DNA of 36,961 nt from a virus, in IMG/VR virus record IMGVR_UViG_3300010966_000076, positions 1 through 36,961 of that record; one strand, given 5' to 3'. Both the position numbers and the translations under genes were made by a program. Of this stretch, positions 1-36,961 are shown piece after piece (within the stretch, counting starts at the first letter, position 1; each line of letters opens with the position of its first letter). The notes under the pieces were generated by a model. That model was given only the letters and a program-made list of their open reading frames with translations, ran no database searches and was not told the origin of the DNA.

Positions 1-55
1 CGTTGAACTTGGCCCATGACGAGGCGACGGCATGGTGGGCTTCGTCGAAGACGAC
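1..55. repeat. Left terminal overlap with 36233-36287
   Basis: These 55 bases are identical to 36233-36287 inside the complete helicase gene, and the first mismatch falls at base 56. Together with the matching block at the other end, this looks like a shared k-mer where two haplotypes of a circular genome branch. It does not look like a physical terminal repeat. Confidence 0.85.
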
Positions 56-364
56 CAGCGCGGACGCCTTGTCCTCGGCGGAGATATGGTCGAAGTCGGC
101 GGAGAATACGGACAGGGCTTCGCCCCGGACGCCGAATCGGTCCATCGTGGCCTTCGCCTGGTCGATGAGTTCCTTGCGGTGGGCGACGAAGAAACACTTG
201 CGGTTCGTGCCGGTCTGCCAGCGACGCATGATCTCGGAAGCGATTACCGTCTTCCCGCTTCCTGTGCTGGCAACAATCAAAGGATGGACCCCTTTCGCAA
301 CGAAAGAAAGAGCAGCCATTACTGCGTCTTCCTGATACTTGCGAAGCTTGATGTTAGTATCCAC
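1..364 (-). CDS. SF2 DEAD/DEAH helicase, 5' part (haplotype A, cut by window edge)
   Basis: Partial gene running off the left edge, with about 121 codons visible. It encodes the first RecA-like domain of a superfamily 2 helicase, expected to unwind nucleic acid with ATP. The P-loop is ASTGSGKT, and the DEAH box lies in VVFDEAHH. The start is most likely GTG at 364, because the reading then lines up with residue 1 of the complete copy at 35100-36590 and overlaps the stop of the upstream HNH gene. Over bases 1-230 it is about 95% identical to that copy by hand count, but over 231-350 only about 67%. In that stretch it uses more A/T-ending codons. It is therefore an alternative allele of the same gene with a foreign-looking 5' end, rather than a second helicase. 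In a circular genome it would continue into the shared 3' part. Confidence 0.85.
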   Translation of the reverse strand, partial: MDTNIKLRKYQEDAVMAALSFVAKGVHPLIVASTGSGKTVIASEIMRRWQTGTNRKCFFVAHRKELIDQAKATMDRFGVRGEALSVFSADFDHISAEDKASALVVFDEAHHAVASSWAKFN

Positions 365-752
365 GGAGTTCCTTTCTGCGCTTGTTCATGTCGGCAAGGT
401 GAATTTTGATATGTTCAGACTGCTTCATGACCTGGAGATTGTCCATTTCGTTATTCTTGGAGTTTCCGTCGATATGATGAACGACTTCACCTTTACAAAG
501 CGGCCTTCCGATTTTCTGTTCAGCGATGACACGGTGCATATGCCGGCCATTCATCTTGATGTATTTATGCTTGGTGCCTGTGCCACGATACTTTTCGGCG
601 ATCACTTTGCCCGATTCGACAGAAGCTGCTTTTTGTTTGCAGGTAAATCCGCAATACTTTGTACGAGCCAGGCGATATGTCTCGACGACGTAAGTCTCAT
701 TGCACATTTGGCAGATGGCGTTGGAACGTTTCTTGGATTTGAATGTTTTCAT
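354..752 (-). CDS. HNH endonuclease, free-standing (homing-type candidate)
   Basis: A 132-residue protein expected to nick or cut DNA. The N-terminal half has four cysteines (C14, C17, C34, C38) in a C-x2-C...C-x3-C pattern that can hold a zinc. The C-terminal half has the HNH core: VVHHIDGNSKNNEMDNLQ at about 90-107, then SEHIKIH. ATG at 752 is chosen; a TTG six bases upstream is possible. It begins 9 bases after the stop of the upstream gene, and its TAA overlaps the GTG start of the helicase fragment. The gene is less G+C-rich than most of the genome. It is absent from the other haplotype of this locus, where an unrelated small gene takes its place. Gain by homing or co-conversion is inferred from the divergence pattern, not shown. 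Confidence 0.85.
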   Translation of the reverse strand: MKTFKSKKRSNAICQMCNETYVVETYRLARTKYCGFTCKQKAASVESGKVIAEKYRGTGTKHKYIKMNGRHMHRVIAEQKIGRPLCKGEVVHHIDGNSKNNEMDNLQVMKQSEHIKIHLADMNKRRKELRGY

Positions 753-761
753 AAGCAATTA

Positions 762-1166
762 TCAGTTTACCTGCTCCTGTCGGATTGCAACTGATTTTGC
801 GTATTTGTTGGCTTCTACGATGATATAGCGGGGACGCTTGTTACCGCAGCGGAAGACGAAGTAGTCGACATCGGGGTTGGCCTTGAGCATGGAATAGTAC
901 TCGGAAGCGGACATACGCTTGTCCAGCCAGTAGCGGCTACGCTCTCCGCCGTCGCAAGCGACTTCGGCACAGGTGTAGCTCGGGTACTTGCACAGCCAGA
1001 TCGTGTGCGTCCAGTTGTTTTCGATTTCCGGATTCCAAGAGACTTCGTGTTCAATGCAATCCTTGAGGGCTTCAAGGACGTACTGATTGTACTTCTTCTT
1101 GGACATTTTGGAGGTGTCGATTTCATCGCGCACGAACGAGATGAGTTGGTCTTCGGTGATTTTCAT
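762..1166 (-). CDS. Hypothetical protein, haplotype A specific
   Basis: A 134-residue protein of no recognised family, rich in charged and aromatic residues, with five cysteines scattered through it. It has no signal peptide or membrane segment. The start is ATG at 1166, directly after a 54-base leader that is identical to the leader of the 106-residue gene at 36592-36912. The two proteins are not similar after the first few residues, so the leader drives different first genes in the two haplotypes. It sits immediately upstream of the HNH gene and probably arrived with it. It could be a passenger, or a regulator or inhibitor of the endonuclease; nothing in the sequence decides this. Confidence 0.6.
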   Translation of the reverse strand: MKITEDQLISFVRDEIDTSKMSKKKYNQYVLEALKDCIEHEVSWNPEIENNWTHTIWLCKYPSYTCAEVACDGGERSRYWLDKRMSASEYYSMLKANPDVDYFVFRCGNKRPRYIIVEANKYAKSVAIRQEQVN

Positions 1167-1215
1167 GGGTATTATGTATTATGCGGGTGGCGTCTCCTGT
1201 TATTAACACTCCCGT
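1162..1215 (-). promoter_or_regulatory. Shared leader/promoter of the helicase operon
   Basis: This 54-base block is identical to 36908-36961 and ends at the start codon of different genes in the two copies. On the minus strand it contains the near-palindrome GTTAATAAC (1199-1207), also found at 6268-6276. A possible promoter is TTAATA, 17 bases, CATAAT, and an AACAGGAG stretch could be a ribosome site. It lies just after a terminator, so a new transcript starting here makes sense. Which element is the promoter is uncertain. Confidence 0.5.
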
Positions 1216-1230
1216 GGATAACACAAGCAC

Positions 1231-1258
1231 AAAAAAGGAGGAACTTGCGTTCCCCCTT
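1231..1258 (-). terminator. Rho-independent terminator after the recombination cluster
   Basis: Read on the minus strand, a ten-base stem with one mismatch and a four-base loop is followed by a run of six T. It lies 22 bases downstream of the stop of the DUF669-like gene and just upstream of the leader of the helicase operon. It therefore separates the two leftward transcripts. Confidence 0.75.
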
Positions 1259-1280
1259 CAGTACCGACTTTACCCCCCTT

Positions 1281-1730
1281 TTAGAATGGGTTGGCGGTAG
1301 GGCCGTTCGGCAGGCGGGTAAAGAAGGAAGCCTGATAGGCCACCCCCTCCGAATTGTCCTTCTTGGTGTACTTACGCTCGGTCACGCGCACCTTGAGGCT
1401 GCGACCCTTGCCCCGGGCGAGAATCTTCTCAAGGAAGCCCTCGTCGACCTCCAGCTCGCCGCCGGCGACGTACTCCTTGATCTCCTCGTCGGAGGCCGTG
1501 GCAGCGAGGAACTGCTCCAGGCGGTCGTGGCCGCCGTTCTTGTCGGGCTTGGCGAACAGGTCGCCGAAGACCGTCTCGCCTTCGCTGGTCACGAAGGTGA
1601 TGCGGGCGTACAGGTCGGCGCGAGGCGGGAGGTAGTCCTGCTTCGACGCCTGCACCGTTGCCGTGTAGGTGCCGGCCTTGGTCACATACTTGCGATCCTC
1701 GGCGGCGTTGGGGTTGAACTTGAATGCCAT
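1281..1730 (-). CDS. DUF669-like putative ssDNA-binding protein
   Basis: A 149-residue protein with a beta-rich pattern and an acidic middle. It begins MAFKFNPNAAEDRKYV, as DUF669-type phage proteins do, and carries a G-T-Y-T-A-T-V strand near the N-terminus. DUF669-like genes often sit in phage recombination or replication clusters and are thought to bind single-stranded DNA. Here it follows the PD-(D/E)XK exonuclease and RecT-like genes, which supports that role. The usual minus-arm leader (TTTCCACCCAAACC, 1758-1771) is followed by ATA where other genes have ATG. That ATA is in frame, nine codons upstream of the ATG chosen here, so the start may once have been there. It is the last gene before the terminator. 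Confidence 0.5.
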   Translation of the reverse strand: MAFKFNPNAAEDRKYVTKAGTYTATVQASKQDYLPPRADLYARITFVTSEGETVFGDLFAKPDKNGGHDRLEQFLAATASDEEIKEYVAGGELEVDEGFLEKILARGKGRSLKVRVTERKYTKKDNSEGVAYQASFFTRLPNGPTANPF

Positions 1731-1757
1731 GATGGTATCTTGTGGTTTTGGGTTTAT

Positions 1758-1771
1758 GGTTTGGGTGGAAA
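1758..1771 (-). promoter_or_regulatory. Minus-arm junction element TTTCCACCCAAACC
   Basis: Directly after the TAA of the exonuclease gene, the minus strand reads TTTCCACCCAAACC. Close relatives occur before the genes starting at 4880, 8407, 8732 and 30742, where the element is followed by ATG within 0-3 bases. There is no Shine-Dalgarno sequence in it. Its role in translation start or RNA processing is inferred from its position. Confidence 0.5.
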
Positions 1772-2560
1772 TTACTGGACCCACTTCGGGAGGGACATGA
1801 CCTGAACCTCCTGCGGGTATCCGGGGAACTGCTTGAAGGTGTTGCAGGAACGGAAAGTCTCGACCGCCGAGTTCATCAGGGCAAGACCTTTTTCGTGCGC
1901 GGCGTCGTCGAGCGTGTAACAGGCCCACGCATTGGGGGCTTCTTTTTCGACCGCAACGAACACGAACACATCGGCGTCGGCCAAGGTGCGGTACCATGCG
2001 GATTGTAAGAAGTATAGATAATTGGCCACGTCTCGACCGAAGGAAGCAGCACCGGCATCGGCTGTCGTCTTGACGTCCACGACGATACGCTTGCCGGCCT
2101 TGGTCGTGATGATGGCGTCGAGCTTCCCCTTGATGAGGATGCCGTTCACACGACCTTCCATCGGGACTTCGGTGATCATCGACTCGCCGTCGCAATCCTT
2201 GAACAACTTGTCCAACGCCTGGCGGGCGGCGATGCTCACATTGGTGACCAGCTCGCCGTCCTTCTGGCTGATGGCCTCCTGTCCGGGCTTCAGCGACGAC
2301 TGGAACGCCGCCCAGATTTCCTTGCCGGCCGAAGTCCGCTTATCGCACTCCGGGGCGACGACGATGGTGGCGTCGAAGACCTTCGGCTCAAGCACGGCCA
2401 GATGGATGAGCGAGCCGAGACGCTGCGCGGCGGTCTGCTCGGAGCGATTACGCTCAAGGTACTGTTTGAAGTGCAAAGGACTGCGGAGCAATTCCTTCGC
2501 GCCGGACTGCGAGAGACCGGGATGGCCTTGGTAGGCTTCGGGGGTGATGATGTTGTTCAT
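1772..2560 (-). CDS. RecE-like PD-(D/E)XK exonuclease
   Basis: A 262-residue nuclease expected to resect double-stranded ends so that the RecT-like partner can anneal the exposed strand. The catalytic core is visible: H53 in GSLIHLAVLEP, D148 in KGKLDAI, and D162-V-K164 in VVDVKTT, followed by the helix YLYFLQSAWY with its Q and Y. The opening motif GLSQSGAKELLRSPLHF is typical of the phage RecE/DUF3799-type nucleases. ATG 2560 overlaps the stop of the upstream membrane gene by four bases (ATGA), which implies translational coupling. Cys residues are few and no iron-sulphur motif is seen. Assignment to the RecE-like group is firm; the exact subfamily is not. Confidence 0.85.
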   Translation of the reverse strand: MNNIITPEAYQGHPGLSQSGAKELLRSPLHFKQYLERNRSEQTAAQRLGSLIHLAVLEPKVFDATIVVAPECDKRTSAGKEIWAAFQSSLKPGQEAISQKDGELVTNVSIAARQALDKLFKDCDGESMITEVPMEGRVNGILIKGKLDAIITTKAGKRIVVDVKTTADAGAASFGRDVANYLYFLQSAWYRTLADADVFVFVAVEKEAPNAWACYTLDDAAHEKGLALMNSAVETFRSCNTFKQFPGYPQEVQVMSLPKWVQ

Positions 2561-2784
2561 GGGATGTAGATGATATGTTCGGTGAACCAGAAGTAGGCGT
2601 TGATGACGCAGGCGGCGGTGGCGACGGCCATCAGCAGGCACATGAAGATGTAAGCGACGCCTTCGTAATTGTTCTCCCAGTTGACGGACTTGCGACCGAT
2701 GAGGAGGCCGATCCACAGGAAGCCGAAGACCATGATGGCCAACGCTCCCGTGAGGAGGTCGAGGATGAGTTTGCGTTCGTTCAT
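2557..2784 (-). CDS. Small two-span membrane protein
   Basis: A 75-residue protein with two predicted membrane helices (about 7-29 and 46-68) joined by a short polar loop, and no recognised family. It is inserted between recombination genes and coupled to the exonuclease by an ATGA overlap. Its start lies one base after the stop of the upstream gene. The function is unknown. A membrane-associated accessory role, such as superinfection exclusion, is possible but unsupported. Confidence 0.6.
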   Translation of the reverse strand: MNERKLILDLLTGALAIMVFGFLWIGLLIGRKSVNWENNYEGVAYIFMCLLMAVATAACVINAYFWFTEHIIYIP

Positions 2785-2785
2785 G

Positions 2786-3052
2786 TTAGTTCTTCATCAG
2801 GTTGCGGTAGTTCGCCTGGGCCTGCTCGTCGGTGATGCCCCGGAGGTACATCAGCTCGGCCTTGAGGGCGACGTTCTGCTCGCGCAGGTCGTTCATCTCC
2901 AGACGGACCTCGAAACAGTTCTGGCTCATCTGGTGGACAATCTGGGTGAGTGCCTTGACCTGCTCTTCCGGGGTGCGGTCGGGCAGGGGGCGGAATTCGT
3001 GGACGACGACGGTGTCGTCCGTAGGTTGTTTGGTGGCTTTGGGCTTTTTCAT
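2786..3052 (-). CDS. Small coiled-coil protein
   Basis: An 88-residue hydrophilic protein with a basic N-terminus (MKKPKATKQ) and a central heptad-like stretch at about 33-75, ending in YRNLMKN. No family is recognised. ATG 3052 overlaps the stop of the RecT-like gene (ATGA). Its place between RecT-like and RecE-like genes suggests an accessory of the recombination cluster, by context only. Confidence 0.6.
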   Translation of the reverse strand: MKKPKATKQPTDDTVVVHEFRPLPDRTPEEQVKALTQIVHQMSQNCFEVRLEMNDLREQNVALKAELMYLRGITDEQAQANYRNLMKN

Positions 3053-3822
3053 AGGGAAAGGTGCTGGTCGACGGCGGCGAGGAACGCTCCGGGTTTCTTG
3101 GCAAGGGTCTCGGCAAGGTCCGAGGAGATGTCTGCCCAACCCTGCTCGGGAGTCAAGAGGCCGGTCTGGCGTAGGACTTCGACGGCGGCGTCCCGCTTGC
3201 CCTCAGGGACGAGTTCGTCGAGCGTAAGGGTGTTGGCTCGGGTCTGGGGCTTGGAGGGCGTGGCGTCGAGTTCTTCGACGGTGTAAGTGCCGAAGCAGCA
3301 CTCGGGGGCGATTAGGCGGACGCCTTCGGAGACGGCGCGGGCCGTAAGCATCCGGCGGGGCCACTTCTTCCAGTTGTCCTTGAGGCATGGCTGAAGGGTC
3401 TTTTTATCAGTAGTCATGGCGGTGCCGTTGCCGACGTACTCCTTCAGGTCGGCGACGATGGCGGCGGACGCCGTACCCTTGCGGAAGGTGGCGGTCACCT
3501 TCTCGTCGGTACGCTCAGTCCAGTCGACGCTGCCGCCAGCCTGGTGGAACTTGGCCAGCAGGGCGTCGGACCTGATGGCGAGCTGGCCTTGAATGAAGTG
3601 GTAGGTCCGCGCCAGTTCCAGCGGGGACTTCTTTTCGACCATGCACTGCATGGCCAGAATCTCGCCCTGCTCGGGCTTGTCCAAGCCGAAGATGCCGGAC
3701 TTGAAGATGGCCAGACCGAGGGTCTTGATCGCCGACATAGGGTCGGAGATGCGGTCGTACACGCCGGCGACGGCGAGTTCGTGATTGGTGACGACGGGCG
3801 TCAGTTCGTTGGGAGATTCCAT
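3049..3822 (-). CDS. RecT-like single-strand annealing protein
   Basis: A 257-residue protein of the phage RecT family, which coats single-stranded DNA and pairs it with a complementary strand. Family hallmarks are YHFIQGQLAIRSDALLAKF at about 74-92, then GGSVDW, the WPRRMLTARAVSEGVR stretch at about 153-168, and a following P-E-x-x-x-G-x-Y-T. The C-terminal part after about 200 is variable and proline-poor. The gene is followed by a coupled small gene and then the RecE-like nuclease, the usual pairing. ATG 3822 is the only good start. There is only a three-base gap from the SPFH gene upstream. Confidence 0.85.
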   Translation of the reverse strand: MESPNELTPVVTNHELAVAGVYDRISDPMSAIKTLGLAIFKSGIFGLDKPEQGEILAMQCMVEKKSPLELARTYHFIQGQLAIRSDALLAKFHQAGGSVDWTERTDEKVTATFRKGTASAAIVADLKEYVGNGTAMTTDKKTLQPCLKDNWKKWPRRMLTARAVSEGVRLIAPECCFGTYTVEELDATPSKPQTRANTLTLDELVPEGKRDAAVEVLRQTGLLTPEQGWADISSDLAETLAKKPGAFLAAVDQHLSL

Positions 3823-3825
3823 AAA

Positions 3826-4671
3826 TTACTTAGTGACCTCAATAGTAGGGGTGACGGAGCCGTTCGGAAGGACAAGAGACTGAGGTGCCTTGCCGTCCCA
3901 TTTCTTTACGGCTTCCATGAGCGTCACGGTAGGGGACTTCGCAAGGGCTTCGCCGGTAATACGGATAGCCTCTGCTTCACCCTTGGCCTTGGCAATGGCA
4001 ATCTCGGCATCCTTCTGGGCGGCTTGCAGGTCGTACTCCTTCGCAAGGGCTTTCTGTTCGGCGACCTGCTTGCCTTCGATGGCCTTTTCGAGCATATCGG
4101 TAAGGTCGATGTTGGTGATCGGAAGGTCTGTAACGATGACAAGCCCCTCCAACTGCTTGCGGACTTCGGTCAATGCTGCGGCCTTCACCATCTCGCGCTG
4201 CTTGACGATGGCCTCGGCGGTCAGCGTGGCGGAGGCGAGCTTGATGGCTTCCTCGATGCGCGGAACAACGAGCGTCTCATAGGGCTTGCCGGAATATTTC
4301 TGGAACAGGTCAAGCACCTTTCCCTCTGGGATGGAGTACATGCAAGAATACGTCACATTGACCGTCTGAAGGTCTTTGGAGAAACACTCGGTCTTGCCGA
4401 CCTGTGTCGTCTGTTTGATTTCGACACGCTTCACGCTTGCCCACGGTGCGTTAAAGTGGACGCCTTCGCCCAAGACATCCTTGGACATGGACCCAAGGTT
4501 GACGACGACGCCACGCTCTCCAGGCTGGATGACCGAGCAGGACGCTATGAGCAGAATGACGAACAGGCAAGTGCCGAGGATGGCACCAGTTACGAGGATG
4601 GGGTGTTTTTCCATAAAGATTTTTTCAGATTCTGGGATGTCGGTTTCCATTCCGTAGGAGTTTCGGTTCAT
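3826..4671 (-). CDS. SPFH / band-7 (prohibitin-stomatin type) membrane protein
   Basis: A 281-residue protein with one membrane segment near the N-terminus (about 24-45), an SPFH domain (about 48-180) and a charged helical, coiled-coil tail with AEQKALAKEYDLQAAQKDAE at about 205-224. It opens with the typical VIQPGERGVVVNLG motif. SPFH proteins form ring-like membrane scaffolds and often bind proteases. In phage they are uncommon and of unknown role. If translation begins at the internal ATG 4614, the segment becomes a signal peptide ending in the lipobox-like IASC. The first ATG (4671) overlaps the previous stop as TGATG and is preferred. The location inside a recombination operon is odd. 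Confidence 0.85.
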   Translation of the reverse strand: MNRNSYGMETDIPESEKIFMEKHPILVTGAILGTCLFVILLIASCSVIQPGERGVVVNLGSMSKDVLGEGVHFNAPWASVKRVEIKQTTQVGKTECFSKDLQTVNVTYSCMYSIPEGKVLDLFQKYSGKPYETLVVPRIEEAIKLASATLTAEAIVKQREMVKAAALTEVRKQLEGLVIVTDLPITNIDLTDMLEKAIEGKQVAEQKALAKEYDLQAAQKDAEIAIAKAKGEAEAIRITGEALAKSPTVTLMEAVKKWDGKAPQSLVLPNGSVTPTIEVTK

Positions 4672-4880
4672 CAGGAAAGGGCTTTGGCTTCGTTGATGAG
4701 GCGACGGCCGGAGATGCGACGGAGGACGCCGTCGATCTTCATGTTGTAGTACGGGTGGTCATTCACGATGACCGCCTTCAGACGCCTGGCGACGCTGCCG
4801 TCCGAAAGGACGACGTAGGATGAATCGCCGACGCTTGCGAGCGTCCGGGCGGCGGGGACTTTGATGAGTTTCTTGATCAT
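4671..4880 (-). CDS. Small basic hypothetical protein
   Basis: A 69-residue basic protein. It contains a beta-rich V-L-S-D-G-S-V-A-R-R-L-K stretch and a second related G-V-L-R-R-I-S-G-R-R, which could bind nucleic acid. No family is recognised. The start ATG 4880 lies directly after the minus-arm junction element, and the stop overlaps the SPFH start. Confidence 0.6.
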   Translation of the reverse strand: MIKKLIKVPAARTLASVGDSSYVVLSDGSVARRLKAVIVNDHPYYNMKIDGVLRRISGRRLINEAKALS

Positions 4881-4895
4881 GGTATTGGGTGGAAA
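4881..4895 (-). promoter_or_regulatory. Minus-arm junction element (TTTCCACCCAATACC)
   Basis: This is the entire 15-base gap between the TGA of the RuvC-like gene and the ATG at 4880. It matches the element at 1758-1771 in the first eleven bases. There is no Shine-Dalgarno motif in it. Confidence 0.5.
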
Positions 4896-5336
4896 TCAGA
4901 GGTTGAACTGCTGCGCGTGGGATAACAAGCAAAAAGCATCAGCGGTTTTGAGGGTAATCTTTTCCACCAAAGGAAAGCGACGCTGGGCTTCCGACTTTAA
5001 CTTATTCTTCCACTCGGTCGTGGTATGCCCACCGCCCTTCTTCGTGCCTACCCCCATCGTCTTTTGCCACTCCTGCGGGGTCACAAGCACCACCTTGAAT
5101 CCGCGCCCCTGCCACAGGCCGACGATCCAGCCGTAGGAGTAGCCCAATTTGAACGACGCCGAAGCCGGAATAGGGCCGACGAACGCCGGCACCTTTTCGA
5201 TGACCACCGTGGTGTCGGGCGTAGGGCAAAGGTCGGCAAGCTCGTCGTTGCCGCCTTGCATGAAAGCACCGTCGCCATGCTGTTGAAGTACCCAGCCGCC
5301 GTTGGCTCCGGGGTCGATGCAGAGGTAGGGTTTCAT
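4896..5336 (-). CDS. RuvC-like Holliday junction resolvase
   Basis: A 146-residue protein with an RNase H fold, expected to cleave four-way or branched DNA made during phage recombination and packaging. The acidic residues sit where RuvC has them: D8 in the opening CIDPGANGG strand, E47 in VVIEKVPAF, and D133 in KTADAFCLL near the C-terminus. The length fits the family (about 150-175). It is the first enzyme of the recombination cluster and precedes SPFH, RecT-like and RecE-like genes. Its start lies four bases from the stop of the upstream gene, in overlapping arrangement with it. Confidence 0.85.
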   Translation of the reverse strand: MKPYLCIDPGANGGWVLQQHGDGAFMQGGNDELADLCPTPDTTVVIEKVPAFVGPIPASASFKLGYSYGWIVGLWQGRGFKVVLVTPQEWQKTMGVGTKKGGGHTTTEWKNKLKSEAQRRFPLVEKITLKTADAFCLLSHAQQFNL

Positions 5337-5650
5337 TCGAGGTAGGCGGGGCTGGTGGAAAGCACGGTCGTGTCAATCGTCACCTTGCGGTAGGCGGCAG
5401 CGTAAAGCACCGAAGCCTCGTCTTCGACGACTCGGTCGACCCTGCACTCCGACTGCATCAGGGGGCCAGTCATCGGGCGAGCCGTGTGGATGATGGCATA
5501 GCCGTGGGAGTCGACGTCAAAGGTCGTGCCAATCTGTTCTTGAAACTTGCGCGTGATGACGCTGCCAGGCTTCGGCAACGGGTTCTCATGCTTCTGGTAT
5601 CCCGTGATTGTAAGCACGGAAACCATGTCGTCCATTCGTAGGTGGTTCAC
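5333..5650 (-). CDS. Hypothetical protein
   Basis: A 105-residue soluble protein without recognised motif. GTG 5650 overlaps the stop of the transglycosylase-like gene, while ATG 5635 (MDDMVSV) is an alternative. Its 3' end overlaps the RuvC-like gene start. It is probably an early protein by operon position; no function can be proposed. Confidence 0.55.
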   Translation of the reverse strand: MNHLRMDDMVSVLTITGYQKHENPLPKPGSVITRKFQEQIGTTFDVDSHGYAIIHTARPMTGPLMQSECRVDRVVEDEASVLYAAAYRKVTIDTTVLSTSPAYLE

Positions 5651-6120
5651 TTGATAAGTTCCCGGTAGATGTTGCCCACACGCTCCGCAGCATCGGCCTT
5701 CGCCTTCGGGGCGTTCACCAGCGAATGGCCCACCGCCTTCGCCCCAGCGTATCCCATCGTGAAGGCCAGATAGATTTGCTCGGGCGACGGGTTCACGATG
5801 CCGTCGTCGACCAAGCGGTCACGGCACCACGTCACATAGGCCACGGCAATGGCCCGCTGGTTGTCAGGCACACGCCACTCCTTGCGCGACACCGCCGGCA
5901 AGCCCTGCTTGATACGCCATTGGTTCGCCGTGATCCAAGCAGCCACATGGACCTGCCAAGCTCCCACGGCCTTGCCGGCGTCGCCCGTGGCGGCGTAGTT
6001 CATCCCACTCTCCACCGCGCCGATGGCGTTCGTCAGGATGAGCAGGTGGGCCTTCTCCCGGGCCTCGACGGGCATGGCGGCGAGCGTCGCAGCCAGCGTG
6101 ATCATAGCGGTTTTGGTCAT
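5647..6120 (-). CDS. Lytic transglycosylase-like exported protein
   Basis: A 157-residue protein with an N-terminal export signal (about 1-20, ending PVEA) and a lysozyme-like core. The likely catalytic Glu is E37 in AIGAVESGMNYAATGD, followed by AVGAWQV, the usual G-x-x-Q-V context of transglycosylase and goose-type lysozyme folds. It should cut peptidoglycan glycan strands outside the inner membrane. It is the first gene of the leftward operon at 6.1 kb, far from the holin and spanin-like genes on the plus arm. It may be the phage endolysin (signal-dependent), or it may remodel the wall early in infection. ATG 6120 is chosen because earlier in-frame codons run into the AT-rich control region. 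Confidence 0.7.
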   Translation of the reverse strand: MTKTAMITLAATLAAMPVEAREKAHLLILTNAIGAVESGMNYAATGDAGKAVGAWQVHVAAWITANQWRIKQGLPAVSRKEWRVPDNQRAIAVAYVTWCRDRLVDDGIVNPSPEQIYLAFTMGYAGAKAVGHSLVNAPKAKADAAERVGNIYRELIK

Positions 6121-6446
6121 CCCCCGATGGGTACAGCCCAAGAAAACAAAGGCAATGAAAATATTTATACCCCGAGGGGGGGAAATCCTCCCGAAAATAA
6201 AAAGGGGGCGCAATATTTTGAGGGGTCTTCGTTTTGCCGGCGTTAATATGGGCCACGATCCGCCTGTGTTATTAACGTCAAATCACTCCCGCTTTAATTG
6301 GCCTATCTGTTGTTAAAGCATTATGCCCACGATGCCAGCCTCCGCAAGGGTGCGGATATTATGACCTGCTATTCTCCGCAAATTTGCTCGGGATAAATCC
6401 GAAAAAAATCCCTCGGCGCGGGCCGCTGGAAACTTTTTTTACTATT

Positions 6447-6470
6447 AAATTCCAAAAAAAATTGGAATTT
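6447..6470. repeat. AT-rich inverted repeat
   Basis: AAATTCCAA and TTGGAATTT are perfect nine-base arms around a loop of six A. It has no clear T tail, so it may be a protein-binding site or cruciform rather than a terminator. Confidence 0.6.
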
Positions 6471-6520
6471 TGGGGGTCAGTATGAGTTCCGGGTAGTGAA
6501 CACCCCGCAAAACCCCAGAT

Positions 6521-6562
6521 GTCACATGACCGTAACAATTGTAACACAACCGTAACATGACA
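6521..6562. repeat. Iteron-like short repeats (CCGTAACA)
   Basis: ACCGTAACA occurs at 6529-6537 and again at 6549-6557, with TTGTAACACA between them. CATGAC borders the set on both sides in a partly mirrored way. Such spaced repeats resemble binding sites of a repressor or initiator; which one is unknown. Confidence 0.4.
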
Positions 6563-6932
6563 AGTTAGGTAATGATTAGATATTTGGTAAGGTTAAAGGT
6601 GGGTTGTTAGTGGGGTTGGATCACCGGCGGACCGGCGGCGGTTGTCGCCCTTGCGGGGCGGCGGCGGGCCGGCAATGGCCGGCGGCAAAGGGGTTGACGG
6701 GGCTTTCCAGGCGGGGCAAGGGCGGCGGCGGGGCTTGCCAAGGGCGGCACGGGATACGGACGGCACGGGGCAAGGGAAGCGGCAAGGGGATAGGGCGGCG
6801 GCGGGGCTTGTCAGCTTGCCCCAGGCGGACGGCGGCGGGGCGGACTGAGGAAAGGGAAGGGCGGGCCGCGCAAGGGCGGCACGGGGCAAAGGGCGGGGCT
6901 TGTTCCGTGCCGTTGCACGGGGAAGCACTAGG

Positions 6933-6963
6933 CAAAAGAAAAGCCCCGGGGTTGCCGGGGCTT
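6933..6963 (-). terminator. Rho-independent terminator after the 6.99-8.83 kb operon
   Basis: On the minus strand, AAGCCCCGG, a five-base loop and CCGGGGCTT form a perfect nine-base stem, followed by TTCTTTT. It lies 25 bases past the stop of the 171-residue gene. It is one of the clearest terminators in the window. Confidence 0.85.
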
Positions 6964-6987
6964 GTTAGGGGAAGGATCGGCCGGCCT

Positions 6988-7503
6988 TTATTCACCGGCG
7001 GCGGATTGGAAGCGGGAAAGCCGGTCAAAGAATAAAGCCAACCTTGCAACGTCTTCGCACCACAAGCGGCACAAGATACGGCGAACAAGCCAACCGGGGC
7101 TTTCCTGTCCGCTTGGCTCAGTTAAGCCGTCCGCCTCCGTCTGGCATATGTCGGCAAGGGTTGCGGCATGATCACTAGGCAAACCCTCCGCCGCTTTTCC
7201 GTAGGCGGTTGCGGCAATTAATTTCCGCGCAAGCTTTGCCAGGCGGGGCTTATGAGCTGTCCACGGGATAAAGACATGATTGGCCCGGTATAGGTAAGCC
7301 CCGAAAGAAACCTTGCCGTCAATGTCATGATAAAGCGAACCGGCAACTGTCCGCCGCTTTCCGCCGCTTGTAATTTGCACGGCGGCGGGGATTGAAAACC
7401 AAGTGTCAGGTTGGCCAGTAATGACGGCGGACCTAGTCACCCCATCCCGGCAAACCGCCGGCAACCGCCGGCCGGGGTAGAAACCTAAGCGGGGGTTATG
7501 CAT
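6988..7503 (-). CDS. Hypothetical protein downstream of the Gp88-like gene
   Basis: A 171-residue protein with no recognised domain. The middle (SLYHDIDGKVSFGAYLYRAN) looks like a beta-rich folded region, and the C-terminal third is helical with two cysteines (RRILCRLWCED). ATG 7503 overlaps the stop of the Gp88-like gene, so the two are probably coupled and may act together. Composition follows the odd GCC/GGC-rich, low-complexity style of this island. It ends just before a strong terminator. Confidence 0.6.
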   Translation of the reverse strand: MHNPRLGFYPGRRLPAVCRDGVTRSAVITGQPDTWFSIPAAVQITSGGKRRTVAGSLYHDIDGKVSFGAYLYRANHVFIPWTAHKPRLAKLARKLIAATAYGKAAEGLPSDHAATLADICQTEADGLTEPSGQESPGWLVRRILCRLWCEDVARLALFFDRLSRFQSAAGE

Positions 7504-8407
7504 GGGCGGCGGAGGTTGCACGAATAACAAAGCCGGAAACGTCCGCCCGGGCCTTGCCTTTCGCTTTCAAGATGCCAATCCGGCCTTTTCCGTCTTTCCC
7601 CTTTCGATCAAGAAAGCGGAGGTCATGCCGGTCCGCCGAAAAAGTGGGCCGCGCCTCCGTCATACCAGGCAAGGCAAACCGTTCGCCGGCCTTTACCCCG
7701 TCCGCAACCGCCGCAACATTCACGCCGGCGGCCAAGGCAATCCCGGCGGCGGCGGCGTTTGTTTCAGAATAAGAAAAGGTAAGGTGATAATTCCGGGGAA
7801 GCTCGCCCTTGGCAAAGGCAACCGCGCGGCGGAGAGACTTCGAGTAGTCATAGAATTTCAGGCGGGGAAATTCGGCGAACAATTCCGGGGCTAACTTTTC
7901 CCACGCCAAGTCGGACGTGCCATTAAGACGAACAACCGGCCGCAAGCCCCGCCGCTTTGCTTTCCTGATAAGGGCGGCAATTTCGCCCCTAAGCATGGCA
8001 ATAAAGCCGGCCCGGTTGTCATGTAGGAAACGGGTTCGCATGACACGGGCGGCGTTAACCGCTTCGAAGATGCCGGCACGGCCGGCCGTGAAAAGGCAAG
8101 CGGCAAGGCAACCGGCGGACGCATGGGGGCAAAGGTTGCCCACGCCGGCAAGCTGCCCCGGGGCGAGATAAAGAATGCCGGTGAGATATCCCGATCCCGT
8201 TCCCTTTTCCGTCTTAGCGTCCGCTTCGACGCTAAGGAGATAAGACGGCATATAGAAGGGAAGGGAAGCGGCGGAGTGACGGACGGCGGCGGCGGGGCGG
8301 AAAAGCAAAGGACCGGGGTGGGTATAATCCCCGCGCAAGTTAAGGGCGGGGGCTTTTGTGGGGCATAGGTTGACGGGCGGCACGGCGGGCGTATTTTTGG
8401 GCTTCAT
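7496..8407 (-). CDS. Gp88-like phage protein
   Basis: A 303-residue protein resembling the phage Gp88-type family, whose biochemical role is not established. Features seen: NLCPHASAGCLAAC (C93, C100, C104) followed by TAGRAG, an arginine-rich helix, RLNGTSDLAWE at 160-170, FPRLKFYDYSK at 180-190 and NYHLTFSYSETN at 206-217. The end is VHDLRFLD-like (RHDLRFLDRKG) and a short basic tail. The three cysteines close to the TAGR loop could hold a metal. It lies between two small hypothetical genes in a region of unusual base composition. ATG 8407 is preceded by the TTTCC-type junction element, which supports this start. Confidence 0.7.
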   Translation of the reverse strand: MKPKNTPAVPPVNLCPTKAPALNLRGDYTHPGPLLFRPAAAVRHSAASLPFYMPSYLLSVEADAKTEKGTGSGYLTGILYLAPGQLAGVGNLCPHASAGCLAACLFTAGRAGIFEAVNAARVMRTRFLHDNRAGFIAMLRGEIAALIRKAKRRGLRPVVRLNGTSDLAWEKLAPELFAEFPRLKFYDYSKSLRRAVAFAKGELPRNYHLTFSYSETNAAAAGIALAAGVNVAAVADGVKAGERFALPGMTEARPTFSADRHDLRFLDRKGKDGKGRIGILKAKGKARADVSGFVIRATSAAHA

Positions 8408-8417
8408 GGGATGGAAA
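8408..8417 (-). promoter_or_regulatory. Minus-arm junction element (short form)
   Basis: The gap between the TAA of the 104-residue gene and ATG 8407 reads TTTCCATCCC on the minus strand, a short version of TTTCCACCC. Confidence 0.45.
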
Positions 8418-8732
8418 TTAGTAGGGAAGGGCGGCGGCGGCGCGGGCCGCAAGGGAAGCGGCGGCGCGGGCCAGGTTATCCGCGCTTTCATGGCCGAGGG
8501 AAAAGCGGGGGAAGGTTTGCCGGCAATAGCGGGCCGCGCCCGTAAGCTTGGCAACGGCGTCTTGCGACATGAGATCAGCAAACGACGTGCAACCGGCAAC
8601 GGCGTCCAATTCGTCTAAAACGAAAACGGCCGCCGCCGGCGCGTCATGTTCCAATGTGTTTGCAAAGTTGTCCGCCTCTTGCGCGGCGGTTTGGATCACT
8701 TCGGCAACGGTCAACAGGTTTGTTTTATGCAT
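8418..8732 (-). CDS. Small alanine-rich helical protein
   Basis: A 104-residue, mostly helical, alanine-rich protein with no recognised family and no signal or membrane segment. It begins MHKTNLLTVAEVIQTA. Its stop TAA is followed by the junction element of the Gp88-like gene. It belongs to the 8.83-6.99 kb operon. The alanine content partly reflects the GCC/GCG-rich composition of the island. Confidence 0.6.
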   Translation of the reverse strand: MHKTNLLTVAEVIQTAAQEADNFANTLEHDAPAAAVFVLDELDAVAGCTSFADLMSQDAVAKLTGAARYCRQTFPRFSLGHESADNLARAAASLAARAAAALPY

Positions 8733-8743
8733 GGGTAGGGAAA

Positions 8744-8827
8744 TTAAAGGGAGAAGATTGCCACGGCGACAAGCCAAGCAAGGGCGACAACGGCGGCGGC
8801 GGTTAACAGGTCTTTTAGGGTTTGCAT
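8744..8827 (-). CDS. 27-residue single-span membrane microprotein
   Basis: A short open frame beginning MQTLKDLL and continuing as an uninterrupted hydrophobic alanine/valine/leucine helix to the stop. It would span the inner membrane once. Its TAA is immediately followed by TTTCCCTACCC and the ATG of the next gene, the same arrangement as at real gene junctions in this arm, which argues for its reality. It would be the first gene of the operon. The role is unknown. Confidence 0.45.
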   Translation of the reverse strand: MQTLKDLLTAAAVVALAWLVAVAIFSL

Positions 8828-9024
8828 AGGACACGCACAAAAGGGGAAGCGGGCGGGGGTGTAAAGGATTAAATGCAAACCTTTTGATATAAAGAAAAGG
8901 GCGGGGCTTAGGGCGGCGGCACAAGCGGCCAGGCGGACGGACGCCGGCGGAGGACATGATCACCCCGCGCCGCTTACTAGGGTAGGCACGGCGGGCGGCA
9001 CGGGGCGGCGGCAACCCTTGGCAA

Positions 9025-9053
9025 CCCCACCCCACCCCACCCCACCCCACCCC
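9025..9053. repeat. CCCCA tandem repeat with G-quadruplex potential
   Basis: There are five consecutive CCCCA units followed by CCCC. The minus strand has six runs of four G separated by single T, an ideal G4-forming pattern. The repeat sits in the divergent control region. Confidence 0.85.
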
Positions 9054-9381
9054 GTCCGCCGGCATGACATGGGCAAGGCACGGCCGGCGCGGCGGCGGCA
9101 AGCTACGGCAAAGGCACGGCGGCAACCCCGCAACCCCGCCGGCAATGGCCCGCAAGCGGCGGCAATCGATTGGCCAGGCGGGCGGCGGGCGGGCGGCGGA
9201 GGCACTTCGGCAAAATGGGGCATAGGTGGGGCAACAGTGGTTATGCTCACTTTTAAACAGAGGTAAACAGGTCATGATTCGCCCCCGGAAAGGAATCTCT
9301 TAGGGCCTCCGCCAGCGGGGGGGGCGAAGCCCCACCGACCCCGTCAAAAACATGGGGGTCAACCTGCAAAAACCATGCAAA

Positions 9382-9410
9382 TTGATATGTCCGGCTATAT
9401 GTGTTGTTAT
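9382..9410 (+). promoter_or_regulatory. Candidate sigma-70 promoter for the late arm
   Basis: TTGATA (9382-9387), a 17-base spacer and TGTTAT (9405-9410) match the -35 and -10 hexamers at five and four of six positions. Transcription would start near 9417. That gives a leader of about 140 bases containing the tandem repeat and both hairpins before the first gene. Confidence 0.5.
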
Positions 9411-9439
9411 AGCAACCACAGTAGCAACCACAGTAGCAA
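9411..9439. repeat. 12-base tandem repeat AGCAACCACAGT
   Basis: There are two full copies and a partial third (AGCAA), directly after the -10 of the candidate late promoter. It may be a regulator-binding site in DNA or a leader RNA element. Confidence 0.7.
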
Positions 9440-9455
9440 TGAATATAGACAATAC

Positions 9456-9497
9456 ATTTACTATGTATCCCCTTACAGGGGATAAGACATAGTAAAT
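9456..9497 (+). promoter_or_regulatory. Large hairpin in late-operon leader
   Basis: An outer stem of 11 bases (ATTTACTATGT with ACATAGTAAAT) and an inner stem of 7 (ATCCCCT with AGGGGAT) close on a three-base loop, with one three-base bulge. No T tail follows, so antitermination, RNA stability or an origin cruciform are more likely roles than termination. Confidence 0.65.
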
Positions 9498-9499
9498 AA

Positions 9500-9555
9500 T
9501 GGCCAAGCCATTATAGGCTTTACGACTGTAAGGTCGTAGCCTAAATGTCTGGCCA
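9500..9555 (+). promoter_or_regulatory. Second hairpin bracketed by TGGCCA repeats
   Basis: TAGGCT/AGCCTA and ACGAC/GTCGT pair around a six-base loop at 9514-9543, with a two-base bulge. TGGCCA lies at 9500-9505 and 9550-9555, the latter touching the ATG at 9556. The structure would place the first start codon of the late arm at the foot of a stem. Confidence 0.55.
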
Positions 9556-9924
9556 ATGAGCCAACCCTTCCCCTTCCACCGCCGCCGTCGAGGCCCGATC
9601 ACCCCGCGCCGTCCCGAGTCCCCTTGGGCGAGGGCGTGGCGTCTGTCGCCCGAACGGATGAAGCAGCACATCTCGGACCTGAACGCCGCCCGGACGGCCA
9701 AGAGCGAGGAGTCGGCCCAGCTCGTCCAGGCGGTGCTGAACCTGATCCCCGCCGACCGAGCCTACCGCGCCCACGAACTCCGAGACCTGTTCGCCGCCGA
9801 GTGGGGTCGGTGCTACGACGAGCCGCTGACCAGCAAGGACGCCTGGAACAAAGTCCGCAAGGCCATGCGTCACGGGATGCTGGGCCGGGATGAGAATGGT
9901 TTGATTTATCCACGGCACGGCTAG
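9556..9924 (+). CDS. Small basic protein, possible winged helix
   Basis: A 122-residue protein with an arginine-rich N-terminus and a helical C-terminal half (about 55-115), with the spacing of a winged-helix domain: IPADRAYRAHELRDLFA then KDAWNKVRKAMRHGMLGRD. It is the first gene of the late arm and may bind DNA as a regulator or packaging factor. The ATG follows a hairpin directly, with no Shine-Dalgarno seen. Confidence 0.5.
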   Translation: MSQPFPFHRRRRGPITPRRPESPWARAWRLSPERMKQHISDLNAARTAKSEESAQLVQAVLNLIPADRAYRAHELRDLFAAEWGRCYDEPLTSKDAWNKVRKAMRHGMLGRDENGLIYPRHG

Positions 9925-9929
9925 GCGGG

Positions 9930-10208
9930 TTGACTTGTTCACAGGTTAGGCACATTGATGCCCGTGTGGTACGAAAAAACGACGATGACAATTACGGCTG
10001 GACTCCCTCGATGCTTTTCGAGGAAGCCCGACAGTTACGGCGGATCGCCGGCCTGAACATCATCCGCGCCGCCCACATCGCCGATATCAACGGCGACGAC
10101 GAGGTGGCCAAACTGCTCGTCTCCGAAGCATCGGTCATGCTCTCGGTCGCCACCAAGGTGGAAGACCTGTTCGCTCCTCCGCCCGAGAACAACGATGCCA
10201 ATCTATGA
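9930..10208 (+). CDS. Small hypothetical protein, start uncertain
   Basis: Up to 92 residues from TTG 9930. GTG 9966 and ATG 10011 are alternatives, but the YGWTPSMLFEEARQLRRIAG stretch looks like real protein and argues for a start before 10011. The C-terminal part is helical. No family is recognised. It overlaps the next gene by 14 bases, indicating translation in one unit. Confidence 0.45.
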   Translation: MTCSQVRHIDARVVRKNDDDNYGWTPSMLFEEARQLRRIAGLNIIRAAHIADINGDDEVAKLLVSEASVMLSVATKVEDLFAPPPENNDANL

Positions 10209-10764
10209 CGAATACCAAAGGTTCTGGAAACGGCTGTCCAAGGCGGAACGCACGGCGTTGGAAGCGTCTGGCTTCAATCCCCATCGACCCGAAGATGCTG
10301 GAGTCCCTTTCGCGCATCGGTATTTTTCTGGTGAACCCTCTGATGGAGATGCCTGCGAAGGCGGCGAAGAAAACTTCAGCGAAGGCGGCTGGGGCCAAGG
10401 CTACGACATCAACCAAGTGCAAGCGGTGCAATGGCGGATGCGCGAAAGGTCGGAAGTCCAGATGAGCGACCGAACCTTCACGCAGGACGAGGTGCTGGAT
10501 ATCCTCCGCAAGGTGATCGCCGTCATCGACCTGTCGACCCACGCCGAAGTCCGGCTGCACGGGACGTGCATCAAGCTCGCCCTCGGAATCCCCGATCAGC
10601 CGACCATGACGGCGTTGGCCAATCAGCACAACCTGACCCGTGCGGCCATATCCGCCCGAGTGAAGACCATCCAACGTAACCTGAAACTGCCGCCGTCGTT
10701 GTACATGAAGTCCGACGCCGCCTGCGCGAAACTGTCCAACGCCCGGAGGAAGAAACTCAAGTGA
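10195..10764 (+). CDS. Helix-turn-helix protein upstream of terminase
   Basis: A 189-residue protein. The first third is acidic and glycine-rich in places, and the second half holds a likely helix-turn-helix: ALANQHNLTRAAISARVKTI at about 141-160. The tail is basic. It is probably a DNA-binding late regulator or a packaging-site recognition partner. Its stop overlaps the GTG of the small terminase (GTGA). A frame shifted by one inside the first half is also open, but lacks a folded-looking protein. Confidence 0.6.
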   Translation: MPIYDEYQRFWKRLSKAERTALEASGFNPHRPEDAGVPFAHRYFSGEPSDGDACEGGEENFSEGGWGQGYDINQVQAVQWRMRERSEVQMSDRTFTQDEVLDILRKVIAVIDLSTHAEVRLHGTCIKLALGIPDQPTMTALANQHNLTRAAISARVKTIQRNLKLPPSLYMKSDAACAKLSNARRKKLK

Positions 10765-11393
10765 GTTCCGAGAAGGTCCGACCTATCGACCTTGCGGGAC
10801 GCTTCGGCGTCACCAAGCAGGCCATCAACAAATTCATCAACCAAGGGATGCCCATCGACTCCATCGAGTCCGCCGAAGCCTGGTACATGGCCCGTGGTGC
10901 CGGTCGCATGGGTTCCGCCGTCCGCCCCGACAAGGACTTCAACGAGACCGTCGAGCGTCAGCGCGAACTGAAGGCTCTGGCCTATCAGCAGTACCTCGAC
11001 GACCTCGGTAGCAACTCGCCCGACGCCAGCAAGTCCTATGCGACCTACGACAAGTTGGTGAAGACGCTGGTCACGCTGGAAAAGGAACTCCAAGCCCGAC
11101 AGATCGCCAGCCGTGAGTACATCCGCACCCAGACCGCCATCGAAAGGTTCGGACGAGTGTTCGCGCAGGTCCGTGAAGAGGCCACGCAGCTCGGCACGAA
11201 ACTGGCGTCGAGGGTCAACCCCGACAATCCGGGACGGGCCATGAAGGCCATCGACGACGAAGTGAAGCGGATGCTGGAGCGTCTGTCGTCTGCCGCCGGC
11301 TACGCCGAACAAGCCATCGTGAAGGAAGCCGACACCGAAGACCCGATTGAAGTGTCCGAGGGCGACGAGGAATCCGTCGACGAAGTCGAGTGA
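10761..11393 (+). CDS. Terminase small subunit (Nu1-like)
   Basis: A 210-residue protein with an N-terminal helix-turn-helix (about 8-32, RFGVTKQAINKFINQG) followed by a WY motif, like lambda Nu1. It would recognise the packaging site and load the large subunit. A long helical middle follows, then an acidic C-terminal tail (PIEVSEGDEESVDEVE) that likely contacts the motor. The start is GTG, overlapping the upstream stop; its own stop overlaps the GTG of the large subunit. Order and coupling match lambda Nu1-A. Confidence 0.8.
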   Translation: MSSEKVRPIDLAGRFGVTKQAINKFINQGMPIDSIESAEAWYMARGAGRMGSAVRPDKDFNETVERQRELKALAYQQYLDDLGSNSPDASKSYATYDKLVKTLVTLEKELQARQIASREYIRTQTAIERFGRVFAQVREEATQLGTKLASRVNPDNPGRAMKAIDDEVKRMLERLSSAAGYAEQAIVKEADTEDPIEVSEGDEESVDEVE

Positions 11394-13255
11394 TCATCGA
11401 CCCGCAGACCGTCGAGACCTTCGAGGCTCACATTCGGGCGATGATGACGCCCGACCCCGAAGGCGATATCGTGCAATGGCTGGAAGCCAACGTGCGCGAG
11501 GTGCCTGGCTCTCCGCAACCCGGCCCGTTCCGAGTCGAGTCCACGCCCTTCCTCGCTCCCATCCTGCGGGCGTTGACCGACCCCGAGATCACCACCGTCG
11601 TCGTCCTCGGCGCGGTGCAGATGGGAAAGTCGTCCTTGCTGGAACTGTGGTCGACCTTCATCCCTGCCCGTTCGCCCGGTCCGACGCTGCTGCTCCAAGA
11701 CGTCGACGACAACGCGCAGGATTGGCAGAAGGACCGACTGCGTCCGATGTGGGAAGCCACGCCGGCCACGCTGGCCAAGATGGAAGACTCCGAACGCAAC
11801 CAATGGAAGAAGACCCGCTTCGAGCGTAACACCGTCTGGGTGCTGGGTGCGAACAACAAGAAGAACCTCCAGCGTCGCTCGATCCGTTTCCTTGGCGGGG
11901 ACGAAGTGTGGCTCTGGCCCAAGGGTCACTTGAACGAAGCCTTGGCCCGTCGCACGGCGTTCATCTGGCAGGGCAAGTCGCTGCTCGTCTCGCAGGGCGG
12001 CGTCGAGGGCGACGATATCACCGACCTGTGGAATCAGTCCGACCGCCGTGAATGGACTTTCAAGTGTACGCAATGCGGCACACGCCAAGCCTGGGAATGG
12101 GAGCAACTCATCTACCCCGAAGACGCCCGTGAACCGAACGGCTGGAATCTCGACAAGGTCAAGGCCGGTTGCACCTACGAGTGCAAGTCATGCAAGCACC
12201 GCTACAAGGATTCGTTCGAGACCCGGGCCGAGCTGAACGCCACCGGCGAATACATCCCGATGAACCAGAACGCTCCCAAGGGCGTCGTCGGCTTCCATTG
12301 GAATTCACTCTGCGCTCAATGGGGTCTGGACTGGGGCAAGCTCGCCGAGATGGCAATCCGTGCCAAGCAATCCTTCGAGGAACACGGTGACGATGTCGCC
12401 CGTCGGGAATTCAAGCAGAAGCGTCTGGCCATCTCTTGGTCCGATGACCCCGATGACGGCGGCGGAGAAGTCATGCCGCAGGGTTACAAGATGCTCGACC
12501 AATGGGACGACGAGGCGTACATGGTCGATAGCAAACTCGCCGAGCCTCCGTTCAAGGAAGAATACAAGAAGGCCAAGCAGTTCGCACGGCTCCGCTTCAT
12601 GGCGGTCGACGTGCAACGCAAGGGCTTCTACTGGATCGTCAGGGCGTGGGCCTTGGACGGCAAGTCACGCATGGTGCAATGGGGCTACTGCGACACCGAG
12701 GAAGAAGTGCGCGAGGCCCAGAAGCGACATGAGGTGGCCGACTTCTTCGTCTTCGTCGACTCGGGCGACGGACCGAACACCGACACCGTTTACCGTATGT
12801 GCGCGAAGTTCTCCTGGAACGCCACCAAGGGTTCAGGTCAGAACGAATTCCCTTGGCGTATCCAGACGCCCTACGGCATCAAGGTGGCCTACCGCCCTTA
12901 CGCCCGGGCCAAGGTGATCCAAGTCGGCCAGACCTCCTGCAAGTTGTACCTGTTCTCGAACCTGTACTTCAAGGACTCCATCTCCCGCCTACGCCGCGCA
13001 GGGCATCACACCTACCCCGAGGACGCCGGCGACGAGTACCGCAAGCAGATGCAGTCGGAGCATCGCACCCGCCAGGCGAACGGACAGGCCATCTGGTTGC
13101 CCATCGGGGAGCGAGCGAACCACTTGTGGGACGTGGAGGTCATCGGGATGTTGCCAGCCCTCATGGCCAAGCTCATCGGGCGCGGCAAGAACCGCCACGG
13201 CAAGCCCGAGGACCGCAAGCCGGACGAAAAGCAAGCCGAGGAAGAAACCGCTTGA
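11390..13255 (+). CDS. Terminase large subunit (GpA-like)
   Basis: A 621-residue packaging motor and nuclease of the lambda GpA type. The ATPase has a P-loop-like GAVQMGKSS at 74-82 and an acidic Walker B in IRFLGGDE at 165-172. A zinc-ribbon insertion follows (CTQC at 226-229 and CKSC at 265-268), typical of GpA. The nuclease domain begins near RFMAVDVQRKGFYW (about 400) and includes the acidic FVFVDSGDG stretch. The C-terminus is charged and disordered. It works with the upstream small subunit to cut and translocate DNA into the prohead. The start is GTG 11390, coupled to that gene. Confidence 0.92.
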   Translation: MIIDPQTVETFEAHIRAMMTPDPEGDIVQWLEANVREVPGSPQPGPFRVESTPFLAPILRALTDPEITTVVVLGAVQMGKSSLLELWSTFIPARSPGPTLLLQDVDDNAQDWQKDRLRPMWEATPATLAKMEDSERNQWKKTRFERNTVWVLGANNKKNLQRRSIRFLGGDEVWLWPKGHLNEALARRTAFIWQGKSLLVSQGGVEGDDITDLWNQSDRREWTFKCTQCGTRQAWEWEQLIYPEDAREPNGWNLDKVKAGCTYECKSCKHRYKDSFETRAELNATGEYIPMNQNAPKGVVGFHWNSLCAQWGLDWGKLAEMAIRAKQSFEEHGDDVARREFKQKRLAISWSDDPDDGGGEVMPQGYKMLDQWDDEAYMVDSKLAEPPFKEEYKKAKQFARLRFMAVDVQRKGFYWIVRAWALDGKSRMVQWGYCDTEEEVREAQKRHEVADFFVFVDSGDGPNTDTVYRMCAKFSWNATKGSGQNEFPWRIQTPYGIKVAYRPYARAKVIQVGQTSCKLYLFSNLYFKDSISRLRRAGHHTYPEDAGDEYRKQMQSEHRTRQANGQAIWLPIGERANHLWDVEVIGMLPALMAKLIGRGKNRHGKPEDRKPDEKQAEEETA

Positions 13256-13374
13256 CGGACCTCCTCCCAGCGGTAGAGTTAATCCAAGCCGTCTGGCCCT
13301 TCTGGAAAAACCACGGGTGGCTCTTGTGGATCGTACATGGGTTGGGTCAGACGGCCCCTTTTACACGGGGCTAA
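13252..13374 (+). CDS. 40-residue hydrophobic ORF between terminase and joiner
   Basis: A short frame from TTG 13252, overlapping the terminase stop as TTGA. It encodes a tryptophan-rich hydrophobic peptide (AVWPFWKNHGWLLWIVHGL). It ends inside the late junction element. Eight-base arms GCCGTCTG (13288-13295) and CAGACGGC (13348-13355) also lie here. The stretch may therefore be a structured RNA or a terminator-like region rather than a gene. Confidence 0.3.
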   Translation: MTDLLPAVELIQAVWPFWKNHGWLLWIVHGLGQTAPFTRG

Positions 13375-13379
13375 ACGCA
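13360..13379 (+). promoter_or_regulatory. Late junction element, copy 1 (variant)
   Basis: TTTACA-N3-GGCTAAACGCA, two bases off the consensus shared with copies at 16310, 17819, 19596 and 24151. It ends one base before the start codon at 13381. Confidence 0.55.
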
Positions 13380-13380
13380 A

Positions 13381-13647
13381 ATGGCACGACCCCAAGGTAT
13401 CTTCCTTATTTTCGACATTTGCGACATCCTTGAGATTGTCGACAAGGCCAAGGAACTCCTCAAGCAGGGTAAGACCATGATGGAGTACTCCGATTCGGGT
13501 ACTTCCGTCGTCAAGCAGTTCCCGATGGATATCTCCACCGTGCTGGTGGAATGTCGCTATGCGTTGATGGTCAAAGACCCCCAGACCTACGGATCAATCG
13601 ACCGTGTCCGGGTCATCAATATGCTGAATAACTTCCGAGGATTCTAA
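13381..13647 (+). CDS. gpW-like head-tail joining protein
   Basis: An 88-residue protein in the exact position of lambda W, between terminase and portal. The pattern of an N-terminal helix followed by LLKQGKTMMEYSDSGTSVVK and a C-terminal helix resembles the small gpW fold, which plugs the portal vertex after packaging. Sequence similarity alone is weak, so the call leans on gene order. The stop TAA shares its last base with the portal's ATG. Confidence 0.55.
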   Translation: MARPQGIFLIFDICDILEIVDKAKELLKQGKTMMEYSDSGTSVVKQFPMDISTVLVECRYALMVKDPQTYGSIDRVRVINMLNNFRGF

Positions 13648-15242
13648 TGCGAAAGCCCACCGCCAAGAAGCCTGCCCTCCCGCAGGTGAAGAAACCCAAG
13701 ACGCCCAGCGTGGCCCGTAACACGGCTCCGCAGAAGCAGGCGTCGGGTGGCGGACAAGGCCCGGGCATCTTCTCGAACTTCGAGTCCGCCAAGTTCAGCA
13801 ACAAGCGTTCGTGGATTTGGTCGTCTTGGCCGCAGGACTTCAAGAAGACCATGACGGTCTTCGACCGCATGGAGACCACGCGCAAGATGCGCTGGTTGGA
13901 ACTCAATGCGGGACTCATCCGTCAGGTGCTGGCCGACATGGCCTTGTATACCGTCGGTGGGGGCATCAAGGCTCAGGCCCAGTCGGGCGACGAGATGTGG
14001 GACGACGCCGCCGAAGCCTACTTCAAGCAATGGGCCTCCCGTGCCTGCGATATCACGGGCCGCTTCTCGTTCTTCGAGCTACAGCACATCTGCTGCCGCC
14101 TGATGGACCGTGACGGCGAGTGCTTCATCATCAAGACCCGTGGCCCCGGCGGCGAACCCCGCCTTCAGGTCATCGAATCCCACCGTGTCGGCAATTCGTC
14201 CAACAACGAAGTCCCGCCTGGCATGGTCGACGGCATCCTCTTTGGACCTTACGGTCAGCCGATTTCGTACAACGTGATCCGTTCAGATGGCTCTAGCCGC
14301 CTCGTGCCGGCCAATGCGGTCATTCACTTGTACGAACCCGAACTCGCCTCTGGTGCGCGGGCGTACAGCCCCCTCCAGCACTCGATCAATAACTTGGTCG
14401 ATATGCTGGAGATTCTTTCGTTGGAGAAACTGGCGGTCAAGACCTCGTCCGATATCACGCGCACGATCAGCCGTGAGAATCCGAACTTCGACGGCACCCA
14501 GTCCGACTTCGAGGCGTTCGGCATGAAGCCGCAGGACTACGGCGACGGCATGACCGACCCGAGCGAAGCGTCGACGTTCCTCGGCGGCAAGGTGCTGGCT
14601 CTCGCCCCCGGTGAGAAACTTGAGTCCTTCGAGTCCAACCGCCCGAACAAGACCTTCGACGGATTCATCGAACACCTTGAGCGTGACTCCCTCGCAGGGA
14701 TGCTGCCTTACGAGTTCGTGGCCAATCCGACCAAGGCCGGCGGCGCGGTCATGCGTTTCGTGGTCGCCAAGGCCGACCGCAAGTTCTCGCACCGCCAGGC
14801 GGTCATGGTGCAGCGTTTCCTCACCCCCGTCTGGGGCTACATCATCGGCTCGGCCATCAAGGACGGCTACCTCCGTTCCACCGAGTACTGGACCAATGTC
14901 ACTTGGACGACGCCGAAGCGTGTCACCGTCGACGCCGGCCGAGATGCCCAGCAGAACCGTCAGGATATCGAATCCGGCCTCAAGACCCTCACCGAGAACT
15001 ACCTCGAAGAAGGCCAAGACCCGAAGGAGCAGATGCGTTCCAACGCCGCCGAGAAGCGTTACCTCCTCGACCTATCCAAGGAATTCAACGTCCCGCTGTC
15101 GATGCTCTACAAGCCGCAGAACGTGGCCCCCGCCGACATCAACGCTTCCGTCGCCGAAGAAGAACCCGCCCAGATGGACGACGGAGCGAAGATCGTCGAA
15201 GACGACGTCGACCCGGACGACGAAAAAACCTTCAACAAATAA
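13647..15242 (+). CDS. Portal protein (lambda B family)
   Basis: A 531-residue protein forming the dodecameric ring through which DNA enters and leaves the head. It matches the lambda portal family: the LELNAGLIRQVLADMALYTVGGGIKA region, HLYEPELASGARAYSPLQ (the usual R-G-x-S/Y-x-L context) and the KADRKFSHRQAVMVQRFLTPVWGYI region. The N-terminus (1-45) is basic and disordered, and the C-terminus is acidic. Length is close to lambda B (533). It lies between the gpW-like and S49 protease genes, in standard order. Confidence 0.92.
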   Translation: MRKPTAKKPALPQVKKPKTPSVARNTAPQKQASGGGQGPGIFSNFESAKFSNKRSWIWSSWPQDFKKTMTVFDRMETTRKMRWLELNAGLIRQVLADMALYTVGGGIKAQAQSGDEMWDDAAEAYFKQWASRACDITGRFSFFELQHICCRLMDRDGECFIIKTRGPGGEPRLQVIESHRVGNSSNNEVPPGMVDGILFGPYGQPISYNVIRSDGSSRLVPANAVIHLYEPELASGARAYSPLQHSINNLVDMLEILSLEKLAVKTSSDITRTISRENPNFDGTQSDFEAFGMKPQDYGDGMTDPSEASTFLGGKVLALAPGEKLESFESNRPNKTFDGFIEHLERDSLAGMLPYEFVANPTKAGGAVMRFVVAKADRKFSHRQAVMVQRFLTPVWGYIIGSAIKDGYLRSTEYWTNVTWTTPKRVTVDAGRDAQQNRQDIESGLKTLTENYLEEGQDPKEQMRSNAAEKRYLLDLSKEFNVPLSMLYKPQNVAPADINASVAEEEPAQMDDGAKIVEDDVDPDDEKTFNK

Positions 15243-15245
15243 TCC

Positions 15246-16313
15246 ATGTATTCCCTTTCCAACGCTTTCAAGACCTTCGCGCCGATGCTCATCGAGCCGG
15301 CGAAGGCCAAGGCTTACCTTGAGAAGGTGGCCAACCTGTCCCCGACCGACCTTAAGGCGGGCGATGACTTGGAGGACATGATGGAGATGCTCTTCGGCCC
15401 AAAGCCGATGATGATCAAGTCGGGTGACCTCGCCATCATCCCCGTGAAGGGCGTGATTGGGTCTGGTCTCACCGAGCTGGAAAAGATGATGGGTGCGACC
15501 GATATCGAAGACATCCAAGAGATGCTCGAAGACGCCGAGCGTGACCCGGGCGTCGAAACCATAATCCTCGACTTCGACACGCCTGGCGGCACCGTCACCG
15601 GCGTCCCCGAGATGGCTGCTCGCATCCGCGCCTGCAAGAAGCGGACCATCGGCTGGACCTGCAAACAGTCCTGCTCCGCTGGTATGTGGTTGATGAGCCA
15701 ATGCGACGAGGTCTTCGTGTCCCCGTCGTCCGTCGTCGGCTCCATCGGGGTCTACATCCCGATCTACGACATGAAGGCGGCTTACGCCGAGGAAGGCATC
15801 ACCGTCGACCTCATCAAGGCCGGCTGGGCCAAGGGCGCGGGCTACACCGGCACCTCCATGACCCCCGAACAGCGGAAACTGTTCCAAGACGACGTCGACG
15901 AGATGCACAAGTGGTTCATCATGGATATCAAGGCCGTCCGCACCTACGCCGACGAAGCCGATATGCAGGGTCAATGCTGGTCGGGCAAGAAGGGTGCTGA
16001 GAAGAACCTTGTCTCCGGCCTGATGAACACCTTCGACGACCTCCTGATGGCCATCGACCCCGAGGAGTACGCCATTTACGAACGGGCCGAGAAGCAAGTG
16101 CCGGTCGGTGGCCCTGCAAATTACGCCCAGGCGGCTGATGTGTCCCCCGAGCAGGGCGACAAGGACGAAGTGGCCCCCATTTCCGACGGCGACAAGAAAA
16201 AGAAGAAAAAGAAGAAAAAGCCCGACGGCACGGATTCGGACGAGGACGAAGAAGACGAGATTCCGAACGAGGAGTGTCCCCCCGTGGATACCGACTGCAA
16301 GCCCAAGGCTTGA
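15246..16313 (+). CDS. S49-family prohead protease (lambda C-like)
   Basis: A 355-residue serine peptidase of the SppA/S49 group that would cleave the scaffold and prohead proteins. The nucleophile is S144 in QSCSAGMWLMS and the general base is K196 in KAGWAKGAGY. The strand LDFDTPGGTV and the SSVVGSIGVY segment complete the fold. The C-terminal tail is unusual: nine consecutive Lys (16194-16220), then an acidic stretch. Only a TGA and 18 bases separate it from the ATG of the next gene, which is in the same frame. In lambda the scaffold lies inside C; here the scaffold-like part follows as a separate frame. Confidence 0.9.
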   Translation: MYSLSNAFKTFAPMLIEPAKAKAYLEKVANLSPTDLKAGDDLEDMMEMLFGPKPMMIKSGDLAIIPVKGVIGSGLTELEKMMGATDIEDIQEMLEDAERDPGVETIILDFDTPGGTVTGVPEMAARIRACKKRTIGWTCKQSCSAGMWLMSQCDEVFVSPSSVVGSIGVYIPIYDMKAAYAEEGITVDLIKAGWAKGAGYTGTSMTPEQRKLFQDDVDEMHKWFIMDIKAVRTYADEADMQGQCWSGKKGAEKNLVSGLMNTFDDLLMAIDPEEYAIYERAEKQVPVGGPANYAQAADVSPEQGDKDEVAPISDGDKKKKKKKKKPDGTDSDEDEEDEIPNEECPPVDTDCKPKA

Positions 16314-16329
16314 CACTTGGCTAAACCCA
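16310..16329 (+). promoter_or_regulatory. Late junction element, copy 2
   Basis: TTGACA-N3-GGCTAAACCCA, overlapping the stop of the protease gene and ending two bases before ATG 16332. CTTGG and CCAAG form five-base arms across it. Confidence 0.65.
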
Positions 16330-16331
16330 AG

Positions 16332-16793
16332 ATGACGCTCGAAGAACGCCTTAACTCGCTGAAGGAAGCCTTCACCGGCAAGACCGCTGAGGTCGAAGCC
16401 AAGGCCAGCGAAGTTGCCTCCCTCACCGCCAAGGTCGACGAACTGACCGCTGCGATGTCCGCCAAGGACGCTTCGCTCGTCGAGTTCACCGCCAAGGTCG
16501 AAGACCTTTCGGCCAAGCTCGCCGCCGCCGATGAACTTCGTGCGAAGGCCGAAGCCCAGGCCGCTGCGATTTCCGCCTCGCAGGAAACTGCCGGCAAGCG
16601 CGCCGCCGCCATCGCCGCCTCCGTCGGCGTCAACCCCCTTGAAGTCACCCCCTCCGAGGTCGCCGCTACTTCCAAGAGCGACGCTGAGATCTCCGAGGAG
16701 TGGGTGGCTCTCAAACAGAAGGACGCCAAAGTGGCCTCCGACTTCTACAGCAAGAACCGTCCGGCCATCCTCCGCGCCGCCGGCCTTCGCTGA
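16332..16793 (+). CDS. Scaffold-like coiled-coil protein
   Basis: A 153-residue protein, almost entirely alanine/glutamate/lysine-rich coiled coil for about 100 residues, with a small C-terminal region ending ILRAAGLR. Its place between protease and major capsid and its composition fit a head scaffold. An alternative TTG start at 16317 would add five residues but lies inside the conserved junction element, so ATG 16332 is preferred. The same-frame position behind the protease recalls the lambda C/Nu3 arrangement. Confidence 0.65.
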   Translation: MTLEERLNSLKEAFTGKTAEVEAKASEVASLTAKVDELTAAMSAKDASLVEFTAKVEDLSAKLAAADELRAKAEAQAAAISASQETAGKRAAAIAASVGVNPLEVTPSEVAATSKSDAEISEEWVALKQKDAKVASDFYSKNRPAILRAAGLR

Positions 16794-16824
16794 TTCCCCT
16801 CTCCCCCTAACCTAACTCCCTACT

Positions 16825-17739
16825 ATGTCTAACAGCATTGGTGGTTTGACCCTCCAGCTCGTCGCTGAAGAGTCCCTCCGCACCCTCGTCCCCGAACTCG
16901 TTCCCCTGACGGAAATCGCCGTCACCGATTTCGGTAACTACGTCGCCGAGCGCGGCACCACGGTCCACACCCGTTATGCCTCCGCTTTCTCCGCCACGAC
17001 CTTTGACCCGGCTAACGGCTTCGTGCCTGCTTCCGCCGTGTCGACGGACGTTCCCGTGACCATCGCCGACCTCAAGTATGTCGACGTCGCCTTCACCGAC
17101 TACGAAGCGTCCACCCTTAGCCTGGAACGCCTCCGCCGCCTCTTCTTCGCCCCGATCGCCAACGCCGTCCAGAAGTCCCTGTTCGACGAAGTGCTGTCCA
17201 AGGTGACCGCCGCTAACTTCGCCACGACCGCCTACTCGGGCGCGATGGCCGACTTCGACCGCAAGGCCGTCGCCGCTGCTGCCAAGAACCTGACCAAGGC
17301 TAACCTGCCCCACATCGGTCGCAAGCTCCTCCTCAGCCCCGACGCCCTCGGCCAGCTCGTTCAGGACCCGTCCGTCGCCCAGACCTTCTCCTACGGTAAC
17401 AGCGATGTTATCCAGAAGAATGCGATCAGCAAGGAACTCCACGGCTTCAGCGTCTCGGAATACAACGGTTTCCCGTCCTCCGGCACCGCCTTCACCGAAG
17501 GTCTCAACGGCGTCGCTTCCTGCAAGGAAGGTCTCGTCATCGTGACCCGTGTTCCTGCTACCCCCACCACGGGCGGTGGCGAGCAGATGGTCGTTCAGGA
17601 CCCGGACAGCAAGTTCTCCTTCGCTCTCCGCTACTGGTACAACTGGCAGGCCGGTCAGCACAATATGTCCGCCCTGTGGCTCGTCGGTTCGGCTGTCGGT
17701 AACCCGGCCGCCCTCCAGCGCATCCGCTTCACCTCGTAA
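16825..17739 (+). CDS. Major capsid protein
   Basis: A 304-residue protein, probably with the HK97 fold, forming the shell. Supporting signs are its place after protease and scaffold, the size, the strongly optimised C-ending codon use (highest in the window), an alpha-helical spine-like region (EASTLSLERLRRLFFAPIAN) and the HNMSALWLVGSAVGNP end. It is followed by hairpins and a strong terminator, as expected for the most abundant transcript. No close family can be named from sequence alone. Confidence 0.8.
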   Translation: MSNSIGGLTLQLVAEESLRTLVPELVPLTEIAVTDFGNYVAERGTTVHTRYASAFSATTFDPANGFVPASAVSTDVPVTIADLKYVDVAFTDYEASTLSLERLRRLFFAPIANAVQKSLFDEVLSKVTAANFATTAYSGAMADFDRKAVAAAAKNLTKANLPHIGRKLLLSPDALGQLVQDPSVAQTFSYGNSDVIQKNAISKELHGFSVSEYNGFPSSGTAFTEGLNGVASCKEGLVIVTRVPATPTTGGGEQMVVQDPDSKFSFALRYWYNWQAGQHNMSALWLVGSAVGNPAALQRIRFTS

Positions 17740-17745
17740 CCTTTC

Positions 17746-17765
17746 GGGGGAGTTTAAAATCCCCC
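17746..17765 (+). promoter_or_regulatory. Hairpin after capsid gene
   Basis: GGGGGA and TCCCCC form a six-base stem with an eight-base loop, seven bases after the capsid stop codon. With no T tail it may stabilise the capsid mRNA 3' end ahead of the true terminator. Confidence 0.45.
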
Positions 17766-17782
17766 AAAGCGACAATGCGAAG

Positions 17783-17820
17783 CCCACTCCCCGCGCCACG
17801 GGGGGTGGGTTTCTTATTTT
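17783..17820 (+). terminator. Rho-independent terminator after capsid gene
   Basis: An 11-base stem (one G-U pair) with a CGCCA loop is followed by TTTCTTATTTT. It is very strong and sits immediately before the late junction element that precedes the next gene, so downstream tail genes need readthrough or new initiation here. Confidence 0.9.
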
Positions 17821-17838
17821 GACAATGGGCTAAACCCA
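17819..17838 (+). promoter_or_regulatory. Late junction element, copy 3
   Basis: TTGACA-N3-GGCTAAACCCA, whose last A is the first base of ATG 17838. ATGGG and CCCAT form perfect arms. Its placement directly behind a strong terminator suggests it restarts transcription, although no normal -10 is seen. Confidence 0.65.
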
Positions 17839-18176
17839 TGTCGGGAATCACGGACGAATGGGCTTTAGACGCCTCGGAAATCCTTTCCGAGATTCCTAAG
17901 GCCGTGACCGTTAAAAACGTCCCAGGCGGCTCGCCAGTAGCCTTAAACGCCCTGATGACGCAGCCGGCCATCATGCAGGACTTGGAAACGGGTGGTTTCC
18001 TGAACCATACCTCTTTCGACATGAAGTTCCTGCGGACGGACGCCGCCGCCAATCCGGGGCTGATCGCCTTCGGGAATGTGGTGGCCTACGGGGGTCAGGA
18101 GTTCCGCATTATGACCGTGACGGACCGCACCCCCTCCGCCTGGGTCATCGTCAAAGTCCAGACCAAGGTCCAGTAA
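17838..18176 (+). CDS. Head completion / head-tail joining protein candidate
   Basis: A 112-residue beta-rich protein. By position after the capsid gene and before the tail terminator-like gene, it would seal the head vertex (as lambda FII). No motif proves this. ATG overlaps the junction element, and the stop shares a base with the next start (TAATG). Confidence 0.5.
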   Translation: MSGITDEWALDASEILSEIPKAVTVKNVPGGSPVALNALMTQPAIMQDLETGGFLNHTSFDMKFLRTDAAANPGLIAFGNVVAYGGQEFRIMTVTDRTPSAWVIVKVQTKVQ

Positions 18177-19156
18177 TGGCCTTAGTGGTCACAGTCCGCA
18201 AGGGCGTCAAGGTCGACTACACCGAGTTCGCCAAGCATCTGGCGTTGTACGTTTTGGTTATGCGTAAAAGCGTTGTTGGTTTACTGAAGCAGCAAGCGCG
18301 GCTATTCGCCAAGGATATGTGCGACTTCACCCCGCCTTTCTCAGGCACTCAGCCGTCAATCAGCAAGGGCGGCGAGGGGGGCTTCGGAAACAAAGCCCGC
18401 AACAAAGGCCGGGATGCCGTCAGCCGTGACGTGCGTAAGATTTTCGCCCCATTGGTCCAAGCTCCCGCCACGGCTATTGCGGCATCAGATAACGTCGGTA
18501 TTTTTAACGCTTGGATTAAAGAAAAACTAAAACTTCCAAGCCCACATCAACCTGAATACATTTTTAAGATGGTAGAGAAAGTTGGAAAATATAATAGTGA
18601 AGGAATACTAGGACAGGGTGAGTTTGAGCATTTCCAACGTATCGAATCTAAAAAGGGTGGAAATCGAGTTGCTGTACATCTTGGAACTACCGAAGGCACG
18701 GTAAGGTCTATCCATGAATTACGACGTGGACGCCCTTCTTACAAGGTATCTCAGACCAGCAAGTCTATGATCAATTATGTCGACAACTGGAAGCCCGTCG
18801 AACGCTACATCAAGAAAGTCCAGCAGCGCGTCGGCAAGTTGAAGTCCGGCTGGTACTACGCCGGCCTTCAGCTTGGAAAGATGCCTACCTCCGCCTGGAT
18901 TGCCAATCAGGGTGCTGGAACTTCCATCTACCAGCCCAAGTTGATTGGTCCAGACCCGACCATCAAACTCGGCTCAACCGTAGGCCGTAACTACAGCCAA
19001 GGCTACCATTTCATGCGTATGGCCATGAACCACCGGGCATACGCCATGCGTGTGGCCATGCTTAAGCACCTTCAAGCCCCGCGCAACCACGGCAAGCTCG
19101 TCGACGTCATCCGCCGGCTTCAAGGCGGTTTTGAACTTTCTAACACCGAATCCTAA
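18176..19156 (+). CDS. Minor tail / head-tail connector protein
   Basis: A 326-residue, basic, largely helical protein in the place of lambda Z / HK97 gp10-like genes that connect tail and head. No clear family motif is seen. A central stretch (about 18505-18770) is far richer in A/T and in A/T-ending codons than the flanks, as if replaced by recombination. The flanks use the genome's usual C/G-ending codons. ATG overlaps the upstream stop. Confidence 0.5.
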   Translation: MALVVTVRKGVKVDYTEFAKHLALYVLVMRKSVVGLLKQQARLFAKDMCDFTPPFSGTQPSISKGGEGGFGNKARNKGRDAVSRDVRKIFAPLVQAPATAIAASDNVGIFNAWIKEKLKLPSPHQPEYIFKMVEKVGKYNSEGILGQGEFEHFQRIESKKGGNRVAVHLGTTEGTVRSIHELRRGRPSYKVSQTSKSMINYVDNWKPVERYIKKVQQRVGKLKSGWYYAGLQLGKMPTSAWIANQGAGTSIYQPKLIGPDPTIKLGSTVGRNYSQGYHFMRMAMNHRAYAMRVAMLKHLQAPRNHGKLVDVIRRLQGGFELSNTES

Positions 19157-19599
19157 TGCCCCCCCCTACCTTCTTCAGTTTCCGCACCGTCCTTGAGAAC
19201 AAGGTGGCCGAATACCTAACGCCGCTGTTCCCGGGCGTCACCGTCCACAAGGGCGTGACCGATGAGATCAGGGTCATCCCCATCATCATCGCCCATGCAG
19301 AGTCGAGCCAGGCGGTCCAAGAGCTAGGCTCGAACGCCCTAGGCAATTACACGGCTACCCTTAAACTGTACATCTACTCGTCCGCCGATGACGAGACCCT
19401 CGAAGTCCACCGGGCTAGGGTCGTCGAGGTCATCGGGGCCATGCGCGACGTGCTGGCCCTTCAGGCTCTCTGGAATCCGACGACGGACGGGCAGCTCTAC
19501 GACCTGTGGATTGCCAACGACGAGGAAGGCATGAGCCAGCGTCGGTACGGAAATGTCATCGAATATACCGTCTGGGGGGTCATGCCGACCGCCCCTTGA
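19156..19599 (+). CDS. Tail terminator-like protein
   Basis: A 147-residue protein. The N-terminal VLENKVAEYLTPLFPGVTV helix-strand pattern, mid-chain beta strands (YTATLKLYIYSSADDETLEVHRARVVEVIGAM) and the final NVIEYTVWGVMP strand follow the lambda U / tail-completion layout. It would cap the tail tube. It overlaps the upstream gene by one base. The family is inferred from pattern and position. Confidence 0.6.
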   Translation: MPPPTFFSFRTVLENKVAEYLTPLFPGVTVHKGVTDEIRVIPIIIAHAESSQAVQELGSNALGNYTATLKLYIYSSADDETLEVHRARVVEVIGAMRDVLALQALWNPTTDGQLYDLWIANDEEGMSQRRYGNVIEYTVWGVMPTAP

Positions 19600-19615
19600 C
19601 ACTTGGCTAAACCCA
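19596..19615 (+). promoter_or_regulatory. Late junction element, copy 4
   Basis: TTGACA-N3-GGCTAAACCCA, overlapping the stop codon of the tail terminator-like gene and lying seven bases before ATG 19623. Confidence 0.65.
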
Positions 19616-19622
19616 TACGACT

Positions 19623-19964
19623 ATGGCAGACACCCAGATTGATTACGGCGTACTCCACTTTTACGGTCTTCGTGGAACTGAGACCTACATGACGGTCCAG
19701 TCCGACTCCATCAGCGATACCTTCAAGCTGGACGTCGAAGTCGCAGACGAATCTGGCCGTATTATTACCGATCGCCTGGACGACGAATTCTTCGAGATTA
19801 CTGTTGAAGGCGTCCTTCTTGCCTCTGGTGCTATTCCTGCCAACGGCCAGCAATTCACCTATGGTGGAATTCAGTACATTCTGAAGTCCATCGAAGACAA
19901 GGGTACTAACAAGGATTTCCGTAAGGTTTCCGTCAAGGGCGTCAAGTACCAAGAAATCGGCTAA
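19623..19964 (+). CDS. Tail tube candidate
   Basis: A 113-residue beta-rich protein in the slot of the tail tube gene, between tail terminator-like and chaperone-like genes. It has its own junction element upstream, as a strongly expressed tube gene might. It is short for a tube protein, and no family motif is visible, so the role is provisional. Confidence 0.45.
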   Translation: MADTQIDYGVLHFYGLRGTETYMTVQSDSISDTFKLDVEVADESGRIITDRLDDEFFEITVEGVLLASGAIPANGQQFTYGGIQYILKSIEDKGTNKDFRKVSVKGVKYQEIG

Positions 19965-19978
19965 TAGGAAGGCATCCG

Positions 19979-20569
19979 ATGGATGCTCGATACCTACAGG
20001 CTACGACTGTCCTGCCCCACCAACATAAGGTGTGCGGCAGGACGCTTCGTCCTTTCTGCCTACGCCATCGGTTGGCCCTTGAGGCTATCGGGTCTCCGTT
20101 TCTTGATCCAGCGAACAAGAAGTTCGACCCTTTTCATGTGATGATGGCTGCGCGAATCCTGTCGACTTTCGACAAGGAGGAGATGGCCCGTCCGCTCTCG
20201 TTGGTCGAGAAACTATACATCACCCGGATGGCTTTCAGCCGAAAATACTATTCGCGCTGCGTAGGTCGCATCCTTGGGTGCATCCAGTCTTCTTTGTCTT
20301 ATCCGAAGTTCTGGACAAAGGAAAATAAGCAGAACAATAAATATGAACCTATCCCTTTCCCGCTTGCTTGCGTAGCCAATCTTTGCCGGAACGGCGTCAG
20401 CCTAGAGGAAGCATGGACCATGCCCGAAGGCGAGGCCGTCTGGATGTCCGTCGCCAGCGCGATCTACAACGGCAGCAAGATTGATATCTTATCCACAGAA
20501 GAGGAAAAAGACCTTGAGAAGTTCAACGAACGAATTGAGGCTTACAAGAAGGCCCATAATCATAACTAA
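19979..20569 (+). CDS. Tail assembly chaperone-like protein
   Basis: A 196-residue helical protein directly before the tape measure gene, where tail chaperones lie. It has an AGGAAGG ribosome site 7-8 bases before the ATG. The N-terminal half (LPHQHKVCGRTLRPFCLRHR) includes two cysteines. No programmed frameshift site was found between it and a second frame. Confidence 0.5.
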   Translation: MDARYLQATTVLPHQHKVCGRTLRPFCLRHRLALEAIGSPFLDPANKKFDPFHVMMAARILSTFDKEEMARPLSLVEKLYITRMAFSRKYYSRCVGRILGCIQSSLSYPKFWTKENKQNNKYEPIPFPLACVANLCRNGVSLEEAWTMPEGEAVWMSVASAIYNGSKIDILSTEEEKDLEKFNERIEAYKKAHNHN

Positions 20570-20574
20570 ACAAC

Positions 20575-21756
20575 ATGGCCGATTTAACAGCAACACTTGG
20601 AGTAGATATCAAAGAGTTCGAGAAGGGTCTTGCCGACGCCGGCAAATCCATCGGCAAGATGGGCGGCAAGGCTGAAAACCCATTCTCAGAAAGTGCGAAA
20701 CAATTCAGCTCTTTGCAGGGAATCGGTGGAATGGTTGCCGGTCCTATCGGGTCTACCATCGGTGCTTTTTTCGATGCCTTTGGAGGAATGATTTCTTCCG
20801 CGCTTTCCAAGGTAAAGGAGATCGCAGATTACTCTAAGCAAATCCGCCTGGCTTCTATTTCTACTGGGCTTTCCATCGACTCTATTCGTCGTGTAGAGGC
20901 GATTGGTGCGGCATTTGGAATTAGTCTTCAGGCTATGGTAAAAACTTCGGTTGAATTCACGCGCCGCATGGGCGAGGCTCGAATCAAGGGCGGCGAACTT
21001 ACCAACATCTTGGCCAAGATGGGCATTGGCTTGGACGAGGTCGCTAATGGAACTTTCAATCATCAGAAAGCAATGCAAGCCCTTGCTGAATCATACGCAG
21101 CAGGTACTGATGAAGCCACCTTGTTATACTACGGCACAAAGATGTTCGGCGATTCATTTAAGGAATTGCTCCCGATGATCAAGGCCGGTTCAAAGGCAAT
21201 TAGTGAAGCGTCTGGTAGTTATTACAATGCCGGAGAAGATGAAATTTCGGCTGCCGGACGATTGGCTGATATTATCGAGAACGTAGGAAGGTCTATCAAG
21301 AATATCCTGATTGATATTATCGGAGGATTCCATGCCATCATGGAAGACCTTGCTGAATTCTTAGATAATATTAGCGAGCCGGGATTTTGGAATCCGTTTG
21401 AAAGCTCGAAAGACAAATTGGCTCGTCAGATCAGGAACGCACCCAAAGGCATGACAAACGAAGAAATCAAAAATCGTGTCTTAAATTATTATCCTAAAAG
21501 CGAGAGGGACAAAGTTTCCAAAGAAATCGACGAAAAAAACAAAGGAAAAGGAAAAGTTCTCTCTCCGTTCGGTTTGACCGAAGCAGGCGGCGCGTCCCAG
21601 CTCCAGCAGATGGCCGGCGGCGATATCATTGGGACGATGGCCTTTTCTCCGCTCACTCAGATTGAAAAGAACACGAAGGAAACAGCCGATAACACCAAGC
21701 CAATCGGACAAGTCCCTCCTCAACCCACTCGTCCTCCCGACGTACTTACAAAATAA
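20575..21756 (+). CDS. Tape measure protein (short)
   Basis: A 393-residue protein with glycine/alanine-rich hydrophobic segments (GGMVAGPIGSTIGAFFDAFG at about 51-70), long helices and a proline-rich end (PPQPTRPP). It would set tail length and help DNA entry. At roughly 0.15 nm per residue this implies a tail of about 60 nm, short for a siphovirus. Codon use is more A/T-rich than in the head genes. No enzymatic domain is visible. Confidence 0.75.
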   Translation: MADLTATLGVDIKEFEKGLADAGKSIGKMGGKAENPFSESAKQFSSLQGIGGMVAGPIGSTIGAFFDAFGGMISSALSKVKEIADYSKQIRLASISTGLSIDSIRRVEAIGAAFGISLQAMVKTSVEFTRRMGEARIKGGELTNILAKMGIGLDEVANGTFNHQKAMQALAESYAAGTDEATLLYYGTKMFGDSFKELLPMIKAGSKAISEASGSYYNAGEDEISAAGRLADIIENVGRSIKNILIDIIGGFHAIMEDLAEFLDNISEPGFWNPFESSKDKLARQIRNAPKGMTNEEIKNRVLNYYPKSERDKVSKEIDEKNKGKGKVLSPFGLTEAGGASQLQQMAGGDIIGTMAFSPLTQIEKNTKETADNTKPIGQVPPQPTRPPDVLTK

Positions 21757-21758
21757 AC

Positions 21759-22706
21759 ATGGCCTCTGATACGACGATTGATTTTGGAAACCCTCTGGCT
21801 GAACCCATCCCCCAATCTGGATGGCAGGTCGAATCCGACTGCTTTGGGCTGCTCCAGGCTCAAGTCAAGTTCAAGTGGAACATCGATCGGCGCGGAGACT
21901 TTCCGACGAAGTTCGCCCTTGGCACGAAACTTAGCACTTTAATCATCGGCGTCGAAGCAGCCTACGCCAACATGGGCGTCTGGAAGGCCAACATGACGAC
22001 GGACAAGAATAATGTTCTGACCGTCACCGCCGACTTCTGCGGTATCGATCCTGCCAAGAACAGCGGAACAAAGACCGACACGCAGGTCGTTATGACCGGG
22101 GCGACGACCTCCGAGGCCATCGAACATCACCCCAACTTCCTTGGAGTGAACATGACGTCTGGTACGCCTAACCTAGACAAGCAGTTGGCCAACTGGCCTC
22201 CGACCAGCGGTTGGGACAGCAGCCTGGCCAATAACCCGAACCGCGCACTTTGGACGCCCAAGGTTGCCAACGGCGGTGCCACCCAAGGCTCTCAGTTCGT
22301 CGGCTTCCTGCCCACGCAAAGCAAGGACGAATACGACGCCGGAAACATCAACATCAAGGCTGGAATCAAGAACTATTACAAGCCTTCCAATACCCTGCGC
22401 TGTTTGTTCTATGTGGAAAACGAGACCAATGCCGTGGCCTATGCTTCTTATGTCGGATGGGTGAACAACGGATTGCTTTACGGACTTCCAGAGGCTTATC
22501 GAAAACTTGCCACGAATGGTTATGGCGGATCGTTCATTTATAGTGAAGTCTGGGCCGCTAAGATTAGGAAAAGTTTCCTTATCACGAATTGCTCCGTCGA
22601 ACGCTTCGGCAACATCTACAAGATTACCGCCGACCTGATGCTCTCCGGCATCTCTGGATGGGATAAGGATATCTATCCTCTAATCGACACCCCAGAGCCT
22701 ACATGA
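21759..22706 (+). CDS. Tail-tip protein, hypothetical
   Basis: A 315-residue beta-rich protein, rich in Asn, Gly and Trp, immediately after the tape measure. This is where distal tail and hub proteins are encoded. No family is recognised. The stop overlaps the next start (ATGA). Confidence 0.5.
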   Translation: MASDTTIDFGNPLAEPIPQSGWQVESDCFGLLQAQVKFKWNIDRRGDFPTKFALGTKLSTLIIGVEAAYANMGVWKANMTTDKNNVLTVTADFCGIDPAKNSGTKTDTQVVMTGATTSEAIEHHPNFLGVNMTSGTPNLDKQLANWPPTSGWDSSLANNPNRALWTPKVANGGATQGSQFVGFLPTQSKDEYDAGNINIKAGIKNYYKPSNTLRCLFYVENETNAVAYASYVGWVNNGLLYGLPEAYRKLATNGYGGSFIYSEVWAAKIRKSFLITNCSVERFGNIYKITADLMLSGISGWDKDIYPLIDTPEPT

Positions 22707-23296
22707 GGTCAATCGCTGGATTCAACGGTTCGTCCATCAACGGCTCTTTTGCCGCTGGATCACCTATCTCCGCCTCCGCGCTGAACCAGCTTGCCGCAGG
22801 CATCGACAAGTCCTTGACCATGCCCTCGAACGATGTGCAGTTCATGGGCAATACGGGCGGCACGTCGTACTCACTTGGCCAGTCGGTCTATTATGCCACG
22901 ACGGCCAACCCCCTTGACCCCAGTATAAGCGACGACAAGGTGAGCATCGTCATCGGGACGGTCAACCGATACATCCCGAAGATTGGTACCCATTACATCG
23001 ACGAAGTTCCGGCCCCGCAGCTCACCGTGAACGATAGCGGCTATGTCATGGTCAAGGCCACCTATGAGGTTAACAAGTTCTTCCCGCGCAATGCGGAGAT
23101 CGTCTTCCAGGCGGTAGTGACGCCCCCGGTCGATACCAGTACTGAAAGTTATTACCCCCTTGGAAAGGTGACCAAAACTACGGTTGGAAGCACAAGTACC
23201 TATTCGATGCAACTCTTCCAGAACGGCAACCTCATCGTCAATCGCCTGAAGGCCGGAGCAAGCACGGCGACATGGTGGTGGACCGTCATCCCGTAA
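22703..23296 (+). CDS. Tail/baseplate structural protein, hypothetical
   Basis: A 197-residue protein with a glycine/serine-rich N-terminus and a beta-rich body. It lies in the tail-tip cluster, overlapping the previous gene and touching the next one. No family is recognised. Confidence 0.5.
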   Translation: MRSIAGFNGSSINGSFAAGSPISASALNQLAAGIDKSLTMPSNDVQFMGNTGGTSYSLGQSVYYATTANPLDPSISDDKVSIVIGTVNRYIPKIGTHYIDEVPAPQLTVNDSGYVMVKATYEVNKFFPRNAEIVFQAVVTPPVDTSTESYYPLGKVTKTTVGSTSTYSMQLFQNGNLIVNRLKAGASTATWWWTVIP

Positions 23297-24139
23297 ATGG
23301 CAGAGTGGTCCCCCACGGTGGCCTACGCTCCGGGCGCGGTAGTTTCCTATAACGGGAGTGACTACTGGAGGAGCAATTTCCCCCCCAGCCCAACGGCTGG
23401 AACGCCTCCCAATGAAGAGATGGGAACGGATACCCACGGAGATGCGATTCGGACTTGGACGATCTATATGCCGGGTATGTTTCTATATCGTCCGACATAC
23501 CATACCTGTTACTTCAGGCTTATCGACCCCACATATAACTCGACGGATTTTTACTCTGAGTTTCTGTATGCTGGGGAAAAAAATTATCAGGAAAACGCCT
23601 ATGGGCCGATGTATGATGTCAATGAGAATTCAGAACGCATCGGGTACTCGGTAGAATACGATCAGCCTGGCCCCGGCACCCCCCCTTATGCGGACTCTCC
23701 AGCTTGCCCTGCTGACAAGTGCGGGGTGGCCTTTCAGCAATACCAAGGCGTCCCCTATTCATCCTTCCCGGCAGCCCCTTATGAAATCTCCGAAGGTGTA
23801 AAATTAGCCGTCCAATTTGGCCAACCCCCCGACGCACCCTACGGCTCCCGTATTTATTATTTCTGGGCCATATTCAATCATCCTCTGTATTTCCGAAGGA
23901 CCATCAACCTTTTGTATCGGTTTAAAAAGATTACAATCGCCGTTCCCGAAGACATCATCACTTACGAAAGCGGTACGGTTTCCTTTACGCCGACGGACAA
24001 AAACTATTCCGTTGGGCCTTACGAATTCACAATCGCTAATTCCGTCGGCAGCTTCACCCTGCCTGACGACGACCCCGGAGTGACGTATTACTCGGTTACG
24101 GCAGGTACGGGTAGTATCGACGTCGAAGGAAACTGGTGA
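23297..24139 (+). CDS. Tail protein with carbohydrate-binding-like N-terminus
   Basis: A 280-residue protein. The first 30 residues, WSPTVAYAPGAVVSYNGSDY then WRSN, resemble the short aromatic sugar-binding modules (CBM5/12 type) seen in chitinases and tail proteins. The rest is aromatic and proline-rich, with two cysteines (SPACPADKC). It is probably involved in surface binding. It begins at the base after the previous stop. Confidence 0.55.
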   Translation: MAEWSPTVAYAPGAVVSYNGSDYWRSNFPPSPTAGTPPNEEMGTDTHGDAIRTWTIYMPGMFLYRPTYHTCYFRLIDPTYNSTDFYSEFLYAGEKNYQENAYGPMYDVNENSERIGYSVEYDQPGPGTPPYADSPACPADKCGVAFQQYQGVPYSSFPAAPYEISEGVKLAVQFGQPPDAPYGSRIYYFWAIFNHPLYFRRTINLLYRFKKITIAVPEDIITYESGTVSFTPTDKNYSVGPYEFTIANSVGSFTLPDDDPGVTYYSVTAGTGSIDVEGNW

Positions 24140-24150
24140 TTTTCGAGCCG

Positions 24151-24170
24151 TTGACATACGGCTAAACCCA
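24151..24170 (+). promoter_or_regulatory. Late junction element, copy 5
   Basis: TTGACA-N3-GGCTAAACCCA, starting 12 bases after the preceding stop and ending 12 bases before ATG 24183. Confidence 0.6.
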
Positions 24171-24182
24171 AACGGCGAACCT

Positions 24183-24518
24183 ATGTCCTGCACCCACCAT
24201 GAGTTTAAGCAGGGCCAAACCTTCGCAGGGGTGGCTACCTATACCCCTGAGACGGGCTGGCCTACCGACCTGACGGGGGTCACGATCTACTCCGCGCTGC
24301 TGGATGCCCGCAATAAGAAGCACTATTTCACGATTACGGTGCAGTCCCCCACCCAGTTCACCATGTTCTACGAGAACACGCAGGACTGGCACCCCGGGAC
24401 GGCCTACTGGGATATCCAGTTCAGCCAAGGAGACGTGGTCTTCTATTCGGAGACGATCCGTATTGCCATCACCCCGAATGTGACCCCTAACCCGGTTCCT
24501 TCCAGCGTTTCTAACTAA
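24183..24518 (+). CDS. Fibre-associated beta-sandwich protein
   Basis: A 111-residue protein with the F-x-Q-G-x-x-F, GWPTDLTG and Y-W-D-I-Q-F strand pattern seen in small baseplate or fibre-attachment proteins. It overlaps the fibre gene by one base and probably joins the fibre to the tail. No precise family. Confidence 0.5.
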   Translation: MSCTHHEFKQGQTFAGVATYTPETGWPTDLTGVTIYSALLDARNKKHYFTITVQSPTQFTMFYENTQDWHPGTAYWDIQFSQGDVVFYSETIRIAITPNVTPNPVPSSVSN

Positions 24519-27139
24519 TGGCCCTTACCATCAGCATCAACCAGGCGGCGGCTTTCACGGTCAATGTCGGCGTCCCCGGACCTACGGGGGCTACCGGCCC
24601 TCAAGGCCCAGCCGGCCCGCCCGGACCCGCCGGCGGTGGCAGCGTGTGGGGTAACATCACGGGTACGCTCTCAAACCAGACGGATTTGGCGTCCGCGCTG
24701 GCTGGCAAGTACCCGACGACCAACCCTGCTGGCTACATCGACCTGACGACGGCTGGCCTTTACTTCTACCCCCTCACGGGCAACCCAGGCGGCTTTGCGA
24801 CTCAGGCTTGGGTCATCGGCCAGAATTACCTGACCATTGGCTCGCTGGATGCTTACGCCACGATGTCTTGGGTCAATACCGAGCTTGCCGGCTACGCCCT
24901 CCAGTCTTGGGTCACGGATCACGCTTACCCCCTGACTGGCAACCCGTCCGGCTTCCTTACCTCGGCCTCCTTGTCGGGCTATGCGACCGAGTCTTGGGTC
25001 ACCTCTCAGGGCTACATCACTTCGTCGGCACTTGCCCCCTACCTGAGTTTTGACGGCGGCTCAATGAACGCCAACGCCGAAATCTATTTTGAGGATACGG
25101 TGCAGGGTCGTGTGTCCTTGGCCTCTGGTTCGGCCTTTGCGGTTTCTTCGTCAAGCAACCCTGACCTCGTATCGAACCTTCTTTACGACCGTGTCTTCGT
25201 CAAGAACGCCACCAGCAAGACCAGCATCATCCCGACTGGCGTAGAGTTCCCTGACCTAACTTTTCAGACCACCGCTGGCCTATCCCCTGCCACGGCGGCG
25301 TCGACTTACCAGACTCTGGCGGGAATGTCCTCCTACCTGACGACCAGCGCGGCGGCTGCAACCTACGCCGTCATCGCCCGTGGCCTTCCCGCCAGCGGCA
25401 CCGTCGGCCAAGTCCTGACCAAGGTCAATGGTACGGACTACAACGCCACTTGGACGACGATCATCCCTGGCGACCGCTACCTGACTACCTCGACCTCGGC
25501 TATGTCGATCAGCAACGGTGCGAAGACCTTTACCGCTGGTACGGGCCTTTCCTACACCCCGACGCAGGACGTCACCATCGCCCACGACTCGGCCAACCAT
25601 ATGCACGGCACCGTGACGAGTTACAACTCGGGTACGGGAGCTATGGTCGTCGATGTTCAGAATCATTCTGGTTCCGGCACCTACACCTCTTGGACGATCA
25701 ATGTCGGCGGTGCCATCCCCGCAGCATCCGTCATCTGGGGCGACATCACGGGTACGCTGGGCGACCAGTCTGACCTAGCCACCGCGCTGAACGCCAAGCT
25801 CGAAACCTCCACGGCGGCCTCGACCTACCAGACCATTTCTGGAATGTCATCGTACCTGACCACGAGCGATGCCGCAACGACCTACGCCCCTCTCTCCAAG
25901 GCCGTCCCTGCTGGCGGCACGACCGGGCAGGTGCTAACCAAGGCCAGCGACATCGACTGGTCTTTGGTCTGGGCAGCGGGTGGCGGTGGTGGCGGTATCC
26001 CTGACGCTCCTTCGGATAACTACGTCTATGGCCGGATCAATGGTTTTTGGTATCGTCTGCCTGGCTTCTCGCCCTTCACGAACGTCGCAACCAATGTTTC
26101 AAGCATCGCAAGCTGGTCTTTCGCTGGGGCTAACATTTATCTTTCTACTTCTGGTGGCGTTTCCGTAGATACCGCATCGTCGGTTTATCAGATCGCCATT
26201 AGTGGAGGCGACACAAGCAGCACCGTAATAGATTTGTCGGCTATGTCTGCGGTGACGGGCCAAGTCGCCTTTTATAACCTTTCACAAATGACGACGACGC
26301 CAATCTTGCCGTCGTCCTCGTTTAATAATCTGTCCATCGATACCTGCGTCTTTTCGACGATGCCGACGCTGAATACCCTCACGAATCTCCAATTCCTTCA
26401 GGTGCAGAATTGCCCGAATATTACTTCGATTCCCGAGCTTCCGCCTAATTTAAACAATAACTTTTCCGTTTATAATTGTCCGATCACGGCAATCCCTTCG
26501 ATTGGTATCGTAAGTAACGTCCAGATCAGCTCGACCGCCATTACATCCGGCCCAGATTGCGGAGCGAATAGCACCCTCGTATTGGCGACTTTTTCTTTCA
26601 ATAACTCGATGACGACCGCGCCGAATTTCAGCTCGGCCACGGCATTGGCGTCGGCAACGGTGAACAATAACAACCTTATGGCGACCGCGCCTTCGTTTGA
26701 ATATTGCTCGTCGCTTACCCAAATTCAGGTTTCTGGTAATCCGCTAATGACGTCCCCGCCTAACCTTAACGGTTGCGACGTGGCTCAGAATATTTCGATC
26801 GTCAACAACGCCACGCTTTCCGCTTCCCCGTCCCTTTCTTTCTCGGCAAACCTTGGCGTCTTGGACCTTTATAACAACCCGATGCTTTCGACAATCCCAG
26901 GCATCGGAGGTTTCCCAGCCCTTTATCGAATTGATTTAAACGGATGCGGAGTAACCGATCTGTCGTCCTTGGACTCCTTGGGCAATAGTGCCGCAGGAAA
27001 CGCCTCTTCCTATGGAATTTACGGAGGGTATTTCAATGTTTCTGGCGGGACAAATGCGGCCTTCGATTCTATGAATCTCCCCGGATGGATTTCCACCCTT
27101 CAGAGCTACAGTTGGACGGTCATTTATAATTCTTACTAA
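24518..27139 (+). CDS. Tail fibre with collagen-like and leucine-rich-repeat-like parts
   Basis: An 873-residue receptor-binding candidate. Residues 18-40 are collagen-like G-x-y triplets. From about 44 to 490 are repeated modules, including two copies of a W-G-(N/D)-I-T-G-T-L...D-L-A-(S/T)-A-L motif (near 44 and 407), repeated TAASTYQT/SSYLTTS units and two GTVGQVLTK/GTTGQVLTK sites. From about 530 the sequence becomes serial short strands with regular L/I and N spacing (LQFLQVQNCPNITSIP, LGVLDLYNNP), like leucine-rich repeats in outline. Codons there become more A/T-rich, suggesting a swapped host-range domain. It is the largest gene of the window. Confidence 0.8.
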   Translation: MALTISINQAAAFTVNVGVPGPTGATGPQGPAGPPGPAGGGSVWGNITGTLSNQTDLASALAGKYPTTNPAGYIDLTTAGLYFYPLTGNPGGFATQAWVIGQNYLTIGSLDAYATMSWVNTELAGYALQSWVTDHAYPLTGNPSGFLTSASLSGYATESWVTSQGYITSSALAPYLSFDGGSMNANAEIYFEDTVQGRVSLASGSAFAVSSSSNPDLVSNLLYDRVFVKNATSKTSIIPTGVEFPDLTFQTTAGLSPATAASTYQTLAGMSSYLTTSAAAATYAVIARGLPASGTVGQVLTKVNGTDYNATWTTIIPGDRYLTTSTSAMSISNGAKTFTAGTGLSYTPTQDVTIAHDSANHMHGTVTSYNSGTGAMVVDVQNHSGSGTYTSWTINVGGAIPAASVIWGDITGTLGDQSDLATALNAKLETSTAASTYQTISGMSSYLTTSDAATTYAPLSKAVPAGGTTGQVLTKASDIDWSLVWAAGGGGGGIPDAPSDNYVYGRINGFWYRLPGFSPFTNVATNVSSIASWSFAGANIYLSTSGGVSVDTASSVYQIAISGGDTSSTVIDLSAMSAVTGQVAFYNLSQMTTTPILPSSSFNNLSIDTCVFSTMPTLNTLTNLQFLQVQNCPNITSIPELPPNLNNNFSVYNCPITAIPSIGIVSNVQISSTAITSGPDCGANSTLVLATFSFNNSMTTAPNFSSATALASATVNNNNLMATAPSFEYCSSLTQIQVSGNPLMTSPPNLNGCDVAQNISIVNNATLSASPSLSFSANLGVLDLYNNPMLSTIPGIGGFPALYRIDLNGCGVTDLSSLDSLGNSAAGNASSYGIYGGYFNVSGGTNAAFDSMNLPGWISTLQSYSWTVIYNSY

Positions 27140-27142
27140 GCC

Positions 27143-27313
27143 ATGACTCGTTACATTTTCATTCCCGACATCAAGGCCGGCAAGCACGTCCTCGACGGCG
27201 TGCGCGGCAACCTGATCACCATCGAAGACCCGAAGGTCGCCATCGCCACCAAGTTGCCCATCCTCACGGTCAAGCCCGCCGTGACCGACTACGTCGCACA
27301 TTCCGTCAAATGA
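27143..27313 (+). CDS. Small hypothetical protein after fibre gene
   Basis: A 56-residue protein beginning MTRYIFIPDIKAGKHVLDG, beta-rich, with no recognised family. It starts three bases after the fibre stop and overlaps the next small gene (ATGA). Codon use matches the genome, supporting a real gene. Confidence 0.55.
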   Translation: MTRYIFIPDIKAGKHVLDGVRGNLITIEDPKVAIATKLPILTVKPAVTDYVAHSVK

Positions 27314-27420
27314 TCGCTCTCATCATCTCCGCTTTGGTCGGCTACATCGGCGGCGTCTACCGTGACGCCATCGCCGAGAAGGCCAAGGAAGTCTACATCA
27401 AGTACTCCTCCAAGGAGTAA
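27310..27420 (+). CDS. 36-residue membrane microprotein
   Basis: The N-terminal hydrophobic helix (MIALIISALVGYIGGVY) is followed by a charged helix ending KYSSKE. It would be anchored once in the inner membrane. It is coupled to the preceding gene and lies before the spanin-like gene, so a holin-accessory or antiholin role is possible. Confidence 0.5.
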   Translation: MIALIISALVGYIGGVYRDAIAEKAKEVYIKYSSKE

Positions 27421-27423
27421 GCC

Positions 27424-28143
27424 GTGCGAGCCGTCATCCTGCTCAGTCTGATTCTGGCCGGATGCTCCACCACGGCTCCCTTGCCGGTCCAGCCCGACGC
27501 CCCGACCAATGGGGGCATCGTCGACACCGTAGGCAAGCAATGGGACAAGGCTGACCAGCGCGTCGCCGCTTCCATCACGGTGGTCAAGGAGAACTCGACC
27601 AAGCCAGAAGTGGTCAAGGCCGAAGCGGGGGTAGCCCTGTCATACCTGCCGGCCCCGTCAGAGGAGGAGTTGGCTTTCGCCAGGCTGAGGGCGACGAAGG
27701 CCGACCAGTCCGACTACGCCGCCGCCCAAGCCTACGGCAAGAAACTGCTTTCGCAGATTGACGCCAATTGGGCCAAGGTCGAAGCCGACCAGAAGGAAGC
27801 CCTCCGGGTATCCCAGCTCAAGGACGCTCGCATCGCCGACCTTACCAAGCAGGTCGAGCAAGCCAAGAAGGAAGCCGCCCAGAACATCTGGACGATCACG
27901 GGTGCCGCCCTCGTCGTCATCGGTGGCCTATGCTGTGCCTTCGCCTCGGTGCGGGCCGGCGTGACCATCATCCTGACGGGTATGCTCTGCGGGGCAGTCC
28001 CGTTCATCATCGAGTCCGAGTACTTCGGCATCATCGCCGGGTCCACCCTCGCCATCGGCGCGGGACTGGGCATCTGGTGGCTCTGGGATAAGGTACGGGA
28101 TTCCGTACATTCTAACGATGACCAAACGCCGCCAAAAGAGTAA
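27424..28143 (+). CDS. Spanin-like lipoprotein with three C-terminal membrane segments
   Basis: A 239-residue protein from GTG 27424. The N-terminus is a lipoprotein signal with lipobox LAGC (C14). It continues as a helical, charged region, partly coiled coil, up to about 154, then three hydrophobic segments (about 155-175, 178-196, 200-221). An outer-membrane lipid anchor joined to a C-terminal inner-membrane anchor is the layout of unimolecular spanins, which fuse the two membranes in lysis. Those have one C-terminal segment, whereas here there are three, so a holin-like part may be fused. If the lipoprotein stays in the inner membrane another role is possible. It overlaps the next gene. 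Confidence 0.6.
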   Translation: MRAVILLSLILAGCSTTAPLPVQPDAPTNGGIVDTVGKQWDKADQRVAASITVVKENSTKPEVVKAEAGVALSYLPAPSEEELAFARLRATKADQSDYAAAQAYGKKLLSQIDANWAKVEADQKEALRVSQLKDARIADLTKQVEQAKKEAAQNIWTITGAALVVIGGLCCAFASVRAGVTIILTGMLCGAVPFIIESEYFGIIAGSTLAIGAGLGIWWLWDKVRDSVHSNDDQTPPKE

Positions 28144-28402
28144 GGTCGTCTGGGTGAAACTAGGCCGGCAGCGAGCCTGGGGTCAGGCCACCATCGGCGA
28201 AGGTCTCATCGAGATTGACCCCCGCCTCGGGGCCAAGCGGCAACTCGAAGTCCTTTGCCATGAGCAGGTCCACCTGACCTTCCCCGAGATGTCCGAGTCC
28301 CAAGTCGACCGCGCTGGCAAAGACCTCGCCGCCGTCCTCTGGGATCAGAACTACCGCCGAGTCCTGCTCGACCCCAATTCCAAGCCCCCTCGCATTTCGT
28401 GA
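28118..28402 (+). CDS. Small HExxH putative metallopeptidase
   Basis: A 94-residue protein with HEQVH at 48-52, the zinc-binding and catalytic motif of zincin peptidases, in EVLCHEQVHLTFPEMSE. An acidic residue in the following helix could be the third ligand. It lies between the spanin-like and holin-like genes, so cleavage of peptidoglycan cross-links or of a host protein is possible. Similar tiny phage HExxH proteins have no assigned role. Confidence 0.6.
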   Translation: MTKRRQKSKVVWVKLGRQRAWGQATIGEGLIEIDPRLGAKRQLEVLCHEQVHLTFPEMSESQVDRAGKDLAAVLWDQNYRRVLLDPNSKPPRIS

Positions 28403-28701
28403 GTCCCGTCCCTCCACCATCCCCCGATGACTTGCCCGTCTCCCTCCGAGATGTCGGCATCGGCATCCTGATCGGTTCGACCTCTTGGCTCGTCCGTTAC
28501 TTCTGCTCGACGGAAAAGCAGTCCTTGGGGTACATCGCCCGCCGGACGGCCACGGCTGGCCTGACCTCCCTGCTGGTTGGGATGGCGACCAAGGGGTATT
28601 TCTCGTCCGAGGGGCTGGCCTATGCCGCCGCCGGCATGGCTGGCTACGCAAGCCCTGAATTGGTCGACTACGCCCTTTCTAGGCTCAAGAAGGGTAAGTA
28701 G
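28399..28701 (+). CDS. Holin-like membrane protein
   Basis: A 100-residue protein from GTG 28399, overlapping the upstream stop. It has two or three hydrophobic segments (about 17-36, 52-64, 72-88) with small residues (GLAYAAAGMAGYASP) and a basic C-terminus. This resembles short phage holins of the LydA type. It would form the pore that times lysis. It is the last gene of the plus arm. Confidence 0.6.
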   Translation: MSPVPPPSPDDLPVSLRDVGIGILIGSTSWLVRYFCSTEKQSLGYIARRTATAGLTSLLVGMATKGYFSSEGLAYAAAGMAGYASPELVDYALSRLKKGK

Positions 28702-28744
28702 TCGTACCAGACCCTGAAAAGGCCGTGGCGGGCCTGCCAGAGGC
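28702..28744. other. Convergent gene junction
   Basis: There are only 43 bases between the two converging arms. A weak AGGCC/GGCCT hairpin is present (about 28720-28737) without a T tail. No clear terminator is seen for either side. Confidence 0.4.
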
Positions 28745-30742
28745 TCAGGAATCCTCGTACTTCGTCCCTTGGTAGTACAGGGCCGCGCCGACCTTACGAG
28801 GCTCCATGATGCCGTTTGTGACCATCGCCTTGATGAGGGCTTCCGCCTGGTCCCTCTGTAGCTTGTGGTCCGAGACCAATTCCTCCAGCAAGGCCCCCCG
28901 GCTCAGGCGGGGCTTGGACTCGAAGTGGCGGTACTGCTGCCCGACCTTGAGTAGCTCGAACCCGCCGGCCAAGGGGGCGACCTCCCAGAATACCCGATCA
29001 TCGGCGTGTTTCAACTTGAGGGTCAGCGTCGGCTTTCCGTCCGGGGTACGCATCCCCGACTCCTTGCCACGCTTGGAAAGGTTGAATGAGAAGACCGGCT
29101 GGTCCTTGGACTCCCTACGGATGTTCAGCACGGCGCGGACATAGTTCACAAGTTCCGCCCCGCCCGTACCACTGTACATCATGTCCGAGAAGGTCTGGCC
29201 GTCCGTGACCTCCTTGGCCTTCGGCTTGCCTTCGTGATGGATGAGGATGGCGATGCACCCCGTCTCCTTCAGCATCGGCTCAAGCAGCCCTCGGCAGAAG
29301 TTCGTGACGTCGACGTTGTCATTGATGTTGCCGCCGATGTAGGCCATCAACGGGTCGAGGACGATGACGTCCAATTTATGCCGGACGATGATCTTGCGGG
29401 CGAGCTGGATGATATCGTTCCCGCGCTTCGACGATTCGTTAAAGAAGTGCAGGTTCTGGCGGACCATCGCCTTCTCGTCGTTGTTCAACCTCATGCCCGA
29501 CATGACCCCTTGGAAGGACTGAGCCATGTCGCCGACGTCGCCCTCCGCTTGAAGGACGCCCATCTTCAGGGGGTGCTTCGCCGGGATGCCGAACAGTTCC
29601 CGTCCGCAAGCCCATGACATGGCCATCTGCATGGCGAAGGAGGACTTGCCGATGCCGGACTGAGCCGTGATGAGCAGCGAGCCGCCCCGCTGCAACCATC
29701 GCCCGTGGCCGATGACCGTGTTCGGGTCGTTCAGGACGTCGTAATTCTCAAGGGTCTCGGTCGTTACCTCCTCGGGGAAGTCTTGACCTTCACGCCAGGC
29801 AAGGAATTCGTCCCAGTCCAAAGCACCGACCTTGAAGGCCACGATCTTCTGTTCGTTCTCGCCGCGCATGATACCCCCCAGCCGACTCCAGCGGGAAGGG
29901 TTCTTGTTCTGGGGGTCAGGCTCATGGTCGGCCAGATACTCGTACACCGTGTTGCGGCGTTCCTCCCATTGCTCCTTGGTCTCGGCGTCGACCCGCACCC
30001 AGGCGTGGACGGACTTGCCGCCGGAGTCGACCAGCAGGCTGATGGGCAGATTCGATTGCTGGAAGATGGCCACTTGCTCGTCCTTCGGCTTCTTGTCGAA
30101 CTCGACCAAGACATGGCGGTAAGCCGAGACCGAGCCATCCGTCCCCGTGAAGTCGTCGGGCGTGAAGGGGTTGATGCGAATCCAAGCCCCCGACTCCGTG
30201 CCGGCGAACTTACCAGCCCCCACCGCCCCCGGGCCGAAGAACTTGGTGATCCACTCGGCGCGGGTTAGGAAGATGCCCTTCGAGGCGGGAAACCACTTGC
30301 TGTCTTCGGTCTGGCCGGCCTCATTCGTGATGCAGATGATATCCTCGTCCCTGAAGCAGTTCAGCAGCACATCAGCGGTCGTGAACGGCGTCTGGGCGTC
30401 GACCAGCTCGGCGACACGCTTGGGGTCGAACACGAAGCGGCCATTAGCCCCGACCCGGCGGTCGTTATCCCGACCCTGCGACAGCCAGCCCTTCTGGCGT
30501 TCGTGCGGCTTGACGTAGGCGTCGTTCAATTTGTGACGCAGGTCTTTCTCGCTCCACGGCGGCGAGCAGCGGAGGTTGAACTCCTGAAGCAATGCCCAGG
30601 CGTCCGACCAAGGCAGGTCGAAGCCATTGGCCAATATGCTGGCGGCGCGGTAGGTGGCTGGGTGTCCGCCTTGGCCGGCTACGGCGGGGGGCAGTTTGGC
30701 GAGATAGGCTCTCGCCCCGGAAATACGATCTTCGGTGGTCAT
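28745..30742 (-). CDS. Bifunctional primase-helicase
   Basis: A 665-residue replication protein. Residues about 8-80 resemble the PriCT-type primase helper region (HPATYRAASILANGF then SEKDLRHKLNDA). The middle has primase-polymerase-like features: LVEFD at 212-216, SGGKSVHAWVRV at 240-251 and RWSRLGG at 284-290. The C-terminal RecA/RepA-type ATPase has P-loop AQSGIGKSS at 360-368 and Walker B VIVLDPL at 459-465, followed by an H-H-E-G motif. It would make primers and unwind at the fork. The last 100 residues hold a winged-helix-like part. No DNA polymerase accompanies it. The start is preceded by the minus-arm junction element. Confidence 0.85.
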   Translation of the reverse strand: MTTEDRISGARAYLAKLPPAVAGQGGHPATYRAASILANGFDLPWSDAWALLQEFNLRCSPPWSEKDLRHKLNDAYVKPHERQKGWLSQGRDNDRRVGANGRFVFDPKRVAELVDAQTPFTTADVLLNCFRDEDIICITNEAGQTEDSKWFPASKGIFLTRAEWITKFFGPGAVGAGKFAGTESGAWIRINPFTPDDFTGTDGSVSAYRHVLVEFDKKPKDEQVAIFQQSNLPISLLVDSGGKSVHAWVRVDAETKEQWEERRNTVYEYLADHEPDPQNKNPSRWSRLGGIMRGENEQKIVAFKVGALDWDEFLAWREGQDFPEEVTTETLENYDVLNDPNTVIGHGRWLQRGGSLLITAQSGIGKSSFAMQMAMSWACGRELFGIPAKHPLKMGVLQAEGDVGDMAQSFQGVMSGMRLNNDEKAMVRQNLHFFNESSKRGNDIIQLARKIIVRHKLDVIVLDPLMAYIGGNINDNVDVTNFCRGLLEPMLKETGCIAILIHHEGKPKAKEVTDGQTFSDMMYSGTGGAELVNYVRAVLNIRRESKDQPVFSFNLSKRGKESGMRTPDGKPTLTLKLKHADDRVFWEVAPLAGGFELLKVGQQYRHFESKPRLSRGALLEELVSDHKLQRDQAEALIKAMVTNGIMEPRKVGAALYYQGTKYEDS

Positions 30743-30757
30743 GGTTTGGGTGGCAAA
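30743..30757 (-). promoter_or_regulatory. Minus-arm junction element before primase-helicase
   Basis: TTTGCCACCCAAACC directly precedes ATG 30742, close to the element at 1758-1771. No Shine-Dalgarno sequence is visible. Confidence 0.5.
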
Positions 30758-30785
30758 TTTGTTATCCCCCCGTAACCCCTATGCG

Positions 30786-31013
30786 TCAACCGTAAAAGTA
30801 CTTCATCTGAATCCTCTTCCCGTCGAAGAATCGTAACTTCACTTTCTTAATCTTTCCTTCCGCTTCCAATGCCATGACCCATTCCCGGGCCGTCGTTCGG
30901 TGAACCTTCCATTCTTTGGACAGGGTGTCCAAGTCCTTGAACCCTTCGGGAATCTTGTCGGCGTGTCGGGCCTTGATGGCCCAGAGCTTCTTCAGGATAT
31001 CGTTGGCCTTCAT
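30786..31013 (-). CDS. Small winged-helix protein
   Basis: A 75-residue protein with a helix-turn-helix/winged-helix layout: DLDTLSKEWKVHRTTAREWV, then GKIKKVKLRFFDGKRIQMKYF as the wing. It is likely a DNA-binding regulator, possibly of the primase gene downstream. ATG 31013 overlaps the upstream stop (ATGA), so it is chosen over the earlier codon. Confidence 0.65.
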   Translation of the reverse strand: MKANDILKKLWAIKARHADKIPEGFKDLDTLSKEWKVHRTTAREWVMALEAEGKIKKVKLRFFDGKRIQMKYFYG

Positions 31014-31732
31014 ACGGGCAGAATCCATTCGTCCTGATCGTGCGGCTGCTCATGCACCCACGGGATGAGTTTCTCGTCGGTGTAGTAGCCGAAGACCATG
31101 CCCTGCGACCAGGCGAAGGTGGCCCTGCGCGTATTGGCATAATCCATCGCCCCCCGGCGGGTAAGGGTGCCGACGCTGATGCCCGTCGGAGTATCGTCCC
31201 GTCGACCCGTCATGCGGCCGACCTTGTGGGTATGGGCGAAGATGACATTCCCGTACATCTCGGCCATGTCCCGTGGGGCGTTCTCGCCGTATACCGTGCC
31301 GTGGGTGAACTTGTAGTTGGCCAACTGGAATGCCTGCCAGATGCCCGTGTATTCGACGAACAGGGCTTTCCGCTTCCGGCAATGCTCGGTAATGTCGTTG
31401 ATCAGGCGGATGGCATAGCCAGAATAGACCTCGTCGTCCGAGGCGGCTTCGCGCCAGAGGCGGACCTCATGGTTGCCGGCCAAAACGACGTTCGGGCGGA
31501 GCTGGTCAAGAAACTTCAGCCCCCCGCCGATATCGGGTTCGACGGCGTCGCCCTTACCCCGAGCCGAGGACATGAACGGGGTCATATCCACGAAGTCCCC
31601 AAGGTGAACCGTCATATGGGGCTTGAACCGTTCCTTGAACTTTAGCACCCCCTCGATGGCCTTCGGATCGGCGTACATCCCGTGGGAGCAACCTACCGCC
31701 ATGAACCGCTTCCAGCCTTTGTTGATGTTCAT
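31010..31732 (-). CDS. Calcineurin-like metallophosphoesterase
   Basis: A 240-residue protein with the metal-binding motifs GDFVD (45-49), GNHE (86-89), H144 in THG, and HTH (167-169) of binuclear phosphoesterases. The usual first D-x-H is C15-S-H17 here, so one ligand Asp is replaced by Cys, an unusual change that could alter metal or activity. Substrates (nucleotides, DNA ends or RNA) are unknown. It overlaps the small gene upstream by ATGA and the winged-helix gene downstream. Confidence 0.8.
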   Translation of the reverse strand: MNINKGWKRFMAVGCSHGMYADPKAIEGVLKFKERFKPHMTVHLGDFVDMTPFMSSARGKGDAVEPDIGGGLKFLDQLRPNVVLAGNHEVRLWREAASDDEVYSGYAIRLINDITEHCRKRKALFVEYTGIWQAFQLANYKFTHGTVYGENAPRDMAEMYGNVIFAHTHKVGRMTGRRDDTPTGISVGTLTRRGAMDYANTRRATFAWSQGMVFGYYTDEKLIPWVHEQPHDQDEWILPV

Positions 31733-31947
31733 TGTGTATTGTTAGGCAGGTGTTTAGGGGGTCGACCAAAGCCGACCCAGACGAAGGACATCTTCATGCG
31801 GTTGGCGGCTTCTTGGATGGCGCGGAGGGAATAGCCGTATTCATAAGCGGCCTCCTTGGTCGTCAGCCCTTGGGCAATCGCCTGGGGAATAATAGTCCTA
31901 GCCGGCGGCTTGCCGTACTTGTTCGTCCGCTTCAGGTTGGTCGTCAT
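31729..31947 (-). CDS. Small helix-turn-helix protein
   Basis: A 72-residue basic protein with a homeodomain-like or sigma-like helix-turn-helix: GLTTKEAAYEYGYSLRAIQE then AANRM. It is one of two tiny proteins here built from the same A-A-x-x-x-G-x-S/R pattern. It may be a repressor of early genes, by inference. Confidence 0.6.
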   Translation of the reverse strand: MTTNLKRTNKYGKPPARTIIPQAIAQGLTTKEAAYEYGYSLRAIQEAANRMKMSFVWVGFGRPPKHLPNNTQ

Positions 31948-32192
31948 CGGTTCAACAGGTTCACCGCCTCATGCTGGCCGTTGTGCAATTCCCAGAATTC
32001 GACATTGGATCGCTTCAGGGTCGGCAGCACCGTCCGCTTCCACTTGGCCATAGCGTCGGCGAATTCGTCCCGGCTGTAGGCCACGAACTCGGGATGCTCG
32101 ACCTTGCCGCCGTCGAGGATGACCAGCAGCGCATGGCAACGCTTGGGCATCTTGTGGGTGTACTGGGTCAGGTTGATAGGGGGCTTTCTCAT
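31944..32192 (-). CDS. Small hypothetical protein
   Basis: An 82-residue protein with a central beta strand (ALLVILDGGK) and a helix (YSRDEFADAMAKWKRTVL). No family is recognised. It lies between two helix-turn-helix genes, overlapping both by four bases. Confidence 0.55.
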   Translation of the reverse strand: MRKPPINLTQYTHKMPKRCHALLVILDGGKVEHPEFVAYSRDEFADAMAKWKRTVLPTLKRSNVEFWELHNGQHEAVNLLNR

Positions 32193-32380
32193 TTGCGGTG
32201 CTTGGAGGGTTTGAGGGTGAGACCGAGACGCTTGGCGGCTGAGTACAGGCTGTCACGCCTTAAACCGAGCTTGGCGGCGGCTTCGGCGTAAGTCAGGCCG
32301 GCGGCGTGGCCGTCGATGATGGCCTGCTTGACCTTGCCGTAGACTTCCTTGCGGTGGATGATCACTTGATGAGTTTCCAT
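32189..32380 (-). CDS. Small helix-turn-helix protein
   Basis: A 63-residue basic protein with GLTYAEAAAKLGLRRDSLYS then AAKRLG, a compact helix-turn-helix. It resembles the protein at 31729-31947 in layout, perhaps by old duplication. It overlaps the next upstream gene by 19 bases. Confidence 0.6.
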   Translation of the reverse strand: METHQVIIHRKEVYGKVKQAIIDGHAAGLTYAEAAAKLGLRRDSLYSAAKRLGLTLKPSKHRK

Positions 32381-32538
32381 TTGTTGAGTTCAGGGTTGAA
32401 GAGGTATTCCCAGCGAGCCTTGGCGTCGAAGTGGTAGCGTTTGGTCTTGGCGAATTCGCCAGGCGTCTGCTTCTTGTTTTCGAGATGCCCCCCGCCGTGC
32501 GCGGGACGCTTCCAAGTCTTGTAGGTCTTTTTGGTCAT
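32362..32538 (-). CDS. Small basic protein
   Basis: A 58-residue protein rich in Lys, Trp and Tyr (MTKKTYKTWKRP...). No family is recognised. ATG 32538 overlaps the upstream stop and follows an AGGGCAAGCCGAGC stretch that ends the previous gene, so this start is preferred over an earlier codon. Confidence 0.55.
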   Translation of the reverse strand: MTKKTYKTWKRPAHGGGHLENKKQTPGEFAKTKRYHFDAKARWEYLFNPELNKWKLIK

Positions 32539-32813
32539 GCGCTCGGCTTGCCCTCCAAGAAATCGCATCGGTTTTGCAGTTGCTCGTTGTCTGCGGTCAG
32601 CCGCTCGACCTCGGCCTTGAGGCGGGTCACTTCATCGGCGATTTTAATTCCAACTTCGGAAGCCAACTTAAGGCCGTCAGCGAGTTCATTAACCTCGGCC
32701 TTGAGGCGGGCGTAGTCCTCGTACTTTACCCAATCGCCAGAACGAAACTCGTGCATCTTAGCCCAAGGTGGCTGAAAGTCTGCCACGATGCTGTATCGCT
32801 TCGGCTCGCTCAC
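32535..32813 (-). CDS. Coiled-coil protein ending in GKPSA
   Basis: A 92-residue protein with heptad-rich helices from about 32 to 88 (LKAEVNELADGLKL and VTRLKAEVERLTADNEQLQN). It starts at GTG 32813, overlapping the upstream stop. Its last codons (EGKPSA) double as the ribosome site of the next gene. Confidence 0.55.
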   Translation of the reverse strand: MSEPKRYSIVADFQPPWAKMHEFRSGDWVKYEDYARLKAEVNELADGLKLASEVGIKIADEVTRLKAEVERLTADNEQLQNRCDFLEGKPSA

Positions 32814-33088
32814 GACTGCTTGCCCTCCTTGTTTTCGTTCATCCAGAATGTCCTGTAAGACGATGGAAGCCGTGTGCCAGCCTTAGTCCAGAAGTTGACG
32901 CTGACATCCACCCCATCGGCTTCGGCTGGCGTGTTCGTCATCTTGTTCAGCGACCCTTTCAGCTCATCGTTTTCCTTCACGAGCGCGGCGTTCCTGACCT
33001 CCAACCTACTGATATAATCATCTCCGGCCTTGAGGTCGCGCCACATATCCAGAATGGCCTCGTTGATTTTGAACGGATCGTGGTTCAT
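32810..33088 (-). CDS. Hypothetical protein ending in KEGKQS
   Basis: A 92-residue protein with a coiled-coil stretch (YISRLEVRNAALVKENDELK) and a beta-rich C-terminus. ATG 33088 overlaps the upstream stop (ATGA). Its final codons contain AAGGAGGGCAAG, a strong ribosome site for the next gene. Confidence 0.55.
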   Translation of the reverse strand: MNHDPFKINEAILDMWRDLKAGDDYISRLEVRNAALVKENDELKGSLNKMTNTPAEADGVDVSVNFWTKAGTRLPSSYRTFWMNENKEGKQS

Positions 33089-33732
33089 TTGGCAGGGGGC
33101 TTGGGAAGGGGCATCCAATGGGTCATCTTTACCGATGTAGACCAGTCTCCATCAACCTCGACCCATCCAAAGACATCCTTCGGGTCATCCCATTGGTGAA
33201 GACAAGTCCAAGTGGCACGGACAGGGTCAGTAAAGTCATCAGACCATCCGATGATAAGACTTCCATCCTTCGGCGCCGTCTCGATGGGTTGCCATTCGCT
33301 ATTCGCGAATTGCGAACGGAGGTCGGCAAGCTCTTCCTGCTGGCTACCGATATGGTTCAGGTAATGGATTACTTTCATGCGAACATGACGGCTCTGGGCG
33401 GCCTGCTCCAGCAAGTCCTGCTTGAGCGCCTCGATCTGGGCGTTCTGCTCCTCGATAGTCTCCCGCAGCCCTCGGTTGCACCCCGGTTTCTTGCACCCCT
33501 TGGAGCAAGTGTGGATGCCGTCGTGCGGAGATTGGGAGGGTTTAATCTCCGCATTTTTGCGGAGGTTTTCCATGACCTCTAGGTAAAGCTCGTAGCAGAC
33601 ATATGCTCCGTCTTTGCATTTTACCATGCGCCAGGGGCCACCGAAGCTCCGGGCTTTAGGATCATATCGTTCAGGGTCACGGATGCCGCGTAGTACGTCA
33701 TCCCAGTGTTTGGTTGATTTGGGTTTAGGCAT
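33085..33732 (-). CDS. Protein with DUF551-like C-terminus
   Basis: A 215-residue protein. The C-terminal 60 residues carry the DUF551 pattern WQPIETAPKDGSLIIGW ... HWMPLPKPP, found in many phages with no known role. Ahead of it are a cysteine cluster (HTCSKGCKKPGCNRG, perhaps metal-binding) and a coiled coil (LRETIEEQNAQIEALKQDLL). The start region MPKPKS follows a structured 97-base gap. Confidence 0.75.
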   Translation of the reverse strand: MPKPKSTKHWDDVLRGIRDPERYDPKARSFGGPWRMVKCKDGAYVCYELYLEVMENLRKNAEIKPSQSPHDGIHTCSKGCKKPGCNRGLRETIEEQNAQIEALKQDLLEQAAQSRHVRMKVIHYLNHIGSQQEELADLRSQFANSEWQPIETAPKDGSLIIGWSDDFTDPVRATWTCLHQWDDPKDVFGWVEVDGDWSTSVKMTHWMPLPKPPAK

Positions 33733-33757
33733 ATTTGCTTAGTGTGGTTAAGTAACT

Positions 33758-33802
33758 AGAGCGTTTCGTAAACCGCCGTAGATGGCGTGTTATTACCGCT
33801 CT
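33758..33802. promoter_or_regulatory. Nested hairpin in a 97-base intergenic gap
   Basis: AGAGCG/CGCTCT are outer arms, and CGCC/GGCG inner arms around ATCTAC. It contains GTTATTACC, a variant of GTTATTAAC. It is possibly an operator or processing site between 33829 and 33733. Confidence 0.35.
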
Positions 33803-33829
33803 GGAAGATTATGCGTCAGGTATGGCGTT

Positions 33830-34021
33830 TTAGCGGTTTTGCCAAAGATAGACCGCACCGAAGAATATGAAGGTCAATCCGAACAGGTAATGAAAGCGGC
33901 TCTCATCAGTACCGTCGTTCAAGGCGACCTCCAAGAATGATGCGATCACGATGAACGCAAAGGTCGGAAGCAAGGCTAAACCGATTTTGCCCAACACGGA
34001 GGTGATGAAGTCGGGACTCAT
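33830..34021 (-). CDS. Small two-span membrane protein
   Basis: A 63-residue protein with two predicted membrane helices (about 10-30 and 45-60). ATG 34021 follows the AAGGAGGGCAAGCCGAGC junction of the upstream gene, with an ATGA overlap. No family is recognised. Confidence 0.6.
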   Translation of the reverse strand: MSPDFITSVLGKIGLALLPTFAFIVIASFLEVALNDGTDESRFHYLFGLTFIFFGAVYLWQNR

Positions 34022-34251
34022 ACGCTCGGCTTGCCCTCCTTGGGCGGTCTTGGAACTCGATAAGGTTGCCAATGGGTTGGTTCAACATTCCAAGGTGCAG
34101 AGCCACCTTCCCAGCAAACCCATCCCTTGCGGTCAGATGACCAAGAGCCACGGAACACATATTTGCCACCTGTGGGACGCATATCTTGGTAAAGCCAAAG
34201 GATTTTATAATCCTCTTTCTTTGCTGTAAGGATTGGTTTCCAAGCACTCAT
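34018..34251 (-). CDS. DUF551-like small protein ending in KEGKPSV
   Basis: A 77-residue protein with W-K-P-I near the start, central beta strands and THWQPYRVPRPP near the end, the DUF551 layout in short form. It is a second copy of the domain found at 33085-33732. Both ends carry the recurrent junction AAGGAGGGCAAGCCGAGCGT. Confidence 0.65.
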   Translation of the reverse strand: MSAWKPILTAKKEDYKILWLYQDMRPTGGKYVFRGSWSSDRKGWVCWEGGSAPWNVEPTHWQPYRVPRPPKEGKPSV

Positions 34252-34523
34252 ACGCTCGGCTTGCCCTCCTTGGCGGCGTTCCACGCATCAAAGCACTCGA
34301 TGGTCATTGAAACATGGTAAGGCTTGCCCTTCCAATAAGCCTCAAGGCAAATACTGACCGCATCCCCGGCCTTGACGACGCGCTCGTACTGCTCGACCGG
34401 CACAGCGGTCACAAAGGACGAGGCCCGGAGGCGGGCGAGTTCGGCCTTGAGCCGTGCGTTCTCGGCCATCGCCTTGACCATCTCCCCCCACTTCTCGGGA
34501 TCGACGGGAATGAAACGACTCAT
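34248..34523 (-). CDS. Hypothetical protein ending in KEGKPSV
   Basis: A 91-residue protein with a short N-terminal coiled coil (MAENARLKAELARLRAS). No family is recognised. Its last codons are the same ribosome-site cassette as in the next gene. ATG 34523 overlaps the stop of the kinase gene. Confidence 0.55.
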   Translation of the reverse strand: MSRFIPVDPEKWGEMVKAMAENARLKAELARLRASSFVTAVPVEQYERVVKAGDAVSICLEAYWKGKPYHVSMTIECFDAWNAAKEGKPSV

Positions 34524-35110
34524 CGGTAGATATGGTAGATTTCAGAGGCTACGGCGCGGACGCCGGCGGGGTCAACCGCCAAGCGGGTGTGCAGTATCTG
34601 CATCGAGGCCATCATGTCAGCCAAGCTGCCCGCCTCCTCGTCGTTCGCCGGCCCGAAGCCTGGACGCTGAATCTCGACGGTCACGATCTGCACATCAAGG
34701 TGCTTGGCCAAAAACAGGTACTCGTTCAGGTATCGCCAGTCCGAGACCAAGGCCACGGGGCGAACATCCAGCGGCGAGTAATCCATGAACAGGGCGACCT
34801 GCGCGTTCAGATGCCGAGCGAAGATGTCCTTGTCCACCCCCCGGAGGGTACGGCCCAATTCGACCAGCAGCCCCCGATTCTTCACCTTGAAGTCCTCGGC
34901 ATGGAAGTCGACGACTCCCGCCTTGAAGACCCCCATCGCCCGAAGCACGTCGTTGGCCCGTTCCTTCAGCACATCGGCAAACTTGAAGACCTCGCAACGG
35001 TTGCCGTTTCCGTTGAAGTGTTCCATCAGACAAGCGGCGAAGGTATCCTTCCCCGCGCGAGCGACCCCGGTGATCATAAAGACCAGCGGCTTGTTATTCT
35101 TAGGCATCAT
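34520..35110 (-). CDS. Deoxynucleoside monophosphate kinase-like protein
   Basis: A 196-residue P-loop kinase expected to phosphorylate dNMPs for phage DNA synthesis. The P-loop is GVARAGKDT at 15-23, and the lid/nucleoside region includes VSDWRYLNE, the counterpart of the V-x-D-x-R-x-x-N-E motif of phage dNMP kinases. It overlaps the 3' end of the helicase gene by 11 bases. Substrate choice cannot be read from sequence. Confidence 0.75.
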   Translation of the reverse strand: MMPKNNKPLVFMITGVARAGKDTFAACLMEHFNGNGNRCEVFKFADVLKERANDVLRAMGVFKAGVVDFHAEDFKVKNRGLLVELGRTLRGVDKDIFARHLNAQVALFMDYSPLDVRPVALVSDWRYLNEYLFLAKHLDVQIVTVEIQRPGFGPANDEEAGSLADMMASMQILHTRLAVDPAGVRAVASEIYHIYR

Positions 35111-36590
35111 AGTTATCGAAAATGCGTCCGTAGATTCTTTGAAGCGGCGATTGCTTGGGCTTACCTTTGCTCTGCATACGCCAGTCAGAGGAGATGGCCT
35201 TCGAGGCCGAATCCTTGGTCAGACGCTCGGCACCGCGCACCCCGAATTGCTGGAGCTTGCGGACCTGCTTCACGGTGGCCAGATTAAGGGCTTCCCGTGC
35301 CTTCAGGCGGGCGATCATCCAGTCGGCTTGGTCAGCCGTCATCCCACGGGCGTGGACGCCGTGGCGGGCCAATTCCGTGGCTTGGTAACCAAACATCGAC
35401 GACTCGGAGGTCGGAGCCGGCAGGACGAACCCGAAAACCGCGCAGGCGACCGACAGGTCGACCAGCCCCAGTTCCTTGGCTTCCTTCGTCGACGACCGCT
35501 GCTCCTCGGCGGCGATACGGCGGAGCATCGACTCTTCCGCCTGGCGGTCGCACCCCTCGGCGGCGTCCAGCGGGTCATGCGACCCGTCAATCGGGGCGGA
35601 CTTGGCCTGCGGGTGAACCGTGAAGGCGTCCGCCGGCGTGAAGGAATTCTCCCCGCTGATCCACATGGGGTCGAGGATAAGGCAATCGGTCTTGCCGGGG
35701 GCCGTGCGGAGTCCTCGGCCAATCATCTGGCACCAGAGTGCGCGGGACTGGGTCGGACGCAGCAGGATGACGCAATCGGTGTCGGGGGCGTCGAACCCTT
35801 CGGTGAACAGGTTCACATTGCAGAGGACACGCAGTTCGCCGTTCTTGAACGCTTCGACCGTGCCGGCCCGGAACTTGCCCGTGCTGCCGTCGGCGTGGCC
35901 GGCCTCGATGCCGCGCTGGCGGAGCAAGGCGACCAGGCGGACGGAGGTGTCGACCTCGGGCAGGAAGCAGATGGCCTTCTTGCGGTCCCAGCGGTTCAGC
36001 TCGGTGACGATGCTGTCGGCGACCGCTTCGAGGGCGTCGTCGTAACCGCGCAGGCGAATGAGGCTCATCTCGACGGGCATCTTCTGGGCCATCGGACGGA
36101 CGAGGTGACCCTGCTCGATAAGGGTACGGATGGCAATCTCGTAGGCTGGCACGAAGCCCACGGTCTCAAGTTTCTGGCGGTCGAGGCGATCGGGCGTGGC
36201 GGTCACGGCGACCTTCGGGCCGGTGAACACGGCGTTGAACTTGGCCCATGACGAGGCGACGGCATGGTGGGCTTCGTCGAAGACGACGAGCGCGGACGCC
36301 TTGTCCTCGGCGGAGATATGATCGAAGTCGGCGGAGAAGACGCTTAGGGCTTCGCCCCGGACGCCGAACCTGTCCATCGTGGCCTTCGCCTGGTCGATGA
36401 GTTCCTTGCGGTGGGCCACGAAGAAACACTTGCGGTTCGTGCCGGTCTGCCAGCGGAGCATGATGCTGGAGGCAATCACCGTCTTGCCGGCACCCGTGGG
36501 GGCGATGACAAGCGGGTTGACGGCCTTCGCAATAAACGAAAGCGCGGCGGTGACGGCGGCTTCCTGATAGTCTCGGAGCTTCAGTTCCAT
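35100..36590 (-). CDS. SF2 DEAD/DEAH helicase (complete, haplotype B)
   Basis: A 496-residue helicase. The motifs are P-loop APTGAGKT (30-37), DEAH (105-108), TATPDR (130-135), and motif VI QMIGRGLRT (288-296). These belong to the superfamily 2 group related to RecG/UvsW-like unwinding enzymes. The C-terminal 200 residues are a separate helical part. It would remodel forks or recombination intermediates, in keeping with the resolvase and annealing genes. ATG 36590 lies one base from the upstream stop. It is the full version of the gene whose alternative 5' end is at 1-364. Confidence 0.9.
   Translation of the reverse strand: MELKLRDYQEAAVTAALSFIAKAVNPLVIAPTGAGKTVIASSIMLRWQTGTNRKCFFVAHRKELIDQAKATMDRFGVRGEALSVFSADFDHISAEDKASALVVFDEAHHAVASSWAKFNAVFTGPKVAVTATPDRLDRQKLETVGFVPAYEIAIRTLIEQGHLVRPMAQKMPVEMSLIRLRGYDDALEAVADSIVTELNRWDRKKAICFLPEVDTSVRLVALLRQRGIEAGHADGSTGKFRAGTVEAFKNGELRVLCNVNLFTEGFDAPDTDCVILLRPTQSRALWCQMIGRGLRTAPGKTDCLILDPMWISGENSFTPADAFTVHPQAKSAPIDGSHDPLDAAEGCDRQAEESMLRRIAAEEQRSSTKEAKELGLVDLSVACAVFGFVLPAPTSESSMFGYQATELARHGVHARGMTADQADWMIARLKAREALNLATVKQVRKLQQFGVRGAERLTKDSASKAISSDWRMQSKGKPKQSPLQRIYGRIFDNYDA
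36233..36287. repeat. Internal copy of the left terminal 55 bases
   Basis: Identical to 1-55. It marks the branch point between the two haplotypes inside the helicase gene. Confidence 0.85.
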
Positions 36591-36591
36591 G

Positions 36592-36912
36592 TTAGCGGAT
36601 GACTTCGACCTTGCCGCCGAGGAGGGTGGTCGGACCTTTGCCCGTGATGGCGTCGGCAAGCGACTTGGCGAACGCCTGGTGGGCGTCGTGCAGTTCGACG
36701 GCCTTGGCGACGGCGGAGTCCTTGTCCACGCAGCGGGCGTTGAAGCCACGGGTGCGGGAGAACTTCGGCGAGTCCTGACGGCTGACGAGCCATTCGGCGG
36801 AGTCGTCCTTTTTGGCGATCAGGCCGATGACTTTCTCGGCCTTGCGGACGAGGAAGAACTGGACGCCGATGTAGCGGCCGGTGGAGGTTTCGTTGACGGT
36901 GATGTTGTTCAT
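36592..36912 (-). CDS. Hypothetical protein, haplotype B specific
   Basis: A 106-residue protein beginning MNNITVNETSTGRYIGVQ, beta-rich at first and helical later (AVAKAVELHDAHQAFAKSLA). No family is recognised. It takes the place of the 134-residue gene plus HNH gene found in the other haplotype, behind the same 54-base leader. It ends one base before the helicase start, so the two are one operon. Confidence 0.6.
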   Translation of the reverse strand: MNNITVNETSTGRYIGVQFFLVRKAEKVIGLIAKKDDSAEWLVSRQDSPKFSRTRGFNARCVDKDSAVAKAVELHDAHQAFAKSLADAITGKGPTTLLGGKVEVIR

Positions 36913-36961
36913 GGGTATTATGTATTATGCGGGTGGCGTCTCCTGTTATTAACACTCCCGT
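36908..36961 (-). repeat. Right terminal overlap with 1162-1215 (shared leader)
   Basis: Identical over 54 bases to 1162-1215, and the next base inward differs. It contains the GTTATTAAC palindrome and the start of the gene at 36912. With the left overlap it closes the genome into a circle. Confidence 0.85.

Follow-up and report, generated by a model that had tools for sequence, protein, structure and literature searches.

Does an HNH endonuclease gene owe its place beside a phage helicase gene to homing, with the neighbouring sequence copied in from a diverged relative? This question is raised by a locus at which the 5' end of the helicase diverges abruptly next to the HNH gene. The window, i.e. 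the whole stretch of DNA that was analysed, is an entire IMG/VR virus record of 36,961 bases. Its PHROG matches (terminase, portal, head protease, major head protein, primase and a RecT-like protein) identify it as a tailed phage. Every gene at the locus lies on the minus strand (Table 1).

Two alleles of one locus

The only long direct repeats of the window connect its two ends. Outside both repeats the copies diverge at once, with position 56 already different. Words of about 55 nt shared between the start and the end of the contig are what is expected when an assembler with k of about 55 passes through a bubble while unrolling a circle. The two ends are therefore, as read from these repeats, alternative alleles of a single locus. 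The other copy of the helicase mentioned in the preliminary description was indeed found, at 36233-36961 and with no HNH gene, but it represents the alternative allele and not a second locus. The left allele comprises 56-1161 and the right allele 36288-36907 (the coordinates just given include the shared ends). Both would have been present together in the sampled population and assembled into one contig. The phage genome would then measure about 36.2 kb, to which the record adds the duplicated allele, and, given that the exact terminal words correspond to a circular genome unrolled through the bubble, the record, although classified as linear in IMG/VR, is probably complete. Six related contigs of 33.6-37.1 kb contain one helicase each, and an HNH_3 gene in none.

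Table 1. Features of the two alleles in the window
Feature	Position	Strand	Remarks
Bubble entry	1..55		exact repeat of 36233-36287
Helicase 5' part, HNH-bearing allele (ResIII/DEAD, SF2)	2..364	-	PF04851, 1.7e-19
Divergent, putatively imported tract of helicase 5' end	224..349	-	mismatch 0.33 vs right allele
P-loop (GSGKT) codons, HNH-bearing allele, candidate homing site	248..262	-	recoded, ACAGGAAGCGGGAAGACG vs ACGGGTGCCGGCAAGACG
HNH endonuclease gene, 132 aa	354..752	-	ATG at 752; ORF open to TTG 758
Divergent A/T-rich 3' end of 134-aa gene, other footprint flank	762..820	-
134-aa gene, left allele	762..1166	-	commonest gene upstream of helicase in relatives
Bubble exit	1162..1215		exact repeat of 36908-36961 (last 54 nt)
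Full helicase gene, 496 aa, HNH-less allele, intact target	35100..36590	-
Uninterrupted P-loop codons (GAGKT), HNH-less allele	36480..36494	-	alignment offset 36232
106-aa gene, slot occupant in HNH-less allele	36592..36912	-	86% aa homologue in L025 only

The HNH protein is composed of an N-terminal zinc-ribbon-like part (CxxC...CxxxC) followed by an HNH_3 domain in which the HH...N...H residues are intact. The domain (PF13392) scored 46.5 bits in Pfam, against a curated cut-off of 24.8 (E = 2.8e-12), and a PHROG HNH match was obtained at 2.6e-16. The alignment with the best phage matches revealed that H94, H95, N103 and H116, among other invariant residues, are kept. A search for a homologue of solved structure gave no PDB sequence match at E ≤ 1. 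The helicase of the left allele starts at a GTG at 364, overlapping the HNH stop codon, and is preceded by an AAGGA located inside the HNH gene. A group I or group II intron was discarded, as no Rfam match was obtained in the window or in 13 related loci and the helicase of the window is not split.

Edges of the divergent island and the HNH-less relatives

The two alleles are about 96% identical in the helicase body and about 67% identical in the 5' tract. Mismatches occur at a rate of 0.33 between the helicase start and position 224 and of 0.04 in the body, in good agreement with the near-identity followed by a drop to about 67% beside the HNH gene that had been described earlier. The change point was placed at 224 (2-lnL interval 219-233, lnL gain 26) and was matched by none of 2000 permutations. 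Since the P-loop codons occupy 248-262, this edge falls just past the P-loop. Compared with the right allele, the tract displayed a pN of 0.19 and a pS of 0.71, and the helicase body values of 0.017 and 0.16, respectively. The differences in the tract are mostly synonymous, which suggests a functional but distant helicase as the source, and not decay.

The G+C content was 50.8% for the tract, 44.9% for the HNH gene, 63.9% for the helicase body and 58.2% for the genome. When the 134-aa gene was compared with HNH-less loci, about 345 nt were found to be native and the last 60 nt or so divergent, with 43% G+C. The A/T-rich style previously ascribed to the tract, the HNH gene and the 134-aa gene is therefore shared by the first two, but the 134-aa gene as a whole does not have it, and the island spans about 224-820. 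With the helicase tract and the 3' end of the 134-aa gene both divergent, the footprint consists of two flanks enclosing the HNH gene. The arrival of the complete 134-aa gene together with the HNH gene was ruled out, because its HNH-less homologues are 80-82% identical and have a similar G+C content (54%).

A scan of viral contigs for relatives of the helicase provided 34 loci, 21 of which could be aligned in the helicase 5' end. The HNH gene was detected in none of the 34 and, with the two alleles of the window in one contig, its presence is polymorphic. All 21 aligned HNH-less relatives carry a 5' end of the right-allele type, with 65-100% identity to the right allele per 40-nt bin (most of them 80-100% in the first bin), and none shares the divergent 5' end. 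In contrast, the identity of the HNH-bearing allele to each relative was 48-72% in the first 119 nt and mostly 72-100% in the sequence after that. The P-loop DNA is almost invariant in the 21 relatives, ACGGGTGCCGGCAAGAC, and the HNH-bearing allele is the only one that diverges there, being recoded to ACAGGAAGCGGGAAGAC. The alignment of related helicase loci that the preliminary description had proposed was thus in line with its reading, as the target is intact in 21 of 21 HNH-less relatives and recoded in the HNH-bearing allele.

The slot upstream of the helicase is occupied by the 134-aa gene in 16 of the 34 loci and by the 106-aa gene in one (L025). In six HNH-less loci the 134-aa gene stands directly before the helicase, with 80-82% amino acid identity and the junction TAACATGGAACTC. 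The 134-aa gene being the commoner one in HNH-less relatives and the slot being variable, the exchange of the 106-aa gene for the 134-aa gene is not necessarily due to homing. The alleles do differ in this slot, as expected if the 106-aa gene had been replaced, but this difference is better attributed to the variability of the slot than to the HNH insertion.

Several searches were directed at the donor. HNH patterns searched in viral contigs gave nothing, the ten closest matches to the helicase tract reached only 64-75% amino acid identity and in none of them was an HNH gene found, and no phage record matched the DNA of 200-900.

A codon difference was also observed at the P-loop. The intact P-loops of ResIII-type, HNH-associated helicases (window 257-268, L110 and L111) read Ser-Thr-Gly (AGC ACN GGN), and the equivalent positions in the HNH-less relatives of the window read Pro-Thr-Gly (CCG ACG GGT). 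This split may be a coincidence, and L094 and L124 keep Pro.

The HNH clade at helicase P-loops in other phages

The alignment of the HNH protein of the window with its best phage matches defined a clade of 80 viral loci. Adjacency was scored when an SF2 helicase started within -60 to +450 nt of the end of the HNH gene. By this rule the clade lies directly 5' of an SF2 helicase in 69 of 78 viral loci and in 31 of 62 bacterial and archaeal genome loci, and a control HNH set in 1 of 76. Some of the adjoining helicases are of the SNF2 type, often preceded by a VRR-NUC gene, and the others are of the ResIII type, which suggests that the target is something common to SF2 helicases.

Pairs of HNH-bearing loci revealed where the similarity ends. 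The pairs L119/L127 and L081/L123 are 94-100% identical over about 490 nt before the P-loop lysine codon, a block that includes the HNH gene and the helicase start; past the P-loop, identity falls to 73% for the first 30 nt and to 50-73% for the second 30. The block shared by L119/L137 and by L127/L137 is shorter upstream, and the P-loop is again an edge or near one. Across HNH-bearing pairs, high identity (94-100%) falls to 50-77% at the P-loop. A putatively co-converted flank with a sharp edge near the target, found at 224 in the window, is thereby recurrent.

Among cultured phages, the helicases of the Corynebacterium phages StAB (HNH-bearing) and Stiles (HNH-less) are 90-100% identical, with 78% in the 60-nt bin of the P-loop. 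The P-loop reads GLGMGKT in StAB, SamW and Dina and GMGLGKT in Stiles, in a gene otherwise 95-98% identical (L036, L290, L291 and L292). The target is thus intact without the HNH gene and altered with it both in the window and in StAB/Stiles. SamW and Dina, which share the P-loop of StAB and carry no HNH gene, are exceptions to this rule; homing would need HNH loss or the spread of a resistant allele in order to account for them. L110-L114 are arranged differently: the HNH gene is preceded by a 5' piece of a helicase gene that stops exactly at the P-loop (GGTGGTGGCAAA), and is followed by a complete helicase that has a 5' end of its own. We conclude from these comparisons that the clade probably targets the P-loop codons of SF2 helicases, and one HNH clade is repeatedly placed at the helicase ATP-binding loop in unrelated phages.

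Many HNH-bearing relatives outside the window have an insertion of 1-17 nt in the P-loop, the commonest forms being GG[TTAG]C AAR and GG[TTGA]C AAR. Interrupted loci include L061, L073, L081, L084, L093, L097, L103, L119, L127, L130, L133, L137 and L139. The ratio of interrupted to intact P-loops, assigned by an automatic rule to loci that are partly related and hence not independent counts, was 42/19 for HNH-bearing viral loci and 22/9 for HNH-bearing genome loci; for SNF2 loci not selected for HNH it was 8/68 without and 2/1 with the HNH gene. Examples are the Paenibacillus phage Pd_22F (GGCTTAGGTTAGGTAAAACA), the Ruminococcus phage NatCom_23091 (GGCTTGGGTTGACAAAACT) and the ResIII-type L061 (GGTTAAATGGAAAGACG), whose HNH ranked second among the matches of the scan, at 39% over 132 residues. 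Most of the distinct interrupted sequences have a stop codon immediately after the last intact codon, which is for Gly or Leu, and many have Gly or Leu once more at the codon preceding the resumed frame; this tally overstates codon matching because the best-fitting pair of take-off and landing codons was taken for each sequence. The helicase 3' of the interruption is open for about 370-545 codons where the contig allows, with a pN/pS of 0.04-0.36, i.e. under purifying selection. The open frame and these ratios indicate that the interrupted genes are not dead. Neither allele of the window has an interruption in its P-loop, and a MobA/byp-like arrangement was not found there.

With the stop placed directly after a P-loop Gly or Leu codon, a functional helicase would need ribosomes hopping to a like codon. 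The interruptions look like ribosomal bypass of the T4 gene 60 type and are candidates for very short bypass elements. The main difficulty for this reading is the imperfect codon match of the common 4-nt class, for which AGC/AGT or GAC would be the landing codon. An in-frame programmed frameshift repairing the interruptions was considered less likely, since the 4-nt class would gain a residue inside GxGKT. Eight SNF2 helicases with no HNH gene detected nearby (L142, L156, L162, L180, L181, L182, L183 and L197) have their N-terminal part interrupted by short stop-bearing insertions in or just before the P-loop, and are possibly remnants of HNH loss.

Homing, its alternatives and known systems

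The allelic state, the footprint with its edges, the conservation and recoding of the target, the adjacency of the clade and the recurrent P-loop breakpoints are best accounted for by free-standing, intronless homing with co-conversion, targeted to the P-loop codons of the adjacent SF2 helicase, and we regard this reading as highly probable. Homing of a free-standing endonuclease with repair from a diverged relative had been suggested earlier, and it is supported by the 21 relatives, by the edge at 224 and by the breakpoints in other phages. The HNH enzyme would cut the HNH-less helicase allele, presumably at or near the P-loop codons. The break would then be repaired from a putative HNH-bearing relative, and in this direction the HNH gene would be copied together with its flanks, namely the donor helicase from its start up to and including the P-loop on one side, and about 60 nt of the 3' end of the upstream gene on the other. 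The recoded donor P-loop keeps the GKT residues but differs in the DNA that encodes them, which is expected to make the new allele resistant to the enzyme it carries.

Several observations count against homing: the donor searches found no source for the tract or the HNH gene, the upstream slot (106 vs 134 aa) also varies without an HNH gene, SamW and Dina have the StAB P-loop but no HNH gene, and 19 of the 61 classified HNH-bearing viral loci keep an uninterrupted P-loop. Alternatively, the helicase 5' end, the HNH gene and the upstream gene may have been swapped together by the ordinary homologous or modular recombination of mosaic phages, with the HNH gene as a passenger, a reading favoured by the slot variability among HNH-less relatives. 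However, no such swap of the helicase 5' end occurs among the 21 aligned HNH-less relatives, the breakpoint lies at the P-loop both here and in unrelated HNH-bearing pairs, and helicase adjacency is specific to this HNH clade, which makes passive exchange unlikely.

The strong, clade-specific adjacency (69/78) and the overlap of the HNH gene with the helicase start would also be explained if the HNH protein were a functional partner of the helicase in a nuclease-helicase module. This is considered very unlikely, as none of the 34 helicase relatives has the HNH gene and most SNF2 loci lack it too, the partners belong to unrelated helicase families, and a P-loop that is recoded, interrupted or split beside the HNH gene is not predicted by a partnership. 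Least probable of all, and scarcely credible, is an assembly error in which two phages were joined into a chimeric left allele, so that the sharp divergence is artefactual. The contig ends do match shared words of about 55 nt, i.e. the graph was traversed through a bubble, but the helicase breakpoint at 224 lies away from the k-mer ends of the bubble (1-55 and 1162-1215), it disrupts neither the reading frame nor the gene order nor the HNH-helicase overlap, and the same structure is present in unrelated contigs and in the cultured StAB.

Marker exclusion and co-conversion around free-standing endonucleases have been well described for SegF, SegG and MobE of T-even phages (PMC2988022). The window resembles these systems in that the endonuclease gene adjoins the conserved gene that contains its putative target, the flanks are apparently co-converted, and the endonuclease gene is sporadically present, with the target retained by endonuclease-less alleles. 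In contrast to them, the target would be the P-loop coding DNA of SF2 helicases, the protein is small, with a zinc ribbon and HNH_3, and genes of this clade precede helicases of at least two unrelated families. The case is therefore concluded to be one of free-standing HNH homing that appears novel in its target, the helicase P-loop codons. The open-licence PMC literature that was searched contained no description of HNH genes homing into helicase P-loops or of such interruptions, which is a weak negative. For an uncultured phage, the two alleles would represent the recipient and the product of one natural homing event, whose target can be located to within tens of bases.

T4 gene 60, which has the HNH gene mobA in its vicinity, is read across a 50-nt gap from a Gly take-off codon followed by a stop to a landing codon that also specifies Gly (PMC3014915). 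As in the case of MobA and gene 60 (PMC3014915, PMC5009743), where the HNH gene adjoins the split gene of an ATP-using enzyme, the relatives outside the window show interruptions of the form Gly codon-stop-landing codon, comparable to the take-off GGA and stop of gene 60. Unlike gene 60, the allele of the window is uninterrupted, the gap in the relatives is about 1-17 nt and not 50, and bypass is a prediction. According to a 2010 review, programmed ribosomal bypass is apparently unique to T4 gene 60 (PMC3014915). The P-loop interruptions would make it testable in tens of independent genes and, if the reading is true, would extend the T4 gene 60 case to a whole family of natural, very short bypass elements linked to homing genes. 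The chances are evenly balanced, in our judgement, for the broader proposal that this widespread phage HNH clade homes into SF2 P-loop codons with three kinds of self-protection: recoding, a second helicase start, or a 1-17 nt stop insertion with ribosomes hopping to a like codon.

Mobile ORFs of fungal mitochondria, such as those in atp6 of Allomyces and Glomus, among others, carry a foreign gene terminus (PMC3630166). The window is similar in that the endonuclease gene would have brought a replacement end of the host gene, making a hybrid. It differs in that the 5' end is concerned, in phages, with an HNH protein instead of the fungal endonuclease. Like the fungal genes, L110-L114 retain the displaced native end upstream of the HNH gene; in the window none was found. 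The closest cultured counterpart compared is gp49-gp50 of StAB, in which the HNH core is 64.5% identical and the HNH gene likewise overlaps an SF2 helicase start, with the P-loop patch recoded relative to Stiles as it is in the window. The StAB helicase is of the SNF2 type and lies behind a VRR-NUC gene, whereas that of the window is of the ResIII type.
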